From Nocardiopsis sp. FR4 (GTDB lineage: Bacteria > Actinomycetota > Actinomycetes > Streptosporangiales > Streptosporangiaceae), in the NCBI RefSeq assembly GCF_009830945.1, contig NZ_VWVV01000009.1:62001-126000 (forward strand): 64,000 nt of DNA, read 5' to 3'. Position 1 is the first letter of the stretch, and every line of letters starts with the position of its first letter. The notes under the pieces are model-generated. The model had not been told where the DNA came from. It was given only the letters and a program-made list of their open reading frames with translations, and searched no databases. Made by a program: the position numbers and the translations under genes. Positions 1 to 64,000 of the stretch are shown in pieces.

Positions 1-1262
1 GTGCCGGGCCCGCCGTCGCCCTCCGCGGGGCCGGTGCCCTGCCCGGACTGTCCGTTCGGCCCGGTGGACCCGGGGGGTTCGGTGGAGGAGTTGGCCGCGG
101 TGGTGTCGGACTCCCCCGCCAGGGCGTCCAGGAGCAGGTAGCCGCCGCCGACGGCCGCGGCCAGGAACACGGCGGCGGCCACCGCCAGGACCGGGGGCCT
201 GCGTGCGAACGCCTTGCGGCGGCGCAGGCTGGCGCGCGACCGTCCGTCGCCCCGGCCCGGGCCGCCCGGGGCCGCGGCGTCGGGGTCCGCGGCGTCGGCG
301 GGTTCGTGCTCGGCCAGGCCCAGGGCGGCGCTGATCCACTCCGCGGGCCGGTGCCAGCCCACGTCCACGCGGGGCCAGGAGGCGCCGGTGAGGGTGCGCA
401 GCCGTTCGGCCCACACCTGGTGGGGGGCGCTGTCCTCCACGCCCGCCAGCAGCAGGCACTCCAGGTAGAGCTCCTCCGCCGAGGGGCGCCGTGCCGGGTC
501 CGGCGACAGGGCGCGGGACAGCACGGGGCGCAGGCGCACGGGTACGGCGGCGAGGTCGGCGGTCCCCTCCCGGGCACGGCGGGCCACCTCCGGCGGGGAG
601 GCGTCCGCCCCGAACGGCTCGCGTCCGGTGGCGGCCAGGACCACCACGCACGCCCACGAGAACACGTCGGAGGCGGGATCGGGGCGCGCGCCCGCGTAGC
701 GTTCGGGGGCCAGCCAGCCGGTGCCGCCCGCGGTGGTGGGCGCGTCGCCGTCGTCGAGCTGACGTGCGACGCCGTGGTCGAGCAGGCGGGGGCCCTGGGG
801 GGTCACGAGGACGTTGCCGGGCCTGACGTCGCCGTGGGGTACACCCGCGGCGTGGACGGCGGCCAGGGCCTCGGCGGTACCGGCGGCCAGGACCAGGAGG
901 GCGGGTTCGGGCAGCGGGCCGGTCTCGCGCACGTGACGGCCCAGGTCGGCCCCGGGCAGGTAGGGGACCGCCGTCCAGGGTCGTCCGTGCAGGTCTCCGC
1001 TGGCGCTGACGCCGACGGCGCACGTTCCCAGGCCGCGGCGGAGCAGGACGAGCCTGCGCTCGGGGTCGGCGGCGGGGGCCCACGGGGCGTGCGCGACGGT
1101 CAGGGCGACCGGCTCCCCGCCCGGGGACACGGCGGCGTAGACCACGCCGACGCCGTTGTCTCCGAGGCGCCCGATGAGCCGGTGGTCGCCGATTCGCGCG
1201 GGGTCATCGGTGCTGAGGGGACGCACGTGCGGCGGGAGGGTGCCCGACGGGTGTGGAGCCAT
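1..1262 (-). CDS. Membrane-anchored Ser/Thr kinase-like protein, probable pseudokinase (3' end outside window)
   Basis: Reading from the ATG at 1262 gives a Hanks-type kinase fold: glycine loop GDNGVG near residues 34-39, catalytic-loop region HGDVRPGN (about 143-150), DHG (about 162-164) in place of DFG, and an APE-like segment (LAPERYAG). The position of the ATP-binding VAVK lysine reads VALT, with Thr55 instead of Lys, and the HRD arginine is Gly. A basic stretch, one hydrophobic transmembrane segment and a Ser/Thr/Gly/Pro-rich outer segment follow, the layout of PknB-like receptors. The gene runs off the left edge, so the sensor domain cannot be judged. Loss of the lysine suggests a pseudokinase or a signalling scaffold (inference). 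Catalytic-loop Asp and Asn and the Asp of DHG remain, so residual nucleotide binding is possible. Confidence 0.85.
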   Translation of the reverse strand, partial: MAPHPSGTLPPHVRPLSTDDPARIGDHRLIGRLGDNGVGVVYAAVSPGGEPVALTVAHAPWAPAADPERRLVLLRRGLGTCAVGVSASGDLHGRPWTAVPYLPGADLGRHVRETGPLPEPALLVLAAGTAEALAAVHAAGVPHGDVRPGNVLVTPQGPRLLDHGVARQLDDGDAPTTAGGTGWLAPERYAGARPDPASDVFSWACVVVLAATGREPFGADASPPEVARRAREGTADLAAVPVRLRPVLSRALSPDPARRPSAEELYLECLLLAGVEDSAPHQVWAERLRTLTGASWPRVDVGWHRPAEWISAALGLAEHEPADAADPDAAAPGGPGRGDGRSRASLRRRKAFARRPPVLAVAAAVFLAAAVGGGYLLLDALAGESDTTAANSSTEPPGSTGPNGQSGQGTGPAEGDGGPG

Positions 1263-1867
1263 GGGGGGACGCCTTCCACTCTCCTGGGCCGGGGAACGCC
1301 TGTCGGTCCGCGTCACCGACCCGTGGGAACGTGAATCTACCGGAATCCGACCGTACATTCCCGGGCATACTCCGCGCTCCGTCAGATCGTGACCACGCGG
1401 GGTCGCCTTTCGGTCCCGGTGGGGCGGGGCGGGCACGGCGCCGCCCGGACGGGGGCGCGGGCGCGATCACTGTGACCGCGCGCGGTTCGGGGACGGGGTG
1501 GGCGGCGGCGGAAGGCGGGGACGGCGGAAGGGCGGGGGATGCGTTGCGCGGGGTTCACGGGAAGGGTGCCCGCGGCCGGTTGCGGACACGGGGGCCTGCG
1601 GGCGCAACCCCTGACAGGCGCGTTCACCGCCGCTACCGTGAGGGGACAGCGCCCAGCCACGACTTCCGTCCGGTCGTGACTGGGCGCTGACCTGCGCGTA
1701 GCGGCTGCCGCCCGGGGCGGTGCGTCGCGGAGGGGGCCGGGGCGTCCCGTGCGGTGCCGTGCGGCGCGCGAACCCGGGGAGGGCGGGGTACCCGGGGCTG
1801 GGGGTGACGGGGTTCCGAGTGGTGAAGGAGTCCGGAAGCTCGGAATACGGACGGCCCGGGGGCAGTG
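1263..1867. other. Intergenic region, no convincing gene
   Basis: About 600 bases between the start of the kinase-like gene and the end of the arsR-type gene. It should hold the kinase promoter near its left side. ORFs here lack recognisable families and have the arginine/proline-rich make-up of shadow frames. The only clear structure is the hairpin at 1647-1689. Confidence 0.6.
1647..1689. terminator. Strong hairpin, probable terminator of the arsR-type gene
   Basis: Arms CAGCGCCCAG and CTGGGCGCTG pair over 10 bp, continued after one unpaired position by CACGAC/GTCGTG, around a 9-base loop. It lies about 180 bases downstream of the stop at 1868 on the minus strand. There is no T-tract, as usual for actinomycete terminators. 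Confidence 0.6.
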
Positions 1868-2233
1868 CTAGCGGTGCGGGGCGGCGCTGGCGGAGGCGCC
1901 TTCCTCCTCTGAGGCGGCCATCGAGTCCCGGCAGGCGAGCACGCACTCCAGCAGCCCCGGGAAGCGGCCCTCCAGTTCCTCGTAGCGCAGCGAGACGAAG
2001 CACCGCGTCCCTTCGGTGCGGTTCTGTACCAGACCGGCGTTGCGCAGGATCTTGAGGTGGTGGCTCAGCGTCGACTGGGCGATGGGCAGGTCGATGTCCT
2101 TCCACGCCCGCTCCCCCTCCAGGGCGGCGAGCATCCGCACGATACGCAGCCGGGTCGGCTCGGCGAGCGCGGCCAGGACCGTGACCAGTTCCACCTCGCG
2201 GAGGGCGGGGTGCGCGTGCTCCCTGGGAGCCAA
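1868..2233 (-). CDS. ArsR/SmtB-family repressor
   Basis: A 121-residue winged-helix repressor: [10 protein letters not shown] then the recognition helix [19 protein letters not shown] and the wing around [10 protein letters not shown]. It lacks the ELCVCD metal-binding motif of classical ArsR; the only cysteine pair is LECVLAC near the C-terminus, so metal sensing is uncertain. The start is taken as TTG at 2233 because GAGGAGG lies 6 bases upstream; a GTG at 2248 is the alternative. Longer upstream reading into the neighbour is not credible. It is divergent from the flavin monooxygenase at 2415, and a near-perfect palindrome sits between them, so it probably represses both genes (inference). 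Confidence 0.85.
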
Positions 2234-2311
2234 GACGGTCCTCCTCACATGGGGCCTGGTCGGGACCAGACGGGATTTGGCTCGCGAACAGGGGCGAGTG
2301 TACCGTCGTAT

Positions 2312-2334
2312 TTCGATATTCGTCGAACATCGAA
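2312..2334. promoter_or_regulatory. Palindromic operator between arsR-type gene and LLM oxidoreductase gene
   Basis: Arms TTCGATATTCG and CGAACATCGAA flank one central base; the two 11-base arms are reverse complements except for a single position. It is AT-richer than its surroundings, lies 78 bases upstream of the repressor start and 80 bases upstream of the oxidoreductase start, and resembles the interrupted TTCG/CGAA dyads bound by ArsR-family repressors. Confidence 0.75.
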
Positions 2335-2414
2335 TGACAAGGTCGGTCGGGAACGGGGCTCCCCCTTCCGGTCTCGCCGCCGGATCCGCCACGAAGCAGG
2401 GGAAGAGGGCCATC

Positions 2415-3422
2415 ATGTCCAACGTCGCGCTGTCGGTGCTCGACCACGCCAGCATCGCCGAGGGTTCCACACCGGGCGAGGCGCTGCGTGCGGCGCGCGA
2501 ACTCGCCCAGCACGCGGAACGGCTCGGATACAAGCGCTTCTGGCTCTCGGAGCACCACAACATGCAGGCCATCGCGAGCGCCGCCACCGCCGTGTCGCTG
2601 GGGTTCGTCGCCGAGGGCACCTCCACCATCCGGATCGGCGCGGGCGGGGTCATGCTGCCCAACCACGCGCCTCTGGTGATCGCCGAGCAGTTCGGCACGC
2701 TGGAGTCGCTCTACCCGGGGCGGATCGACCTCGGCCTGGGGCGCGCGCCGGGAACCGATCCGCGCACGATGATGGCGCTGCGCCGCGACCACAGCGCGTC
2801 GGCGACCTTCCCCAGCGACGTGCAGGAACTCCAGGGGTTCTTCGAGCCCGCGGAGCCCGGGCAGCCCGTCCGCGCGATCCCGGGTGAAGGGCTGCGGGTG
2901 CCGCTGTGGATCCTGGGATCCAGCCTCTTCGGTGCCCAGCTCGCGGCTCAGCTGGGCCTGCCGTACGCGTTCGCCTCACACTTCGCCCCCGACGCCCTGT
3001 ACGAGGCGCTGAAGGCCTACCAGACCGGCTTCCGGCCCTCCGGACAGCTGGACGCGCCCTACGCGATGGCGGGCGTGAACGCCTTCGTCGCCGACACCGA
3101 CGAGGAGGCCGAGCGCCTGTTCACGACCATGCAGCAGGCGTTCCTGGGCACGCTGCGCGGGGCGCGCGGGCGGCTGCGCCCGCCGGTCGAGAGCCTGGCC
3201 ACCGCATGGCGCCCCGGGGAGAAGGAACGCCTGGACCACATGCTTCGTTACTCGTTCGTGGGCTCACCGGGCACGGTCCGCCGCAAGCTCGAACTGTTCG
3301 TCACTGACACGGGTGTGGACGAGGTGATGGTGTCGTCGATGATCTACGACCAGAAGGCTCGTCTGCGTTCGTTCGAGCTGTTGGCGGAGCTGGCCGGTCT
3401 GCGGGGACCGGAACAGGGCTGA
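2415..3422 (+). CDS. LLM-class flavin-dependent oxidoreductase (MsnO8-like)
   Basis: A 335-residue bacterial-luciferase-fold monooxygenase expected to use reduced FMN and oxygen in the cytoplasm. It begins [11 protein letters not shown] and carries family signatures [37 protein letters not shown] and [12 protein letters not shown], then the C-terminal [13 protein letters not shown] segment. The ATG at 2415 is chosen because homology begins right there; the reading frame is open much further upstream but crosses the operator and the divergent repressor. Substrate is unknown. The operator at 2312-2334 suggests induction by whatever the divergent repressor senses. A perfect hairpin terminator follows. 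Confidence 0.9.
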
Positions 3423-3507
3423 TCCCACGTCCCGGACCGGGAGACGGTCAAGGGTGGCGGCGTCCGCTGTAGGCAGGCAGCGGCACCGCCTTCCCGGTGC
3501 GGGAACG

Positions 3508-3538
3508 CCGGGCGGGGTTCGCGGAGAACCCCGCCCGG
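3508..3538. terminator. Bidirectional terminator
   Basis: A perfect 12-bp stem (CCGGGCGGGGTT pairing with AACCCCGCCCGG) with a 7-base loop, centred between the converging oxidoreductase gene (ends 3422) and TIGR04222 gene (ends 3564). Confidence 0.8.
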
Positions 3539-3563
3539 AATCGTGTCCGGGGTGGCCGAGAGG

Positions 3564-4790
3564 TCACTCTCCGCCGCCCCCACCTCCGTCCCCGCCACCA
3601 CCGCCGCTGTCGCCGCCACCGCCCCAGCCGCCTCCGGAGTCACCGCTGCCAGAAGAGCCGCCGCCCGTGCCCGGGAAACCGCCGGACCAGCCGCCGTCGC
3701 CGGAGGTGCCTCCGCCCGCCCCGGAGCCCGGGGGGTCCTGGCACAGGTCCGCGAACGCGCACAGGCCGTCCAGGTCGATGAGGTCGGGCCCTGACTCCGG
3801 TTCCGCCTCGGCCACCGCCCCGGGGTGAGAGGCGTAGAGCACGTTGTCGACACTCGCGGACCCGCTGTCGGAGGAGGGGGTGGACGAGGTGCGGGGCGTC
3901 CCGCTCCGCAGGTGGCGGGCTCCGGCGGAGGAAGCGGAGCGCCGCAGCCCGAGGAAACCGGTGACCGCCGTGGAGCGGACCGCCCGGTCGCGCGTCATAG
4001 CGTCGGATGCCCGCCCGCCGTCGGAGGTGCGGCCTGACGGCAGGCCGTACCGCTCCCGGGCCAGGGCGACCACCGCGTCCCCGGCGGGGGTGTTGGGCAG
4101 GAGCGCGGGGCCGCCGGTCGCCGCCACGACCGCCTGCGCGGCCACCAGGACGGCCGCACAGGCCAGTCCCGCGGTGAGAAGGGCGAGCGGAATGGTGACG
4201 GACTCCATCAGGAGGAACCCGCCTACGCCACCGACCGCGACGAACACGGCGAGCGTGCGCATCCACCGGATCGCGCCCGCAGCCTTCCCCCGCGCCCGAA
4301 GCGAGTGGCGCAGCTGGTCCGAGTCGATGATCAGACCGGCTCGGGCGAGGTCGGAGCGGATCCGCTGTACGCCCTTGCCGTGGACGACCCGGCGCACCAT
4401 CTCGCGGGCGCTGACCCCGACCCTGTTCTTGAAGGCCTTGACGAGGTCGCGGCGGACCGGGCTCTTCTCGTGCGTGTAGGGGCGCGAGGGGCCGACGAGC
4501 GTGAAGAAGCCCCCCGAGGTCCGCTGACGGACGCGGCCGTGGAGGAAGGCGTCCGTCACGGCGGTCTCACCCACCCGGACGGGGCCGCCGCAGAGCAGGG
4601 CCAGTTCGTAGGGGTTCAGGTCGCCCGGGTCCGCGGGTGCGGAGCCGGAACCGGCCGCGCTGTCCGCCGCGAGTCGGCGGGCCGCGCGGAGGGCGCGGCT
4701 GGCGCGCAGGATGCCGAGGAGTGGGAGGGCTCCGACCGCCAGTCCCACTGCAAGGGCCGCCACCAGGGCGAAAAGGGTACTGCCGTCCAC
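3564..4790 (-). CDS. TIGR04222-domain membrane protein with glycine-rich tail
   Basis: A 408-residue protein: N-terminal transmembrane segment (about residues 5-27), then the conserved LNPYELALLCGGP block with the HGRV.. and later helices typical of the TIGR04222 family, two central hydrophobic segments (about 175-240), a short regular segment (ERYGLPSG) and a Ser-rich linker. The last 60 or so residues are almost pure Gly with Ser, Asp and Trp, as usual for this family, where the tail is thought to be low-complexity and extracytoplasmic. Function of the family is unknown. GTG at 4790 follows GAGAGG by 7 bases. It is alone on this strand and converges on the oxidoreductase gene. Confidence 0.85.
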   Translation of the reverse strand: MDGSTLFALVAALAVGLAVGALPLLGILRASRALRAARRLAADSAAGSGSAPADPGDLNPYELALLCGGPVRVGETAVTDAFLHGRVRQRTSGGFFTLVGPSRPYTHEKSPVRRDLVKAFKNRVGVSAREMVRRVVHGKGVQRIRSDLARAGLIIDSDQLRHSLRARGKAAGAIRWMRTLAVFVAVGGVGGFLLMESVTIPLALLTAGLACAAVLVAAQAVVAATGGPALLPNTPAGDAVVALARERYGLPSGRTSDGGRASDAMTRDRAVRSTAVTGFLGLRRSASSAGARHLRSGTPRTSSTPSSDSGSASVDNVLYASHPGAVAEAEPESGPDLIDLDGLCAFADLCQDPPGSGAGGGTSGDGGWSGGFPGTGGGSSGSGDSGGGWGGGGDSGGGGGDGGGGGGE

Positions 4791-5358
4791 ACCGCCACCT
4801 CTCGTCGTGTCGGGTCATCGGGTCGGGGGTCCGGAGGATGACGCCGGGGTTTCGGGGCAGGTGCGGAGGGCTGCGGGGTGCCAGGGGACGACTCGGAGCA
4901 CGGTCCTGCCTCGGCGTGCTCCGCACCGGCGGCGGAACAGCGGATCCCATCCAACACCAGCGCGGATTCGCGTACCCGGAGTGGTCCGGCATTTCCGCCC
5001 GGGCCATAGCGCCCCTGGTGGGGCGCGTGCCATCATGGTGATGCGACGAACACCAACCGTGACTCCCCGCGGCGGGGAAGCGTGCCCCCTCCTTCACCTG
5101 GCCACCCGCTTCCACCTGGGCCTTTCACCAGGCCCTGTGGACAACGTGTGGCCGAAGGTTCCGTGGGGCATCCTGAAGAAAGATGGCCACATCCGGTCAG
5201 AAGCCGGGTGGACACTGGTGCTCGTGGCGGATAGTGGGAATCCGTGGACACACGCCGCCCACCCGCGGACCCCCGGTGGGCCCCGGCAAGGGTTCACCAA
5301 CTCCCCTGGACGCCCTGAACCGGCGCCGTAAGACCCCCATCCCCCAAGGAGTTGCTCT
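4791..5358. other. Intergenic divergent region, no convincing gene
   Basis: About 570 bases between the divergent TIGR04222 gene and the pilin-like gene, so it must hold at least two promoters. Candidate ORFs on both strands have no family signature. Base composition falls gradually towards the right side, leading into the lower-GC surface locus. Confidence 0.5.
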
Positions 5359-5586
5359 GTGAACAGTTTGACCAGGCTCTGGGTGTCGCTCAGTGCTTTC
5401 CTAGTGCCAGCCTCCAAAAAAGAGGACCGGGGCGCCGGGATCGTGGAGTACGCAGCGATCCTGATACTCGTCGCGGCCGTAGCATTCGCGGTTTACCAGC
5501 TAGGACTTGCAGAAAGTATAAGCAATGGCATCCGAGGGGCGGTCGACCGGGTTCTTCGCGGTCCCACAAGTAGCGAAGTACCGTAG
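5359..5586 (+). CDS. Flp-like pilin or TadE-type small membrane protein
   Basis: A 75-residue protein. After a short N-terminus and a charged KKEDRG stretch comes GAGIVEYAAILILVAAVAFA, the Gly-x-x-x-(I/V)-Glu-Tyr plus hydrophobic helix arrangement of Flp/Tad type IVb pilins, followed by VYQLGLAESISNGIRGAVDRVL. GTG at 5359 is preceded by AAGGAG at 7 bases. It is the first of four same-strand genes (spacings 66, 11 and 30 bases). Its helix and following residues match those of the protein at 7278 (GA..VE.AA, VYQL.L, NG.R, GP), so the two are paralogues. Export and assembly genes (TadA/B/C) are not in the window. Whether it is polymerised is unknown. Confidence 0.75.
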   Translation: MNSLTRLWVSLSAFLVPASKKEDRGAGIVEYAAILILVAAVAFAVYQLGLAESISNGIRGAVDRVLRGPTSSEVP

Positions 5587-5652
5587 ATTTTAAACACCCC
5601 AACAACCACAGCAAAGGGGTGGTAGAACAACCACAAGAGAGATTGGCGAAAT

Positions 5653-6708
5653 TTGACAAGAAAGCATCCAAAGTCCCCAAAAAAGGCAACTCGGCCTTCG
5701 TTTTCAATTTGGCCCTTAACCGTAATCATACTCCTCATTTCTTCTGGCTGTGTGGTGTCATCCGACGAGCCTGAAAGAAGCGATGAGGACACACCCCAGG
5801 GAGTATCTTCCGCCCCATCCACTTCTCCCACTCCACCAGACTCAACCGATAAAGGTATAATCGCAAGCAGTATAACTTCTTCCACCGCAATCGGCGAAGC
5901 CTATCAAATTGATATCTATGCCCTTGAGCGCGTAGGAGAAGACCTCATAAGACTTCGCTTTGGCGTAACCAACAACTCGGGGAGAAGTTATTTTTTTGAC
6001 GACAGCCTTGGCGGGATAGCAAACCCCTACACCGGGGGAAGGATAACTCTACTGGACGCAGTAAATAAAACAAGACATCTTAGCTTAAATCAAAGCGATG
6101 GGTCCTGTTTCTGTTCGACCCTGGTGGAAGACATACAACCTGGAGAAACTGCGGAAATGTGGGTTATTTTCCCAGAGCCTCCGCCAGAAGTTGAAGCTAT
6201 GACCATCACCACACCCATCACTCCGCCTATATTTGATATTCCCATTAGCAACTCTTCCGAGACAGTAGAAAACTCAGGACTTTCTAAACCGGAGATCATC
6301 CCGCTCACCATGATCTCGGACGACACTGCGGACAATACTGGGCGCACCGAAAGCGGTGACGAAGTAAGCATCATACTCTCTTCCGATGTTCTCTTTGAAA
6401 CCAACAGTTCTCAACTCAATTCGAACGCCGAAGAAATACTTGAACAAGTAGCACAGGAGATCAACGACGCCAGTTCGACTGTCGTCAAAGTTGACGGATA
6501 CGCAGATAACACCGGAAGCGATAACGTCAACATTCCCCTATCGGAAGATCGCGCCAAGGCAGTTGAAGCGGCACTCTCAGAGCTGGTCTCGAGAGAAGGA
6601 GTTGCCTTTGAAGTCGAGGGTCACGGTTCCGCCGACCCCATTGGGGACAATGACACCGAAGAAGGACGCGAGCGAAACCGGCGAGTAAGCGTCACGTTTG
6701 AGAAATAG
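5653..6708 (+). CDS. Lipoprotein with C-terminal OmpA-like peptidoglycan-binding domain
   Basis: A 351-residue exported lipoprotein. A lysine-rich N-terminus and hydrophobic stretch end in SSGC, giving Cys33 as the lipid-modified residue, followed by a Ser/Thr/Pro/Asp linker. Residues about 75-205 form a secreted domain with an SCFC cysteine pair, a PGE turn and an ending like DIPIS. Residues about 243-351 are an OmpA_C domain: LFETNSSQLN, then GYADNTGSD with LSEDRAKAVEAAL, and GHGSADPI...RERNRRVSV, holding the conserved Asp and Arg that contact diaminopimelate. TTG at 5653 is used because the signal sequence follows; its ribosome site is weak. Codon use is visibly richer in A and T than its neighbours, suggesting transfer or relaxed selection. 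Probable role: anchoring the locus products to the cell wall. Confidence 0.85.
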   Translation: MTRKHPKSPKKATRPSFSIWPLTVIILLISSGCVVSSDEPERSDEDTPQGVSSAPSTSPTPPDSTDKGIIASSITSSTAIGEAYQIDIYALERVGEDLIRLRFGVTNNSGRSYFFDDSLGGIANPYTGGRITLLDAVNKTRHLSLNQSDGSCFCSTLVEDIQPGETAEMWVIFPEPPPEVEAMTITTPITPPIFDIPISNSSETVENSGLSKPEIIPLTMISDDTADNTGRTESGDEVSIILSSDVLFETNSSQLNSNAEEILEQVAQEINDASSTVVKVDGYADNTGSDNVNIPLSEDRAKAVEAALSELVSREGVAFEVEGHGSADPIGDNDTEEGRERNRRVSVTFEK

Positions 6709-6719
6709 CGGAGACGAAG

Positions 6720-7247
6720 ATGCGAAAATTCCCTTTCTCTCCATGTCTGTTTATTGTTGCAACGGCAACCACGCTACTAGTGTCAACAGGCATCGGTGCG
6801 GCTTCACCAAAAATTCGCCAAGGAGATTTAGACACCCTAGGGGCATCGCAGAGCAACAGCCCCTTGTCGAGCGGACTCATGGCAGAGGTCAATCAAGTTG
6901 AGCGAGACGAAACTGGATCTTTCCTATCAATAACATGGAGCATTGAAAACAACGGAAACACGCAATCCCCCTTGGCCTGGCTCAAAGACGGTTCCTACAC
7001 TTACTCTGGGCAGAATTTTGCAGGCGTAACGGCACTCAGCACTAAAGAAGGAACCCGATACAGGCCAATCATGGATGGCAAGGGATATTGCCTCTGCTCA
7101 GGAGAAGAGTCTAATGAACTTATTAAAGTTCTAGACCCCGGCGAGAAGATCGCCTACTGGTCCCTCTTCTCTGTCCCCGAAGATCTTGAGGCGATAACGG
7201 TTGAAATTCCCAACTTCGACCCCATCGAAGACATCCCCATCTCCTGA
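6720..7247 (+). CDS. Secreted protein sharing the lipoprotein's C-x-C domain
   Basis: A 175-residue protein with a Sec-type signal peptide (MRKF, hydrophobic run to about residue 28, IGAAS) and no lipobox. The mature part aligns by eye to residues 75-205 of the OmpA lipoprotein just upstream: both have a beta-rich start with ENN/TNN, an R-Y or K-T-R element, a C-x-C pair (YCLCS here, SCFCS there), D-PGE-, a W, then an EA.TV or EAMTI strand and an ending DIPIS. I read it as a stand-alone copy of that domain. ATG at 6720 lies 12 bases after the lipoprotein stop, with GGAG upstream. Function unknown; context suggests a surface or periplasm-like role with the pilin-like proteins. Confidence 0.8.
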   Translation: MRKFPFSPCLFIVATATTLLVSTGIGAASPKIRQGDLDTLGASQSNSPLSSGLMAEVNQVERDETGSFLSITWSIENNGNTQSPLAWLKDGSYTYSGQNFAGVTALSTKEGTRYRPIMDGKGYCLCSGEESNELIKVLDPGEKIAYWSLFSVPEDLEAITVEIPNFDPIEDIPIS

Positions 7248-7277
7248 ACCCCGCCACACAGAGCTGTAGGAGTCGGC

Positions 7278-7952
7278 TTGCCCACCCCCAACCGTCCCGA
7301 ACTCGCGGACACCCGGCACCCCTCCCCCACAGGGCCTCCCGGGCGGTCCGGCGACCGCAACGGGCCACCGCGGGTGCTGCGCTGGGCCGGACGGCTCCTG
7401 CGCCGGCTGCGTCCCGCCTCCCGGGCCGCGCTCGACCGGGGCGCCGCGTTCGTGGAGCTGGCCGCGGTCACCGTCCTCGCCGCGGCGATCATGGTCGCGG
7501 TCTACCAGCTCGAACTCAGCCGGACCTTCAACAACGGGGTCCGGCAGATGGTCTGCCTCGTCGAGGGGCCCGGATGCGGCGACCAGACCTGGGTGGACGC
7601 CGACCGGCCGGAGGAACCCGAGGAGTACGAGTGGGGCAGCGGCAACTCCAACGCCCTGGAGAACGAGTCCCTGGCCATGAACATGGCCTCGGCCCAGGGC
7701 TGGCAGGACACCGACTGGGAGTGCCTGAAGAACCTCTGGGGCGTTGTCTCCCACTGGGACCACACGCTCATCAACCCCAACACCGGTGACAACGGCATCA
7801 CCGGGTTCAACCCCGCCCGGCACGGCACCATGCCCTCGGGGTTCCGGGAGAGCCCCCGGGAGCAGATCGCCTGGGGCCTGGCCTACATCGACGAGACCTA
7901 CGAATCCCCGTGCGACGCATGGGCGTACTGGGAGGACACCGGCACCTACTGA
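7278..7952 (+). CDS. Pilin-like membrane helix fused to a transglycosylase-like domain lacking the catalytic Glu
   Basis: A 224-residue protein. A long Pro/Arg-rich cytoplasmic N-terminus leads to DRGAAFVELAAVTVLAAA and VYQLELSRTFNNGVRQ (about 54-90), paralogous to the pilin-like protein at 5359. After an acidic linker, residues about 147-224 match the actinobacterial lysozyme-like transglycosylase module that usually reads W-x-CL..LW..ES.W...NP.SGAYGI...QI.WGL.YI...Y.SPC.AW...G.Y. Here the same framework is present, including Cys149 and Cys212, but the catalytic Glu position is Val157 (LWGVVSHW) and the GAYGIPQ loop is GDNGITGF. It is thus probably a cell-wall binding pseudo-enzyme. TTG at 7278 follows TAGGAG by 6 bases. 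Confidence 0.8.
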   Translation: MPTPNRPELADTRHPSPTGPPGRSGDRNGPPRVLRWAGRLLRRLRPASRAALDRGAAFVELAAVTVLAAAIMVAVYQLELSRTFNNGVRQMVCLVEGPGCGDQTWVDADRPEEPEEYEWGSGNSNALENESLAMNMASAQGWQDTDWECLKNLWGVVSHWDHTLINPNTGDNGITGFNPARHGTMPSGFRESPREQIAWGLAYIDETYESPCDAWAYWEDTGTY

Positions 7953-8190
7953 GGCCGCCTCCCCCGCTCTCCGAGCCGCCGTATACGAACGCGGTCCCAC
8001 CCCCGGGCGTGTCGCCTCCGCGGCCCGTGAAAGTTACGTAAAAAAACTCCAGAGCTCGGCAAACCCTGTCGACTTATCGGACATAAGGGGCATCTCCTTC
8101 TAGGCGACGTCCATGGCCTGTTCGTCCGTTCGACCGTGCACGCCCGGGCCGGGAACCGGCACGGGGCGGCACCGAGACCACGGGGGCTCT

Positions 8191-10623
8191 GTGAAGATCG
8201 CCTATCTGATCAACGACATGTACGGCATCGGCGGCACCGTCCGTACCGTCGCCAACCAGGCGGCGGCCCTGTCCGCGCGGCACGAGGTCGAGATCGTCTC
8301 CGTGTTCCGGCACCGCGCCGAACCCGTCCTGCCCGTGCCCCCCGGGGTGCGCCTGCGTCCGCTCGTCGACGTGCGTGACTACGACAGCTCCTACGGCACG
8401 GGTGTGGAGGGCCGCCCCCTGTACGAGAACTCGGAGCGGGCCGGGGTGCCCCCGCTGCTCTTCCCGCCCGAGGACGCCCGCGGGTCCACCCACAGCCGCC
8501 TGACCGACGACCGCCTGGAGGAGTACCTCGCCACCACCGACGCCGACATGGTGGTGGGCACCCGGCCGGGACTGAACGTGGTCATCGCCCGGGCCGCGCC
8601 GCGGCGCGTGCTGAAGATCGGGCAGGAGCACCTGACCTACGAACAGCACGGCGAACCGCTGCGCCACGTGATGGAGACCGAGTACCCGCACCTGGACGCG
8701 TTCGTCACCGTGACCGAGGCCGACGCGCGCACCTACCGCGAGCGGATGGCCCTGCCCGGGGTGGACGTGCGCTCCATCCCCAACTCGGTGCCCGCCCCGC
8801 CTTTCACCGCCAACGGCTACAACACCCGCACGATCGTCTCCGCCGGAAGGCTCGCGCCCAGCAAGCGGCACGACCTCCTCGTCCAGGCCTTCTCCATGGT
8901 CTGCGACGACTTCCCCGACTGGACCCTGCGCATCTACGGGCGCGGCGACCGGCGCACGGCCCTGGCCCGGCTGGTGGCCTCCCTCGGGCTCCAGGACAGG
9001 GTGTGGCTGATGGGGCCGCACCCGCGGGTGGAGGAGGCCTGGGCCCAGGGCGCGTTCGCGGCGGCCACCTCCAGCGAGGAACCGTTCGGGATGACGATCG
9101 TGGAGGCCATGCGCTCGGGCCTGCCCGTGGTCAGCACGGACTGCCCCCACGGCCCGGCCTCGATCATCCACGACCACGAGGACGGCCTGCTCGTGCCCAA
9201 CCGGTCCGCCGCCGGGATCGCCGAGGGGCTGGCCGAGCTCATGGCCGACGACGGCCTGCGCCGCCGGATGTCCGCCGCCGCCCTGGTGGACTCCGAGCGG
9301 TTCGACCCCGCCAACGTCGTGCTGCGGCACGAGGAGCTGATCTCGGAGCTGTCCGGACGGCCGCTGCCCACCCTCCGCCCGACGGTGCCCGCTCCCCGTC
9401 CGGAGCCGCCCGCCTCCTGCCGGGTGAGGGCGAGCGGGGACGGAACCGCCGTGCTGTCCTTCCCCGACCCGCCGGACCGGGTCGCCCTGGTCCGGTCCGG
9501 GCAGAGGGTGGACCTGGACGTGGACGCCTCCGGAGAAACGGTCGTGGACGTCCGGCGCGCCCGCCTGACCGCGCACACGTGGGAGGTCCTGCGTGTGGAC
9601 GGCGACCGGGAGGGTCCGGTCCGCGACGTGGAGATCCACCAGCAGGGGTATCCGCTGGCGCCGGACGAGGTGCGGAGTCTGGCCCTGGTGCTGCCCGCCC
9701 GGTCGGACAAGGGCCGCCTGGTGCTCCACGTGCGCCGTTCGGCGCACCACGCCGAGGTGGGGCACGTGGAGTCGGGCGACGGGCTGATCACCGTGCGGGG
9801 GCGGGTGCTGGGGCGCCGCGACCCGGACGCCGGTGCCCGCCTGACGGCCCGGCTGCGCACCTCCCCCCGGTCCGTGCGGGAGTTCCCCGCACCGGTGGAC
9901 GGCGACGGCGTGTTCACCGCCGTCGTCGACCCCGCGGAGGTGGTCCGCGGCCGGGAGGGCGAGTCGGAGAAGTGGGAGCTGCGCCTGGTGCTCTCCGACG
10001 GCGCCGAGTGCACCGTGGGACGCCACCTGGCCGGTGTGGCGGGGTACCGGAAGATCATCGGGTACCCGGCCCAGCGGGTGGAGGCCCGGTACGGGTGCGG
10101 CGCGCGGGTGCGCCCCTACTACACCGTCAACGACCGCCTGGGGCTGCGCAGCTCGCCGCTGGCGCCGGTGCTGGAGGTGGACGAGGTCCGGGCCCACCCC
10201 ACCGGACGCCGCGGGCGGAGGCTGCGCTTGGAGGTGCGCCTGGCGTGCCCGCTCCCGGACGAGGCCGAGTACGCCGTGGAGGTGGTGCGCGGCACCGACG
10301 CCGGGCAGCGCTTCCCGCTCCTGCCCGTCTCCGCCCCCGGCGCGCGCACCGGCCGCCTGGCGGGAACCCTGCCGCTCCTGGGCCGCGAGGAGTACACGGA
10401 CGGGTCGGCGATCCGGGCGTCGTGGCGGCTGCGGCTGCTGGTGGGGCCCGCCGGGGCGCTGGGCCGCCTGGGCGCCGCCGCGGTCCCGGTCCGTACCGCG
10501 CGCCGCTGGAACCACGGCCCCTACGCGCGTTCGGTGACCGTGGCCCCCTTCGGGTCCGGCGACCTGAAGGTCACCGTCGCCGACGTGCGGATGTGGGAGG
10601 CCCTGCGGCGGAGACTGGGCTGA
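8191..10623 (+). CDS. GT4-family glycosyltransferase with long C-terminal extension
   Basis: An 810-residue protein. Residues 1-390 form a GT-B glycosyltransferase: KIAYLINDMYGIGGTVRTV at the N-terminus, then VSAGRLAPSKRHDLLVQAF, and EEPFGMTIVEAM giving the E-x7-E nucleotide-sugar motif. The remaining 420 residues are rich in beta-type sequence with no motif I recognise; proteins of this two-part shape occur in actinomycete cell-wall polymer synthesis. GTG at 8191 is chosen because the Rossmann-type start follows directly; the frame is open 26 codons further upstream without homology. It is a single gene converging on the YezG-like gene with only 14 bases between the stops. Acceptor and product unknown. 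Confidence 0.85.
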   Translation: MKIAYLINDMYGIGGTVRTVANQAAALSARHEVEIVSVFRHRAEPVLPVPPGVRLRPLVDVRDYDSSYGTGVEGRPLYENSERAGVPPLLFPPEDARGSTHSRLTDDRLEEYLATTDADMVVGTRPGLNVVIARAAPRRVLKIGQEHLTYEQHGEPLRHVMETEYPHLDAFVTVTEADARTYRERMALPGVDVRSIPNSVPAPPFTANGYNTRTIVSAGRLAPSKRHDLLVQAFSMVCDDFPDWTLRIYGRGDRRTALARLVASLGLQDRVWLMGPHPRVEEAWAQGAFAAATSSEEPFGMTIVEAMRSGLPVVSTDCPHGPASIIHDHEDGLLVPNRSAAGIAEGLAELMADDGLRRRMSAAALVDSERFDPANVVLRHEELISELSGRPLPTLRPTVPAPRPEPPASCRVRASGDGTAVLSFPDPPDRVALVRSGQRVDLDVDASGETVVDVRRARLTAHTWEVLRVDGDREGPVRDVEIHQQGYPLAPDEVRSLALVLPARSDKGRLVLHVRRSAHHAEVGHVESGDGLITVRGRVLGRRDPDAGARLTARLRTSPRSVREFPAPVDGDGVFTAVVDPAEVVRGREGESEKWELRLVLSDGAECTVGRHLAGVAGYRKIIGYPAQRVEARYGCGARVRPYYTVNDRLGLRSSPLAPVLEVDEVRAHPTGRRGRRLRLEVRLACPLPDEAEYAVEVVRGTDAGQRFPLLPVSAPGARTGRLAGTLPLLGREEYTDGSAIRASWRLRLLVGPAGALGRLGAAAVPVRTARRWNHGPYARSVTVAPFGSGDLKVTVADVRMWEALRRRLG

Positions 10624-10637
10624 CCGCGCTCCGGCCC

Positions 10638-11612
10638 CTACCGTCCGGCGCGGATCATCCGCTGGGCCAGGCTGAGCCGGTCCAGCAGCCAGTCGGGCAG
10701 GTGGTCGGCGCTGCGCGGGAAGCGCTGGATGTCCTGGTGGAAGCTGCGGGGGTCGGGTTCGCAGCCGAACTCGGGCGGGGCGTCGTGGTCGAAGTGCGCC
10801 TCGATCTCCCGTGAGGCGTTCACCGTGAAGCGGGCGGTGAACCACGTGCCCTTGCCCGCCTGGTACATCCCCGTGCGCAGGCGGTCCAGCAGCCGCCCGA
10901 CCTCGGGAAGGAGCAGGTCCCACTCCGCGGAACCGTCGGTTCTGCGTACCCGCACCCGGGCGGAGGACACCGCCACGAGCCCGCGGTACTCGATGACGAG
11001 CTCGCTCCACTGCCCGTGGACGGCGGCGAGCGTCAGGTCGACGATCTCCTGGACGGTGTCCATCATCTCCTCGGGGGACATGCCGCCCGGTGCCATGGGC
11101 GCCCCCGGGGCCGGGCGCGGAGCGGTGGCCAGACCCCAGTAGGGCGAGCTCTCGGCCGCGGCGTCCGGCACGCGGTCCCCGCCCTCCAACCGCTCCCACA
11201 GCCAGTCGGGCACGCGCTCGTCGTCGCGGGGGAACCGTTCCAGTTCCAGGGCGTAGCCGGCGGCGTCCCCGGGGTCGTCGAAGTGGGGCTCGCCGTCGTA
11301 GTCGTACCGGACGCGGTAGCTTCCGGGCCGCTCGACCTCGTAGTAGGCCGTGTACCAGGTCCCCGTTCCCCGGGCGTGCATGCCCGCGCGCAGTGCCCGG
11401 AGCCGCTCCAGCGCGGACAGCGGCGGAACCCAGCCGGTGCTGCGCCCGCCCTCGAAGAGCACGTCGAGGGTGGCGGTCTCGCGGGTGCCCAGCCCCGCGT
11501 ACACGAGCCGGAGCTTGACCCAGCCGTCGGGGGCGGCCCGGAGCAGGTCCGTCCCGACGGCTCGGAGGTACTCGTCCTGTTCGACGGGGGTCAGGGCTTT
11601 ACGGGCGCTCAT
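10638..11612 (-). CDS. Tandem YezG/DUF600-type immunity protein
   Basis: A 324-residue protein made of two copies of the same domain. Copy 1 (about 15-130) has LRALRAGMHARGTGTWYTA followed by YRVRYDYDGEPHF and PDWLWERL; copy 2 (about 165-310) has LRTGMYQAGKGTWFTA, EAHFDHDAPPEF and PDWLLDRL. The pattern GMY..G.GTWFT plus an acidic D-Y-D/D-H-D segment is that of YezG-type antitoxin/immunity proteins, which neutralise LXG-type nuclease toxins in Bacillus. ATG at 11612 follows GAAGGCGA. No toxin gene is adjacent, so it is an orphan here. Divergent from the TadE-like gene over a 420-base gap. Family assignment is moderately sure; partner is unknown. Confidence 0.75.
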   Translation of the reverse strand: MSARKALTPVEQDEYLRAVGTDLLRAAPDGWVKLRLVYAGLGTRETATLDVLFEGGRSTGWVPPLSALERLRALRAGMHARGTGTWYTAYYEVERPGSYRVRYDYDGEPHFDDPGDAAGYALELERFPRDDERVPDWLWERLEGGDRVPDAAAESSPYWGLATAPRPAPGAPMAPGGMSPEEMMDTVQEIVDLTLAAVHGQWSELVIEYRGLVAVSSARVRVRRTDGSAEWDLLLPEVGRLLDRLRTGMYQAGKGTWFTARFTVNASREIEAHFDHDAPPEFGCEPDPRSFHQDIQRFPRSADHLPDWLLDRLSLAQRMIRAGR

Positions 11613-12033
11613 GTTCTCGCCTTCGCTTCGTCTGCGTCCGGTAGGTCTGTCGGCCGGGCACCGCGGCGTTCCGCGCTGGGCGCGCACCGGCCAGGGTCCA
11701 TACTCCTGCGTACGGCCACCGGGCGGACGAACACTCGGACAAAACACGGGGGTCGGTTTGACGGCCGGAGGGCGGCGCTGTGGCCCGGTGTGGACAAAGC
11801 CCTTACCCGTGCGCACGGCCCCGACCGCGGTCACCAGTGCAAACGCCGTCCCACACGCCCCACGCGGCGCGGCGGCCGCGCACAGGCCCTATCGCGTGCC
11901 GACCCGCCCGGATAAGCTTCCCGGGGCGGGTGCTGTCCGCATGTGGTCACGCGTGCACCACGGGCGACGCGACCCGTTCCCGACGACCCCGCTTCCCCCC
12001 CGGAAGCGACCCCCTCCCCTCCACGGACAAGGC
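11613..12033. other. Divergent intergenic region
   Basis: About 420 bases between the YezG-like gene (minus) and the TadE-like fusion (plus). Must hold both promoters. I see no gene, strong hairpin or obvious operator. Confidence 0.5.
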
Positions 12034-13128
12034 ATGGGACTGCGACGGATCCTCCCCCTGCGGCCCTCCCGGCCCGGACGGCACCTGATGGGCCGCCGCG
12101 ACGACGGGCAGGCCAACATCCTGCTCCTGTTCGGACTCACCCTGGCCCTGCTGGCGCTGACTCTGCTGTTCGTGCGGGTGGGCGCCGCCAACGACTCGCG
12201 TTCGCAGACCCAGACCGCGGCCGACGCCGCCGCGCTGGCCGCGGTGGGCGCCCTGCAGGACAAGGCCGCTCGGGAGATGCTGAACGGCGCGTACCCGATG
12301 CCGTGGTTCGAGGAGGAGGTCGCCGAGGCCCGCGCCAGGGAGTACGCCCGGGCCAACGGGGCGGTCCTCACCAGCATCCGCGCCAGTGACAACGTCATGG
12401 GGCGCAGCGGCAACATCGTGCGGGTGGAGGTGCGCGGCGCCCGGTGCCAGAAGGAACTGGAGGAGGACGGTTCCCGGCACTGGAACGACGTGGTCTGCGA
12501 CGGCACCGAGGACGAGTCCCGCACCGTGGTCGGCAACGCCTCGGCCATCGCCATCGTGCGCGTCCCCTCCCAGTGCGGGCGGGACGCGGGGGAGCTCGTC
12601 TGCGACGGCGGGCCCATCACCGACCTGGGCTCCGCCAAACGGCTGATCGACGTGCACCTGGTCGACCAGGAGGGCCGCTACAGGTTCAACCCGAACGTGA
12701 TCTTCGGAGGAGGGCCGATGGTGGACTGTTCGTCCCTGGGCGCGCTGCACCCGGTCATGTGCGCGGTGCACCAGCGCCTGCAGGCCGAGTTCGGCGGTTT
12801 CTACCTCAACGCGGGCGGCCAGCGCAACGAGCCGGGCAGCGACCACCACACCGGTGAGGCCGTCGACTACATGGTGGCCGACCTGGGAGGTAGGCCCACC
12901 GACGCGATGCACGCCACCGCCGTCGAGGTGATCAACTGGTCCATCCAGAACGCCCGGCAGCTGGGGATCAAGGGCATCATCTACGAGCAGCACATCTGGA
13001 ACGCCACCCGCGGCGACCCGGTGGGGCCGTGGGAGAGCGTGCGGCGTCCGATGGAAGACCGGCAGAACAACACCCAGAACCACGTCGACCACATCCACCT
13101 GGCCGCGGGCGACGGCCCCATGCGCTGA
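12034..13128 (+). CDS. TadE-like anchor fused to ARB-07466/M15-like domain
   Basis: A 364-residue exported protein. After a basic N-terminus, RDDGQANILLLFGLTLALLA and LFVRVGAANDSRSQTQTAADAAALAAV reproduce the TadE/TadG-like pseudopilin pattern (Gly-Gln-x-x, hydrophobic helix, then TAADAAALAA). The C-terminal 140 residues hold SDHHTGEAVDYMV, an internal IIYEQHIWNATR and HVDHIHL, the His/Asp pattern of the ARB-07466-like C-terminal domain related to zinc D-Ala-D-Ala peptidases. Likely role: cell-wall hydrolysis or binding at the outer membrane face. Start is ATG 12034; ATG 12088 just before the helix is the alternative. It is the second protein in the window that joins a pilin-type helix to a wall-active fold (see 7278). 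Confidence 0.8.
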   Translation: MGLRRILPLRPSRPGRHLMGRRDDGQANILLLFGLTLALLALTLLFVRVGAANDSRSQTQTAADAAALAAVGALQDKAAREMLNGAYPMPWFEEEVAEARAREYARANGAVLTSIRASDNVMGRSGNIVRVEVRGARCQKELEEDGSRHWNDVVCDGTEDESRTVVGNASAIAIVRVPSQCGRDAGELVCDGGPITDLGSAKRLIDVHLVDQEGRYRFNPNVIFGGGPMVDCSSLGALHPVMCAVHQRLQAEFGGFYLNAGGQRNEPGSDHHTGEAVDYMVADLGGRPTDAMHATAVEVINWSIQNARQLGIKGIIYEQHIWNATRGDPVGPWESVRRPMEDRQNNTQNHVDHIHLAAGDGPMR

Positions 13129-13211
13129 CGCCGCCAGCCGGGCCCGACCGCGGTTGTCCACAGGGCGCGGGAGGGCTTGTCCGTCCTCTCCCGCCCCCCG
13201 AACCTGGATGT

Positions 13212-14087
13212 ATGACAGTCTGTGCGGAACCCCTTCCCGACCGTTCCCTGCTCCTGCGCACCCTGGTCCCCATCGTGGGCCCGCTCTCCCCCGACGCCGT
13301 CGTCTGCGACCTCACCGCCGCCTACCTGTGGGGGGTGGACCTGTACCCGGCCGGCACCCGCGCCACCCGCGTCCGCGCGCACGTGGCCCTGCCCCGGGGC
13401 GTGCGCACGAGCGGCGTGCCGGTCATCGCGCACCGTTCCCCGATGCCCGCCGCCGACCGCACCGTGGTGGAGGGGCTGCGCCTCACCACGCCCGAGCGCA
13501 CCGCCGCCGACGTGGCCGCCCGGGCCCCCTCGGTGTTCACGGCCACGGCCCGCCTGGACGCCTTCCTCTCCCGCGACCTGGTGACCCGGGCGGATCTGGT
13601 GCGCGCCGCCCACCGGAGCCCTCCGGGGCGCCGGCTCCGGCAGCTGCGGACCGCGCTGCGCTACTCCTGCGGGCTGAGCCAGTCCCCCGCCGAGTCCTGG
13701 ACCCGGGTCCTGGTCCTGGAGGCGCTCCTGCCCCCGCCGGTGGCGCAGTGCCCGGTCCGCACCGACCGGGGCCTGTTCCGCGCCGACCTGGGCTGGCCCG
13801 ACCAGCGGGTGGCGCTGGAGTACGACAGCCTGCTGTTCCACTCCTCTCCGCGCGCCCGGGCCAGGGACCGCGACCGCTACGCCGCCATGCGCTCGCGGGA
13901 CTGGGAGGTGGTCACGGTCAGCGTGTACGACCTCCAGTGCCGTCCGCACCGGTTGCTGCGCCGGATTCTGGACACCCTCCTCCGGCGGGGCTGGTCCTGC
14001 CCGCCCGAGCGCCTCGCCCGCATCCGAGGGCGGCTGCGGTCCTACGAGAAGGACCCGCCCCGGCTGCTCGATCCGGGGAGGATCTGA
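13212..14087 (+). CDS. AbiEi-like / DUF559-domain protein
   Basis: A 291-residue protein typical of actinobacteria. The N-terminal two thirds resemble the AbiEi antitoxin-like region (SPDAVVCDLTAAYLWGVD, GLRLTTPERTAADVAAR). The C-terminal part carries RADLGWPDQRVALEYDS followed by RARDRDRYAAMRSRDWEVV, the pattern of the DUF559/Vsr-like PD-(D/E)xK fold with Asp, Glu and the D-x-x-R-x helix, so a nuclease fold is likely though activity is unproven. ATG 13212 is the start where similarity begins. No AbiEii-type nucleotidyltransferase toxin is adjacent. Orphan proteins of this kind are common and their role is unknown. Confidence 0.7.
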   Translation: MTVCAEPLPDRSLLLRTLVPIVGPLSPDAVVCDLTAAYLWGVDLYPAGTRATRVRAHVALPRGVRTSGVPVIAHRSPMPAADRTVVEGLRLTTPERTAADVAARAPSVFTATARLDAFLSRDLVTRADLVRAAHRSPPGRRLRQLRTALRYSCGLSQSPAESWTRVLVLEALLPPPVAQCPVRTDRGLFRADLGWPDQRVALEYDSLLFHSSPRARARDRDRYAAMRSRDWEVVTVSVYDLQCRPHRLLRRILDTLLRRGWSCPPERLARIRGRLRSYEKDPPRLLDPGRI

Positions 14088-14691
14088 TGCCCGCCCCGTC
14101 GCGCCCCTCCCGTTCCCGGCGGCGCCGGCCGCCCCGGGCGGGCGAGGCGAACCGGGTGTTCCGGGCCCCCGGGGCGGCCACGCGCGGGGAAGGGGGCGCA
14201 GGGCGGTGACGGCGCGACCACAATCGGCCAGAACCTCAGGCCCGGCGGCGGGCACCGCCCCGCTCCGGAGGCCGCTGCCACGGGCCCGCCGGTGTCGGGG
14301 CGGAGCGTGTCCGGGCCCGGGCCGGGGCCCGGGGCACATCGGGCGTCCCGGATGGCCCCGTGGCGGCCGTGTCCGGGTGAGCTGCCCGGATCCCTTTTCC
14401 GGCGCGGCCTTCCCGGAGCCTTACGGCGGCCCGGGGCAGGGTTCGCCCGGTCCGGTGACGGAGTGCCGCGGCGCCCTCCCCCCGGCCCGCCCGCGGCTGG
14501 TCCGCACCGGCCGGTCCGCACCGACCCGTCCGACCGGGCTCCCGGTCGGAGGGACGCCGGGGGCGCGTGCGACGATCGAACGGAACGCTGCGTCACCGCG
14601 TCGTACCAGACACCAACCTCCGCCCCCAGCAGAACGATCCGCCGACCCCCCGCGATTGCGCGCGCCGATCCGCAGAATCGAGGCCCAGGCC
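14088..14691. other. Intergenic region with no supported gene
   Basis: About 600 bases. ORFs here are Pro/Arg/Gly-rich shadows. A short ORF overlaps the previous stop as TGATG (14087-14209) but codes only for a basic low-complexity peptide. Several short GC hairpins occur, the clearest at 14311-14332 (CCGGGCCC/GGGCCCGG), possibly a terminator. Confidence 0.5.
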
Positions 14692-15537
14692 GTGTCGATT
14701 TCGTCGATGCCGCACACCTTTGACTCCGAGGAGCAGCCCTCCGCCCCCGAGGAGCGGCCCCACTGGCTGGTCTCCGCACTCGTGGTCCTGGTCTGCCTGG
14801 CCGTGGTCGCCAGCGGGTGGGGTGTGGCGCGGCTGGCCGTGGGCGTCCCGCTGCGGGCGCCCGAGGCCGCCGACGGCCCCGAGTCCCGGACGCCCCGTAG
14901 CGAGACGGTCTCCGACGGGGTCTCCCCCGAGGACGCCGAGGCCTACCTGGCCGCCTCCGTGGAGCTGGTGGAGGGCTCCTCGGCCTTCCACCTGACCTTC
15001 AGCGTCTACGACGGCGGTTCCGGACCCGGGGACCCCGGACCCCGCGAGGCGGGCCGGGGAAGCGCGGTGTACGAGGCCGGGGCCGAGCCGGAGTTCGACC
15101 ACTCCTTCACCACGGAGGAGGGCCGGGACGTGTACCGCTACGACGTGGGCGGCGGCCAGTTCATGATGACCGCCGACCGGGGCCTGGAACTCCTGGACCC
15201 GCCCAGCGCGGCCGACCGGTACCTGTGCTCACGGGACTTCGGCTCGGCCAAACTGCGCGAGGTGCTCGACACCTCCTCCGACCTGGAGCTGGCCGGGCTG
15301 GAGGAGGTGCGCCTGGAGTGGCCGGGGCTGCGCAGCACGCACAGCGCCTACCACTACACCGGTACCTTCACGGCGATGCTGGGCGGCTACGACGCCGAGG
15401 CCCGCCGCAACACCCTCACTTCCGTGGAGGGGGCCGGGTTCGACCTGTGGATCGACCGGCAGGGGTACCCGCGCAGACTCGACTATCGCACACAGGACGG
15501 CGTCGGGGAGAGCTACGAGTACCACGCGTTCAGCTGA
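14692..15537 (+). CDS. Membrane-anchored extracytoplasmic protein of unknown function
   Basis: A 281-residue protein with one transmembrane segment (WLVSALVVLVCLAVVASGWG) after a short cytoplasmic acidic start, then an exported domain with AEAYLAASVELVEGSSAFHL, a Gly/Pro loop, and repeated tyrosine-rich beta strands (VYRYDVGGGQFMM, SAYHYTGTFTAML, GFDLWIDRQGYPRRLDY). The overall order loosely recalls LolA/LppX-type lipid-binding lipoproteins, but it has no lipobox and the assignment is only a suggestion. GTG 14692 follows GAGG by about 9 bases; ATG 14707 is possible. Its stop overlaps the stop of the converging pectate-lyase-like gene by 8 bases. Confidence 0.7.
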   Translation: MSISSMPHTFDSEEQPSAPEERPHWLVSALVVLVCLAVVASGWGVARLAVGVPLRAPEAADGPESRTPRSETVSDGVSPEDAEAYLAASVELVEGSSAFHLTFSVYDGGSGPGDPGPREAGRGSAVYEAGAEPEFDHSFTTEEGRDVYRYDVGGGQFMMTADRGLELLDPPSAADRYLCSRDFGSAKLREVLDTSSDLELAGLEEVRLEWPGLRSTHSAYHYTGTFTAMLGGYDAEARRNTLTSVEGAGFDLWIDRQGYPRRLDYRTQDGVGESYEYHAFS

Positions 15538-16564
15538 CCCCGGCTCGGGCGGCGACCAGGTCGGGCACCCGGGTGGTGTCGTCCGTGTCGTAGGCGTAGG
15601 GCGGGTCGGGCACGGTTCCGCGCAGGTCGGGCTGTTCGGTGTCCACCAGGAGGTTGTCGCGGGTGGCCGCGTTGCCGGGCTCCTCGGCCGTGGTCGACAC
15701 CGACAGCCCGGCGTTCTCGAAGTAGTTGCCCTCCACCAGGACGTTGGCTCCGTGGGCGGACTCCACCCCGTGCTCCGGGGTGGCCCGGAAGTAGTTGTTG
15801 AACACGTGCACGTGCTCGGCGAACCGGGCGAGGGGGTGGTGTGCTCCGGTTCCGTCGAAGTAGTTGTGGTGCAGGGTGACCCGCAGCGCGCCCGGCTCCT
15901 CCTCCTCGCCGCCGATGGTGACCGCGGCCTCGGCGTCGGTGAAGCGGTTCCAGGACAGGGTGACGTGGTCGGCGCCGTCGGTGACCGAGACCAGGGGCGC
16001 GGCGCCGCCGCCCGAGAAGGTGGAGCCGTCCACCCACACGTGGTGGGCCCCGCCGCGTACGGCGACGGCGGTGGACCGGGTGTCCATCTCCAGGTTGCTC
16101 AGGACGACGTTGCTGGAACCGTCGACCACCAGGCGTCCCCCGGTCAGTTCGGCGCCGCCCTCCGTACCCTCCAGGGTCTTGTCCGAACCGACCTCGACCT
16201 GGCCGCCCAGGTTGATCCGGCCGCTGACCCGCACGGTGAGCGGTTCCTCGGCGGCGAGGTAGGCGGCCAGTTCCCTGCCGTCGGCGGCGGTGACGGTCTC
16301 ACCCCGGGCCCCGCCGACCACTCCCGGGTACCGCTGTCCGTCGCGTTCCAGGGGCTGGGCCGCCCAGCCCACCGCCGCGGAGGCCTGCTCGGCGGCGTCC
16401 GCCCGCGGCGGGGGGCTGGCCTCGTCGGCCTCGGTGGTCTGCGGGTCGGCCGCGGCGATGGTCGGCGGGTCCGGCGCCGCGTCCTCCTCCCGGGGGGTAC
16501 AGGAGGTCAGGGCGGCGCACAACAGCGCCGCCGCGGTCGCGGCGGCGATCGGTTGGGGTCTCAT
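15530..16564 (-). CDS. PL1 pectate-lyase-like lipoprotein with altered active site
   Basis: A 344-residue lipoprotein: signal peptide ending LTSC (Cys22), acidic linker, then a right-handed beta-helix with PL1 landmarks GSDKTLEG, VWVDGSTFSG, VTLSWNRF, TLHHNYFDGTG and VHVFNNYF. Two sites depart from active enzymes. The catalytic Arg of the family (Arg218 in PelC, in a context A-R-L-P-L-Q-R) is His242 here (AHHPLARF). The DGLLD calcium-binding segment before the SWN strand reads APLVSV. So it is predicted to bind polysaccharide or to be inactive (inference). ATG 16564 begins a clean signal peptide. It overlaps the converging upstream neighbour by 8 bases. Confidence 0.8.
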   Translation of the reverse strand: MRPQPIAAATAAALLCAALTSCTPREEDAAPDPPTIAAADPQTTEADEASPPPRADAAEQASAAVGWAAQPLERDGQRYPGVVGGARGETVTAADGRELAAYLAAEEPLTVRVSGRINLGGQVEVGSDKTLEGTEGGAELTGGRLVVDGSSNVVLSNLEMDTRSTAVAVRGGAHHVWVDGSTFSGGGAAPLVSVTDGADHVTLSWNRFTDAEAAVTIGGEEEEPGALRVTLHHNYFDGTGAHHPLARFAEHVHVFNNYFRATPEHGVESAHGANVLVEGNYFENAGLSVSTTAEEPGNAATRDNLLVDTEQPDLRGTVPDPPYAYDTDDTTRVPDLVAARAGVS

Positions 16565-17007
16565 CGAGGGCTTTCCAACGAGCGGGGCGTGAGGGGGAGG
16601 GCGGGGCGCGCCCCGCTCACACCGCCGCGTCAGGGGCTGCGCGCGGTGGGGCGTGTGTCGGGGAACACCCAGGACCGTTGGTCGGACGGGGCCCTGCCCG
16701 AGGGGTCCGCGGGGCGCCGTGGGGCGTCGAGGGAACTGTCACCCCACGGGGACCCCGGACGCGGACCGAAGCGGGGCGCGGATCCCGGGAAACCTGTCTA
16801 GACCTTGCCACAGCCGGGTCACGGGGCCCAACCCGCACCGGCGTGTCGTGCCCGGGAAGCCCGGATCCGCGGAGTGCGCGGGGACCACGGGGTGTCCCCC
16901 GCCGGGACACGGGCCCGGACACGAGCGGGGGCGCCGCTCCCCGGGGGGAGCGGCGCCCGGTCGGCGACCCGGGTGCTCAGCGCACCGGAGGCGGGGTCAC
17001 CGCGGTC
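16565..17007. other. Intergenic region with one terminator
   Basis: About 440 bases between the lyase-like gene start and the end of the peptide-binding protein gene. It holds the lyase-like promoter and the terminator at 16929-16958. No gene seen. Confidence 0.5.
16929..16958 (-). terminator. Terminator of the dpp-type operon
   Basis: Perfect 12-bp stem GGGCGCCGCTCC / GGAGCGGCGCCC with a 6-base loop, 50 bases after the stop of the binding-protein gene. Confidence 0.75.
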
Positions 17008-18714
17008 CTACTCGGCGGCCCAGCCGATGTCCTCGTACACGTAGTCGGAGGCCAGGCCGTACTCACCCCAGTTGTGCAGGTCCTCGTCCATAACGTACAG
17101 GCCCGGGCGCTCGAAGAAGGGAATGGTCACGACCTCCTCCCACAGCAGGCGGTCGATCTCGTTGGCCAGTTCGGCGTAGCGGTCCGGGTCGGTCTCGGCC
17201 CGCATCTCGTCGAACTTCTGGTCGATCTCCTCGGTCGAGGTGCGGGCGAGGTTGTTGCCCCACTCCCCGTCCTCGTTGGGCATGCCGTAGTTCTCCTTGG
17301 CGTCGCCCGCGTAGGGGTTGGAGCCGACCAGCACGTAGGTGGCGACCTCGTAGTTGCCGGGGATGACGTACTCGGAGAACAGGGCGTTGCTCGGAACCTG
17401 CTGGACCTTGACCTCGACGCCGATCTCGGCGAGCATGTCGCGGCCGATCTCGGCCTCGTCCTGGGCGATGGCCATGTCGTCGGAGGCCACCCAGTCCAGG
17501 GTCAGGGTCTCGCCGTCCTCGTTGGTGCGGAACTCGTCGCCGTCCTTCAGGGTCCACCCGGCCTCGTCGAGCAGCTCCGCGGCGCGTTCGGGATCGTACT
17601 CCCCGTACCCCTCGCTGTTGTCCTGGTAGCCGTACTGGCTGGAGCGCAGCAGCCGGTTGACCTCACCGGTGATGGGCCAGTCGATGGCGCCGAGGGCGAC
17701 CTCCGCCAGGGCGTCGCGGTCCAGGCCCAGGGCGACCGCGTGGCGCACGCGCACGTCCTCCAGGTTGGGGCTGGCGCCGTTGAGCGAGGCGAACCGGTGG
17801 CCGTGGTTGACCGCCTCGGTGAAGTAGGTGCCCTCGCGGTCCTTGAGCAGCTCGTAGCCGGCGGCGTCGTAGCCGAGGTAGAAGCCGTCGATCTCCCCGT
17901 TGTTGAAGGCTCCGGCCATGGCGTCGATGGCCATGGCGTCGAAGATGATCTCGTCCAGCAGGGGCTCGGTGCCCCACCAGTCCTCGTTCTTCCTGATGCT
18001 GATGCGCTCGGCGACGTCGTCGAACTCCACGTCGCCGAAGGGCCCGGCGGTGACGGGGTAGTCCTTGACGTAGCCCTCCTTGAAGAGCTCGTCGTCCTCC
18101 ATGTACGCCTTGGGGTAGAGCGGGGAGAACAGCGAGGGCCACTCGGCGTAGGGCTCGTCGAACCTCAGCGTGAAGGAGTACTCGTCCTCGCCCGGGACGA
18201 ACTCGGTGATCTGGTCGTACCCGGCGGTGCCGCCGAGTTCCCAGTCGCCCTCGCGCTTCCCGCTGACGGTCTCGACCTGGGCCCGGTAGTCCTCGGCGGT
18301 GACGGGCTCGCCGTCGGACCACACGGCGTCGGGGTTGAGCTCGTAGGAGACCTCCAGGCCGTCCTCGCTCACACCGTAGTCGAGCACGAAGTCGGTGTTG
18401 GGCGAGGCCACGCCCTCCTCGTCGTAACGGGTCGGGTTGGGCAGCACTGCGGCGGCCACCCGGCGCACGTTGGCCTGGTTGCCCTGGACGTGCCACATGT
18501 TGTGCTGCTCGTCGTAGGCGCTGAGGGCCCACACGAAGGTGCCGCCCTCCTTGAGCTCCTCGCGGGGCGCGGGGTTGAGGTCCTCCGCGGGCAGGGCCGC
18601 GGCCTGCTCCTGGGCTTCCTCGCGGTCGTCTTCACCGCCACCGCCGCCGCAGGCGGTGGCCAGCATGACCAGTACCGCCGCGGGTGCGAGATAACGCGCC
18701 TTGCCTGTGCGCAT
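17008..18714 (-). CDS. Peptide ABC importer substrate-binding lipoprotein
   Basis: A 568-residue family-5 solute-binding lipoprotein (DppA/OppA type). Signal peptide MRTGKARYLAPAAVLVMLAT followed by AC gives Cys22; then GGTFVWALSAYDEQ, SYELNPDAVWSDGEPVTAED (the family signature) and RHAVALGLDRDALAEVALG. It binds substrates, probably oligopeptides, outside the membrane and passes them to the permeases encoded upstream in the same operon. ATG 18714 is preceded by GGAGGAG. It is the last gene of the four-gene unit (permease, permease, fused ATPase, binding protein) and is followed by a strong terminator. The very acidic mature sequence fits an exported actinomycete protein. Confidence 0.9.
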   Translation of the reverse strand: MRTGKARYLAPAAVLVMLATACGGGGGEDDREEAQEQAAALPAEDLNPAPREELKEGGTFVWALSAYDEQHNMWHVQGNQANVRRVAAAVLPNPTRYDEEGVASPNTDFVLDYGVSEDGLEVSYELNPDAVWSDGEPVTAEDYRAQVETVSGKREGDWELGGTAGYDQITEFVPGEDEYSFTLRFDEPYAEWPSLFSPLYPKAYMEDDELFKEGYVKDYPVTAGPFGDVEFDDVAERISIRKNEDWWGTEPLLDEIIFDAMAIDAMAGAFNNGEIDGFYLGYDAAGYELLKDREGTYFTEAVNHGHRFASLNGASPNLEDVRVRHAVALGLDRDALAEVALGAIDWPITGEVNRLLRSSQYGYQDNSEGYGEYDPERAAELLDEAGWTLKDGDEFRTNEDGETLTLDWVASDDMAIAQDEAEIGRDMLAEIGVEVKVQQVPSNALFSEYVIPGNYEVATYVLVGSNPYAGDAKENYGMPNEDGEWGNNLARTSTEEIDQKFDEMRAETDPDRYAELANEIDRLLWEEVVTIPFFERPGLYVMDEDLHNWGEYGLASDYVYEDIGWAAE

Positions 18715-18799
18715 GGGAACTCTCCTCCAGTGGGGATAGGGGTGGGGCGGCCGGCGCACGGGGAGGCGCCGGCCCGTGGTACCCGCCGGCCGCCGGGCC

Positions 18800-21007
18800 T
18801 CAGACACCCGTCCGGCGCTCGGCGAAGTGGCAGGCGGCCGCCTGGTCGCCACCGTTGGTGGCCGCGACCCGCGGTTCGACGGTCGTGCACCGCTCCTGGT
18901 CGGGGGCGGACAGGGTGGGGAACTTGTGGCACCTGGTCCGGAACCGGCACCCCGAGGGCGGGTCGGCCGGGCTGGGCAGGTCGCCCCTCAGGACGATGTG
19001 CGTGCGCGCGCGCTCCTTCTCCGGGTCGGGGAGGGGGATCGCCGACAGCAGCGCCTGGGTGTAGGGGTGGGCGGGCCGGGCGTAGAGGGAGGCGGTGTCG
19101 CCGATCTCCACGATCCGTCCCAGGTACATGACGGCGACCCGGTCCGCGATGTGGCGGACCACCGACAGGTCGTGGGCCACGAACAGGTAGGCCAGGCCCA
19201 GGCGCGCCTGGAGTTCCTGGAGCAGGTTGACCACGCCCGCCTGGATGGACACGTCCAGGGCCGAGACCGGCTCGTCCAGGACCAGCAGCCGGGGTTCCAG
19301 GGCCAGGGCCCGGGCGATGCCGACGCGCTGGCGCTGGCCGCCGGAGAACTGGGCGGGGAAGCGGGTGGCGTGCTCGGTGTTGAGGCCGACCAGGTCGATC
19401 AGCTCGTACACGCGCCGGGTGACCTCGGCGGCGGGGCGGCCGTGGGTGCGCAGCGGCTCGGCGAGGATGTCGAAGACCGTCATGCGCGGGTCCAGGGAGC
19501 TCATCGGGTCCTGGAAGACGACCTGCATGTCCCGGCGCAGGGCGAAGCGGTCGGAGCGGCCCAGGGTCGCGGTGTCGCGGCCCATCACGGAGACGCTGCC
19601 GCGCTGGGGCGCTTCCAGGCCCATGATCTCCATCAGGGTGGAGGACTTGCCGCAGCCGGACTCGCCGACCAGGGCCAGGGTCTCGCCCTCGCGGATGTCG
19701 AAGTCGATGCCGTCCACCGCGTACACCGTGCCCACGCGCCGCTTGAACACCGCGCCCCTGGTCAGGGGGTGGTGCTTGACGAGGTCGCTGACCCGCAGCA
19801 CCTCGGGGCGCTCCTCGCGCGGTACCTCCGCGAGGGGGGAGGCGGGGATGTCCGGCACCGGGTAGATGTCCTGGGCGGTCCACCCCTGGTCGGTGATCTC
19901 GCCGGAGCGGACGCAGGCCACCCGCTGGGTGGTGTCCGCGGCACCGGGGGTCCCTGCGGTGCCCGCCCCGGCGCCCTCGGCGTCCCCGGCACGGATCTCC
20001 GCGCCGGAGGGCTGGTCGCCGATGGCCAGGAGCGCGGGTTCGGTCAGCTCGCACTCGGGCTGGGCGATGGGGCAGCGCGGCGCGAAGGGGCAGCCGGGCG
20101 GCAGGTCCGACAGGGAGGGCGGGGTGCCCTGGATCGGGACGAGGGCGCTCTGGTCCGCCAGGTCCATGCGGGGCACGGCGCCGAGCAGGCCCATGGTGTA
20201 GGGCATGCGGCTGCGGTAGTAGACGTCGTCGACGGTGCCGGTCTCGACCGGGCGGCCCGCGTACATGACCAGGACCCGGTCGACGAACCCGGCCACCACG
20301 CCGAGGTCGTGGGTGATCATCACGATGGCGGCGCCGGTCTCGCGGCGGGCGGTGCGCAGCAGGTCCAGGATCTGCGCCTGGATGGTGACGTCCAGGGCGG
20401 TGGTGGGCTCGTCGCAGATGATGACGTCGGGGTTGTTGGCCATCGCCATGGCGATCATGACGCGCTGGCGCATGCCGCCGGAGAACTCGTGCGGGAAGGA
20501 GCGGTAGCGCTGTTCGGCGTTGGGGATGCCGACCAGGTCGAGGAGTTCGACGGCCCGGGCGCGCGCCGCGGCCCCGGACATGCGGGGGGCGTGGATGAGG
20601 ACGGCCTCGGCGAGCTGGTCGCCCACCGTGTACACGGGGGTGAGGCCGGACAGCGGGTCCTGGAAGACCATGGAGATGACCCGGCCGCGCCTGCGCGCCA
20701 TGGCGCGGTCGTCCAGGCCGAGGATCTCCTCGCCGTGCAGGCGGACCGAGCCGGTGATCCGGGCGTGGTCGGGCAGCAGCCCCATGGCGGCCATGGAGGA
20801 GACGGACTTGCCCGAGCCGGACTCGCCCACGATGCCCAGCACCTCGCCGCGGCGCACGGCGTAGCTGACCCCGCGAACGGCGTGTACGTCCGGGTTGCCG
20901 TTCAGGCCGGGGAAGGTGACGGCGAGGTCGGTGACCTCCAGGACCGGGGCCTCCTCGGCGGGCTCCGCGGAGGCGGCCTCGGCCGTGGCGACGGTGTTCG
21001 TGCTCAT
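18800..21007 (-). CDS. Fused double ATPase of peptide ABC importer (DppD-DppF type)
   Basis: A 735-residue protein with two complete ABC ATPases. Half 1 has [40 protein letters not shown] and an oligo_HPY tail with cysteines CPFAPRC..QPEC and VAC. Half 2 has [41 protein letters not shown] and a tail with [10 protein letters not shown]. The four-cysteine tails match the iron-sulfur binding region of DppD/DppF-type ATPases. In Escherichia coli these are two proteins; the fusion is common in actinobacteria. Drives import by the permeases encoded at 21021 and 22003. ATG at 21007, 14 bases after the DppC-type stop. Confidence 0.92.
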
Positions 21008-21020
21008 GTGTGTGCCTCCC

Positions 21021-21932
21021 CTAGGAACGGCGCGACGTGGACATGGGGTCGAGCGCGTCGCGCAGCCCGTCCCCGATCATGTTGACGGCCAGCACCATCA
21101 GCACCAGCAGGACCGTGGGGAAGGCGAACATCCACGGCGCGGTGGTGGCGAACGACGATCCCGCGGCGATGACCACGCCGAGGCTGATGTCGGGTGACTG
21201 CACGCCCAGGCCGAAGTAGCTCAGCGCCGTCTCGCCGATGACGGCCGCGCTGACCATGATCGTGGCGTCCGCGATGAGCAGTGAGGACATGTTCGGCAGG
21301 ATGTGGCGCAGGATGATGCGGTGCGGTGGCACGCCCATGAAGCGCGCGGCGTGGATGTACTCGCGTTCGCGCAGGGAGATGGTCAGGCCCCGGACCATCT
21401 TGGAGGTGACCATCCAGCTGAACGCGGCGAGCAGGATGACGAGGACCAGCCAGCCGCCCTGGCCCACGAAGTGCTTGGACAGGATGGCGAGGATGACGAA
21501 GCTGGGCAGGACCAGCGCCAGGTCGGCGACCCACATCAGGGCCTTGTCGGTCACTCCGCCGAAGTAGCCCGCGAAGGCGCCCACGAGGGCGGCCACGCCG
21601 GTGGAGAGCAGGGCGACCAGCAGGCCGATGAGCAGGGACTTCTGCAGGCCCGCGGTGCTCTGGGTGAAGATGTCCTGTCCGGTGCGGTTGGTACCCATCC
21701 AGTGGTCGGCGCTGGGCTCCTCCAGCAGGGCGCCGAAGTCGCGTTGGCCCACCTCCCAGCCGCTGACCAGCGGCCCGACGAAGGCCAGGACGGCGAGCAG
21801 GGCGAGGATACCGATGCCGACGAGGACGCGCCGGGTGGCCAGCAGTTGGCGCGTGACGTCCCTGAGCCGGTTGGGAGCCGGGGGCACGGTCGGCGCCTCG
21901 GCGGGCTCCGTGCTCTTCTCGATCGTGCTCAT
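21021..21932 (-). CDS. Peptide ABC importer permease (DppC type)
   Basis: A 303-residue inner-membrane permease. One N-terminal transmembrane segment ([21 protein letters not shown]), the OppC-family loop with [15 protein letters not shown], and then five hydrophobic segments with the EAA-type coupling motif near [20 protein letters not shown]. Works with the DppB-type partner 71 bases upstream and the fused ATPase 14 bases downstream. ATG 21932 is used. Confidence 0.9.
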
Positions 21933-22002
21933 GGCGTGGTCTCCAGCCGGACGGGCGCGGTCGCGCGCGGTGGAACGGTGCGGGCGGCGGGGAGGGTCGC
22001 GG

Positions 22003-22983
22003 TCACACCCGCACCCTCGGGTCGAGCCAGGCGTAGAGGATGTCCGAGAGGAAGGAGGCCGCCATGATGGTGACCGCCATGAACCAGGAGACGGCGGCGA
22101 CCACGTGGACGTCCTGGCGGAAGATGGAGTCGATCAGCCAGGCGCCCATGCCGTGCCAGCCGTAGATCTTCTCGGTGAAGGTCGCCCCCGACACCAGCGC
22201 GCCGAAGGTGAAGGTGAAGTAGGTGATGGTGGGGATCAGCGCGGTGCGCAGGGCGTGCCGCAGCAGCGCCCTCCTGCGGGTGAGCCCCTTGGCCATGGCG
22301 GTGCGCACGAAGTCGGCGTTGAGCACGTCGAGCATCATGTTGCGCTGGTAGCGGGCGAAGGCGGCGAACAGCGCGACGGCCAGCACGAAGGTGGGCAGGA
22401 TCGCGTGGTGGATCCGGTTGCCCAGGAGTTCCCACCAGGCGCCGTCGAAGCCCGCCGAGTACTCGCCCGAGTAGCGCAGCAGCTGGAAGCCGAGTCCGTC
22501 GTTGATCGCCACGGCCAGTACCTGGACGACGAGCGCGATGACGACCGTGGGGACCGACAGCACGAAGAAGGAGACGCCCGTGGCCGCCTTGTCGAACCTG
22601 CGGTACTGGCGCACCGCCGCGTAGGCGCCCACGGCGATACCGATGGCGCTGCCCAGGAGGGTGGCGACGGTGATCAGGCGCAGCGTGACGCCCGCCTTCA
22701 TCCACATCTGGTCGGTGACGTCGCCGCCCTGGATGGTCCGGCCGAAGTCGCCCTGGAGCACGCCGCCGAGCCAGGTGGTGTAGCGCTGGGCCAGGGGGGT
22801 CTGGTCGTTGAGGTTGAGCGCGTCCAGCTGGGCGTTGACCGCCTCGGGTGTGGGCGGTGGCTGCATCTGCTCGAAGTAGCCGCGCGGGTAGAGGTTGGTC
22901 GCGGCGAGCAGGTAGGCGAAACTCGTCGCGAGAAAGACCAGTACGACGTAGTTCAACAGCCGTCTGGCCAGGAACTTACCCAA
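22003..22983 (-). CDS. Peptide ABC importer permease (DppB type)
   Basis: A 326-residue permease starting MGKFLARRLLNYVVLVFLAT, with the LDLNxQTPLxxRY-type periplasmic segment (LNLNDQTPLAQRYTTWL, GDFGRTIQGG) and six hydrophobic segments including the coupling loop NADFVRTAMAKGLTRRRALL. First gene of the operon. TTG at 22983 is chosen because GGAG lies 6 bases upstream and the membrane-start sequence follows immediately. A 15-bp palindrome at 23038-23052 lies 55 bases upstream of this start. Confidence 0.9.
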   Translation of the reverse strand: MGKFLARRLLNYVVLVFLATSFAYLLAATNLYPRGYFEQMQPPPTPEAVNAQLDALNLNDQTPLAQRYTTWLGGVLQGDFGRTIQGGDVTDQMWMKAGVTLRLITVATLLGSAIGIAVGAYAAVRQYRRFDKAATGVSFFVLSVPTVVIALVVQVLAVAINDGLGFQLLRYSGEYSAGFDGAWWELLGNRIHHAILPTFVLAVALFAAFARYQRNMMLDVLNADFVRTAMAKGLTRRRALLRHALRTALIPTITYFTFTFGALVSGATFTEKIYGWHGMGAWLIDSIFRQDVHVVAAVSWFMAVTIMAASFLSDILYAWLDPRVRV

Positions 22984-23541
22984 AACTGTCTCCGAACCTC
23001 ATAGCCGAGCCCGGCGTTCGCCCTGTTGGTGCACGGTTGTCACCGGGTGACACCTGAGGTCACGGTCCGAAGCGCCCAACGGGCATGCCACTGGTGAATG
23101 GCATCGCCGGGCCCTCGCGATTCCGCGACCACGGGTGGGAGTACCTCCCGGTGGCTGCCGAAACACACGTACGCCCCGGTTCACGTTCTGTGACCGGAAT
23201 GTCAAGAGTCTGCGACAGCACTAGACACTCGACGGTAACCACCGCATCAAGAAAAGACAACGGTGCCCGTTTAAGCAGGAGGTTACAGACAGTTTGTCAA
23301 GATTCGCACCCACTGCGATGACCATGTGCGGAATCGTGACCATACCAGCTATGACCAGGATAAACACGCTTTCGCACGGAAGACGGGCGCCGGTCGGACC
23401 GCATCATCACAACGAAGGGCCGTCGGGAGGTCTTTTCGGCCGCCGTTCCATGACATGGACACGAAATACGGCTCACCGACCTGGCCGCACCTCCCGAACG
23501 GCTTCCGACTCCTGGGGAAAACGGCCGAAAACTTCTCCTCC
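22984..23541. other. Intergenic region upstream of the dpp-type operon
   Basis: About 560 bases holding the operon promoter and the palindrome at 23038-23052. The middle (about 23200-23420) is visibly less GC-rich than its surroundings. ORFs there have no recognisable product. Confidence 0.5.
23038..23052. promoter_or_regulatory. Candidate operator of the dpp-type operon
   Basis: TGTCACC-G-GGTGACA is a perfect 7+7 dyad around one base, 55 bases upstream of the first permease start. Too short for a terminator of a distant gene; placement fits a repressor site. The regulator is not identified. Confidence 0.45.
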
Positions 23542-25140
23542 TCACCCGGGCCCCGCGGGCTCAGGCCCCCTCGCCCTCGGGCCCGGCGGGGCTCCCGGGC
23601 GCACCGGGAAAGGCCGGAGAAGGTCCCGTCGCGGCACGGAGGGGGCCGCGCCGAACGCCGCCGTCGGCCGGATCCGGGGGACCAGCGGCGCCGCGGAGCG
23701 CGCTCGGGCCATCCCCCACCAGGTGCCCAGTGAACGGGCGGCGTCGCCCGCCATTCCCAGCGCGGTCCAGGCCAGCGGACCGGTCAGGGCCGCGCCCCTC
23801 CCCCGGCGCCAGGCCGCCAGGTGGGGCAGCGCCAGGGCGGCCCCCGCCGCCAGCGCGAGGCGTCCCGCCCGGGCGGTGCCGTCGCCCCGCCGCCAGGCGG
23901 CCGCGCCACCCGCCGCGGCCGCGGCGGCCACCGGCCACCAGGACGCGCGGATCGCGCGGGTGGCCGTGCGCGCGGTGTACGCCAGGTCGGCCCCGGCCAG
24001 GCGCACCGCGTCGGGAAGCGGTGTGCGCCCACCGGCCGCCAGCGCGGCGGTCACCGCCGCGCCGCCCAGGACCCCCGCCGCCAGTGCGGCGCCGGGGCGG
24101 CCGAACGCCGCCAGGACCAGACCCGCCGCTCCGGCGAGGGGCAGCTCGGGACCGGCGGCGCGCCCGTCGCGGGCCGCCGCCAGGGGACCGGCGCAGGAGC
24201 CCGAGACGAAGCAGTCGCGCAGGTAGGCGCCCAGCCGCGTGGTCGGCGGCGCCCAGACCCGGGCCCGTGGCTCGTAGCGCACCGACCAGTCCTGTTCCGC
24301 CAGCCGCCACAGCAGGTCGAGTTCGGCGGCGGCGCCCAGGCCGGGGTCCAGGTCGGCCACGGATCGGCGCACCACCAGGCAGGGCACCGGACGCAACGGG
24401 TCGGCGGGTTCGTTGACCGCGCCCGGACGCTGCTGACGCGGTCCCGCGTGCCCCCAGGGCAGAAGGGGCGCGGGGTCGGCACCGAGGTCGGGACCCGCGC
24501 GGGAGGCGGCGACCGCGGCGACGGTCATCTCCAGGTGGCCCAGACAGCGCGAGCGGTCGGCCAGCACGCGCGGCACCACGGCGGCCACGCCGGGGTCGGC
24601 GAAGTGGCCCAGAGCGGTGTCCAGCCATCCCGCCGCGGGGCGCGTGCCCGCCTCCAGCAGGGCGACGACCTCGGTCCGGCAGGCGCGCAGGGCCGCGGCG
24701 CGGGCCCGAGCGCCCCCGCTCGGACTCGGTACGACGCGGGCGCCGCGGCGCCGGGCCTGCCAGGCCTCAGCGCCCTCGGCGCCGACCACCACGGGGCGCA
24801 GGCGCGGGTGGAGTTCGGCGAGGCGGTCCAGGGTGGCGGCCAGCGCACCGGGTCCGGCCCGCCCGACCACGGCCACCGCGACGTCCTCCCCCGGGGGCAG
24901 GGGCGCGGGGCGGGGATGGGCGAGACCGGCGCGGACCAGGGCGCGGGCGAACCGCTCCTCCTCCGCGCCCCGGGGCGCGGAGCCGCTCAGCCAGCGGATG
25001 AGCGCGCTGACCCTTCGCGGGCTCAGGCGCACGGCCCGGGGCGGGCATCCGCCGAGGAGGACGTGCCCCTCGTCGGCGAGGCGCACGGAGCGGTCGATCT
25101 CGATACCGGGGCCGGGGGGCGCGGGCGGGCGGGAGGCCAT
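23542..25140 (-). CDS. MftF-like glycosyltransferase (orphan), GT2 fold
   Basis: A 532-residue protein. The N-terminus DRSVRLADEGHVLLGG..RAVRLSPRRVSALIRWL has the layout of MftF, the glycosyltransferase that adds glucose chains to mycofactocin. A GT2 domain follows (VAVVGRAGPGALAATLDRLAEL.., then GWLDTALGHFADPGVAAVVPRVL), and the C-terminal half is alanine-rich with hydrophobic stretches. The acidic DxD-like site that normally precedes the GW.. segment reads EAGTRP, so donor-metal binding may be lost. No mftA, mftB, mftC, mftD or mftE is present in the window. ATG 25140 follows AGGG by 7 bases; an earlier start adds 18 unrelated codons. Confidence 0.7.
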   Translation of the reverse strand: MASRPPAPPGPGIEIDRSVRLADEGHVLLGGCPPRAVRLSPRRVSALIRWLSGSAPRGAEEERFARALVRAGLAHPRPAPLPPGEDVAVAVVGRAGPGALAATLDRLAELHPRLRPVVVGAEGAEAWQARRRGARVVPSPSGGARARAAALRACRTEVVALLEAGTRPAAGWLDTALGHFADPGVAAVVPRVLADRSRCLGHLEMTVAAVAASRAGPDLGADPAPLLPWGHAGPRQQRPGAVNEPADPLRPVPCLVVRRSVADLDPGLGAAAELDLLWRLAEQDWSVRYEPRARVWAPPTTRLGAYLRDCFVSGSCAGPLAAARDGRAAGPELPLAGAAGLVLAAFGRPGAALAAGVLGGAAVTAALAAGGRTPLPDAVRLAGADLAYTARTATRAIRASWWPVAAAAAAGGAAAWRRGDGTARAGRLALAAGAALALPHLAAWRRGRGAALTGPLAWTALGMAGDAARSLGTWWGMARARSAAPLVPRIRPTAAFGAAPSVPRRDLLRPFPVRPGAPPGPRARGPEPAGPG

Positions 25141-25682
25141 GTCCACACCCTGTCTGGTCTGGAGTGAAGGGCGCAAGACCGGAGGAAGTGTCAAAATTCC
25201 GGATCACTTAACCCAATCGTTACCCATGCTCACAAGCCCCACCAGTTCCGAAACTCGGCCGATATCTCCTCGGAATCGACCGCATCACCAGACCGGCCAC
25301 CCCCTTTATCCAGCTCAGGGCGGTTATGCTGGCCAAGCCAGGTCGGCTGGGTTTCCGGGGAGGCACGGAGCGTATGCTAAGCGCGAATACGCCCTTCAGC
25401 GTCGTAGGGCACATCCGCCACCAGACATGACCGACCGCTCCGGCCCGCTCCCAGGCACCGCCACCGACCAGGGTGAAGCCCCGCAGCTTCTCCCCATCCC
25501 CCCGTCGCCGCCCTCAGACCGCGCGCCCCGCGGTTCGGAACCGCGTCCCTCCTTGTCCCAGGGGGCACCGACCTGTGTGACCACGCGCCGTGACCCGCCG
25601 TGCGGGCACGGACGCCTTCGAGGGCCCGGCACCTCCCGTTGCCATGCCCGCCGCGAACACACGTCCTCGGGGAGTGAACCCA
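25141..25682. other. Divergent intergenic region
   Basis: About 540 bases between the MftF-like gene and the anti-sigma-like ATPase. It holds both promoters. The part 25195-25290 is lower in GC. ORFs on either strand look like shadows. Confidence 0.5.
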
Positions 25683-26279
25683 ATGTGTGACACCGCAGCA
25701 CCCCGCAGTCCCGCGCGCCACGTGCACGCCCCCGCCCCCGGGGACGGCACCGCGCACACGGGGCCGATCCAGGTCCTGGCCCCCTCGTCCGCACTCCCGC
25801 AACGCCCGGCGCATTCCATGGAAGAGCGAACCCCGCACAGCACCGAGACCGCCTCCGGACCCGTCCGGCGGCGCTTCCCGGGCCTGCCGAGCCAGATCGC
25901 CTACGCGAGGAGGTTCGTCGCCCGCCAGCTGGCCGCGTCACCGGAGCTGACCACGGCCACCCTGCTGACCAGCGAGCTGGCCACGAACGCCATCACGCAC
26001 AGCGCCTCGGGCCGCTCCACCGGGAAGTTCGAGGTGTGCGTCCATGTGGCGCCCGGCTGGGCGCGGGTGGAGGTGCGCGACCTGGGCAACCTGGACGAGT
26101 CCCCCGAACCCCAGCACCGGGACCCCTACGACACCGCCGAGCACGGCCGGGGCCTGGACCTGGTCGAGGCGCTCTCCAACAAGTGGGGAACCGAACCGCG
26201 CGGCGACGGCATGGGCCGCAAGGTCTGGTTCGAACTCGTGTGGGACCGCGCGGACGCCCCGGCGGCGGACCCGGAGTGA
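25683..26279 (+). CDS. RsbW/HATPase_c_2-type anti-sigma-like ATP-binding protein
   Basis: A 198-residue protein: a 60-residue variable start, then the histidine-kinase-like ATPase fold of anti-sigma kinases: ATLLTSELATNAITHSASG (N box), VEVRDLGN (G1) and EHGRGLDLVEALSNKWG (G2), ending with VWFELVW. Such proteins bind sigma factors of the SigB/F group or anti-anti-sigma factors. A SigB/F-type gene lies 1.3 kb away on the other strand, but a partnership is only a guess. ATG 25683 follows GGGGAG by 8 bases; ATG 25818 is an alternative. Confidence 0.8.
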   Translation: MCDTAAPRSPARHVHAPAPGDGTAHTGPIQVLAPSSALPQRPAHSMEERTPHSTETASGPVRRRFPGLPSQIAYARRFVARQLAASPELTTATLLTSELATNAITHSASGRSTGKFEVCVHVAPGWARVEVRDLGNLDESPEPQHRDPYDTAEHGRGLDLVEALSNKWGTEPRGDGMGRKVWFELVWDRADAPAADPE

Positions 26280-26313
26280 GCGCGGGCCCGTCCGCGCGCG
26301 TCGGGGGCCGCGC

Positions 26314-26481
26314 TCACTCCTCGGCGGTGACCGGCGGGGCCTGGTCCGCCGCGCTCTCGGCGGGCGCGGGCAGGCGGAAGCGCTCGTAGAGTTCGCGCGC
26401 GTAGTCCTTGGCCGCCTGCGACGGTTCCCCGCCCAGCTCGTCGCGGACCAGGTCGTCGAGGCTCTTGTTCGTTTCGTCCAT
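26314..26481 (-). CDS. Small acidic hypothetical protein
   Basis: A 55-residue ORF, MDETNKSLDDLVRDELGGEP then AAKDYARELYERFRLP and an Ala/Pro tail. The amino-acid make-up is balanced and helical, unlike shadow frames. Ribosome site is weak. No family recognised. It converges on the ATPase gene with 34 bases between stops. Confidence 0.5.
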   Translation of the reverse strand: MDETNKSLDDLVRDELGGEPSQAAKDYARELYERFRLPAPAESAADQAPPVTAEE

Positions 26482-26837
26482 GGAACGCAGACTGCCTGGA
26501 GTGCGCGGATAGCACAAATCGGCGCTCCGGTGACACAGAGACACGACCGTTATCTCCACTCCTGTGGAGTTCTGCCGTCGAGTGGCGCCTTGGGTGGGGA
26601 ACGCCCGCCCCGGGCGGTCGGGTCCTCCCGGTGTCCCCGAGTGTCGCGTCGGACGCACATCCCCCGGCCGCGCCCGCGTGCGGCGGCCGTGAACGGGCAG
26701 ACGGTGAGGGAGGACCCCCTCGTGAACGGCGCCCTCCCTCCCCCGGGCGGGCTGGCGGCACCTCACCCGACGTGTGGCGGCGGCACCGACCGGTGCGCGG
26801 GGCGCCGATCCACGACCCCTGCGGAGGAGTACGCCCC
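26482..26837. other. Intergenic region
   Basis: About 355 bases between divergent small genes. Contains promoter space for both; no hairpin or gene that I can support. Confidence 0.5.
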
Positions 26838-27335
26838 GTGGACCAGACAGCTGACAGGGCGGGCACCGGGTGCCCGGTCGAGGAGTACCTGGCCCTTCGG
26901 CGCCACAAGTGGTGGCGGCACGAGGCCCAGCGTCCCGCGGACGCCGTGATGGGCCGGGGGTGGACGCTCAACCCGGCGGACGAGGAGGCCGAGGTCCCCG
27001 TGTCGGCCCTGGTGGTGGAGATGTCCGACCAGGAGGCCTGGTACTGGGGCTTCCGCGCCCCCGACAGCCTGCCGACGAGCATGCGCTGGCGGGTGACCGT
27101 GCCCTACACCCTGCCCGCCGGGCACCGGGGCCGGACCGCGGTGCGCGTACTGCTCACGGTGGGGGACAGGGCCGAGCTGGTCACACCGCTGCACCCGCCG
27201 GGCGCTCCGCTGGACGTGCCGGTGGAGCGGATCGTGCGGGAGGCGGACGTACCCGTCGCGGAGCTGCCCGGCAGGTGGCTCAGCGTGGACCTGCTGGGCG
27301 GCGCGGACGCGCGGGGCTTCCGCGCGCTCCCCTGA
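26838..27335 (+). CDS. Hypothetical cytoplasmic protein
   Basis: A 165-residue protein without signal or membrane segment. It has a helical, His/Trp/Arg-rich start (EYLALRRHKWWRHEAQR) and then alternating beta-type strands (VSALVVEMSDQEAWYWGF, MRWRVTVPYTLP, TAVRVLLTVGDRAELV). GTG 26838 is preceded by GGAGGAG at 8 bases. I do not recognise the family. Confidence 0.65.
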   Translation: MDQTADRAGTGCPVEEYLALRRHKWWRHEAQRPADAVMGRGWTLNPADEEAEVPVSALVVEMSDQEAWYWGFRAPDSLPTSMRWRVTVPYTLPAGHRGRTAVRVLLTVGDRAELVTPLHPPGAPLDVPVERIVREADVPVAELPGRWLSVDLLGGADARGFRALP

Positions 27336-27514
27336 CTCCGGTGCCGCACCGGAGCGGCCCGAACCCGCGGCGGACCCGCCGGCTCCCCCGCCGACCCGTC
27401 CGGTTCACGGCGGAGGCGCGGGCGAGGGGCCCGGGAACGGCGCGGCACCACCCTCGTTCTCGGCGGTACCGCGCTGCCCCCGAAGCGACGTCCCGCGCGG
27501 CGTCGGTCCGCGGT

Positions 27515-27556
27515 TCCCCGCCGGGGTGCGGCCCCCGTGGCGCCCTCCGGCGGGGA
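27515..27556. terminator. Probable terminator between converging genes
   Basis: TCCCCGCCGG and CCGGCGGGGA form a perfect 10-bp stem with a 22-base loop that can fold further. Located just after the sigma-factor stop (27566, minus strand). Confidence 0.5.
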
Positions 27557-27565
27557 GACGGACCG

Positions 27566-28414
27566 TCAGTTGCGCGCGGCGTCCGTTCCGACCTCCTTGC
27601 GCAGCTGCTCCAGCACACCGGCCAGGAGCCGGGACACGTGCATCTGGGAGTAGCCGAGGCGGTCGGCGATCTCGGACTGGGTGTGGTCGCCGAAGAACCG
27701 CAGCAGGAGGATCATGCGCTCCCGCTCGGGCAGGCGGGCCAGGGCGGGCTTGATCGACTCGCGTTCGACGACCCGTTCCAGCGCGGCGTCCTCACTGCCC
27801 AGGTGGTCCTCCAGGCGGGCGCCCTCCTGCCCGTCGGAGTCGGAGGAGTCCGGGGCGTCCAGGGACAGGGAGCGGTAGGACTCCGAGACCTGGGTGAGCT
27901 CGCTGATCTCGGACTCGGGCAGCCCCATCTCCTCCGCCAGTTCGGCGATGGTGGGGGTGCGCGCGTTCTTCTGCTGGAACTCCCCGGTGATGCGGCGGAG
28001 CTTGACGCGGTTCTCCTGGTGGCGCCTGGGCACGCGCACGGCCCAGGTGTGGTCCCGGAAGTGGCGCTTGATCTCGCCGGTGACGGTGGGCAGCAGGTAG
28101 GAGATGAACGGCTTGCCCCGGTCGGGGTCGTAGCCGCGCACGGCCTTGACCAGCCCGACCATGGCGGTCTGCTTCAGGTCCTCCAGCGGCTCGCCCCGCC
28201 CCCCGTAGCGGCGCGCGATCTTGTTGATGAGCGGCTGGTAGAGGACGACGACGCGTTCGCGCAGTCCGTCCGCCCGCGGGTCGTCCTCGTCGAGCTCCTT
28301 GAGCTCGGACAGCAGCTGCTCGGCGGAGACCTCCTCGGCCGGCTGACGCGGCCTCGGGATCACAGGCAGGTTGTCGGCAGTGTTCTGGGACACGGTGGAA
28401 GCGATAGCGGACAA
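27566..28414 (-). CDS. SigB/SigF-type alternative sigma factor
   Basis: A 282-residue sigma-70 group 3 factor. Region 2: VVLYQPLINKIARRYGGRGEPLEDLKQTAMVGLVKAVRGYDPDRGKPFISYLLPTVTGEIKRHFRDH in conserved order; then the family mark VRVPRRHQENRVKL; region 3; and region 4 with RLPERERMILLLRFFGDHTQSEIADRLGYSQMHVSRLL. Such factors direct stress, osmotic or differentiation regulons and are normally held by RsbW-type anti-sigma factors. Start is the TTG at 28414; a GTG 21 bases further in is possible and the ribosome site is poor for both. No anti-sigma gene is immediately linked, unlike the classical rsbV-rsbW-sigB order. Confidence 0.9.
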   Translation of the reverse strand: MSAIASTVSQNTADNLPVIPRPRQPAEEVSAEQLLSELKELDEDDPRADGLRERVVVLYQPLINKIARRYGGRGEPLEDLKQTAMVGLVKAVRGYDPDRGKPFISYLLPTVTGEIKRHFRDHTWAVRVPRRHQENRVKLRRITGEFQQKNARTPTIAELAEEMGLPESEISELTQVSESYRSLSLDAPDSSDSDGQEGARLEDHLGSEDAALERVVERESIKPALARLPERERMILLLRFFGDHTQSEIADRLGYSQMHVSRLLAGVLEQLRKEVGTDAARN

Positions 28415-28958
28415 GAGAAAACCCCCCGGTGCTCTGTCCTTTGTGTTCCTGGTATAGCTGCCTGGTTGGCAGGCCCCAGCGGTGTGCCACCCCTCACAGT
28501 CGGTGTCGGAAGACTGTTACCAAGTGGTGACCATCGTGGTGCGCACAGTACGTTCCCTCAGAAACGGCTTCAAAAGCCGTAGAGCAAAATTTTGTTGTCG
28601 TGCGGCAACTGTTTGCCACATATGCGCAGGTCAGAGCGGTTTTTTTCGAGGAAAACTCTCGCGTCAGCGACCTGTACCCCCGGTCGTCGAAGCGCGGCGG
28701 CCCTCCTCTGTCCCGCGAGGCGACCCATGCGTGCGCACTCCATCGGCATACCTCGAAGAGGAGGGACAAAACACCCCTTGCCTCCCTTTTCCGCAATGCG
28801 AACACATGTACGGAAATGATGTTCGCAGGATCGGCGGGGCCCACCGATCGTTTTCGGACAGGGGCCCGATGCCGTCCGTGGCCGGGGAGGACCGCCCGAA
28901 CAGCGAGGGGGCGCCCCGCGCCGTGCGCGGGACGCCCCGGTGTGCGGCAGCCGCCGGG
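28415..28958. other. Intergenic region with a terminator
   Basis: About 540 bases between the sigma-factor start and the RND exporter stop. Contains the sigma promoter, a lower-GC stretch near 28560-28680, and the exporter terminator at 28908-28938. No gene seen. Confidence 0.5.
28908..28938 (-). terminator. Terminator of the RND exporter gene
   Basis: A 14-position stem (GGGGCGCCCCGCGC with GCGCGGGACGCCCC) with one mismatch and a 3-base loop, 21 bases after the stop. Confidence 0.75.
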
Positions 28959-31900
28959 TCAGCCGACCGGCTGCCTGGCGCGCTCGGTCCGCGACTCCTT
29001 CTCCACGCCGGCGCCCCGGCGCGCGGCCCTGCGCTCGCGCCGGGCCCGGCGGCGGGCCGCGCCGCGCTGGCGGGTCCACTCCACCAGCTGGTAGAGGACC
29101 GGGACCAGGATCAGCGTGAGCAGGGTGGAGGTCACCAGGCCGCCGATCACCACGATCGCGACCGGGCCGGAGACGAACGCCCCGCCGCCGGCCAGCCCGG
29201 TGGCCATCGGCACCAGGGCGGCGATGGTGCCCGCCGCCGTCATGAGGATGGGCCGCAGACGGTGCCGGGCGCCCTCCACGATCGCCTCGCCGAGCGGCAT
29301 CCCCCGGTTCTGGTTCTGGTTGATCAGGTCCATCAGAACGATGGCGTTGGTGATCACGATGCCGATCAGCATGAGCATGCCGATCAGGGCGGCGGAGCCG
29401 ATCGGGGTTCCGGTCAGCATGAGCAGGCCCAGCGAACCGGTCGCGGCGAACGGGACCGAGATCAGCAGCATGAGCGGCTGCGCCAGGCTCTTGAACGTCG
29501 CCACCATGATCAGGTAGCAGATGACGATCGCGGCGAGCATCGCCAGCCCGAGCTGGGCGAAGCCCTCGGCCTGGTCCTGGCTCACCCCGCCCAGGCTGGC
29601 GGTGGCGCCCTCGGGCAGGTCCATCGAGTCCAGGGACCGGGTGATCTGCGCGCTGACCCCGCCCAGGTCGGAGGCGGTGGCCGTGGCCGACACGGTGGTG
29701 CTGGTCACCCCGTCGATGCGGGTGAGCTCCGGCGGCTGCCGGACCTCCTCCACGTCGGCGACCTCGCCCAGGGCCACCTCGCCCGCGGGCGTGGCCAGCG
29801 GCAGGTCCTCCAGCTCCCCGACCGTCTGCGGGGCGTCCTGGACGCGGATCACCACGTCGCGGCGGATGTCGTCGATGGTGGCGGTGCCCACGTTGCGGCC
29901 GTTGAAGGCGGCCGAGACCGCCTGGCCGACCGCGGCCTCGCTCAGGCCGCGCTCGGCGGCCTCCTCGCGGTCCACCCGCACCTCCAGGGCGGCCTGGGAG
30001 GCGGAGACGCCGCTGACCACGTCCTCGGCGCCCTCGATGCCCCTCAGCTCGTCCTCGACCATCGCCGCGGCCTCGGCCAGGGTGTCCTGGTCCTCGGCGG
30101 TGACGCGCACCTCGATGTCGGAACCGCCCATGCCGCCGCTGGAGTCCAGGCGCGGCTCGTACTCGGTGTCGAGTTCGGCGAACTCCGCGCGCAGCACCTC
30201 GCGGTTGCGCAGCTGGTCGGTGTCGGGGTCGGCGGTGACGGTGTAGTCGATCTGGTCGGCGCCGCCGCCCATCAGCGGGTTGCCGCCGACGTTGGTCTGG
30301 TAGCTGTCGACCCAGGCCATCCCGGCCAGGAGCTCCTCCACCTTGGCGGCCTCGGCGTCCGCGGCCGCCAGGGAGGTGCCGGGCTCCAGTTCCTGCACGA
30401 CGGTGTAGGTGTTCTGCTCGGCCTGGCCCATCCAGTCGGTCTCGGAGTTGAGCGCCATGGCGACCGTGCCGCCGAAGACCAGGACGGTCGCGGCCAGCGT
30501 GACGACCGTGGCGGTCCTGCGCCTGGTGGTGATCCAGCGGATGACGGGCAGGTAGGCGCGCTGGAGCACGGAGCGCCGCTCGCGCTCGTTCTGCTCGTGC
30601 TCGACCTCCTCCTGGGTGGCCCCGCCCACGTCCTTGGGCCGCATGAACCAGTAGCACAGCACCGGGGTGATGGTGAGCGCGACCACCAGCGAGCCCGCCA
30701 GCGCCAGGGCGCTGGTGACGGCGAACGGCGTGAAGATCTCGCCCGCCATGCCGCCGACGAAGGCCAGCGGCAGGAAGACCGCGATGGTGGCGAAGGAGGA
30801 GGAGGCCACGGCGACGGCGACCTCGCGCACGCCGTCCCTGACCGCCCTCATGCGCTCCTTGCCGTAGTCCATGTGGCGCCGGATGTTCTCCAGGACCACG
30901 ATGGAGTCGTCCACCACGCGGCCGATCGCGATGGTGATGGCCGCCAGGGTGAGCATGTTCAGGGTGAACCCGAAGGCCTGCATCCCCAGGAAGGCCACCA
31001 GGATCGACACCGGGATCGAGACGGCGACGACCAGCGTGGAGCGGATCGAGAACAGGAAGAAGAGGATCACCAGGACCGAGGCGGCCAGGCCGTAGGCGCC
31101 CGCCTCGAACATGTCCGTGATGGAGTCGTTGATGAAGGGCGCCTGGTCGAAGACCACGGAGACGTCGGTACCCGCCTCCAGGAGGTCGCCCCGCTCGTCC
31201 AGGACGGCCTGGACGCCGTCGGAGACGTCGACGGTGTTGCCGTCGGGGGTGGCCATGATCATCAGGGCGATGCTGGGCTCACCGTTGAGGCGGGCGATGC
31301 TGCTGGCCTCGTCGGTGACGAGTTCGACCTCGGCGACCTCGGAGAGCCGGACCGGCGGGGGCGGAGCGGCCTGGGCGGCACCGGCCATCGCGGCGGCCGG
31401 GTCGGTGCCCTGCGCGGCGGCGCTCTGCGAGGGCTGGATCCACAGCTCCTCGATCTGCTCCAGGGAGGTGTGCCGCTGGCCCGTGGTCACGCTCAGGCTC
31501 CGGCCGTCCTCCTCGACGGAGCCCCCGGCCATGAGCACGCCGCTGCCCTCGATCGCCTGGGCGAGGTCCTCGGCGGTCAGGCCTGCGTCGGCGAGCTCGT
31601 CCTCGTCCGGGGTGACCTGCACGGTCTGCTCGCGCACACCGCTCAGGTCGGCCGAGCGCACGCCGTCGACGGACTCCAGCTCGGGGATGAGCACGTTCTC
31701 GACGGTGGAGGCCATGGCCTGGTCGTCGCCGTCCTCGGAGCTGACGGCCAGGAGCATGACGGGGAACATGTCCGTGCTCATGGACATGACCGAGGTGTCG
31801 ACGCCCTCGGGGAGCATGGCCGCGACCTGGTCCACTGCGACCTGGGTCTCGCGGACCAGTGCGTCCTGGTCCCTGCCGTAGTCGAACTCCGCCATGATCT

Positions 31901-32171
31901 GGGCGGAACCCGTGCTGGAGGTGGAGGTGACGGTGGTGACGCCCTCCACGCCCTGCACGGCCTGTTCCAGGGGTTCGGTGACCTGCCCCTCCACCACCTG
32001 GGGTGTGGCGCCGGAGTAGTCGCCCGTGACCATCACCATCGGGAGCGAGACCTCGGGGAAAAGTTCGCGCTTGGCCGACACCGCGGCGAGGACGCCGAAG
32101 AAGACGACGGCGAGGGTGATGAGCAGCACCAGGGCGCGGTTGCCGAGTGAGATGACCGAGAGGCGGTTCAC
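28959..32171 (-). CDS. RND-family efflux permease
   Basis: A 1070-residue inner-membrane exporter of the AcrB/CzcA superfamily: N-terminal transmembrane segment (NRALVLLITLAVVFFGVLAA), porter-domain motifs with ELFPEVSLPMVMV and a second half that repeats the fold, and the paired acidic residues of the proton relay in AIGRVVDDSIVVLENI. Twelve hydrophobic segments are present. A highly basic C-terminus is cytoplasmic. GTG 32171 follows GGAGGGG by 8 bases; earlier in-frame starts add a Pro/His-rich stretch with no homology. No membrane-fusion partner gene is adjacent, as is usual in actinobacteria. Substrate unknown. Confidence 0.9.
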   Translation of the reverse strand: MNRLSVISLGNRALVLLITLAVVFFGVLAAVSAKRELFPEVSLPMVMVTGDYSGATPQVVEGQVTEPLEQAVQGVEGVTTVTSTSSTGSAQIMAEFDYGRDQDALVRETQVAVDQVAAMLPEGVDTSVMSMSTDMFPVMLLAVSSEDGDDQAMASTVENVLIPELESVDGVRSADLSGVREQTVQVTPDEDELADAGLTAEDLAQAIEGSGVLMAGGSVEEDGRSLSVTTGQRHTSLEQIEELWIQPSQSAAAQGTDPAAAMAGAAQAAPPPPVRLSEVAEVELVTDEASSIARLNGEPSIALMIMATPDGNTVDVSDGVQAVLDERGDLLEAGTDVSVVFDQAPFINDSITDMFEAGAYGLAASVLVILFFLFSIRSTLVVAVSIPVSILVAFLGMQAFGFTLNMLTLAAITIAIGRVVDDSIVVLENIRRHMDYGKERMRAVRDGVREVAVAVASSSFATIAVFLPLAFVGGMAGEIFTPFAVTSALALAGSLVVALTITPVLCYWFMRPKDVGGATQEEVEHEQNERERRSVLQRAYLPVIRWITTRRRTATVVTLAATVLVFGGTVAMALNSETDWMGQAEQNTYTVVQELEPGTSLAAADAEAAKVEELLAGMAWVDSYQTNVGGNPLMGGGADQIDYTVTADPDTDQLRNREVLRAEFAELDTEYEPRLDSSGGMGGSDIEVRVTAEDQDTLAEAAAMVEDELRGIEGAEDVVSGVSASQAALEVRVDREEAAERGLSEAAVGQAVSAAFNGRNVGTATIDDIRRDVVIRVQDAPQTVGELEDLPLATPAGEVALGEVADVEEVRQPPELTRIDGVTSTTVSATATASDLGGVSAQITRSLDSMDLPEGATASLGGVSQDQAEGFAQLGLAMLAAIVICYLIMVATFKSLAQPLMLLISVPFAATGSLGLLMLTGTPIGSAALIGMLMLIGIVITNAIVLMDLINQNQNRGMPLGEAIVEGARHRLRPILMTAAGTIAALVPMATGLAGGGAFVSGPVAIVVIGGLVTSTLLTLILVPVLYQLVEWTRQRGAARRRARRERRAARRGAGVEKESRTERARQPVG

Positions 32172-32855
32172 GTGCGCGCCCCCTCCGTGCCGGTGGCGGC
32201 GGTCTCCGCCCGGTGGCGGCCCGTGGCACGGGCGCTTGCGGCCGTTCTGGACATGAGAGGTTCTCACTCCTAGCTTCGCTGCGGACCACGGCGGGCCGGG
32301 CCATGGGGCTGCGGGCCATGGCCGTGCCGCGCGTGGTGGGTGTCGTCCAGCGTGTGTCGGGTGCCCGTCGGAACACACGTCGCGCACGGCTCCGGCCGGG
32401 CGGTGGGCGTGTGGTGGTGTGGAAGGTGTGCGTCCGCGAGGCGCGGGGCGGCCGTGTCAGCCGCGTGCTCCGGGCCGCGCGGGCCCGTCGGGCGCACTAC
32501 TCACCATACGTCGCGTTATATCGGGAGTTCTGCCTCCCCTGCCGGTTTCCGGGGGACTCTCAGGGTCGCGTCAGCCTTCTGTCAGGGGGCTTCCTGACCA
32601 AAGTCGGGGGACTCATCCCTTAGTCGGAGTCCGTGTGGTGTCCGAAAACGGTGAGGTGCGTCTTTTCGCGGGCGCGGCGCGGCCTCGCGGGTAAGGGACG
32701 TCACAGTCGCGGTTTCCGGTCCCACCGGGGAGCGGAGCCCTGAGGGGCGAGGAGCGCGTCGGGGCCGAAGGAATCGGTCTGTGGACAACCGGGAGAGGGG
32801 CCCTGTGCTCGGACATCCTGAGGGTGTGGGACCGGACCGCCAGCGGCGTCAACCC
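32172..32855. other. Intergenic region
   Basis: About 680 bases between the RND gene start and the CmtR-like stop, holding the RND promoter. A short dyad GTCAGG/CCTGAC occurs at 32581-32598. No supported gene; ORFs are Arg-rich shadows. Confidence 0.5.
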
Positions 32856-33191
32856 TCAGCCGGCCCGCCGCTCCCCCTCCTCCACCGGGGCGTGGGGCTG
32901 GGCGGTGCCCCAGACCACGCCCAGCAGGTCCTCCAGGGCGTGGGCGAGGGAGTCGTCCACGAGGGCGTAGCTCACCTGGCGACCCCGGGCGGAGGTGCGC
33001 ACCAGGCCGCAGTCACGCAGACAGGCGAGGTGGTTGGAGACGTTCTGCCGGGTCAGGCCCAGTTGCTCGGCCAGCCCGGCGGGGTAGTGGGGACCGTCGA
33101 GGAGCGCCAGGAGCAGGCGGCACCGGGTGGGGTCGGCCAGGGCGCGGCCGAGTCTGTGGATGGCGGACAGGCGCTGCTCGGAAGTCAACAT
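32856..33191 (-). CDS. CmtR-like ArsR-family metal repressor
   Basis: A 111-residue repressor that resembles Mycobacterium tuberculosis CmtR along its length: RLGRALADPTRCRLLLALLDG, GLTRQNVSNHLACLRDCGLV, GRQVSYALVD. CmtR binds Cd(II)/Pb(II) through Cys57, Cys61 and Cys102; the first two are kept (LACLRDC) while the C-terminal one appears as His (AQPH). ATG 33191 is chosen because MLTSEQ aligns with the CmtR start; an ATG at 33200 abuts the operator. Neither has a ribosome site, so the transcript may be leaderless. Divergent from the CDF exporter gene; two dyads lie between them. Confidence 0.85.
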   Translation of the reverse strand: MLTSEQRLSAIHRLGRALADPTRCRLLLALLDGPHYPAGLAEQLGLTRQNVSNHLACLRDCGLVRTSARGRQVSYALVDDSLAHALEDLLGVVWGTAQPHAPVEEGERRAG

Positions 33192-33202
33192 GAAAATCAT
33201 TG

Positions 33203-33235
33203 TACAGCTTTTGCTGTATGGACAGTCCAGACTGT
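33203..33235. promoter_or_regulatory. Two adjacent dyads, probable CmtR-type operators
   Basis: TACAGC-TTTT-GCTGTA (33203-33218) and ACAGTC-CA-GACTGT (33222-33235) are both perfect inverted repeats, in an AT-rich patch between the divergent repressor and CDF genes. They overlap the presumed repressor promoter and lie upstream of the CDF start at 33302. Confidence 0.75.
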
Positions 33236-33301
33236 ATAAACAGTGAAGGCTGAATCAGGAGTGCCGCCGGAAGCGGCGGGCGAGAGCGGGACGGGGGACC
33301 G

Positions 33302-34222
33302 ATGGGCGCAGGACACGGCCACGGACACGGGCACGGGGTCACCGCGGGAGCGGCCAACAGCAGACGTCTGGCGGCGGTCCTGGCGATGATGCTCGCCGTC
33401 GCCGTGGTCCAGGTGCTCGGCGCGGCCCTCAGCGGCAGCCTGGCCCTGCTCGCCGACGCCGGGCACACCGTCACCGACTCCTTCGGGGTGGCCCTGGCCC
33501 TGGCCGCGGTGTGGGTCGCCGCGCGGCCCGCCACCAACCGGAGCACCTTCGGCTACCAGCGCGCGGAGATCCTCGCCGCCGCCGTCAACGCGCTGGTGCT
33601 GTTCGTCCTGTGCGCGTTCATCGTGGTGGAGGCGGTGGAACGGCTGCAAAGGCCCGCCGACGTGTCCGGCGCCGGGATGGTCGTGGTCGCCGCCGTCGGC
33701 CTGGTCGTCAACGTCGGCGCGCTGTTCGTGCTGCGCTCGGGCGCCCGGGAGAGCCTCAACGTCAAGGGGGCCTACCTGGAGGTCGTGGGTGACGCCCTGG
33801 CCTCGGTCGGGGTCATCGCGGGCGGGGCCGTGGTCTGGTTCACCGGATGGACCCGGGTGGACACCCTGGTGTCACTGGGCATCGCCGCGATCATCGTCCC
33901 CCGGGCCTGGGCTCTGCTGCGCGAGGCCGTGCACATCCTGTTGGAGGCCGCCCCCAAGGACATGGACCTGGCGGAGGTGCGCGACCACCTGCTCGGACAC
34001 CCCGCGGTGCTCGACGTACACGACCTGCACGCGTGGACGATCACCTCCGGGGTGCCCGTGATGTCGGCGCACGTGGTGGTGGCCGAGGAACACCTGGGCG
34101 ACAGCGGCCGGATGCTGGACGAACTTCACGCCTGCCTCACCGGCCACTTCGACGTCGAGCACTCCACCCTGCAACTCGAACCGCCCGGCCACGCCGAACA
34201 CGAGGGCGCCCGGCACGCCTGA
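33302..34222 (+). CDS. CDF-family divalent-metal exporter
   Basis: A 306-residue cation diffusion facilitator that should export Zn(II), Cd(II) or Co(II) in exchange for protons. N-terminal His/Gly repeats (GHGHGHGHG), six transmembrane segments, the first metal site ADAGHTVTD (H-x3-D) in helix 2, and the second site in helix 5, here YLEVVGD with Glu at the place of the usual His. The cytoplasmic C-terminal domain has HDLHAWTITSG and ends His-rich. ATG 33302 starts right after the operator region. Control by the divergent CmtR-like protein fits a cadmium/lead or zinc detoxification module. Confidence 0.9.
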   Translation: MGAGHGHGHGHGVTAGAANSRRLAAVLAMMLAVAVVQVLGAALSGSLALLADAGHTVTDSFGVALALAAVWVAARPATNRSTFGYQRAEILAAAVNALVLFVLCAFIVVEAVERLQRPADVSGAGMVVVAAVGLVVNVGALFVLRSGARESLNVKGAYLEVVGDALASVGVIAGGAVVWFTGWTRVDTLVSLGIAAIIVPRAWALLREAVHILLEAAPKDMDLAEVRDHLLGHPAVLDVHDLHAWTITSGVPVMSAHVVVAEEHLGDSGRMLDELHACLTGHFDVEHSTLQLEPPGHAEHEGARHA

Positions 34223-34403
34223 GAAGGCGTTCTCCGGCGTTCCCGTCCCTCCCGCCCGTCCGGCTCCCCGGTTCCGGAACGGCGTCCCGCCACGGGCACC
34301 TCAGCAGTCACCACCGGGGATTACGATGCTGGGCGGGCCGTCGACGTGCCACGATCGGAACGTTCTGGCACAATTCCACGCGGCCAGCCGACAAGGAGGA
34401 ACC

Positions 34404-34436
34404 GTGGCAGCCTTCCCCACCCCCGGACAGCGGTGA
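34404..34436 (+). CDS. Leader peptide coupled to trkH
   Basis: A 10-residue ORF (MAAFPTPGQR) with the strongest ribosome site in the region (AAGGAGG, 4 bases before the GTG). Its TGA overlaps the GTG start of the trkH-type gene as GTGA. The trkH start itself has no good ribosome site, so translation by coupling is likely. Confidence 0.5.
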   Translation: MAAFPTPGQR

Positions 34437-35887
34437 GTACGCGACCGCCGAGAGCGGGCACCCGCGTCGTTCGCGGAATGCTGCACAGCTGGCGCCTTCC
34501 CCGCCGGACGGCCCGGATGCGGCTGCGGATGCGGCTGGACTCGCGCTCCACCCGGGAGCCCCGGGGCTGGCGCAAGCCGGCCCGGGTCTTCCTCATGGCC
34601 TTCATCGCCGTGGACCTGGTGGGCACCGGTCTGCTGATGACCCCGCTGGCCACCACCGGCCCCGAGGGGCTGACCTTCGTCGAGGCCTTCTTCAGCGCCA
34701 CCACCTCGCTCGCGGTCTGCGGGCTGAGCGTGATCAGCGTCGGCAACGACCTCAACGGCTTCGGCCAGGGGATCCTCCTGGTCCTCATGCAGGCCGGGGG
34801 CATGGGCATCATGACCCTGGCCTCGCTGCTGGGCACCGCGATGGTCCACCGCTTCGGGCTGCGCATGCAGCTCAACGTGCAGGCCGAGACCCGCAGCCTG
34901 TGGGTGGGCGACGTGCGCGGCGTGGTCAGCCGGGTGGCGATCATCTTCCTGACCCTGCAGGGGATCACGTTCCTGCTGATCACCCCGCGGATGTGGCTGG
35001 GCTACGACATGCCCTTCGGGGAGGCCGTCTACTCGGGCTTCTTCCACTCGATCTCGGCCTTCAACAACGCCGGCCTGTCCCTGTACGACGACAGCATGAC
35101 CCGCTTCTCCGGCGACGCGTTCATCCTGCTGCCGGTGGCCTTCGCGGTGATCCTCGGCGGAATCGGCTTCCCGGTCCTGATGGAGCTGCGCCGTCAGTTC
35201 CGCACCCCGCGGTTGTGGAGCCTGCACACCAAGCTCACGGTCACCACCGCCTCGATCCTGTTCGTGGCGGGCGCGATCGTGATCACCGGACTGGAGTGGA
35301 ACAACCCCGCCACGCTCGGCCAGCTGCACTGGTGGGCCCGGCTCACCGACGGCTTCTTCCACGGCGTGATGCCCCGCAGCGGCGGCCTCAACGTCGTGGA
35401 CACCGGACAGATGGGGGACGCCACGCTGCTGGTGACGATCATGCTCATGTTCGTCGGCAACGGCAGCGCCGGAACGGCCGGGGGCATCAAGGTGGCCACC
35501 CTCGCCGTGATCTTCCTGGTCGTGTGGGCCGAGGTGCGCGCCCAGGACAAGGTGCACGTGTACGGCCGCCAGCTCTCGCCCGAGGTGGTCCGGCAGTCGC
35601 TGAGCCTGGTGTTCCTGTCCGCGACGGTGGTGGCCTTCACCACGGTCCTGCTGGTGCGCACCACGGAGTTCGGTCTGATGCCGATCATGTTCGAGGTGGT
35701 ATCGGCCGTGGGCGTGGTCGGCCTGTCCACCGGCATCACCCCGGACCTGCCCCCGTGGACGCAGACCCTGCTGGCCATCCTCATGGTGGCCGGGCGCATC
35801 GGTCCCATCACCTTCGTGACGGCGCTCGCCTTCCGCGACCGCCCTCGTCGCTACGATCTCGCCAAGGCGCGGCCGATCATCGGCTGA
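34433..35887 (+). CDS. trkH: TrkH/KtrB-type potassium uptake membrane subunit
   Basis: A 484-residue potassium transporter pore protein: after a basic N-terminus come four repeated M1-P-M2 units with selectivity-loop sequences such as SATTSLAVCGLS, SISAFNNAGLS, GVMPRSGGLN and SAVGVVGLSTGI. A conserved GNGSAGTAGGIKVAT segment precedes the third membrane part. It works with the peripheral TrkA-type protein encoded 28 bases downstream. GTG 34433 is chosen because it overlaps the leader peptide stop and similarity begins soon after. Likely role: potassium uptake in osmotic adaptation. Confidence 0.9.
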   Translation: MSTRPPRAGTRVVRGMLHSWRLPRRTARMRLRMRLDSRSTREPRGWRKPARVFLMAFIAVDLVGTGLLMTPLATTGPEGLTFVEAFFSATTSLAVCGLSVISVGNDLNGFGQGILLVLMQAGGMGIMTLASLLGTAMVHRFGLRMQLNVQAETRSLWVGDVRGVVSRVAIIFLTLQGITFLLITPRMWLGYDMPFGEAVYSGFFHSISAFNNAGLSLYDDSMTRFSGDAFILLPVAFAVILGGIGFPVLMELRRQFRTPRLWSLHTKLTVTTASILFVAGAIVITGLEWNNPATLGQLHWWARLTDGFFHGVMPRSGGLNVVDTGQMGDATLLVTIMLMFVGNGSAGTAGGIKVATLAVIFLVVWAEVRAQDKVHVYGRQLSPEVVRQSLSLVFLSATVVAFTTVLLVRTTEFGLMPIMFEVVSAVGVVGLSTGITPDLPPWTQTLLAILMVAGRIGPITFVTALAFRDRPRRYDLAKARPIIG

Positions 35888-35915
35888 GCCCTCCGGCACA
35901 GAAAGGCAGGACCCC

Positions 35916-36587
35916 GTGCAGCAGCACAGGAGACCCACCGACAAACGCGTCCTGGTCATCGGTCTGGGCCGGTTCGGCAGCTCGCTGGCCCTGGAACTGG
36001 TCAGCCGCGGGTGGGAGGTGCTGGGCGTCGACTCCAGCCCGCGCATGGTCCAGACCTACGCCGACGCCCTCACCCACACCGTGATCGCCGACGCCACCGA
36101 CGAGGAGGCGCTGCGCCAGGTGGGAGCCGGGCAGTTCCAGCGGGCCGTGGTGGCCATCGGCAGCCACCTGGAGGAGAGCATCCTGGCCACCTCCCAGCTG
36201 GTGGACATGGGGGTGTCCAACATCTGGGCCAAGGCCACGAGCCGTCGGCACGGCCGGATCCTGGAGCAGGTGGGCGCCCACCACGTGGTGCTGCCCGAGC
36301 ACGACATGGGTGAGCGCGTGGCGCACTTGCTGTCGGGCCGGATGCTCGACTACGTGGAGCTGGAGGAGGGCTTCTCCCTGGGCAAGACCAAGGCCCCGCG
36401 AGCGCTGATCGGCAAGACCCTGCGCGAGACGGGGGTGCGCCAGCAGTACGGCATCACCGTGGTGTCGGTGAAGCGGCTGGGCGAGGAGTTCACCTACGCC
36501 ACCCAGGAGACGGTGCTGAACAAGGGCGACGTGATCGTGGTCGCGGGCCGGACCGACGACGTGGAGCGGTTCTCGGAGTCCACCTGA
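35916..36587 (+). CDS. trkA: TrkA/KtrA-type RCK regulator
   Basis: A 223-residue cytoplasmic regulator. RCK_N domain with the nucleotide-binding VLVIGLGRFGSSLALEL and an acidic end of strand 2 (VDSSP), DATDEEALRQVG, and IGSHLEESILAT; then an RCK_C domain (ALIGKTLRETGVRQQYGITVVSVKR, LNKGDVIVVAG). It gates the TrkH-type pore in response to NAD(H) or ATP/ADP. GTG 35916 is preceded by AAAGGCAGG. In an operon with trkH. Confidence 0.92.
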   Translation: MQQHRRPTDKRVLVIGLGRFGSSLALELVSRGWEVLGVDSSPRMVQTYADALTHTVIADATDEEALRQVGAGQFQRAVVAIGSHLEESILATSQLVDMGVSNIWAKATSRRHGRILEQVGAHHVVLPEHDMGERVAHLLSGRMLDYVELEEGFSLGKTKAPRALIGKTLRETGVRQQYGITVVSVKRLGEEFTYATQETVLNKGDVIVVAGRTDDVERFSEST

Positions 36588-36607
36588 GCCCCGTCCGGCA
36601 CGGCGTT

Positions 36608-36634
36608 CCCCCGCGGGCACGGCTCCTGCGGGGG
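36608..36634. terminator. Terminator of the trkH-trkA operon
   Basis: CCCCCGCGGG pairs with CCTGCGGGGG over 10 positions (one G-U) with a 7-base loop, 21 bases after the trkA stop. Confidence 0.65.
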
Positions 36635-36654
36635 TACCCCGCCAAACGGACAAA

Positions 36655-36674
36655 TTGACAACCGTTTTCATTAT
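36655..36674. promoter_or_regulatory. Probable Zur box upstream of the zinc-binding protein gene
   Basis: TTGACAACCGTTTTCATTAT lies 16 bases before the ATG at 36690 and resembles the actinobacterial Zur consensus built around GAAAATnATTTTCA. It is the most AT-rich patch nearby. Assignment rests on resemblance and on the gene it precedes. Confidence 0.6.
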
Positions 36675-36689
36675 CCCGAGAATTGACCC

Positions 36690-37718
36690 ATGCGAACTGG
36701 GACAACCGTGCGTGCCGCCGCCCTCGGCGCCGCCGCACTCATGACGATCACCGCCTGCCAGAGCGGCGGCGAGGGGGCGGACGACTCGGGTGTCTCCCCC
36801 GCCGAGACCGACCTGACCGTGGTCACCGGTGTCTACCCCCTGGAGTGGCTGGCCCGGGAGGTCGGCGGGGAGCGGGTCTCGGTCACCCAGCTGACCGAGC
36901 CCGGCACCGAGCCGCACGACCTGGAGCTGACCGGCCGCCAGGTGGCCGAGGTCAGCGAGTCCGACATCGCCTTCTACGTCGGCGGCCTGCAGCCCGCCGT
37001 GGACCAGGCCGTCGAGCAGGAGGCCGCCGAGAGCGCCCTCGACGTCGCCGACATCGTCGAACTCCGTCCCGTGGACGAGGCCGAGGACGAGCACGCGGAG
37101 GAGGAGCACGGGCACGCGGACGAACACGCCGATGGGGCTGCGCACTCCGAGGAGGGCGGGGAGGAGCACGCCGAGGAGGAGGAGCACGACCACGGCGAGT
37201 ACGACCCGCACTTCTGGCTGGACGTGGACCTGATGGCCCAGGTGGCCCAGGCCCTCGGCGACCGCATGGCCGAGGTCCACCCCGGGGGCGCCGAGGACTA
37301 CGCCCGGAACGTGGAGGCCGTGACCGCCGAGTTGGAGGCGATCGGCCAGGAGTACGACGAGGGCCTGGCCTCCTGCGAGCACGACGAGGTCGTCGTCGGG
37401 CACACCGCCTTCTCCTACCTCACCCGGGCCTACGGGCTGGAGCAGATCGGTGTCAGCGGGGTGGACCCCGACAGCGAGCCCTCCCCCGCGCAGATCGCCG
37501 CGATCACCGACACCGTTCGCGAGCACGACATCAGCACCGTCTTCACCGAGCCGCTGATGCCCGCCTCCACCGCCGAGACCATCGCCGCCGAGACCGGCGC
37601 CCGGGTGGAGGTGCTCGACCCGCTGGAGGGGGTCACCGAGAACTCCCCCGGCGACGACTACCCCTCCGTCATGCGCGGCAACCTGGAGGCGCTGACCACC
37701 GCGTTGGCCTGCTCCTGA
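36690..37718 (+). CDS. znuA: ZnuA-type zinc-binding lipoprotein
   Basis: A 342-residue cluster A-I binding protein of a zinc ABC importer. Signal peptide with lipobox ITAC (Cys23). Metal ligands are expected at EPHDLEL, DPHFWLDV and VGHTAFSYL. Between the first two is the long His/Glu-rich loop seen in ZnuA (EEHGHADEHADG.., EEEEHDHGEYDPH), thought to act as a zinc sponge. ATG 36690 has only a weak ribosome site. The expected znuC and znuB genes do not follow; instead there is a stretch of homopolymer runs. A Zur-like box upstream predicts induction under zinc starvation. Confidence 0.9.
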   Translation: MRTGTTVRAAALGAAALMTITACQSGGEGADDSGVSPAETDLTVVTGVYPLEWLAREVGGERVSVTQLTEPGTEPHDLELTGRQVAEVSESDIAFYVGGLQPAVDQAVEQEAAESALDVADIVELRPVDEAEDEHAEEEHGHADEHADGAAHSEEGGEEHAEEEEHDHGEYDPHFWLDVDLMAQVAQALGDRMAEVHPGGAEDYARNVEAVTAELEAIGQEYDEGLASCEHDEVVVGHTAFSYLTRAYGLEQIGVSGVDPDSEPSPAQIAAITDTVREHDISTVFTEPLMPASTAETIAAETGARVEVLDPLEGVTENSPGDDYPSVMRGNLEALTTALACS

Positions 37719-37974
37719 GGTCCTTCCCCTCCCCCTTCGGGCCCCGTCGGCGTCCGGGCTGCCGCCCGGACGCCGCCCGGGGCCCCCCGCGCCGGGGGCG
37801 CCCGCGGCGGGCCGCCCGCCCCCTGGTGGCCCCCCCCCGGGGCGCCCCCCCCCCCCCCCCGCGGGCCCGGGGGGGGGGGGCCCCCCCCCCCGCCCCCCGC
37901 CGGGGCCCGCTGTCGCGGCGGACGCGGGCGGCGTCCTGCCGTCCCTGCGGCGCCCCCGGCGCGAACCGCGGCGC
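37719..37974. repeat. Low-complexity poly-C/poly-G stretch, possible assembly artefact
   Basis: After the znuA stop the sequence becomes almost only C and G, with runs of 16 C (37845-37860), 12 G (37869-37880) and 11 C (37881-37891). No gene is visible. Such runs are very unusual in actinomycete DNA and suggest a badly resolved read or a contig join; a real long GC hairpin after znuA is the other possibility. Confidence 0.6.
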
Positions 37975-39165
37975 TCATGCCCCGATGTCGACCCTGATCC
38001 CGGCGGAACCGCAGCCCAGGCCGCCCCAACCGAACAACACGCCGTCCGCGGCCGGGACGAGGGGACCGCAGTGGCCGGACAGGGCCTCGACCTGGAGGCG
38101 CCGGGAGCGCCCCGCCTCGGGGTCCCACAGACCCACCTCACCGGGAGCCGTCGCGACCAGCCCCAGCCCGTCCACGAAGTCCATCTCCCCCGAGAGCAGG
38201 GGGTGGGTGAGCGATGAGACGGGAGGACGGAAGCCGGCGGAGTCCAGCCTGTCCACCAGCTTCGCCCGGCCGCCCGCTCCGATCTCGTACAGACTCGCGC
38301 TCTCCTCACCCCGAAGCGCCAGTAGGGCCCTCCCCTCCGGGGAGACCGCCAACCCGGTGAAGACGCTCGCCTCCCCCGCCTCGGCGAGACCGGAGAGGAG
38401 CCGGACGGGGGCGACCGCGTCGTCGGCTCCGAACACCGTCACGAACGTCCCGGAGTCCTCGGCCGCCACGGATCCCCCTGCGGCGGAGCCCTCGACCGGC
38501 ACGGCCCTCCTCGCGTCGAAGCTCCCGACCGCCACCGCCGTGTCGTCGAGGACCGCGATGTCGTACACCGTGAAGCCCTCGTCCCCGCCCGCGAGGGGGA
38601 CGGTGTGCCAGGAGTCCTCCTCCGGCGAGTACACCAGGAAGTCCGATCCGCCCCGCTGGCTGAACCCACCGCCGAGGACGACGCGCCCGTCGACGGCCAC
38701 CCCGCGCGCCAGGGACCTGCCCTCCGGCGCACGAGCGACCGGTTCCCAGGAGTCGCTCCCGGGATCGTAGAGGGCGCCGTCCCGGGCCAGGTGCGCGTCC
38801 GGACCGCCGGAGTGGGTCGGGGTGAACCCTCCCCAGATCAGCACCCGCTCCCCGACCACGACGGTGCTGTGCCGGGTCCTGGGCTCCAGGCCGCTGGCGG
38901 CCACCGGCCGCCAGGTGTCGGCCGCCGGGGAGTAGGCGGCACCGTCGGGAAAGGGCGCGTGCTGGCTCGCGCCGTGCCCGCCCCAGACGAGGACCTCCGC
39001 ACCGGTCCAGACGAGGCTGTGATCCCGGCGGGGTTCGAGCGGTCCCGGCGCGAGACCGCCCACCGCGACCTCCACGTCCCAGGGTTCCTCCCCGGCGGGG
39101 CCGCAGGAGACGACCCCGGCGAGAAGGAGCGGCAGTGCGGTCACCGCCCCGAGCACGCGCCTCAT
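37975..39165 (-). CDS. Kelch-like beta-propeller lipoprotein
   Basis: A 396-residue lipoprotein: signal peptide with VVSC, then repeated galactose-oxidase/Kelch-type blades such as HSLVWTGAEVLVWGGHG, AAYSPAADTWRPV, RHSTVVVGERVLIWGG, ALYDPGSDSWEPVA and VVLGGGF..YSPEEDSW. Each has the G-G and Y-x6-W pattern. Later blades are weaker. Surface-located, binding function unknown. ATG 39165 follows GGAGGAGGAG. Lies beyond the homopolymer stretch, so its linkage to znuA is uncertain if that stretch is an assembly fault. Confidence 0.8.
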   Translation of the reverse strand: MRRVLGAVTALPLLLAGVVSCGPAGEEPWDVEVAVGGLAPGPLEPRRDHSLVWTGAEVLVWGGHGASQHAPFPDGAAYSPAADTWRPVAASGLEPRTRHSTVVVGERVLIWGGFTPTHSGGPDAHLARDGALYDPGSDSWEPVARAPEGRSLARGVAVDGRVVLGGGFSQRGGSDFLVYSPEEDSWHTVPLAGGDEGFTVYDIAVLDDTAVAVGSFDARRAVPVEGSAAGGSVAAEDSGTFVTVFGADDAVAPVRLLSGLAEAGEASVFTGLAVSPEGRALLALRGEESASLYEIGAGGRAKLVDRLDSAGFRPPVSSLTHPLLSGEMDFVDGLGLVATAPGEVGLWDPEAGRSRRLQVEALSGHCGPLVPAADGVLFGWGGLGCGSAGIRVDIGA

Positions 39166-39390
39166 GCTCCTCCTCCCTCCACGGTATGGACGCCGTTCGG
39201 CGCCCGCCGGAGCGCAGTGTAGGGCCCGACCGGAACGGCCCGTGCGCACGCCGAGGCGGGCACCGGTCCGCGGCGTGGAGAAGAAGCAGGCCATCCCGGG
39301 TACGCCTGCTGATTACACCCTGCTTACATACCGCCAAACCCCCGGACAAGTGGCGGGGCTCACGCTATGCTTGTGAACGTGTCGGTGCCA

Positions 39391-39402
39391 ATGCACGTGC
39401 AT
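39391..39402. promoter_or_regulatory. 12-bp palindrome ATGCACGTGCAT, copy 1
   Basis: Perfect palindrome 51 bases upstream of the DUF397 gene. The identical sequence occurs at 41665-41676 upstream of the HATPase gene of the same cluster. Confidence 0.7.
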
Positions 39403-39453
39403 ATGGCAGTGCAGAAGCACGGACACTCCCCTCGACGAGCTAAGGAGCCAAGC

Positions 39454-39687
39454 ATGACCGCACACAACGGCATTTCCGCGACCGAGCTGACCGGGGCGGC
39501 CTGGCAGAAGGCCAAGCGCAGCAACTCACAGGGCGCCTGCGTGGAGATGGCCCGTCTCGGCGACGGCTCGATCGCCGTGCGCAACTCGCGCTTCCCCTCC
39601 GGTCCGGCGCTGGTCTACACCCAGGAGGAGATCGACTGCCTGATCCTGGGCGCCAAGGACGGGGACTTCGACAACCTGCTCAGCTAG
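39454..39687 (+). CDS. DUF397 small regulatory protein
   Basis: A 77-residue protein with the DUF397 pattern: WQKAKRSNSQGACVEMARLGDGSIAVRNSR...PALVYTQEEIDCLILGAKDGDFD. In Streptomyces, DUF397 genes sit next to XRE/DUF5753 and anti-sigma-like ATPase genes (whiJ and abaA loci) and affect development and antibiotic production. ATG 39454 follows TAAGGAG. Its usual partners are encoded just to the right at 39932 and 41061. Confidence 0.88.
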   Translation: MTAHNGISATELTGAAWQKAKRSNSQGACVEMARLGDGSIAVRNSRFPSGPALVYTQEEIDCLILGAKDGDFDNLLS

Positions 39688-39721
39688 GGCGCCGGGTTCG
39701 CGCCGGAACCGAAGGATACAC

Positions 39722-39754
39722 AGGAGGGGTTATCGCCGCGCGGTGACCCCTCCT
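39722..39754. terminator. Bidirectional terminator
   Basis: AGGAGGGGT and ACCCCTCCT form a perfect 9-bp stem whose inner part can extend through weaker pairs, 35 bases after the DUF397 stop and before the end of the converging XRE gene. Confidence 0.6.
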
Positions 39755-39931
39755 CCGCGCGCCGACCCGGTTGCCCTGCCCTCGGCCGGGTCGGCCGAAC
39801 CCGCACCGCGCGGAAGGCCGCGGGTTCCCGGGCACCACGTGCCCGTACACACCGAAAAGGCCCGCCGCGGCGAGCCTCTGGTACCTCTGATCCCTCCTCC
39901 GGACCCCTCTTCCCGGACGGGGGCGACCTTC

Positions 39932-40852
39932 TCAGTTGTCGTCGGCCTCCTGGTTGTTCTCGGCCTCCTTGTTGAGGTCGTCCAACATGCCCCTGAGCAT
40001 CTCCAGCGTCTCGTCCGGCGTGGCCGCCGCGACGCTCAGCCGCGTCATGGCCTTGGTGTAGGCCTCGACCACGGACCGGCGGTCGATGATCTCGGCGTCG
40101 GTCAGCTGCTCCAGATAGACCATGTCCGCCAGCTCGAACTCCGAGTAGCGCAGGAGCGTGAACGAACCCGCCTCGGCCGCGTGCGCGCCCACCGCGAAGG
40201 GGACGATCTGGAGGGTGATGTTGTCGTACTCCTCGCTGAGCTGGATGAGCCACTCCAGCTGGCCGCGCATGATCTCGGGCCCCTCCTCGGGGCCGCCGAT
40301 GGGGCGGCGCACCGCGGCCTCGTCGAGGATGACCCACATGCGCATGTTCTTGTCGGTGCGCAGGCGGCGCTGTCTCTTGAGTCTGGCCTCCACCCGCTGC
40401 TCGGTGACCAGGTCGGTGTCCACACCGCCGGAGATGATCGCCCGCGCGTACTCCTCGGTCTGCAGCAGACCGGGGATGAACTGGGACTCGTAGATGCGGA
40501 TGTGGTCGGCGGCCTCCTCGAAGCCGACGTAGCGGGTGAACCACTTGTGCAGTGAGTCCCCGTACTCACGCCACCAACCGGGCTTGTTCGATTCGCGCGC
40601 GACTTCGAGGATTTCCTTGATCTTCTTGCGGTCGGTGACCCCGTACATCTTGAGGAGGTCCTCGATATCGCGGAGCTTGAAACCGACCCGGCCGAGTTCC
40701 ATACGGCTGATCTTGGACGCCGATGCCCGAATCTTGTTCCCGGCGTCCTCGCGGCTGATACCACGGGCCTCGCGGAGTTGGCGCAGCTCGTGCCCGATCA
40801 GCATGCGGCGCACGGTGGGGCCGCTCCCCTTGCGCAATCGAGCGATATCCAC
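39932..40852 (-). CDS. XRE-family regulator with DUF5753 (WhiJ-like)
   Basis: A 306-residue regulator. N-terminal helix-turn-helix: RRMLIGHELRQLREARGIS, RASASKISRMELGRVGF. The C-terminal DUF5753 domain has QFIPGLLQTEEYARAII, RRLRTDKNMRMWVILDEAAV, LQIVPFAVGAHAAEAGSFTLL and YLEQLTDAEIID. GTG 40852 is chosen: GAGAGG is 8 bases upstream and the conserved RLRKGSGPTVRR start follows. A TACATGTA dyad lies at 40929-40936 in the promoter. Forms the standard trio with DUF397 and the HATPase protein, which in Streptomyces acts as a developmental repressor system. Confidence 0.88.
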   Translation of the reverse strand: MDIARLRKGSGPTVRRMLIGHELRQLREARGISREDAGNKIRASASKISRMELGRVGFKLRDIEDLLKMYGVTDRKKIKEILEVARESNKPGWWREYGDSLHKWFTRYVGFEEAADHIRIYESQFIPGLLQTEEYARAIISGGVDTDLVTEQRVEARLKRQRRLRTDKNMRMWVILDEAAVRRPIGGPEEGPEIMRGQLEWLIQLSEEYDNITLQIVPFAVGAHAAEAGSFTLLRYSEFELADMVYLEQLTDAEIIDRRSVVEAYTKAMTRLSVAAATPDETLEMLRGMLDDLNKEAENNQEADDN

Positions 40853-41060
40853 GTTCGCCGCCTCTCCGTCATTCCTCGCACAAGGGTATCCGGGCTGGGA
40901 GGACACCTTTGCCATACGGTCAAGACACTACATGTATACGATAGGGCCACAGTGTCCGCACGCCCCGGAGTCGCGGCGCGGGACCGCTCCTGCCGCTCCG
41001 GCACGAGCAGCGCCACCGGTTCGGGGGGACCGCCGCCGGGAACGGGACCCTGCGGTGGAC

Positions 41061-41558
41061 TCACACGAATTGCGCCCAAACGAACTTTCCGCCGGGCGGC
41101 GTGGGAATCACACCCCACTCTTGCGCGAAAGCACTCACCAGGGCAAGTCCCCGGCCGCCCTCCAGATCAAGATCCGCTTCCCTTCTCTGGGGGAGGGTGT
41201 CCCCTCCGTCACGAACCGCGCAGATGAATTCACCGCCGCTGCGCATCAGGGAGAGCTGAATACCCCCCTCGCCCTGCCTGGTCAAGGGCAGAGGGCCGCC
41301 GTGCCGGACCGCATTGGTGACCAATTCGGAAACAACCACCGCGACATCGCTGGACAAGTACTGCATCCCCCATTCGTGGAGAAGAGCCTCGGAAATCTCG
41401 CGCGCGGCACCCACGGCGTGGGGGCGCGGCTCGAAGCTCCATGTGACGGCGTCGTGCCTGTCTCCGCAGACGGGGGTGTTCCAGCGGCGCGAACCGTGCG
41501 TCAGGACCTTGAGCCACCAGCCACCGGCCGGTTCCGCCACCGCCTCCGCGCACTCCAT
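41061..41558 (-). CDS. Anti-sigma-like HATPase_c_2 protein of the WhiJ/AbaA-type cluster
   Basis: A 165-residue ATP-binding protein: AAREISEALLHEWGMQYLSSDVAVVVSELVTNAVRHGG (N box inside), VRDGGD (G1) and LEGGRGLALVSAFAQEWGV (G2), ending GKFVWAQF. It lacks any sensor or phosphoacceptor domain. ATG 41558 follows GGAGGAGTGGAAGG. Its promoter region carries the palindrome at 41665-41676 that also precedes the DUF397 gene. Lies 208 bases upstream of the XRE gene on the same strand. Confidence 0.85.
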   Translation of the reverse strand: MECAEAVAEPAGGWWLKVLTHGSRRWNTPVCGDRHDAVTWSFEPRPHAVGAAREISEALLHEWGMQYLSSDVAVVVSELVTNAVRHGGPLPLTRQGEGGIQLSLMRSGGEFICAVRDGGDTLPQRREADLDLEGGRGLALVSAFAQEWGVIPTPPGGKFVWAQFV

Positions 41559-41883
41559 GCCTTCCACTCCTCCCTGACGCACCGCGGCGAGAGCGGCAGC
41601 GGCCGCGTTCCGGCGGTCTGGTCGCGCCCGCCTTCCAGCGGGCGCGTGCCACTGCACGACTCGAATGCACGTGCATCTTGGTCTTGCAGGCAATCGTAGG
41701 ACACGGCCCGACGATGTGCAGGCAAACGCGAAGACCATCTTCGGCGGGTCCGTAAAGCGGGGTAGATACGCGACAATCCCACCATGGAGAGCCGTCGCGG
41801 ACAGCACCCCGGGCACCTACCGACCGGTTGGGATGCAGATAGGATCGCTTCGCGCCCACCACCTGAATTCTGGAGGTAACACC
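41559..41883. other. Divergent promoter region of HATPase and fabG-type genes
   Basis: About 325 bases containing the palindrome at 41665-41676 and promoter space for the two divergent genes. No further ORF is supported. Confidence 0.5.
41665..41676. promoter_or_regulatory. 12-bp palindrome ATGCACGTGCAT, copy 2
   Basis: Identical to 39391-39402 and placed 106 bases upstream of the HATPase start. Two copies of a 12-bp palindrome within one three-gene cluster, both in promoter positions, point to a shared operator, plausibly bound by the XRE protein encoded between them. Confidence 0.7.
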
Positions 41884-42642
41884 ATGTCCCCAACGCCTCG
41901 TGTGGCCATCGTGACGGGTGCGGCCCGTGGGATCGGCGCCGCCACAGCTGAGCGCCTGGCGGGCGAAGGCCGCTCCGTCGCGGTGCTGGACCTGAAGGAG
42001 TCCGACGCCCAGGAGGTCGCGGACCGCATCACCGCGGCGGGCGGCACCGCACTGGCCGTGGGCTGCGACGTGTCCGACCCCGACCAGGTCAACGCCGCCG
42101 TGGACACCGTCGCCGAGCGCCTGGGCCCGCCCGCGATCCTGGTGAACAACGCCGGCGTCCTGCGCGACAACCTGCTGTTCAAGATGTCGGTCGAGGACTG
42201 GGACACCGTGATGAACGTGCACCTGCGGGGCACCTTCCTCATGAGCCGGGCCGCCCAGGCGCACATGACCAAGAACGGCTGGGGCCGGATCGTCAACCTG
42301 TCCAGCTCCTCGGCACTGGGCAACCGGGGCCAGGCCAACTACTCCGCGGCCAAGGCCGGCCTGCAGGGGTTCACCAAGACCCTGGCCATCGAGCTGGGCA
42401 AGTTCGGCGTGACCTGCAACGCGGTCGCGCCCGGGTTCGTCGAGACCGCCATGACCCGGGCCACCGCCGAGCGCATGGGCGTCAAGTACGAGGACATGAA
42501 GGCCTTCAAGGAGAACGAGATCCCGGTGCGCCGGGTGGGTCTTCCCGAGGACATCGCCAACGCGGTCGCCTTCTTCACCGGCGAGGACGCGGGGTACGTC
42601 TCCGGCCAGGTCCTCTACGTGGCGGGCGGCCCGCTGGACTAG
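41884..42642 (+). CDS. FabG-like short-chain dehydrogenase/reductase
   Basis: A 252-residue SDR enzyme: VAIVTGAARGIGAATAERL (TGxxxGxG NADPH site), LVNNAGV, NLSSSSALGNRGQANYSAAKAG with the Ser-Tyr-x3-Lys catalytic set, and a PGFVETAMT loop. The likely reaction is NADPH-dependent reduction of 3-oxoacyl-ACP or 3-oxoacyl-CoA. ATG 41884 follows CTGGAGG. It stands alone, ends at a strong terminator, and is probably a secondary FabG or an acetoacetyl-CoA reductase rather than the main fatty-acid enzyme. Confidence 0.88.
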   Translation: MSPTPRVAIVTGAARGIGAATAERLAGEGRSVAVLDLKESDAQEVADRITAAGGTALAVGCDVSDPDQVNAAVDTVAERLGPPAILVNNAGVLRDNLLFKMSVEDWDTVMNVHLRGTFLMSRAAQAHMTKNGWGRIVNLSSSSALGNRGQANYSAAKAGLQGFTKTLAIELGKFGVTCNAVAPGFVETAMTRATAERMGVKYEDMKAFKENEIPVRRVGLPEDIANAVAFFTGEDAGYVSGQVLYVAGGPLD

Positions 42643-42648
42643 GCCTGA

Positions 42649-42679
42649 CCGCCCCGGCCGGCCGGGCCGGTCGGGGCGG
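42649..42679. terminator. Bidirectional terminator
   Basis: A 14-position stem (CCGCCCCGGCCGGC with GCCGGTCGGGGCGG, one G-U pair) and 3-base loop between the converging fabG-type and beta-lactamase-like genes. Confidence 0.75.
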
Positions 42680-42682
42680 CGT

Positions 42683-43666
42683 TCAGCGGGTGGTCCCCTC
42701 GGCCGGGAGGACGCCCTCCAGTGCGCCGGTGACCGCCAGCACCAGCTCCTCCACCAGGGACACCCCGCCGAAGTAGTCGGCGCTGTCGTCGGTGAGGACC
42801 GCGATCAGGTACTCGTGCTCGGCGCCGACCACGTAGCCGACGCTGTTGACCGTCCACAGGCCGCCGTTGCTCTCGCGCGGGACCCAGCCGTTCTTGATTC
42901 CGACCGCGTCCCCGGGCGCGGCGGCGGCCGAGACGCCCCAGGCCTGTTCCTCGGCCACGGACTCCATCAGCTCGCGCACGAGGGCGCGATCGGGCTCCCG
43001 CAGCGGACTGTCGTCGCAGTACAGGGCGCGCAGCAGCCGCAGCTGGTCCGCGGCGGTGGTCATGGTCGAGCCCCACACCCCCCGCGGGTTGGGATCGGTC
43101 CCGGTGAAGCCGAGCACCCCGGCGCCCCGCTCGAAGCCCTCGGTGAAACCGATCCGCGCGTACAGGCCGTCGGTGACGTCGTTGTCGCTGTAGCGGATCA
43201 TCACGCTGGCCTGCTCCCGCTCAGCAGCGGTGAGTTCGCGGCCCTCCTCCTGGGCGCGCAGCAGCAGCATGGTGAGGATGCTCAGCTTGGCCACGCTCGC
43301 CGTCGGGAACTGCTGGTGGGCGTTGTGGCTGAAGGCGGCCCCGGTGCGCAGGTCCTGCACGGCGATACCGAACTCGGCGCCGTGTTCCCGGCCGATCTCC
43401 TCCAGCCGCGCGGCCACCTCGTCGCGCTGGTCCGGGGTGAGGGTCGCGCCGCCGGTGGCGGGCCCGGTGCGGGGCGCGAAGGGCACCAGGGCCAGCGCCT
43501 CGTCGGAGAGCAGGGCACGGACCAGGGCGGGGTCCGGCGAGGGCGGTTCACCGCGGGCCGCCGAGGTCGCTCCGGGCAGGGCGAAGACCATCGCCAGGGC
43601 GAGGGCGAGAGCCGCCGCGGCGACGGGCCAGACGCGGATCTGGGAAGGGGGACGGCGCCGGAGCAC
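42683..43666 (-). CDS. Secreted class A beta-lactamase-related serine hydrolase
   Basis: A 327-residue exported protein: signal/anchor segment (VAAAALALALAMVFALPG), then S-x-x-K as SVAKL (Ser124, Lys127), SDN (160-162), and a KxG equivalent IKNGWVP. The omega-loop Glu-x-x-Leu-Asn of true class A enzymes is not evident (the region reads DPNPRGVWGSTMTT), so it may be a PBP-like acyl-serine hydrolase rather than a resistance enzyme. GTG 43666 follows GGTGA. Function in cell-wall turnover is as likely as beta-lactam hydrolysis. Confidence 0.82.
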   Translation of the reverse strand: MLRRRPPSQIRVWPVAAAALALALAMVFALPGATSAARGEPPSPDPALVRALLSDEALALVPFAPRTGPATGGATLTPDQRDEVAARLEEIGREHGAEFGIAVQDLRTGAAFSHNAHQQFPTASVAKLSILTMLLLRAQEEGRELTAAEREQASVMIRYSDNDVTDGLYARIGFTEGFERGAGVLGFTGTDPNPRGVWGSTMTTAADQLRLLRALYCDDSPLREPDRALVRELMESVAEEQAWGVSAAAAPGDAVGIKNGWVPRESNGGLWTVNSVGYVVGAEHEYLIAVLTDDSADYFGGVSLVEELVLAVTGALEGVLPAEGTTR

Positions 43667-43805
43667 GTGATCACCGGTTCGTTGGCACGGTGGTGCGGAT
43701 CGGATGTGCGCTTAATTATCCCAAGAACCGCCGCATAACCGACTATCCGATATCCAATCGGTACCGAATGCCACCGTTTCGTCTCCAGTGCCCCACGATT
43801 CGCTT

Positions 43806-44420
43806 TTAGTGCCGGGTGTCCTCGTCGATCCCGCGCGCCACGAGTGCCTCACCGGTGGCGTCGGCCATACGCATCAGCTGGACGATCACAGGGACCACGA
43901 GCAGGTGCGGGCGGCCGGACAGGCCCCGTGCCCGGTAGCCCTCCCGGGCGGCCCGCCAGGCGGCGGCGACCATCGGGATGGAGCGGACCGTGAGCGCCAG
44001 GACGAGGGCGACCCGGTCGGGGTTGGCGCCCAGGTGCCGGAGCGGGCGGGCCGCCCGCTGGAAGAGGTCGAGCATCTCGCGCACCCGGGTGGTGAGCGTG
44101 ACGAGGTTGGCCAGCAGGACCAGCGCGGCCAGTTGGGCGCACAGCCGCAGGCCCGTCTGCCACTCCCCGAACAGCACCTGGAACAGGCCGATGGCCAGCA
44201 GGAACGGCCACAGCGCCCGCAGCGCCGACCAGGCCCGGCGCGCCCCCAGGCCCACCGCCGGGTAGAGCAGGAGGGCCGCGGCCAGGGCACCGAGCGCGAC
44301 CCGGTGGTCGGCCCAGACGAGGAGGCCGGCACCGGCCAGCAGCAGCGCGAGGAGCTTGGTCCCGGCGGGCACCCGGTAGAGGGGGCCGGTACCGGGGACG
44401 TAGAGGCCGACGGTGCTCAC
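43806..44420 (-). CDS. bioN: Biotin ECF transporter transmembrane subunit BioN (EcfT)
   Basis: A 204-residue CbiQ/EcfT-type membrane protein with about five hydrophobic segments and the coupling-helix A-R-G motifs (ARPLRHLGAN.., YRARGLSGRP, VARGID). It couples the BioM ATPase to the BioY substrate subunit. Its GTG start overlaps the bioM stop by 4 bases (GTGA), indicating translational coupling. Last gene of bioY-bioM-bioN. Confidence 0.88.
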   Translation of the reverse strand: MSTVGLYVPGTGPLYRVPAGTKLLALLLAGAGLLVWADHRVALGALAAALLLYPAVGLGARRAWSALRALWPFLLAIGLFQVLFGEWQTGLRLCAQLAALVLLANLVTLTTRVREMLDLFQRAARPLRHLGANPDRVALVLALTVRSIPMVAAAWRAAREGYRARGLSGRPHLLVVPVIVQLMRMADATGEALVARGIDEDTRH

Positions 44421-45097
44421 CGGTCGTCCATGAGCTTGGTGTAGTGGGGCACCGCGTCACCGGGCACGCCGTCGAAGACCACGCGGCCCTCGTCCATGAC
44501 CAGGACGCGGTCGAAGTCGTCGAGCAGGTCCAGGTCGTGGGTGAACAGCACGAGCTGCTGGTCCAGCCCGCTGAGGGTGCGGTGCACCATGCGGGTGTTG
44601 CGCAGGTCGAGCAGGGTGGTGGGCTCGTCGCAGACCAGCACGTCGGGTTCGGTGACCAGGACCGATGCCAGGGCGAGGAGCTGTTTCTGGCCGCCCGAGA
44701 GCAGGTGCCCGGGGTGGTCGCGGTGCCCGTCGAGCCCGTAGCGGGCCAGGGCCGCCTCCACCCGGCGGGAGGTCTCCTCGCGGCCCAGCCGCAGGGAGCG
44801 CAGACCGATCTCCACGTCCTCGGCGACGGTGGGCATGATGATCTGGTTGGCGGCGTCGGAGAAGACGAAGCCGACCCGGCGGCGGATGTGTTTGGCGTGG
44901 CGCCGGGTGTCCCACTCCCCCAGCGTCACACGGCCCTCGTCGGGGATGACGAGACCGTTGAGGGTGCGGGCGAGCGTGGACTTGCCCGATCCGTTGGCCC
45001 CGATCACGCCGATACGGTGCTCGGCGAGGTCGAGGGTGATGTCGCGCAGCACGGCGCGGTCGTCATAGGAGTGGGAGACCCCCTCAAGGCGCAGCAT
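44417..45097 (-). CDS. bioM: Biotin ECF transporter ATPase BioM
   Basis: A 226-residue ABC ATPase: Walker A GANGSGKSTL, Q loop, signature LLSGGQKQLLALASVL, Walker B VLVCDEPTTLLD and the H-loop FTHDLDLLDD. The start overlaps the bioY stop as TGATG. Single-ATPase ECF modules dedicated to biotin have this gene order. Confidence 0.9.
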   Translation of the reverse strand: MLRLEGVSHSYDDRAVLRDITLDLAEHRIGVIGANGSGKSTLARTLNGLVIPDEGRVTLGEWDTRRHAKHIRRRVGFVFSDAANQIIMPTVAEDVEIGLRSLRLGREETSRRVEAALARYGLDGHRDHPGHLLSGGQKQLLALASVLVTEPDVLVCDEPTTLLDLRNTRMVHRTLSGLDQQLVLFTHDLDLLDDFDRVLVMDEGRVVFDGVPGDAVPHYTKLMDDR

Positions 45098-45726
45098 CAG
45101 GCGGCTCCGCCGTCCTCACCGGTGGTCTCCAGCACCGGGCGCCCCGCGGGCGGGACGGGGTAGGCGCGGAAGACCGCGTGCGCGATGAGCGCGGTGACGA
45201 CGGCCTTGACCAGGTCGCCCGGCAGGAAGGCCAGCATGGAGTAGGTGGTGGCCAGGACGCCGCTCCCGGCGACGACGGCCATCCAGGGGACGCCGATGGC
45301 GTAGATGACGAGGATGCCGCCGACGATGTTGATGCCCAGGCCCGGCCAGAAGCGGTAGCGGCCGCCGCGGGTCATGAGCTCGGTGAGCATGCCGATCACC
45401 AGGGCGGCGAAGACCCAGCTCACGATGAACCCGGCCGAGGGCCGGGCCAGGACCCCGATGCCGCCCGCACCGCCCGCGAACAGGGGCAGCCCGGCCAGGC
45501 CCAGGGCGAGGAAGGCGGCGACGGCGAGGACGCCGCGCTTCCAGCCCAGCAGGGCGGGGGCGAGCATGATGCCGAGGGTCTGGAGGGTGATCGGCACCGT
45601 CGAGAACGGCAGGGGGATGGCGACGCTGACGCTGAGCGCGGCGATGAGGGCCGCGAAGACGGCGATGAGCGCGAGGTCGCGGGCGGTCAGGCCCTTGTGG
45701 CGGAGTACGGCCTTGGTCGTGGGCAT
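45097..45726 (-). CDS. bioY: Biotin transporter substrate-binding subunit BioY
   Basis: A 209-residue S-component: six hydrophobic segments, the PLPFSTVPITLQTLGIMLAP biotin-site loop, LGLAGLPLFAGGAGGIGVL and SAGFIVSWVFAALVIG, all typical of BioY. ATG 45726 is chosen at the start of similarity (MPTTKAVLRH). First gene of the importer operon; no biotin biosynthesis genes are in the window. Confidence 0.93.
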   Translation of the reverse strand: MPTTKAVLRHKGLTARDLALIAVFAALIAALSVSVAIPLPFSTVPITLQTLGIMLAPALLGWKRGVLAVAAFLALGLAGLPLFAGGAGGIGVLARPSAGFIVSWVFAALVIGMLTELMTRGGRYRFWPGLGINIVGGILVIYAIGVPWMAVVAGSGVLATTYSMLAFLPGDLVKAVVTALIAHAVFRAYPVPPAGRPVLETTGEDGGAA

Positions 45727-45798
45727 GCGTGCGTTCCCTCGGAGAGGTGGTGTGCGTGGATCACTGCCCATTGTCCGGTATGTCGGTGACCAGGGAGG

Positions 45799-45832
45799 AG
45801 GGCGGGGCGCACAGTTCCGCGCGCCCCGCCCT
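45799..45832 (-). terminator. Terminator between bioY and the upstream membrane-protein gene
   Basis: Perfect 12-bp stem AGGGCGGGGCGC / GCGCCCCGCCCT with a 10-base loop, 43 bases after the stop of the gene at 45875 and before bioY. Confidence 0.7.
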
Positions 45833-45874
45833 TGTGGGGATCGTCCTGAGACGGGGGTCACACCTGCGGGGTGT

Positions 45875-46252
45875 TCAGCGGTCGCCGTCCCCGGCACGGC
45901 CCCGGTAGACCAGGCGTCCGGTGCCGTCGGGGCCGTAGCGCGCCCGCCCTCCGCCGGGTAGGGCCAGCACCAGGTCCGCCTCCCGTCGGCGCGCGCTCCC
46001 GGCGGGGCGGATCCGCGCACCGTCCAGGGGGCCGCCGACCAGTTCGGTCCACCCCGTCCTGGCCCACACGAACCCCGCCGCGAACACACCGGCCACCGTG
46101 CAGCACGTGGCCACCGCGAAGGCGGTGTGTCCGGTCCAGGTCCACAGCATCATCAGGGCGGCCGCGACCGAGAGGACGGTGAACACCACACCGGCGCGGC
46201 CGTCCAGGAGCGGTCGCCGTACGTTGTCGTCGGGAAGTGGACTCAGGGCCAT
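45875..46252 (-). CDS. Small two-helix membrane protein, unknown
   Basis: A 125-residue protein with two adjacent transmembrane segments (AGVVFTVLSVAAALMMLWTW and FAVATCCTVAGVFAAGFVW) and a hydrophilic C-terminal tail of about 60 residues with PGGGRARYGPDGTGRLVYRG. Lies downstream of the cytochrome oxidase subunit I gene on the same strand (123-base gap), but I do not recognise it as a known oxidase subunit. Confidence 0.65.
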   Translation of the reverse strand: MALSPLPDDNVRRPLLDGRAGVVFTVLSVAAALMMLWTWTGHTAFAVATCCTVAGVFAAGFVWARTGWTELVGGPLDGARIRPAGSARRREADLVLALPGGGRARYGPDGTGRLVYRGRAGDGDR

Positions 46253-46375
46253 GCGCTTTCACCCCGGAACCGGTCGCCTCCGGTGCCGTGCGGTCACCTC
46301 GGGCGCTGGACTTGCGTTCGGACAGGGAGGGTCCCTCGTGCGGGGCGTCCCCGGGGGTCCGCCCTCTCACCGGGG

Positions 46376-48034
46376 CTACCGCCTCTCGGGATCCGTGGCC
46401 ACCGGCTGTGCGAGGTTCGGGTGGTGCAGGTCGAACGCCGGACGCTCGGACCGGATCCGCGGCAGCGACGTGAAGTTGTGCCGCGGCGGCGGGCAGGAGG
46501 TCGCCCACTCCAGCGAGTTGCCGTACCCCCACGGGTCGTCCATCTCGACCTGGGGGGCGTTCCTGGCGGTGACGTAGACGTTCCAGAAGAAGACCAGCGT
46601 GGAGGCCGCCAGGACGAACGAGGACACCGAGGAGATCTGGTTCAGCTCCGTGAAGCCGTCGTTGAAAAGGTAGTCGGCGTAGCGGCGCGGGAAGCCCGCG
46701 GCGCCCAGCCAGTGCTGCACCAGGAAGGTGCCGTGGAAGCCCAGGAACAGCAGCCAGAAGTGGAACTTGCCCAGCGCCTCGTTGAGCATCGTGCCGGTGA
46801 ACTTGGGCCACCAGAAGTAGAAACCGGCGAACATCGCGAACACCACGGTGCCGAACACCACGTAGTGGAAGTGCGCCACCACGAAGTAGGTGTCGGTGAC
46901 GTGGAAGTCGATCGGCGGCGAGGCCAGCAGCACACCCGTCAGACCGCCGAGGAGGAAGGTCACCAGGAAGCCGATCACGAACAGCATCGGCGTCTCGAAG
47001 GAGAGCTGGCCGCGCCACATCGTGCCGATCCAGTTGAAGAACTTCACGCCGGTCGGAACCGCGATGAGGAAGCTCATGAACGAGAAGAACGGCAGCAGCA
47101 CCGCGCCGGTCGGGAACATGTGGTGCGCCCACACGGTCACCGACAGGCCGGTGATCGCGATGGTCGCCGCGACCAGGCCCTTGTAGCCGAAGATCGGCTT
47201 TCGTGAGAAGACCGGGATCACCTCGGTGATGATGCCGAAGAACGGCAGCGCGATGATGTACACCTCGGGGTGGCCGAAGAACCAGAACAGGTGCTGCCAC
47301 AGGATCGGACCGCCGTGCTCGGCGAAATAGACCTGCGTGCCCACCATGCGGTCGGCGCCCAGGGCGATCAGCGCCGCGGTCAGGACCGGGAACGCGATCA
47401 GGACCAGCACCGAGGTGAGCAGGATGTTCCAGGTGAAGATCGGCATGCGGAACGCCGTCATACCGGGCGCGCGCATGCACAGGCCGGTGGTGATGAAGTT
47501 GACCGCGCCCAGGATCGTGCCCAGACCCGAGACCACCAGGCCCAGGATCCACAGGTCACCGCCCAGTCCCGGCGAGCGCACCGCGTCCGACAGCGGGGTG
47601 TAGGCGAACCAGCCGAAGCTCGCCGCCCCCGCCGGGGTCAGGAACCCGCTGACGGCGATGAGGCTGCCGAACAGGAACAGGTAGTAGCTGAACAGGTTCA
47701 TGCGCGGGAACGCCACGTCGGGTGCGCCGATCTGCAGCGGCATGATGACGTTGCCGAACCCGACGAAGAGCGGGGTCGCGAACATCAGCAGCATGACCGT
47801 GCCGTGCATGGTGAACATCTGGTTGAAACGCTCGTTGCTCACGAGCTGCATGCCCGGAAAAAGCAGTTCTGCGCGAATGAGCACCGCCATCAGCCCGCCG
47901 AGCAGGAAGAAGCCGAAAGCGGTGATGATGTACATGTAACCGATGATCTTGTGATCGGTCGAGGTCATCCAGTTGACCAGGGTCCCCCTGGCCTCCCCCT
48001 CGCGCTCCTCCACCTCGGTTTTCACCGGTGCCAC
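46376..48034 (-). CDS. ctaD: Cytochrome c oxidase subunit I (CtaD)
   Basis: A 552-residue haem-copper oxidase subunit with 12 hydrophobic segments. Ligand motifs: [15 protein letters not shown] (low-spin haem), [14 protein letters not shown] (CuB His and cross-linked Tyr), [10 protein letters not shown] (CuB), and AHFHYVVFG (haem ligands). It reduces oxygen to water and pumps protons in the respiratory chain of the cytoplasmic membrane. GTG 48034 is preceded by GGGGGG. The other subunits (ctaC, ctaE, ctaF) and the bc1 genes are not here, so it may be a stand-alone or additional copy. Confidence 0.95.
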
Positions 48035-48550
48035 GATTCAACCCCCCATGTGCGAAAAAACGGACATTCGAAGGTTGATCGCAGACGCTTTCCGGGCCCC
48101 GCGCCCTGCGAACCCTTCCCCTGGTCCCAGGTAGCCACGTTAACGCAGGCCACAGACCCGCGAGTGCACTTGAGGCCGCGTTTACCCTTCAGATTTTCCG
48201 CATATCAACCTTTTCTCCTTTATTCGCTTCAATTCCGTTCAGGATCGTTCGGAGGGGATTTCCCCCTAAGGGCTCATCGCGTTTGGCCGGTCCGCGGTGG
48301 CGGATCAGCGTGCAGGAGATACCGGAGGCCGGGAAGCGGTCGGCCCCGCGCTCGTGGCGGCGGCATCCGGCCAGCCTGGCCATGGTGCGCTCGACCCGTC
48401 AAAGGGCTCCGAAGAAAAGCGGTGGGCTCGACCTGGTCAGAAGGTCGGTGCCGTGCACCGGGCCGCCGGACAGCGGGACGTGGTCAGCAGCGTGACCGCA
48501 CGCGATAAACCCGGCGACGCCGGCGATCATCCCCGGGATACTGGTCGCCC
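48035..48550. other. Divergent intergenic region
   Basis: About 515 bases with promoter space for ctaD and the kinase gene. The section 48180-48260 is lower in GC. No RNA gene or ORF that I can support. Confidence 0.5.
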
Positions 48551-49297
48551 ATGGATGAGGTCAAAGTCGTCGTCGCCCATTCCGAGCGCGCGACCCTGCG
48601 CGCTGGCGACGTGTTCTTGAAGGTGGACGCCGATCAGGCACGCACCGACGTCGAGGTCGAGGCGATGTCCCTCGCGCCGGTCCCGACCCCGGAGGTCCTG
48701 TGGCGCGAGCCGCCCGTACTCGCGATCGCCGCCGTCCCGGGGACGGCGCTCGGCCGTCTCGGTGAGCCGTCGACCGCGTCGGCGGCGGCGTGGGCCGCGG
48801 CGGGTGCCGTCATCCGGCGGTTGCACGAGGCGCCCTTGCCGCCCTGGCCCGGCCGGCGCCGCCGGGGTCCCGGCGAGTTGGCGGCGGAACTCGACGGCGA
48901 GTGCGAGTCGCTCGTGACGAACGGTGTCCTGCCCGCTGACCTGGTCACCCGCAACCGCCGGGTCGCCGCGGCCGCGCTCCGGCCGTGGACTCCGGTGTTC
49001 ACGCACGGCGACCTGCAGGTCGAGCACGTCTTCGTCGACGGCGACGAGGTCACCGGCATCATCGACTGGTCCGAGGCCGGCCGGGGCAACGCCCTGTTCG
49101 ACCTCGCCACCCTGACGCTCGGACACGAGGAGCACCTCGACGACGTCATCGCCGGTTATGGCACAGACGTCGACCTCGACGTGATCCGCGCGTGGTGGTC
49201 GTTGCGAAGCCTGCTTGGGGTTCGCTGGCTGGTCGAGCACGGCTTCGACCCCTTCGCGCCGGGCTGTGAGGTCGACGTGCTGAGGTCCCGGCTGTGA
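48551..49297 (+). CDS. APH-family phosphotransferase
   Basis: A 248-residue aminoglycoside-phosphotransferase/choline-kinase-like enzyme: GDVFLKVDA (ATP lysine), a linker with AAAGAVIRRLHE, the catalytic loop FTHGDLQVEHVFV and the metal-binding IIDWSEAGRGNALFDLA. The usual Asn of the HGDxxxxN loop reads His in this subfamily. Substrate could be an antibiotic, a sugar or another alcohol; nothing nearby decides. Single gene, ATG 48551. Confidence 0.85.
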   Translation: MDEVKVVVAHSERATLRAGDVFLKVDADQARTDVEVEAMSLAPVPTPEVLWREPPVLAIAAVPGTALGRLGEPSTASAAAWAAAGAVIRRLHEAPLPPWPGRRRRGPGELAAELDGECESLVTNGVLPADLVTRNRRVAAAALRPWTPVFTHGDLQVEHVFVDGDEVTGIIDWSEAGRGNALFDLATLTLGHEEHLDDVIAGYGTDVDLDVIRAWWSLRSLLGVRWLVEHGFDPFAPGCEVDVLRSRL

Positions 49298-49497
49298 GGC
49301 TGCGCGGGTCCGACCGCCGTGAGTGCGTTCTGACGCATCGAGCGGGCCCTCCCCCGGGCCGCATCGCCTGCCCTTACTCCCGGCAAAGTGCGGTGCGCAG
49401 TCGTCGCCAGCAGATGACGGCGCATCCGGGGGTGATGAACGCGGGGAGGGGATGGGCGCCGGTCCGAACCGGCCAGCGGGTGTGTGGGCCCCCGGGG

Positions 49498-49695
49498 CTA
49501 TCCGGCCCCCTGGCCCTCACGCGGGGCGGAGAGGAGGGCACCCCAATCGGAGGAAGGGAAGGTGAGGTGCCCGAGAGGCCGGTTCTGGGTGTCGCGGACG
49601 TGGACGTGGGAGGGGGTGTCCGCGACCTCGACGCAGTGACCTCCCTGGTTGCCGCCGTAGCTGGACTTATGCCAGTGAGAAGGGGGCGATCCCAT
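49498..49695 (-). CDS. DUF397 protein of the decayed regulator cluster
   Basis: A 65-residue DUF397 protein, apparently intact: WHKSSYGGNQGGHCVEVAD, VHVRDTQNRPLGHLTF, DWGALL. ATG 49695 overlaps the end of the truncated DUF5753 reading frame (stop at 49667), the usual tight spacing between an XRE gene and its DUF397 partner. Confidence 0.8.
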   Translation of the reverse strand: MGSPPSHWHKSSYGGNQGGHCVEVADTPSHVHVRDTQNRPLGHLTFPSSDWGALLSAPREGQGAG

Positions 49696-49965
49696 GGCTG
49701 TGTGCCTCCTTGTAGCGGGAGATGAAGTCAATGGACTCGTCCGGAGAGGGGGACATCGAACGGAGCACCCCGAAGCGCAACGTGCATCGTTCCACCTCGT
49801 CGGTATCAGCGGTCACACGGCCGCTGCCAGGGATCTCGGCATAGACCAAGTGCTCGCCGCCGCTCATATCCAGCACAGCAAAGGACCCATCCATCGCCGC
49901 GTGCACACCCTTGGCGAAGGGCAGGACCTGGAGGCGGATACGGGGCCTCAACGTCCGGGCGTCCT
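49667..49965 (-). pseudogene. Remnant of an XRE/DUF5753 regulator (C-terminal third only)
   Basis: The reading frame matches only the end of DUF5753: RIRLQVLPFAKGVHAAMDG, SFAVLDMSGGEHLVYAEIPGSG, and a tail with ESIDFISRYKEAHS. The helix-turn-helix and about 170 further residues are missing. Upstream of about 49965 the frame runs through Arg/Pro-rich nonsense, and the opposite strand shows a fragment of a HATPase gene instead, so a deletion or rearrangement joined two partners of such a cluster. Confidence 0.7.
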
Positions 49966-50170
49966 TCCTCCACCGGTGGCTGCGCGTGGAGGTCCTCGAC
50001 GCCTGCGGCCGGATCCCTCCCTCCGGGTCGTCACCCCGGACAGCGGTGCCGAAAACGGGCGCGACCTGCTCCTGGTGAACGCCCTCGCCTCCCGCTGGGG
50101 ACGCTTCCGGTCCCTGCGCGGCCCCGGGATGTTCTTCGAGCTGCGCTGGGACGTTCCCCGGCTCCCGGCC
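49960..50170 (+). pseudogene. Frameshifted C-terminal fragment of an anti-sigma-like HATPase
   Basis: In one frame the DNA gives WLRVEVLDACGR (G1-box region) and, after a shift of frame near 50010, GRDLLLVNALASRWG (G2 region) and FFELRW, the usual end of HATPase_c_2 proteins such as those at 25683 and 41061. The N box is missing. It abuts the DUF5753 remnant head to head. Confidence 0.65.
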
Positions 50171-50198
50171 CCGGTGGTCCCCCTCCCCGGAAGGGACG

Positions 50199-50945
50199 GT
50201 GACCACCGTGGACGGCTATCACCTCAGGCCCAGCCTGGCCGTCCTCCGGCTGCGCGAGGAGTTCCCCGACTTCCTCGTCTGCGAGCTGCACGACGGGCGG
50301 GGGCGCCCCTGCTTCGTGGCGACCAGCACCCGCACCGGGGAGAACGGACAGCCCGGGCTCATCGTGCGCGGTGGAGCCGAGGAGCTGCGCACTGCGCTCT
50401 CCGTCCTGAGCGCCGGAGGCGCCGGGACGGCTCAGGGGGCGAGGGGGCATGAGCGTCGCCGTGACCCCGGAAACCGTGGGGCCTCCGTCACCCAGGAGGT
50501 CGACCGCCTCCGTGCCACCTACCGGAAGCGCGGCTGGACGGTGTGGCACGGCGATTCGACCGGCCAGTACTGGGCGGCGCACACCGGGCGCATGGTCCTG
50601 TTGAGCGGTGACAGCGCCCAGGAGCTGGCCGCGGGGATCGAGGGGATCCAGCCCCGTAAGCCGACGGCCGCGGTCCCCCGGCCCCACTCGCCGTGGCGGC
50701 TGCCGCCGAGGCCGCGCGCGCGGTACCCGGTGACTGACCGCGGCCCGGGGCTGGTGTTCCCGGGCCGCACACGGTCACCGGGACGGCGGCCGTCGCCCGA
50801 CAGGGGTGCGGGGTCGTGGGCGCCACCGGGTGGCGCGGGGCCGTCGACGTTCCGGGAGCCGACGGCCGTGACGGGGAGCCGGAGGCGGGTCAGCCCACGT
50901 AGATGTTGGAGCTGCCGCTGCTCTGGTAGCCCTCGGTCGCCATGA
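50199..50945 (+). CDS. Hypothetical ORF, probably one or two small genes with a lost stop
   Basis: GTG 50199 (after GGAAGGGA) opens a frame whose first part, [33 protein letters not shown], looks like a real small protein often found beside regulator clusters. A second segment, [33 protein letters not shown], looks like another small protein in the same frame, while its likely start (ATG 50450 after AGGGGG) is in a different frame. The frame then reads through a large hairpin at 50726 and into the 3' end of the xylanase gene, which a functional gene would not do. I suspect frameshift decay. Confidence 0.45.
50726..50782. terminator. Large two-part hairpin, terminator of the xylanase gene
   Basis: An outer perfect 9-bp stem (CCCGGTGAC/GTCACCGGG) encloses an inner perfect 10-bp stem (GCGGCCCGGG/CCCGGGCCGC), just beyond the xylanase stop at 50890. 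Confidence 0.7.
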
Positions 50946-51588
50946 CCATGTAGTAGTTGAAGCCGCCCAGGTTCATTCCGGCCCTGTTCCAGGCGTCGAA
51001 GTGGTTGCCGGTGGTGATGCTTCCGCCCACCCTCTTCGACTGCCGGACGCTCCAGTACTGGGGGAAGGTCTGGGTGCCCTCGACGGAGGGGGAGTTGTAG
51101 CGCATCGTGCGGTAGATGTCGTAGGTGCCGCCGTCGCTGTAGACCGTGCCCCGGTGCTCGCCCGTGGGACGGTAGGTGCCCCAGCTGTCGACGATGTAGT
51201 ACTCCACGAGCGGGTTGGACGTCCACCCGTAGAGGCACAGGTATCCGTTGCCGGACGGGCTGAAGCCGCCCGAGTAGTTCACGGTCCTGCGGCTGCCGTT
51301 TCTCCAGCCCTTGCCGCAGACGAAGTTGCCGGTGTTCCTCCACTGGGTGCTGTAGTTGCCGCCGTTGCCCAGGGTCATGGAGACCGAGCCGCCGCCGTCG
51401 GTCCAGAACGTGTAGTAGTAGCCCCCGTGGGTGCCGGTCTGGTTCGTGGTGATGGTCTGGGCGTGGGCGGTGCCGGGCATCGCCATGGCCGCCACGGGAG
51501 CGGCCAGCGCCAGGGCGCCGACGCCGCCGATGAGTCCTCTGCGGCTGATCTGGGGCGGGCGGGGGGCGTTGGTCTCGTCCGTTGACAT
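50890..51588 (-). CDS. GH11 endo-1,4-beta-xylanase, Tat-exported
   Basis: A 232-residue secreted xylanase. Twin-arginine signal [20 protein letters not shown] ending AHA gives a mature protein of about 190 residues, the catalytic domain alone with no carbohydrate-binding module. GH11 signatures: [34 protein letters not shown] with nucleophile Glu129, and [16 protein letters not shown] with acid/base Glu219. It cleaves internal xylan bonds outside the cell. ATG 51588 follows GGAGG. A sigma-70-like promoter and Cex/Xln-type boxes are visible upstream, so substrate-linked repression is likely. Confidence 0.95.
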
Positions 51589-51720
51589 GTGTCCTCCGTG
51601 CGAAGGCTGGCAGGGGGGTCAGCCAGCGTCATACGGGCCGGGGCGTCGGTGGCCAGGGGACGGCCACCGCCCTTCGGCTCCGTATAACGCGGCGGGGTTG
51701 GCTGGTTGCCGTGTGTGAGA

Positions 51721-51749
51721 GTATTTGTCCAACCCGGCTGGACTGTCAA
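51721..51749 (-). promoter_or_regulatory. Sigma-70-like promoter of the xylanase gene
   Basis: On the minus strand TTGACA (51744-51749), a 17-base spacer and AAATAC (51721-51726). It predicts a leader of about 125 bases before the ATG. Confidence 0.5.
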
Positions 51750-51750
51750 T

Positions 51751-51770
51751 AGTTTCCGGAAAATTTCGGC
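51751..51770. promoter_or_regulatory. Candidate xylanase operator, box 1
   Basis: On the minus strand GCCGAAATTTTCCGGAAACT lies directly upstream of the -35 element and has the GAAAnTTTCnG pattern reported for actinomycete xylanase promoters. Confidence 0.5.
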
Positions 51771-51884
51771 AAGATTGGTGTCCAGCAAGAGAGAGTCCTC
51801 CCTTGCCCATCAGCGATATCTGAGGGCCGCATCCGAGAGTGGTCCGGAGTCCGCACCCTGGGTGCCAGAAACCAGGCCACTCAA

Positions 51885-51910
51885 TCCGAAAGTTTTCGGA
51901 TAGTTTCGGA
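51885..51910. promoter_or_regulatory. Candidate xylanase operator, box 2
   Basis: TCCGAAAGTTTTCGGA is a near-perfect palindrome, followed at once by TAGTTTCGGA, a further half-site. About 115 bases upstream of box 1; may be a distal repressor site for the xylanase gene. Confidence 0.45.
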
Positions 51911-52019
51911 ACCCATCGTGTGGCGCACGGGGCACGGCGTTCCCGGAGGCGGGGCAGGAGGGGCCCTTCGAGTACGCGCCGACGAGGAGGCCGTCTGCGT
52001 CTCTGCGGTCGACGGTGGT

Positions 52020-52260
52020 CGTCACGATGGCGGCGGTCCCCGTGGTGACGTGTACGGTCGCCGAACACCCGGACACGGGCCGTCCAGCGGCCGGCCCCGG
52101 ACGGCTTCGGCCCTCCGGCCGGGATGGCGGCCGCGTGCTTCAGGCCGGCGCCGCCGTCGCGCGGGACCAGGGCGGTGGTCGTGTCAGCTCCCCGGCCGAC
52201 CGCGTACACGTACTCCCCCCGCCGCCGCGGGCATGCCGGGGCCCGCCGCGCCGGGGGGGC
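52020..52260 (-). pseudogene. Possible relic of a lactonase-like beta-propeller gene
   Basis: The DNA near 52196-52250 resembles that near 53764-53820 in the lactonase-like gene: both encode GEYVY followed by V-x-G, and both have the GPRHA-type codons before it but with small insertions here that break the frame. The similarity fades after about 60 bases. Could be chance in GC-rich DNA. Confidence 0.3.
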
Positions 52261-52563
52261 TCACTCCCGGGTGCCGCGGGCCAGCCCCGCGATGAGGAGC
52301 GCGGCGAGCGCGGGGAGGAAGTACACGCCGACCGACAGGATGCTGAGGGCGGTCATGGCGAGCACGGGAGCGGCGCAGACCCAGGCCGCGGTGCGCCGGT
52401 ACCGCTCAGGCGCAGCGAACGGAAGCGCGCTGAACAGGGTGATGGCACCGCCCCAGAGGAGGACGTTGGAGCTCTGGTCCGTGAGAACGATGAGCAGGAG
52501 CGTGGCCGCGGCGGCGGCCAGCGGAGCGAGGACGAGAGCGATGCGCGCGGCGGAGGTGGACAT
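52261..52563 (-). CDS. Small membrane protein, unknown
   Basis: A 100-residue, three- or four-helix protein (IALVLAPLAAAAATLLLIVL, VLLWGGAITLFSALPFA, TAAWVCAAPVLAMTAL, YFLPALAALLIAGLA). No polar catalytic residues and no family recognised. ATG 52563 follows GAAAGA. Confidence 0.65.
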   Translation of the reverse strand: MSTSAARIALVLAPLAAAAATLLLIVLTDQSSNVLLWGGAITLFSALPFAAPERYRRTAAWVCAAPVLAMTALSILSVGVYFLPALAALLIAGLARGTRE

Positions 52564-53307
52564 CGTTTCTCTTTCCTGAGGGTGCGGCTGTGTGCCGGAG
52601 ACCGTCCGGCCTCCGGCACACACGGATCGTGATTCGGATTTCCAGACCATCTTTTTCCTCGTCGAGGGTGCGCTCCAACTGTTCGCTGAACGGCAGCAGG
52701 GCCTTGCACCCACCTGGCTTCGACCATTTTCAGACACCCGCATACTTCCGGTGGCCTGGCCGCGGGCCGTGTTCCCGTCCGCGTGGACACGGGTGTCGGT
52801 GGTGCGCAGAAAGCGTTGTCGCGGAAATGGTCGTAGGCACTGGAGGCGGTCTGCCAGGAGGTGTGGACGTTGTTCCAGCCGCTGCCCCAGGCTCCAGCCC
52901 GAGGCGGAGAGGTAACGTGCCGCCCGCTCACCCGCGGGCACCGGCGGACGCGGCGGCGACCACCGCGCCGGAGAGCGGGGAGGAACAAGGATCCTTTGCA
53001 GGGCGCGCGTTCTTCTTTCGGGGCAGGGGAAGTGCTTACGAACTTCGCCCCCGGGCTCCCCCCAACGCCCCGACAAGGGCCGTCATCGCACTCGAAGGTG
53101 TCCGGACGCGGACAGGGCGGCGAGCTGCCGGCCACCGCGCGGGACGGCAGCGGGAGAAGGAGTACGTGACGCGGTCGATGACGGTCGGACCGCCGTGGTG
53201 ACCGGTCGGTCCCTGTGGTGGCGTGCACGGCCGCCGAATCCCGGGGCGCGTGTCCGCGGGCGGTCCCCGAACAGCGGGACCGCCCGCGGACACGGTGCGC
53301 CCGGACG
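52564..53307. other. Intergenic region with one strong terminator
   Basis: About 740 bases between the small membrane-protein gene and the lactonase-like gene. It holds the terminator at 53249-53294. A minus-strand stretch near 52800-52890 reads GSGWNNVHTSWQTASSAYDH, which has natural protein composition and may be a gene remnant, but it has no start and I cannot support it. Confidence 0.45.
53249..53294 (-). terminator. Terminator of the lactonase-like gene
   Basis: A perfect 19-bp stem (CGTGTCCGCGGGCGGTCCC and its complement) with an 8-base loop, 14 bases after the stop; the longest perfect stem noticed in the window. Confidence 0.8.
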
Positions 53308-54393
53308 TCAGCCCCGGGCGGCCTCGGCGCGGCGGATGCGGGTGATGGGAACCGGGAGCACGCACACCGGAACGGGGACGTCCAGACGGTGCCCCGTGTC
53401 GGCCGGAACGCCCGTGTCGGGGTCGATCCGCAGCGAGGCCAGCGAGTCCCCGTTCTGGGCCGCCACCACCAGGTGGTCGGGCTCCTCGCGGTGCCCGCGC
53501 ACGACGGTGAAGTTGCGCGGCCAGGCACCTCCCGCCGGGGTGTCGGCGACGTGCTCCAGGCGGGCGCCTCCGTCGCGGACGGCGAGGGTGGCGATCGAGT
53601 CGGCGCCCCGGTTGGACACGTACACGCAACCGCCGTGCACGAGGATCTCGGCGGGGAAGTTGTCCCCCGCGGCCTCCTCGCCGGTGGCGTGGACCGACCC
53701 CAGGTGCTCGCCGGCGCCCTCCCGGGCGTCCCAGCGCACCACGTGCACCCGTGAGTCCAGCTCACCGGCCACGTACACGTACTCCCCCGCCACCGCCGCG
53801 TGCCGGGGACCGGTGCCCGGGGGCAGCGCCACGGCGCCCGCCTGTGCGTCGCCGCGCAGGACGCGCAGCTCGTCGGTGCCCAGGTCGGCCACCAGGACGT
53901 GCCGGTCGTCGGGAGCGGCCGCGCTGTGCGCGTGCGGGCCCTCCTGGCGTTCGGTGACCGGGCCGCTCCCGGTGTGCGCGAGCTCCACCGGTCCGGCGGC
54001 GAACGCTCCGTCGCCGCCCAGGCCGTACACGGCGGCCACGCCGTTGGCGTAGTTGGTCACCACCAGCTCGGAGCCGCGCGCGAGCACGTGGCAGGGCGAC
54101 CCGCCTCCGGTGGCGGCCCGGCCCAGCTCGGTGAGCTCGGCCCTCCCGTCGACGCGGAAGGCGGTGACGGTGCCCTCGGCGCGCTCGTTGACCGCGTACA
54201 CCGTGGGCGGGTCCGCGTGGAAGGCCAGGAAGGAGGGACCCGGGGTGCGGGCGGCCACGCCCCCGTCCGCCATGTGGCCGGTGATGGGGTCGAACCAGAC
54301 CCGGTAGACGCCCTCGCCCTCCCCGGACGGGTCGGAGTCGGGGGTGTAGGTGCCCACGAGCAGCAGCCGCCGCCCGTCCCAGGAGTCGTCCAC
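53308..54393 (-). CDS. Lactonase-like seven-blade beta-propeller protein
   Basis: A 361-residue protein of the 6-phosphogluconolactonase (YbhE-type) family: LLLVGTYTPDSDPSGEGEGVY, PSFLAFHADPPTVYAVNE, PCHVLARGSELVVTNYANG, GPHAHSAAAPDDRHVLVADLG, GPRHAAVAGEYVYVAGE, PAEILVHGGCVYVSNRGADSI and a final PRNFTV. No signal peptide. Reaction is either hydrolysis of 6-phosphogluconolactone in the pentose-phosphate pathway or of another lactone. GTG 54393 has GGGG upstream. Confidence 0.85.
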   Translation of the reverse strand: MDDSWDGRRLLLVGTYTPDSDPSGEGEGVYRVWFDPITGHMADGGVAARTPGPSFLAFHADPPTVYAVNERAEGTVTAFRVDGRAELTELGRAATGGGSPCHVLARGSELVVTNYANGVAAVYGLGGDGAFAAGPVELAHTGSGPVTERQEGPHAHSAAAPDDRHVLVADLGTDELRVLRGDAQAGAVALPPGTGPRHAAVAGEYVYVAGELDSRVHVVRWDAREGAGEHLGSVHATGEEAAGDNFPAEILVHGGCVYVSNRGADSIATLAVRDGGARLEHVADTPAGGAWPRNFTVVRGHREEPDHLVVAAQNGDSLASLRIDPDTGVPADTGHRLDVPVPVCVLPVPITRIRRAEAARG

Positions 54394-54671
54394 CGGAATC
54401 CCCGTTTCCCTCGTCCTATGGCGTCAGTGGTCTGAACAGCCGGGCGCATGCTACAGGCACGGTGTTCCACCGCCCGGCTCCGGGATGCCGTTTCCGGTGA
54501 GCCGGACACGCCGGGTGAACTCCGCGGTGCCCGCTGCCGGAAGCGGGTCCGCTTCCCCGCCCCTCGGGCGTGCCCCGGCGGGCGACGGGACCTCCGCGGT
54601 CGGGTTCCCCGCGGTTGACGCCGTGGACGCGGACACGGTTGGCGGCCCGGGGACCGGGTAGTGGTCCGCGC

Positions 54672-55325
54672 ATGCTGCTAGTGAGACCGCCGGGCGTGTA
54701 CCGGGCACAGGAGGACACCGCGTTGCTCCGTGACGTGCTGCGCCAGCGCGGCCAGGTCGCCGGCCGTTCGGTCCTCGACGTCGGTTCGGGTACCGGGGCG
54801 CTGGGCATCGAGGCCTTCCGCAACGGCGCGGTCAGTCTCACCTCGATCGACCTGTCGCGGCGCTCCGTACTGGCGAGCTGGCTCAACAGCCGGCTGCACG
54901 GGGTCCCGGCGACGGTCCGGCGCGGTGACCTGTTCGCTCCCGTGGCCCCGCGCCGCTTCGACCTCGTGCTCGCCAACCCGCCCTACGTGCCCGCCGCCGG
55001 TCCGCTGCCGCCCCGCCACCGGATGGCGAGGTGCTGGGACGCGGGACCGGACGGACGGATCCTGTTGGACCGCATCTGCGCGGAGGCGCCTTCGGTGCTC
55101 AGCGAGGACGGCGCGCTGCTGCTCGTGCAGTCCGAGCTCGCCGACGGGCGGACCACCGTGGACCAGCTCAGGCGGGCGGGGCTGGTGGCCGAGGTCATCG
55201 CGAGGGCCCGCGTCCCGTTCGGGCCGGTCCTGCGGGCGCGTGCTCCGATGCTGCGCGCCCGCGGGCTGCTCGGCCCCGAGCAGGTGGAGGAGGAACTCGT
55301 GGTCATCGAGGCGCGCCATGGGTGA
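54672..55325 (+). CDS. HemK/PrmC-like SAM-dependent methyltransferase
   Basis: A 217-residue class I methyltransferase: substrate helix RAQEDTALLRDVL, SAM motif VLDVGSGTGALGIEA, acidic IDLS, and the N-P-P-Y catalytic motif (residues 102-105) that methylates amide or planar nitrogen. It resembles the short HemK2-type enzymes, which lack the N-terminal release-factor-binding domain. First gene of a four-gene unit; its stop overlaps the next start by 8 bases. The clustering suggests a small-molecule or peptide substrate rather than a release factor (inference). Confidence 0.85.
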   Translation: MLLVRPPGVYRAQEDTALLRDVLRQRGQVAGRSVLDVGSGTGALGIEAFRNGAVSLTSIDLSRRSVLASWLNSRLHGVPATVRRGDLFAPVAPRRFDLVLANPPYVPAAGPLPPRHRMARCWDAGPDGRILLDRICAEAPSVLSEDGALLLVQSELADGRTTVDQLRRAGLVAEVIARARVPFGPVLRARAPMLRARGLLGPEQVEEELVVIEARHG

Positions 55326-55533
55326 GGCCCGTCGCCGGGTCATCGTCACCGACGAGGGCCCGGTCCTCGTCTACGGCCCGACCGACGTGGAGATGCCCGA
55401 CGGAACACGCGTGCGCAGCGACCGGGCGGTCACCGCGCTGTGCGCGTGCGGCCGCAGTCGGCGCCGCCCGTTCTGCGACACCAGCCACCGTCGCCGCGTA
55501 CGCGGCGAGGAGGGGAAGGAGCACGCCCCGTGA
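55318..55533 (+). CDS. CDGSH iron-sulfur domain protein
   Basis: A 71-residue protein with one CDGSH-type motif: C42-x-C44-GRSRRRPF-C53-D-x-S-H57, binding a [2Fe-2S] cluster through three Cys and one His; the Gly of CDGSH reads Thr. It is all soluble, with no membrane anchor. Such proteins transfer electrons or clusters. The start overlaps the methyltransferase stop by 8 bases and its TGA overlaps the next GTG by 4 bases, so it probably supplies electrons or iron to the downstream oxidase. Confidence 0.85.
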   Translation: MGEARRRVIVTDEGPVLVYGPTDVEMPDGTRVRSDRAVTALCACGRSRRRPFCDTSHRRRVRGEEGKEHAP

Positions 55534-56531
55534 CCACGACGATGCTGGGGACGCCGACGCTTCCCGCGCCCCGCGGCCCGCTCTCCGGGGCGGTTCTGTC
55601 CGCACTGCGCGGAGACCGGCCCGAACTTCCCGACGTGGAGGAGTCCCCGCCCTACGGCGAGGACCTCCAGCTGGCGCTCTACTGCTGCTACGAGCTCCAC
55701 TATCGCGGGTTCCGGGGGGTCGACGCCGAACGCGAGTGGGACCCGGCGCTGCTGGCGTTCCGCGCCGGGTTGGAGAGGGCCTTCCTCGGTGCGCTCAGAG
55801 ACGACGTGCCCGCCGACGCGGACGTCGAGGGCGAGATCAGCGCACTCCTCGTCGAACACGTCGACGCGTTCGGCGTCTCCCACCACCTGCGCCGCCGCGG
55901 GGAGCTGTGGCAGCTGCGCGAGTACGTCGCGCACCGCTCGCTCTACCACCTGAAGGAGGCCGACCCGCAGACCTTCGTCATCCCGCGCCTGGACGGCCCG
56001 CCGAAAACCGCCCTCGTGACGGTGCAGCACGACGAGTACGGTTCGGGAGACCCCGAGCGGGCGCACTCCAGGCTCTTCGCCGACATGATGGTCGAGCTCG
56101 GCCTCTCCGACACCTATGGCGCCTATCTCGACTCCGCCCCCGCCGAAGTACTGGCCGAGGTCAACTTCATGTCGCTGTGCGGGCTGCACCGCGGGTTGCG
56201 CGCGGCTCTGATCGGGCAGTTCGCCACCGTCGAGCTCACCTCCTCCCCCGGTGCGGACCGGATGGTCAAGGCCATGCGGAGGCTGGGCTGCGGTCCGACC
56301 GCCCTGCGGTTCTACGCCGAGCACGTCGAGGCCGACGCGGTGCACGAGCAGCTCGTCCGGCGCGAGGTGATCGCACCGCTGCTGAGGGCCGAACCGGGGT
56401 TGGCCCCCGACGTCTCGTTCGGAATCCGCGGTAGCACGTTCCTGGCCGCCCGGTTGGAGGAGCGCCTGTTGCACCACTGGAACCACGGCGAGTCGAGCTT
56501 TCGCGACGGGTCGAACGCGGGGAGACCATGA
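55530..56531 (+). CDS. Haem-oxygenase-like di-iron oxidase (HDO-type)
   Basis: A 333-residue protein of the iron-containing redox enzyme family. Candidate metal ligands are arranged as in HDO enzymes: YCCYELHYRGF (Glu55, His57), VTVQHDEYGSGDPERAHSRLF (Asp168, Glu169, His179), VEL (Glu235), and FYAEHVEADAVHEQ (His265, Asp269, His272). Known HDOs (SznF, UndA, BesC, CADD) use a di-iron centre and oxygen to cleave or oxygenate amines, amino acids or fatty acids. The N-terminal 40 residues are variable. Substrate unknown. GTG 55530 is coupled (GTGA) to the CDGSH gene. Confidence 0.85.
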   Translation: MTTTMLGTPTLPAPRGPLSGAVLSALRGDRPELPDVEESPPYGEDLQLALYCCYELHYRGFRGVDAEREWDPALLAFRAGLERAFLGALRDDVPADADVEGEISALLVEHVDAFGVSHHLRRRGELWQLREYVAHRSLYHLKEADPQTFVIPRLDGPPKTALVTVQHDEYGSGDPERAHSRLFADMMVELGLSDTYGAYLDSAPAEVLAEVNFMSLCGLHRGLRAALIGQFATVELTSSPGADRMVKAMRRLGCGPTALRFYAEHVEADAVHEQLVRREVIAPLLRAEPGLAPDVSFGIRGSTFLAARLEERLLHHWNHGESSFRDGSNAGRP

Positions 56532-57529
56532 AACCGCCCGGACCGGCGGCGCGGGCCAGCGTCCTCCCGGTCGCCGACAGGGGCGGCACGGTGCCGGAGG
56601 ACGCGGTCGTGCGCGACTGCCTCCGGCGGACACCGCCCCGGCTGCCGCCCTGGCTCGGCTACGACGCGGTCGGCTCCGAACTGTTCGAACAGATCACCGA
56701 GCTGCCCACCTACTACCTGACCCGCGTGGAACGCGGCCTGCTGGAACGCCACTCCCCCGAGATAGCCGAGCTGCTCGCCTGCGGGCGGATCGCGGAACTG
56801 GGCAGCGGAAGCGCGAAGAAGACACGGCTGCTGTTGGAAAGCTGCGTGCGCCTGCGCGCGACCACCTACCTTCCGATCGACGTCGACCGGGGCATGCTGC
56901 GGTCCAGCGGCGCCGCGCTGTGCGCGGAGCTGGACCGGTTGGAGGTCACGGGCCTGTGGGGGCGCTACGAAGCCGGTCTCGACTGGCTGCGCACCCACCC
57001 GGGCGAGCCGCTCGCGGTCGCCTTCCTCGGCAGCAGCTTCGGCAACGCCACGCGCGGGGAGCGTGACGCGCTGCTCGGCGAGATCGCCCGCACCCTGGGC
57101 CCGGGTGAGGGCTTCCTGGTCTCCGCCGATATGGACAAAGACCGTGAGGCCCTGGAGACCTGCTACAACGATCCCGCCGGACACTCGGCCTTCGCCGACT
57201 TTCGGCTCAACTACCTCACCCAGCTCAACCGTCGCTACGGCTCCGCCTTCGTGCTCGACGACTTCGTCCCGGAGGCCTGTTACGACGCGGACACCTCCAC
57301 CGTGGAGGGACGCCTCCGTGCCCGAGCCGACCGGACGGTGCCCGTGCCGGGGCTCGGACTCACACTGCGCATACCGCGCGGGCACTTCCTCAACGTCGGC
57401 TACTCGGTGAAGTTCAGCGTCCAGCGGCTGACCCGCGAGGTGGGAGCGCACGGTTTCAGCCTCCAGGCCCAGTGGCGGGACTCCGAGACCCCGTACGGGA
57501 TCTTCCTCTTCCGCCGCCGCGAGACCTGA
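56528..57529 (+). CDS. EgtD-like N-methyltransferase
   Basis: A 333-residue SAM enzyme of the histidine N-alpha-methyltransferase (DUF2260/EgtD) family: YDAVGSELFEQITELPTYYLTRVE, motif I IAELGSGSAKKTRLLLE, PIDVDRGML, FLGSSFGNATRGE, NDPAGHSAFADFRLNYLTQLNR, and C-terminal TLRIPRGHFLNVGYSVKFS. EgtD trimethylates histidine in ergothioneine synthesis, but the other ergothioneine genes (egtA, egtB, egtC, egtE) are absent here, so the substrate may be a different amino acid or amine made by the upstream oxidase. ATG overlaps the HDO stop (ATGA). Confidence 0.85.
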   Translation: MKPPGPAARASVLPVADRGGTVPEDAVVRDCLRRTPPRLPPWLGYDAVGSELFEQITELPTYYLTRVERGLLERHSPEIAELLACGRIAELGSGSAKKTRLLLESCVRLRATTYLPIDVDRGMLRSSGAALCAELDRLEVTGLWGRYEAGLDWLRTHPGEPLAVAFLGSSFGNATRGERDALLGEIARTLGPGEGFLVSADMDKDREALETCYNDPAGHSAFADFRLNYLTQLNRRYGSAFVLDDFVPEACYDADTSTVEGRLRARADRTVPVPGLGLTLRIPRGHFLNVGYSVKFSVQRLTREVGAHGFSLQAQWRDSETPYGIFLFRRRET

Positions 57530-57566
57530 ACGGACGCCGCCGCCCGGGAACGCACGGCCCCGGGGC

Positions 57567-60500
57567 CTACCCGCGCTCGGCGGCCCTGACCGCCTCGACG
57601 GCCTTGAGGATGCGCTTGTCGGAGACGGGGTAGGCGGTGCGCAGCTCCTGGGCGAACAGGCTGACCCGGTACTCCTCCAGCATCCAGCGCAGCTCCCGGA
57701 CGTCCGGGTCGGCGGCGCGTCCGGCGGGGAGGGCCCCCCGCACCCCGGCGACGGCCTGGCGCATCTGCTCGACCTTGGACATGTTCACCTGGTCGCGGCG
57801 CGGGTTCTCCGGCAGCTTGTCCAGCCGTACCTCCACCCCGCGCAGGTAGCGGTGCAGGTGGTCCAGGCGGGCCAGGCCGGTGCGGGTGACGAAACCGTCC
57901 CCGACCAGGTCGCCGAGCTGGCCCTGCACGTCGTTGAGCGAGGGCAGCACCGCCAGCGAGGTGGTGCCCTTGACCTTCTTGGACACCTTGCGCCACTGCA
58001 CGAGGACGCGGGCGGACTTGTCCAGGACCTCCTGGAGGGTGTCACCGAGGTCGGCGCGCACCCGCTCGGAGAGTTTGTGGAAGTCCTCGCCGTTCCACAC
58101 CGGCCCGCCCTCACGGGCCAGCAGGTGGTCGACGGCGGCCATCTCGGCGTCGGCGAGCATCTTCTTGACCGAACCGTGCGGGTTGTCGGCCAGGGCGAGC
58201 TTGTCGGGGTTGTTCAGCCCCTTGCTGACCACGTGCGCCACGGAGGGCACGGTGAGCAGCAGCAGGCGGCGGGTGCCCGCCCACATGGCGGCGCGCTGCT
58301 CGGGGCGGGTGTCGAAGATGCGGATCGCGACGCTGTCGCCCTCGTCCACCAGCGCCGGGTAGCCCTTGACCTTGGGGCCCAGGGCCTTGCGCTCCAGGGT
58401 CTGCTCCAGCGGGCCGAAGTCCCAGGAGGTGAGTCCCTTCTTCTCCACACCCCTGGCCTCGGCGGAGATGGCCTCGCGCAGGCGCGGCTTGAGCTTGGCC
58501 CGCAGCCGCTCCAGGTCCTTGTCCTCGGCCAGGGTGCGCTGGCGGTCGTCCACGGCGCGGAAGGTGATGCGCAGGTGGTCGGGCACCTTCGCCAGGTCGA
58601 AGTCGGACGGCCGGATCCGGTCGCCCGCCATCTGGGTGAGCTCCGCGGCCAGCGCCTCGGCCAGCGTCCCCTCGTAGGGGGCCAGTCCGGACAGCGCCCG
58701 GGCGGCGTTGTCGGGCACGGGCACGAAGTTGCGGCGCAGCGGCTTGGGCAGGGAGCGGATGAGCGCGGTGACCAGCTCGGCGCGCAGCCCCGGGATCTGC
58801 CAGTCGAACCCGGTGTTCTCCACCTGGTTGAGGAACTTCAGCGGGATGTGCGCGGTGACGCCGTCGGAGTCGCTGCCCGGCTCGAACTGGTAGGTGAGCG
58901 CGAACGCGAACGCGCCCTGGCGCCACACGTCGGGGTAGTCGTCCTCGCTGATCGCCCCGGCGCCCTCGTTGATGAGCTCCTCGCGGGTGAAGTCCAGGAG
59001 CTTGGGGTCGGTGCGCCGGGCCTGCTTCCACCAGGCGTCGAAGTGGGCGGCCGAGACCACCGAGTCCGGGACGCGGGCGTCGTAGAAGGCGAAGAGGGTC
59101 TCGTCGTCCACGACGATGTCGCGGCGCCGAGCCCGGTGTTCGAGGTCCTCCACCTCCTCCAGCAGCCTGCGGTTGTCGTGGAAGAAGTGGTGGCGGGTCT
59201 CCCAGTCGCCCTCGACCAGGGCGCGGCGGATGAACAGCTCCCGGGACAGCTCGGGGTCGATCCTGCCGTAGGAGACCTTGCGCTGCACGACGATGGGCAC
59301 GCCGTAGAGGGTGACGCGCTCGAAGGCCATGACGGCGCCGCGCCTGCGCTCCCAGTGCGGCTCGCTGTACTGACGCTTGACGATGTCCCCGGCCAGCTCC
59401 TCGGCCCACTCCGGTTCGATCCGGGCGACCATGCGGCCCCAGAGCTTGGAGGTCTCCACCAGCTCGGCGGCCATCACGTAGCGGGGCTGCTTCTTGAACA
59501 GCGCCGACCCGGGGAAGATCGCGAAGCGGGCGCCGCGCCCGCCGAGGTACTCGTGCTTCTCGGGGTCCTTGAGGCCCACGTGGGAGAGGAGACCGGCCAG
59601 CAGAGACATGTGCACGCCGCGGGGGTCGGCGGCCTCCTCGCGCGGGGCCGGGACCTCCACGTCCATGGAGCGCAGCACCTGTTTGAGCTGGCCGTGGATG
59701 TCCTGCCACTCGCGGACGCGCAGGTAGTTGAGGTACTCGTCGCGGCACAGCCTGCGGAACTGGTTGCCCGACAGCTCCCGCTGCTTCTCGCGCAGGTAGT
59801 TCCACAGGTTGAGGAAGGCCAGGAAGTCCGACTCCTTGTCGGCGAACCGGGCGTGCGCCTGCTGGGCCTGCTGCTGCTTGTCGGAGGGGCGCTCACGCGG
59901 GTCCTGGATGGACAGGGCCGAGGTGATGACCAGGACCTCGCCCAGGCAGTCGCGCTGTTCGGCCTCCAGGATCATCCGGCCCAGGCGCGGGTCCACCGGC
60001 AGCTGGGCCAGGCGGCGGCCCGTCCGGGTGAGTCTGCGCTTGGCGCCCGAGGGGTCGGGGTGCAGGGCGCCCAGCTCGGTGAGGAGGTTGACGCCGTCCT
60101 TGATCTGGCGGTGGTCCGGGCCGTCCACGAACGGGAAGGCGGCCACGTCGCCCAGGCCCAGGGCGGCCATCTGCAGGATGACCGAGGCCAGGTTGGTGCG
60201 CAGGATCTCGGGGTCGGTGTACTCGGGGCGGGAGAGGAAGTCCTCCTCCGAGTACAGCCGGATACAGATGCCCTCCGACACGCGGCCGCAGCGGCCCTTG
60301 CGCTGATTGGCCGAGGCCTGCGAGACGGCCTCGATGGGCAGGCGCTGGACCTTGGTGCGGTGGGAGTAGCGGGAGATGCGCGCGGTGCCGGGATCGATGA
60401 CGTACTTGATGCCCGGCACGGTCAGCGAGGTCTCTGCGACGTTGGTGGCCAGCACGATGCGGCGGCCTCTGTGGGAGGACCACACGCGTTTCTGCTCGGC

Positions 60501-61517
60501 GACCGACAGCCGCGCGTACAGCGGGAGGACCTCGGTGTTCGGGAGCTTCTTCTTCTCCAGGGCCTCGGCGGTGTCGCGGATCTCGCGCTCGCCGCTGAGG
60601 AAGACCAGCACGTCGCCGGGGGCCTCGCGGCCGAGCTCGTCGACGGCGTCCAGGATGGCCTGGGTCTGGTCGCGGTCGGTGCCCCCGCCCGGGTTTCTCT
60701 CCTCGGGGTCGAGGATCTCCTCCGAGATCGGCCGGTAGCGCACCTCCACGGGGTAGGTGCGGCCGGAGACCTCGACGATGGGGGCGTCGTCGAAGTGGCG
60801 GGAGAAGCGCTCGGGGTCGATGGTGGCGGAGGTGATGACCACCTTCAGGTCCGGGCGCCTGGGCAGCAGCTGCTTGAGGTAGCCCAGCAGGAAGTCGATG
60901 TTGAGGCTGCGCTCGTGGGCCTCGTCGATGATGAGCGTGTCGTACTGGCGCAGCATCCGGTCGTGCTGGATCTCGGCCAGCAGGATGCCGTCGGTCATGA
61001 GCTTGACCAGCGTGCTGTCGCTGGAGGAGTCGGTGAAGCGGACCTTGTAGCCGACCGTCTCGCCCAGGGGCGTGCCGATCTCCTCGGCGATGCGCTCGGC
61101 GACCGTGCGGGCGGCCAGCCGCCGGGGCTGGGTGTGGCCGATGGTGCCCATGACGCCGCGACCCAGCTCCAGGCAGATCTTGGGCAGCTGGGTGGTCTTT
61201 CCCGAGCCGGTCTCACCGGCGACGATGACGACCTGGTGGTCGCGGATGGCCTCGGCGATGTCCTCGCGGCGGGCGCTGACCGGGAGCGCCTCGGGGTAGG
61301 TGAGCTCCGGCACCGCCTCGCGGCGCAGCGCGACGCGCAGGACGGCCTCGTCGATGTCCGCGGCGATCTGGGCGGTGACGGCGGCGCGGCGGCGCTCGTC
61401 GCGGATCTTGGCCAGGCCGTCGATACGCCGACGGAGCCGGTGGCGGTCCGAGGGCATGAGGTCGCGCAACCGGGAACGCAGTGTGTCCGCGGCGGGCGCG
61501 GGCGTGGTGGTGCTCAT
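57567..61517 (-). CDS. hrpA: HrpA-type DEAH-box RNA helicase
   Basis: A 1316-residue helicase of normal family length. Motifs: GETGSGKTTQ (I), HTQPRRLAARTVA (Ia), IIDEAHERSLN (DEAH, II), SATID (III), LATNVAETSLTVPGI (V) and QRKGRCGRV (VI), then HA2/OB-fold sections and the long C-terminal DUF3418-type region. ATP-driven unwinding of RNA in mRNA processing or ribosome rescue. ATG 61517. Converges with the EgtD-like gene. Confidence 0.95.
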   Translation of the reverse strand: MSTTTPAPAADTLRSRLRDLMPSDRHRLRRRIDGLAKIRDERRRAAVTAQIAADIDEAVLRVALRREAVPELTYPEALPVSARREDIAEAIRDHQVVIVAGETGSGKTTQLPKICLELGRGVMGTIGHTQPRRLAARTVAERIAEEIGTPLGETVGYKVRFTDSSSDSTLVKLMTDGILLAEIQHDRMLRQYDTLIIDEAHERSLNIDFLLGYLKQLLPRRPDLKVVITSATIDPERFSRHFDDAPIVEVSGRTYPVEVRYRPISEEILDPEERNPGGGTDRDQTQAILDAVDELGREAPGDVLVFLSGEREIRDTAEALEKKKLPNTEVLPLYARLSVAEQKRVWSSHRGRRIVLATNVAETSLTVPGIKYVIDPGTARISRYSHRTKVQRLPIEAVSQASANQRKGRCGRVSEGICIRLYSEEDFLSRPEYTDPEILRTNLASVILQMAALGLGDVAAFPFVDGPDHRQIKDGVNLLTELGALHPDPSGAKRRLTRTGRRLAQLPVDPRLGRMILEAEQRDCLGEVLVITSALSIQDPRERPSDKQQQAQQAHARFADKESDFLAFLNLWNYLREKQRELSGNQFRRLCRDEYLNYLRVREWQDIHGQLKQVLRSMDVEVPAPREEAADPRGVHMSLLAGLLSHVGLKDPEKHEYLGGRGARFAIFPGSALFKKQPRYVMAAELVETSKLWGRMVARIEPEWAEELAGDIVKRQYSEPHWERRRGAVMAFERVTLYGVPIVVQRKVSYGRIDPELSRELFIRRALVEGDWETRHHFFHDNRRLLEEVEDLEHRARRRDIVVDDETLFAFYDARVPDSVVSAAHFDAWWKQARRTDPKLLDFTREELINEGAGAISEDDYPDVWRQGAFAFALTYQFEPGSDSDGVTAHIPLKFLNQVENTGFDWQIPGLRAELVTALIRSLPKPLRRNFVPVPDNAARALSGLAPYEGTLAEALAAELTQMAGDRIRPSDFDLAKVPDHLRITFRAVDDRQRTLAEDKDLERLRAKLKPRLREAISAEARGVEKKGLTSWDFGPLEQTLERKALGPKVKGYPALVDEGDSVAIRIFDTRPEQRAAMWAGTRRLLLLTVPSVAHVVSKGLNNPDKLALADNPHGSVKKMLADAEMAAVDHLLAREGGPVWNGEDFHKLSERVRADLGDTLQEVLDKSARVLVQWRKVSKKVKGTTSLAVLPSLNDVQGQLGDLVGDGFVTRTGLARLDHLHRYLRGVEVRLDKLPENPRRDQVNMSKVEQMRQAVAGVRGALPAGRAADPDVRELRWMLEEYRVSLFAQELRTAYPVSDKRILKAVEAVRAAERG

Positions 61518-61770
61518 CAGTAGTCAAGGGTAGAAGGGGCGGCAACCGGTTTTTCCCGCCGGGGCCGCGCCGGGGCGGACGGCACGTCGGGGGCCGCGGG
61601 CACGTAGGGCCCAACGCGCGCCGGGCCGGTTCTGTTCCGCCCCGGGCCACGGGCCCTTCCACGCGGGCGCCCTGTGGTTCGCGGGGGGGGAACGGAACGG
61701 TTCCCGGGCCCGGGGTGGGCCTGGGCCGCTCGCGCGGCCGGGCCCCCCGGGAGGTGGCCGCCGTCACCAG

Positions 61771-61804
61771 CGCCCGCCGCGTGGACGGGGCCACGCGGCG
61801 GGCG
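61771..61804 (-). terminator. Terminator of the polyketide synthase gene
   Basis: Perfect 14-bp stem CGCCCGCCGCGTGG / CCACGCGGCGGGCG with a 6-base loop, 7 bases after the stop. Confidence 0.8.
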
Positions 61805-61810
61805 GACCGG

Positions 61811-64000
61811 TCAGCGGAGTTTCCTGACCCGGTTGCGCAGGCGGCGCACCAGCGAGCGCCTCCTCGACTCCCCGTCGGGCTGGGCGGCGGCCTCCCCGTC
61901 GGGCCGGGCGACGATCTCCTCGACGGCCTCGGCCGTGTCCTGGGCGTACGCCTCCAACATGGTGAGGTGGTCGCCCGGGACCCGGACGCCGGCGTCCTGG
62001 CCGGGCCACTCCCACCCCGTTTCAAGCACCTCGCCCGAGGGGGTGCGCACCGGCTCCTCCGGGCAGACCTGGGTGATGGGCACCGGGAGGGGGCCGGGCC
62101 GCCAGTCGGCGAACAGCCCCAGGTAGCCACCCATGGCGGTCAGCCGGGCGGCGTCGAGGAGTTCGAACTCGCTGGCGCGGGCCATCACCGACTCCGTGAC
62201 GATGGGCAGCGAGGCGGCGACCAGCGGCAGCACGCCCTCCTCACCCGGCAGGGGTGTGTCCAGCAGCACCAGCCCCGCGGGGGTGCGGCCGCGCCGGTGG
62301 AGCTCCTCCGCCACGGCGTGCGCCGCCCAGCCGCCCGAGGACCGTCCCACCAGGACGAGCGGCGCACCGTCCGCGGCGCGGAGCGCCGCGTCGGCCTGCC
62401 CGTTGACGAAGACCCCGAGATCGGCGGGCAGCCCCTCCTCGGCGAGGAACCCGGGGGCGGGCAGGGCGTGCACCCGGCGCCGGTCCCGCAGCCCCGCCGC
62501 GAACCGGGCGAACTCCTGGGCGCCCGAGGTCATGACCAGGGACGGGAAGCAGACCAGGACCGGTTCCTCCGAGCCCGCGCAGAGCTGGACCGGCTCGACC
62601 GGCCACGCCTGCCCGGCGGTGATCACCGCCCGGCCCCGGGACGCGGCCCGGACCATCGCGACCGCTTCCTGGGGCCTGCCGTCCGCGCAGGTGTCGCGGA
62701 ACAGCCCCACCAGGGTGTCGGTGGGCCGCTCCGGTCCGGCCTGGTCCGTGCCCCCGCCCATCCGCTCGTCCAGGTGGGCGGCCAGCAGGGAGGGGGTCCG
62801 GTGCTCGAACACCACGGACGCGGACAGCCGCAGCCCGGTGGTCTCACGCAGGTGGTTGCGCAGCTCCACCACCGTGAGCGAGTCGAAGCCCGTCTCCAGG
62901 AAGTCCTGGTCGGCCTCCACACGCCGGCCCGAGGGGTACCCGAGGATCTCGGCGGCGCGCACCCCGATCAGTTCGCGCAGCAGGGCGCGGCGTTCGTCGC
63001 CGGGTGCGGCGGCCCGCAGCCGCGCGCCCGCCCCGGAGTCGGAGCGCCGTACCCGCTGGGCCCGCACGAGTCCGCGCAGCAGGTGCGGGACGGCTTCGGG
63101 TGAGTCCGCGCGCGCCCGCAGGCCGGCCAGGTCCATCGGGACGGGGAGCAGGTGGGCGCGGTCGACGTCCGCGGCGGCGTCCAGCAGCGCGCACCCCTCG
63201 TCCGCGCCGATGGCCTCCACGCCCCACATCCGGGACATGCGGGAGGTCTCCACCTCCCCCAGGCGTGCGGTCGCCTCGCTCGTGTCGGCCCACCGCCCCC
63301 AGGCCAGCGACTGCGCGGGCAGCCCCAGGGCCCTGCGGTGGTGGGCGAGCGCGTCCAGGAACGCGTTGGCCGCCGCGTACCCGGCCTGGCCCGCCGAGCC
63401 GAGCACACCGGCCGCGGAGGAGAACAGCACGAAGGCGTCCAGGTCCAGGTGGGCGGTGGCCCGGTGCAGGTTCCAGGCGCCGTCGACCTTGGGGGCCAGG
63501 ACCCTGTCCAGGGCCTCGGGGGTGAGCCGGGTGACGGTGGCGTCGTCGACCACGCCCGCGGAGTGGATCACGGCGGTGAGCGGGTGGGCGTCGGGGATCG
63601 TGTCCAGGAGCGCCCGCACGGCCCCGGGATCGGCGACGTCGCAGGCGGCCGGGGTCACGTGTGCGCCCAGGGCGCCGAGTTCGGCCGCGAGCTCGGCGGC
63701 TCCGGGGGCGTCGGCTCCCCGGCGTCCGACCAGAAGCAGCCGGGTGACGCCGTGCCGGACGACCAGGTGGCGGGCGACGAGGGCACCGAGTGTGCCGGCG
63801 CCGCCGGTGACCAGGACGGTGCCGCCGGGGCGCAGCCGGGTGGACATGTCCAGGACGAGCTTGCCGACGTTGCGGCCCTGCTGCATGTGGCGGAAGGCCT
63901 CCACCGCCCGCTCCACGGGGTAGCGGGTGATCCGCGCCGGGGGCCGCTCTCCCCCCAGGAGGGCCAGGACGTCGGTGAGGGCCCGCTGGATGCGTTCGGG
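61811..64000 (-). CDS. Type I polyketide synthase, 3' part: ER end, KR, ACP, thioesterase
   Basis: The gene enters from the right edge. Order: the end of an enoylreductase domain (YPVERAVEAFRHMQQGRNVGK), a ketoreductase (GTVLVTGGAGTLGALVARHL; HSAGVVDD, a B-type LDD-like motif; SSAAGVLGSAGQAGYAAANAF with the Ser-Tyr-Asn set), an acyl carrier protein (DFLETGFDSLTVVELRNHL, pantetheine Ser), and a type I thioesterase (PVLVCFPSLV, LVLVGRSSGGWAA with Ser in GxSxG, LVLLDTPLP, GDHLTMLEAYAQD with His). It is thus the last module, with full reduction, and releases the chain. A strongly basic C-terminal tail (RRRSLVRRLRNRVRKLR) is unusual. Confidence 0.92.
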   Translation of the reverse strand, partial: PERIQRALTDVLALLGGERPPARITRYPVERAVEAFRHMQQGRNVGKLVLDMSTRLRPGGTVLVTGGAGTLGALVARHLVVRHGVTRLLLVGRRGADAPGAAELAAELGALGAHVTPAACDVADPGAVRALLDTIPDAHPLTAVIHSAGVVDDATVTRLTPEALDRVLAPKVDGAWNLHRATAHLDLDAFVLFSSAAGVLGSAGQAGYAAANAFLDALAHHRRALGLPAQSLAWGRWADTSEATARLGEVETSRMSRMWGVEAIGADEGCALLDAAADVDRAHLLPVPMDLAGLRARADSPEAVPHLLRGLVRAQRVRRSDSGAGARLRAAAPGDERRALLRELIGVRAAEILGYPSGRRVEADQDFLETGFDSLTVVELRNHLRETTGLRLSASVVFEHRTPSLLAAHLDERMGGGTDQAGPERPTDTLVGLFRDTCADGRPQEAVAMVRAASRGRAVITAGQAWPVEPVQLCAGSEEPVLVCFPSLVMTSGAQEFARFAAGLRDRRRVHALPAPGFLAEEGLPADLGVFVNGQADAALRAADGAPLVLVGRSSGGWAAHAVAEELHRRGRTPAGLVLLDTPLPGEEGVLPLVAASLPIVTESVMARASEFELLDAARLTAMGGYLGLFADWRPGPLPVPITQVCPEEPVRTPSGEVLETGWEWPGQDAGVRVPGDHLTMLEAYAQDTAEAVEEIVARPDGEAAAQPDGESRRRSLVRRLRNRVRKLR

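Follow-up and report, generated by a model that had tools for sequence, protein, structure and literature searches.

A conserved Nocardiopsis operon of an HDO, a CDGSH protein and two methyltransferases as a candidate stress-induced biosynthetic module

To our knowledge, few haem-oxygenase-like di-iron oxidases (HDOs) have an identified natural electron donor, and bacterial CDGSH proteins likewise lack settled roles. In the biosynthesis of streptozotocin, SznE methylates the substrate ahead of the HDO SznF. The substrate of SznF is N-omega-methyl-arginine, and SznF, CmlI and AurF, whose sites hold three His and four carboxylate ligands (3H/4C), are N-oxygenases (PMC13108848). According to the same source, the di-iron sites of HDOs are often labile and the HDOs studied so far require no protein effector (PMC13108848). 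Characterised HDOs are described as serving mainly biosynthetic pathways on amino acids; MboA of the mangotoxin system depends in its second step on MboB, its dedicated redox partner (PMC13185094). DtpC is another HDO, which protects Acinetobacter baumannii against desiccation-linked oxidative stress (PMC13232832). CDGSH/NEET proteins are described as tied to iron metabolism. Among the CDGSH proteins of actinobacteria type 4 predominates, which is recognised by a single motif with a Lys or Arg after the ligand His (PMC3174974). The words ‘operon’ and ‘gene neighbor’ are absent from the main text of that paper, so no partner of these proteins can be taken from it.

The window, i.e. the whole stretch of DNA analysed, comprises 64,000 nt of Nocardiopsis sp. 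FR4 (GCF_009830945.1; NZ_VWVV01000009.1, positions 62,001 to 126,000, forward strand) and contains the following features.

54459..57561, no strand assigned: inserted block with the whole operon, absent at the same site in six relatives (blastn)
54637..54661, plus strand: SigB/SigF-type promoter motif GGTTGG-N13-GGGTAG, -35 at 54637-54642 and -10 at 54656-54661
54672-55325, plus strand: gene 1, HemK2/MTQ2-like small SAM methyltransferase (TIGR00537, NPPY motif)
55318-55533, plus strand: gene 2, single-motif CDGSH [2Fe-2S] protein (PF09360, Cys-Cys-Cys-His ligands complete)
55530-56531, plus strand: gene 3, HDO (PF14518, SznF alignment)
56528-57529, plus strand: gene 4, predicted EgtD-like amino-acid N-methyltransferase with an altered side-chain pocket (PF10017)

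The first-pass annotation had described four same-strand genes with successive overlaps of 8, 4 and 4 bases, and the coordinates confirm this exactly. The dN/dS values against four relatives range from 0.22 to 0.53 for all four genes, which indicates purifying selection on each of them. The four genes are a conserved unit.

Protein 3 matches PF14518 with 187.5 bits and has all seven ligands of the SznF-type 3H/4C site, namely E143, E169, H179, E235, H265, D269 and H272, each of them retained in all 81 aligned rows or in 80. They align with a constant offset of 46 to SznF residues 189, 215, 225, 281, 311, 315 and 318, which we take to be the metal ligands of SznF. We infer that this HDO may be N-oxygenase-like. 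The locus resembles SznE/SznF in combining a methyltransferase with an HDO, and methylation of a planar nitrogen would be plausible for an NPPY enzyme; however, the match of the HDO to SznF is weak (32.8 bits) and lacks the cupin domain, the methyltransferase is HemK2-like, and a CDGSH partner and a stress-type promoter are extra. The mangotoxin pair MboA/MboB likewise joins an HDO to a redox gene of its own (PMC13185094), but MboA is a 3H/3C enzyme that forms an alkyne on a tripeptide, whereas the window HDO is 3H/4C. With DtpC the locus shares, going by the description in PMC13232832, an HDO linked to stress protection, although DtpC belongs to a two-gene operon with the catalase KatE.

Protein 2 matches PF09360 with 61.7 bits, and across 65 aligned rows its ligands C42, C44, C53 and H57 are each at least 97% conserved. 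Its single motif with a basic residue after the ligand His (CDTSHR; CACGRSRRRPFCDTSHR) is that of type 4 (PMC3174974). The association of CDGSH with the HDO was followed in 100 genomes (own and relatives), in a phylum draw of 159 genomes and in HDO loci, the best 80 of 84 retrieved by peptide patterns taken from the HDO of the window, a choice that biases these loci towards close kin. Kinship links the entries of all these sets (100 relatives, 80 loci, promoter rows), so p-values on them do not describe independent events. HDO is present in 22 of 40 same-genus genomes, and the identical 22 carry any CDGSH gene; the window type is present in 19 of the 40. Across the 100 genomes a strong HDO was found in 43, CDGSH in 50 and both in 42, and CDGSH lies within 1.4 kb of 44/45 strong HDO genes as against 0/13 weaker HDO matches (43 of the distances were computed; the 13 weak matches and the second HDO gene in each of G036 and G052 were judged by eye). 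In the phylum draw, read by eye, CDGSH lies near 20 of 30 HDO genes; removal of the six genomes shared with the first set leaves 14 of 24. The earlier view of the CDGSH protein as the HDO's own iron-sulfur partner is thus supported by co-occurrence. An exclusive tie of CDGSH to HDO everywhere is ruled out, as CDGSH occurs in 56 and HDO in 28 genomes of the phylum draw, and CDGSH is found without a strong HDO in 8 genomes of the first 100. CDGSH was not found within 4 kb of the HDO in 16 of the best 80 of 84 loci (some on short contigs; 8 of the 16 titled Acidimicrobi-), and 10 of the 30 HDO genes of the phylum draw also lack it nearby; hence it is not an obligatory neighbour family-wide.

HDO, CDGSH and the HemK-like gene occur together in 57 of these best 80 of 84 loci, in nine arrangements. 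All four genes are on one strand in 26, with the order HemK-like, CDGSH, HDO, EgtD-like in 22 and the EgtD-like gene leading the other three in 4. Among the 22, the EgtD-like gene is split over two frames in two loci, cut by a contig end in one and preceded by a hemerythrin gene in one. A HemK-like gene lies within 4 kb of the HDO in 60 of the 80 loci, some being weak partial matches (L086, L097, L103) and maybe other methyltransferases; an EgtD-like gene does so in 27, by which an obligatory four-gene set is ruled out. The EgtD-like gene is accessory, not core. Close relatives include one genome with no such gene (G024) and one with both copies split (G036). Other clades have a gene for a YbdK/GCS2 carboxylate-amine ligase, or one that is weakly GT2-like, next to the HDO. 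Some HDO loci have nearby a hemerythrin gene or a member of a ferritin-like family (PF00210, score below cut-off), an ABC-transporter ATPase family is found within about 8 kb of 14 of the best 80 of 84 at varying distances, and a dimethylargininase adjoins one cluster, on a Kitasatospora plasmid. As proof of an arginine substrate the last was rejected, being seen at 1 of 104 loci searched; it is a lead only.

In the window the operon block is flanked by a lactonase gene and hrpA. In the six block-less loci, homology to the window ends at 54458 (two loci) or at 54374-54484 (the other four) and restarts at 57546-57587 (blastn), and in 2 of the 6 other DNA of about 0.8-1.2 kb occupies the site. 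Up to 13 upstream contexts of the block were counted by blastn, at a threshold that could miss diverged orthologous flanks; the HDO tree was built from 77 of 100 rows by a quick method. Judging by these breakpoints, the four genes are transferred between genomes as one block, and since the block consists of the four genes only, no transporter, resistance gene or regulator travels along. Block transfer and the varying gene order rule out chance neighbours. A neighbourhood survey had been suggested earlier, with the reading to be dropped if the four genes were not conserved together in relatives; they are conserved and move as a block.

The promoter motif, an addition of the present analysis that is absent from the first-pass annotation, sits ten bases upstream of the operon's first ATG, and a leaderless start of the transcript is likely. 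It fits the SigB/SigF-type stress consensus of G-N-N-T, 12-16 bases and GGGTA near the start (PMC5402319, PMC8346170). The pattern GGTTN14-16GGGTAG has 2 matches in the window against a shuffle mean of 0.10; the second, at 37658 on the minus strand, is within a coding region and was taken as chance. The -10 element GGGTA is kept in 18/18 Nocardiopsidaceae loci (window included) and the full pattern in 17/18. Elsewhere the motif precedes 54/136 first genes compared with 68/612 other genes, controls that included non-first operon genes, and the full pattern outside Nocardiopsidaceae loci is limited to 33/136 first genes. The motif apparently points to stress induction of the operon.

Protein 1 (217 aa, NPPY at residues 102-105) scores 102.7 bits against TIGR00537 HemK2/MTQ2 (cut-off 87), is short of the length needed for a PrmC N-terminal domain, and has N6AMT1 as its nearest solved structure; it is thus of the short HemK2/MTQ2 form. 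The MTQ2/N6AMT1 kin methylate proteins. Its close form (E <1e-35) amounts to 28 genes in 27 of the 100 genomes, of which 26 adjoin HDO by eye; the exceptions end a contig in a genome with no HDO found (G017) or lie 223 kb from HDO (G081).

Protein 4 matches PF10017 with 278.3 bits but falls below the TIGR03438 cut-off for the EgtD equivalog (240.3 versus 290.9 bits), whereas the genome's other EgtD copy reaches 373.9 bits. In EgtD, Glu282 and Met252 belong to the histidine pocket and serve the imidazole. Both are present in 30/30 genuine EgtD (the best-scoring 30 loci, from 82 genomes with a PF10017 match), whereas in the EgtD-like proteins, which form their own clade (support 100/100), Met252 is replaced by Gly (21, window included) or Ala (4) and Glu282 by Gly in 25/25 rows, window included. 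The residues that hold the backbone are retained, Tyr206 and Ser284 binding the carboxylate and Asn166 the amine in EgtD (PMC8593015); the window protein has all three, and the clade keeps Asn166 and Tyr206 in 25/25 and Ser284 in 23/25. Tyr39, Phe47 and Tyr56 are likewise kept in 25/25, as in EgtD. The 25 rows include one identical pair; the length filter had removed L034, L041 and L067 (split or cut genes) and the E-value the fragment of L054. The operon has no adjoining egtB, egtC or egtA; egtA, egtB, egtC and genuine egtD are found together elsewhere in the genome (G000:C1). The claim made earlier that the operon does not serve ergothioneine would have failed had full EgtD residues gone along with egt genes elsewhere. 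The genes are indeed elsewhere, but the claim holds because the histidine-pocket residues are lost, and a variant of ergothioneine synthesis is ruled out.

The four genes may be best read as one stress-induced biosynthetic module in which the CDGSH protein would pass electrons to the HDO and an N-methylated product would result, a reading to which we give almost an even chance. Transcription would be driven by a general-stress sigma factor and give a leaderless message. The HDO, fed by the [2Fe-2S] protein, would activate O2 and oxygenate an amino-acid-like substrate at a nitrogen (or carbon) atom, and the NPPY enzyme would methylate that molecule at the planar nitrogen of an amide, guanidine or amidine, in the manner of SznE ahead of SznF. 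In the Nocardiopsis lineage the EgtD-like enzyme would methylate the alpha-amine, perhaps to a betaine, and the module would yield a protective compound alongside ergothioneine. The pathway interpretation of the first-pass annotation is partly supported: its exclusion of ergothioneine stands and co-occurrence supports its pairing of CDGSH with the HDO, but the EgtD-like gene proves accessory, the stress-type promoter went unnoticed, and the HDO substrate and reaction are parts that we only infer. Its remark that it knew of no described system with this set agrees with searches of the open-licence PMC literature, among whose listed papers neither the four-gene set nor CDGSH combined with HDO, di-iron, methyltransferase or sigma-regulon was found.

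Genome-level co-occurrence would equally be compatible with a CDGSH protein that supplies iron or an Fe-S cluster to the HDO for assembly or repair, with the rest of the pathway unchanged. The lability of HDO di-iron sites (PMC13108848) and the link of CDGSH/NEET proteins to iron metabolism speak for such a role, but an electron donor beside an O2-activating, electron-needing enzyme is the simpler reading and has a precedent in MboA-MboB (PMC13185094), so iron supply appears unlikely. A module that protects directly, its HDO scavenging oxygen species or holding iron and its HemK-like enzyme modifying a protein, with no small-molecule product, is similarly improbable. The stress-type promoter, the ferritin-like and hemerythrin neighbours of some loci and the protein substrates of the MTQ2/N6AMT1 kin are consistent with it. 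The authors of the DtpC study also leave scavenging and iron sequestration possible (PMC13232832). Nevertheless, the EgtD-like protein with its intact backbone residues and the GCS2 ligase of other clades are small-molecule enzymes, and the 3H/4C ligands of the HDO are complete.

The similarity of protein 1 to TIGR00537 and N6AMT1 could instead mark a release-factor or ribosomal-protein methyltransferase that is only a passenger of the operon; this seems quite unlikely given a separate PrmC gene elsewhere in the genome (C6:191724) and the 26 of 28 close-form genes that adjoin HDO in the 100 genomes. We consider very improbable a small antibiotic-type secondary-metabolism cluster, to which the patchy presence in 19 of 40 same-genus genomes, the block transfer and the biosynthetic bent of characterised HDOs (PMC13185094) would be suited. 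The block carries four genes without transporter, resistance gene or regulator, the ABC-transporter ATPase of 14 of the best 80 of 84 loci keeps no fixed distance, and the promoter is of SigB/SigF type, all of which argue against it.

Within the preferred reading of a stress-induced module, a broader and doubtful proposal is that some actinobacterial single-motif CDGSH proteins are dedicated donors of one HDO subfamily. The pair would be at the heart of a mobile pathway, induced by general stress, to an N-oxygenated, N-methylated amino-acid derivative, here a trimethyl betaine parallel to ergothioneine, with fourth enzymes (EgtD-like, GCS2 ligase or weakly GT2-like) interchangeable by lineage. 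By its complete co-occurrence with CDGSH in one genus, this HDO subfamily ties the question of HDO donors to that of CDGSH roles, so that a single test of the pair would speak to each of them. A stress betaine, should the module make one, would be a protective metabolite beside ergothioneine. The EgtD-like clade, having lost Met252 and Glu282, may also be a ready source of predicted synthases of amino-acid betaines whose choice of substrate is new.

The first-pass annotation had described four overlapping same-strand genes, for a HemK-like methyltransferase, a CDGSH protein, a haem-oxygenase-like di-iron oxidase (HDO) and an EgtD-like methyltransferase; their positions, plus strand and overlaps of 8, 4 and 4 bases were confirmed, and the family calls were borne out by Pfam and NCBIfam.

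Genes of the operon and its flanks
53308-54393, minus strand, lactonase-type gene flanking the operon on the opposite strand
54672-55325, plus strand, HemK2/MTQ2-like gene (K; TIGR00537, 102.7 bits, cut-off 87)
55318-55533, plus strand, CDGSH gene (C; PF09360)
55530-56531, plus strand, HDO gene (H; PF14518)
56528-57529, plus strand, EgtD-like gene (E; Methyltransf_33, PF10017)
57567-61517, minus strand, hrpA flanking the operon on the opposite strand

Comparison with four relatives gives dN/dS of 0.22-0.53 for the four genes, which indicates purifying selection on each. From the HDO search of named genomes the best 80 of 84 loci were used, the nearest being titled Nocardiopsis and one Streptomonospora. 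Four-protein profiles found, within 4 kb of the HDO gene, CDGSH at 64/80 loci, HemK-like at 60/80 (with weak and partial matches at L086, L097 and L103), both at 57/80 and EgtD-like at 27/80; eight of the 16 loci that have no CDGSH inside 4 kb bear titles in Acidimicrobi-. Nine arrangements occur among the 57 loci that hold the complete core of three genes.

Gene orders at the 57 loci
K-C-H-E on a single strand, 22
K and C reversed, flanking H on both sides, 11
K-C-H, 9
H, then C and K reversed downstream, 5
E-K-C-H, 4
H-K-C, 3
three single cases, one being K-C-H with E reversed, 3

The expected joint conservation in relatives thus holds for HDO, CDGSH and HemK-like, and neighbourhoods that are rearranged yet persistent argue for functional coupling. 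In Nocardiopsis salina YIM 90010 the operon occurs twice in one assembly (L041, L067), and in both copies the EgtD-like gene is broken across two frames.

In an HDO tree built by a quick method from 77 of 100 rows, the window HDO lies inside a 41-row clade (SH-aLRT 99). HemK-like neighbours accompany 37/41 rows of this clade versus 12/36 outside, some of the latter weak, while EgtD-like neighbours are restricted to its Nocardiopsidaceae and Pseudonocardiales rows; a Streptomyces plasmid is a further case beyond the tree rows. At other loci the HDO gene is adjoined by a GCS2/YbdK carboxylate-amine ligase (PF04107) or a weakly GT2-like protein (one member matches PF00535 at the cut-off, another matches no family), and in some cases the two genes overlap by 4 bases. 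From this survey, the core is HDO plus CDGSH, then HemK-like, and the EgtD-like gene is an add-on. On the plasmid (Streptomyces sp. NBC_01237, L171:4986-7980), E-K-C lie on a single strand with HDO facing from the opposite one, and in the EgtD-like protein Gly stands in for Glu282 and Ala for Met252. Some Pseudonocardia versions have a ferritin-like gene nearby (L056:11152-12147, below the Pfam cut-off) or a hemerythrin gene inside (L050:9040-9540).

Among 100 genomes (own and relatives), strong HDO (E < 1e-45) was found in 43, CDGSH in 50 and both in 42 (Fisher p 1e-18; the genomes are related, and p-values do not describe independent events). HDO without CDGSH occurs in G084 alone, a genome 75% complete, and CDGSH without HDO in eight. 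Within the window's genus (n = 40), the 22 genomes with HDO, 19 of the window type and three of a more distant one, are the same 22 that have any CDGSH gene (p 9e-12). A CDGSH gene lies within 1.4 kb of 44/45 strong HDO genes versus 0/13 weaker matches (43 computed, the rest by eye). In a wider phylum draw of 159 genomes, 28 carry HDO, as 30 genes of which one is in two pieces, and 56 carry CDGSH; as CDGSH lies within about 1.2 kb of only 20/30 HDO genes (by eye), or 14/24 once six genomes already in the first set are left out, the association, though strong, does not extend to every HDO gene. The close HemK-like form (E < 1e-35, counted by eye) is represented by 28 genes in 27/100 genomes, and 26 adjoin HDO; of the other two, the one in G017 is at a contig end and the one in G081 lies 223 kb from HDO. 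The sole CDGSH match of the window's genome is the operon's own gene; a second, distant HDO-like stretch lies at G000:C28:62060-62545 (L170, 30% identity). Three congeners (G001, G004, G032; L142, L143, L144) carry a distinct HDO, at 46-49% identity, accompanied by a weakly GT2-like gene and by CDGSH on the other strand, and no EgtD-like gene was found near it.

The operon has moved as a block. Up to 13 upstream groups (18 Nocardiopsidaceae loci, grouped by a blastn threshold that could miss diverged orthologous flanks) and 11 downstream groups (17 loci) were found. By eye, the operon lies between both flanking genes in two (G000, G018) of 20 same-genus genomes searched, a gap of just 110-170 bases or so separates the flanking-gene matches in G025, G031, G037 and G039, and the operon is at another place in G005, G006, G025 and G030. 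Alignment of six block-free sites, at two of which some 0.8-1.2 kb of different DNA is present, places breakpoints near 54459 and 57561, so the transferred unit comprises the four genes and the ~210 bases before them. Upstream of the operon in G018, 59 bases (L166:533-591) match the hrpA 3' end at 85% identity; that end is also present at its normal place, and the upstream copy is a possible insertion scar.

At the 18 Nocardiopsidaceae loci, upstream conservation is confined to the last ~35 bases, in the order GATTG/GGTTG-type box, CGGGTA and, ~10 bases later, the start codon (GGGTA 18/18, full pattern 17/18). The window motif, GGTTGG-N13-GGGTAG, is near to the SigB-type consensus GNNTN-N14-16-GGGTAY (PMC5402319) and to comparable promoters such as SCO1566p (PMC8346170). 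Outside this family, GGGTA precedes 54/136 first core-run genes versus 68/612 other genes and 10/104 internal core genes, and the full pattern 33/136 versus 25/612 at the same loci; the rows share ancestry, the start codons are not certain, and internal operon genes are among the controls. The motif suggests leaderless transcription and stress control.

Window residues E143, E169, H179, E235, H265, D269 and H272 align at a constant offset of 46 to SznF 189, 215, 225, 281, 311, 315 and 318, which we take to be its seven metal ligands; of 81 rows, 80 or 81 retain each of them. Among solved structures the nearest by sequence, at 25-33 bits, include SznF, HrmI and RohS, which are described as N-oxygenases (PMC13108848, PMC13232832). 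SznF has three histidine and four carboxylate ligands with an extra glutamate, a layout estimated for about 25% of HDOs, and CmlI and AurF are N-oxygenases of the same 3H/4C type (PMC13108848). The ligand set favours N-oxygenation, short of proof.

The HemK-like protein is a short NPPY enzyme with N6AMT1 as nearest solved structure; PrmC is encoded elsewhere in the genome (233.3 bits, above cut-off). The EgtD-like protein scores below the EgtD equivalog cut-off and shares 37% identity with the genuine EgtD of the same genome. In a tree, 25 HDO-linked proteins (two rows identical) and 30 EgtD (best-scoring PF10017 loci) stand apart at 100/100 support, with one long branch (L068). Glu282 and Met252 shape the EgtD imidazole pocket, and changing both reportedly allows EgtD to accept tryptophan. 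All eight residues are intact in 30/30 EgtD; the HDO-linked proteins retain Tyr39, Phe47, Tyr56, Asn166 and Tyr206 (25/25) and Ser284 (23/25), but at Met252 they have Gly in 21 cases and Ala in 4, and at Glu282 Gly in 25/25. In published EgtD structures the carboxylate is held by Tyr206 and Ser284 and the amine by Asn166 (PMC8593015). The EgtD-like protein probably acts on an L-amino acid whose side chain is not imidazole. Ergothioneine synthesis had been set aside for want of egt partners; a genuine EgtD (373.9 bits) clustered with EgtC, EgtB and EgtA, every one over cut-off, does lie elsewhere in the genome, but the operon's protein has lost Met252 and Glu282.

Beyond the directly supported gene content, residues, co-occurrence, block transfer and promoter motif, CDGSH would pass electrons to HDO, which would carry out N-oxygenation; methylations in a putative order may yield a betaine end product, and the operon may have a role in stress. 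In SznE/SznF logic, SznE methylates guanidine and N-oxygenation follows. On a Kitasatospora sp. NBC_00039 plasmid (L173:1875-5933), YbdK ligase, dimethylargininase, HDO, CDGSH and HemK2 are annotated in a row, the only dimethylargininase cluster among 104 loci searched; STAS, ATP-binding and CsbD genes directly upstream are a lead to a stress island. Because of that logic and this cluster, an arginine-type substrate may be the first candidate, a lead worth testing.

Combination of an HDO with a methyltransferase is already known from SznE/SznF. An HDO with a dedicated redox partner is known from MboA/MboB (PMC13185094) and one in stress tolerance from DtpC (PMC13232832). No description uniting CDGSH, HDO and methyltransferases was found among the literature matches listed, and in the literature searched neither the pairing of CDGSH with HDO nor the altered EgtD clade within a stress-type operon appears to have been described.
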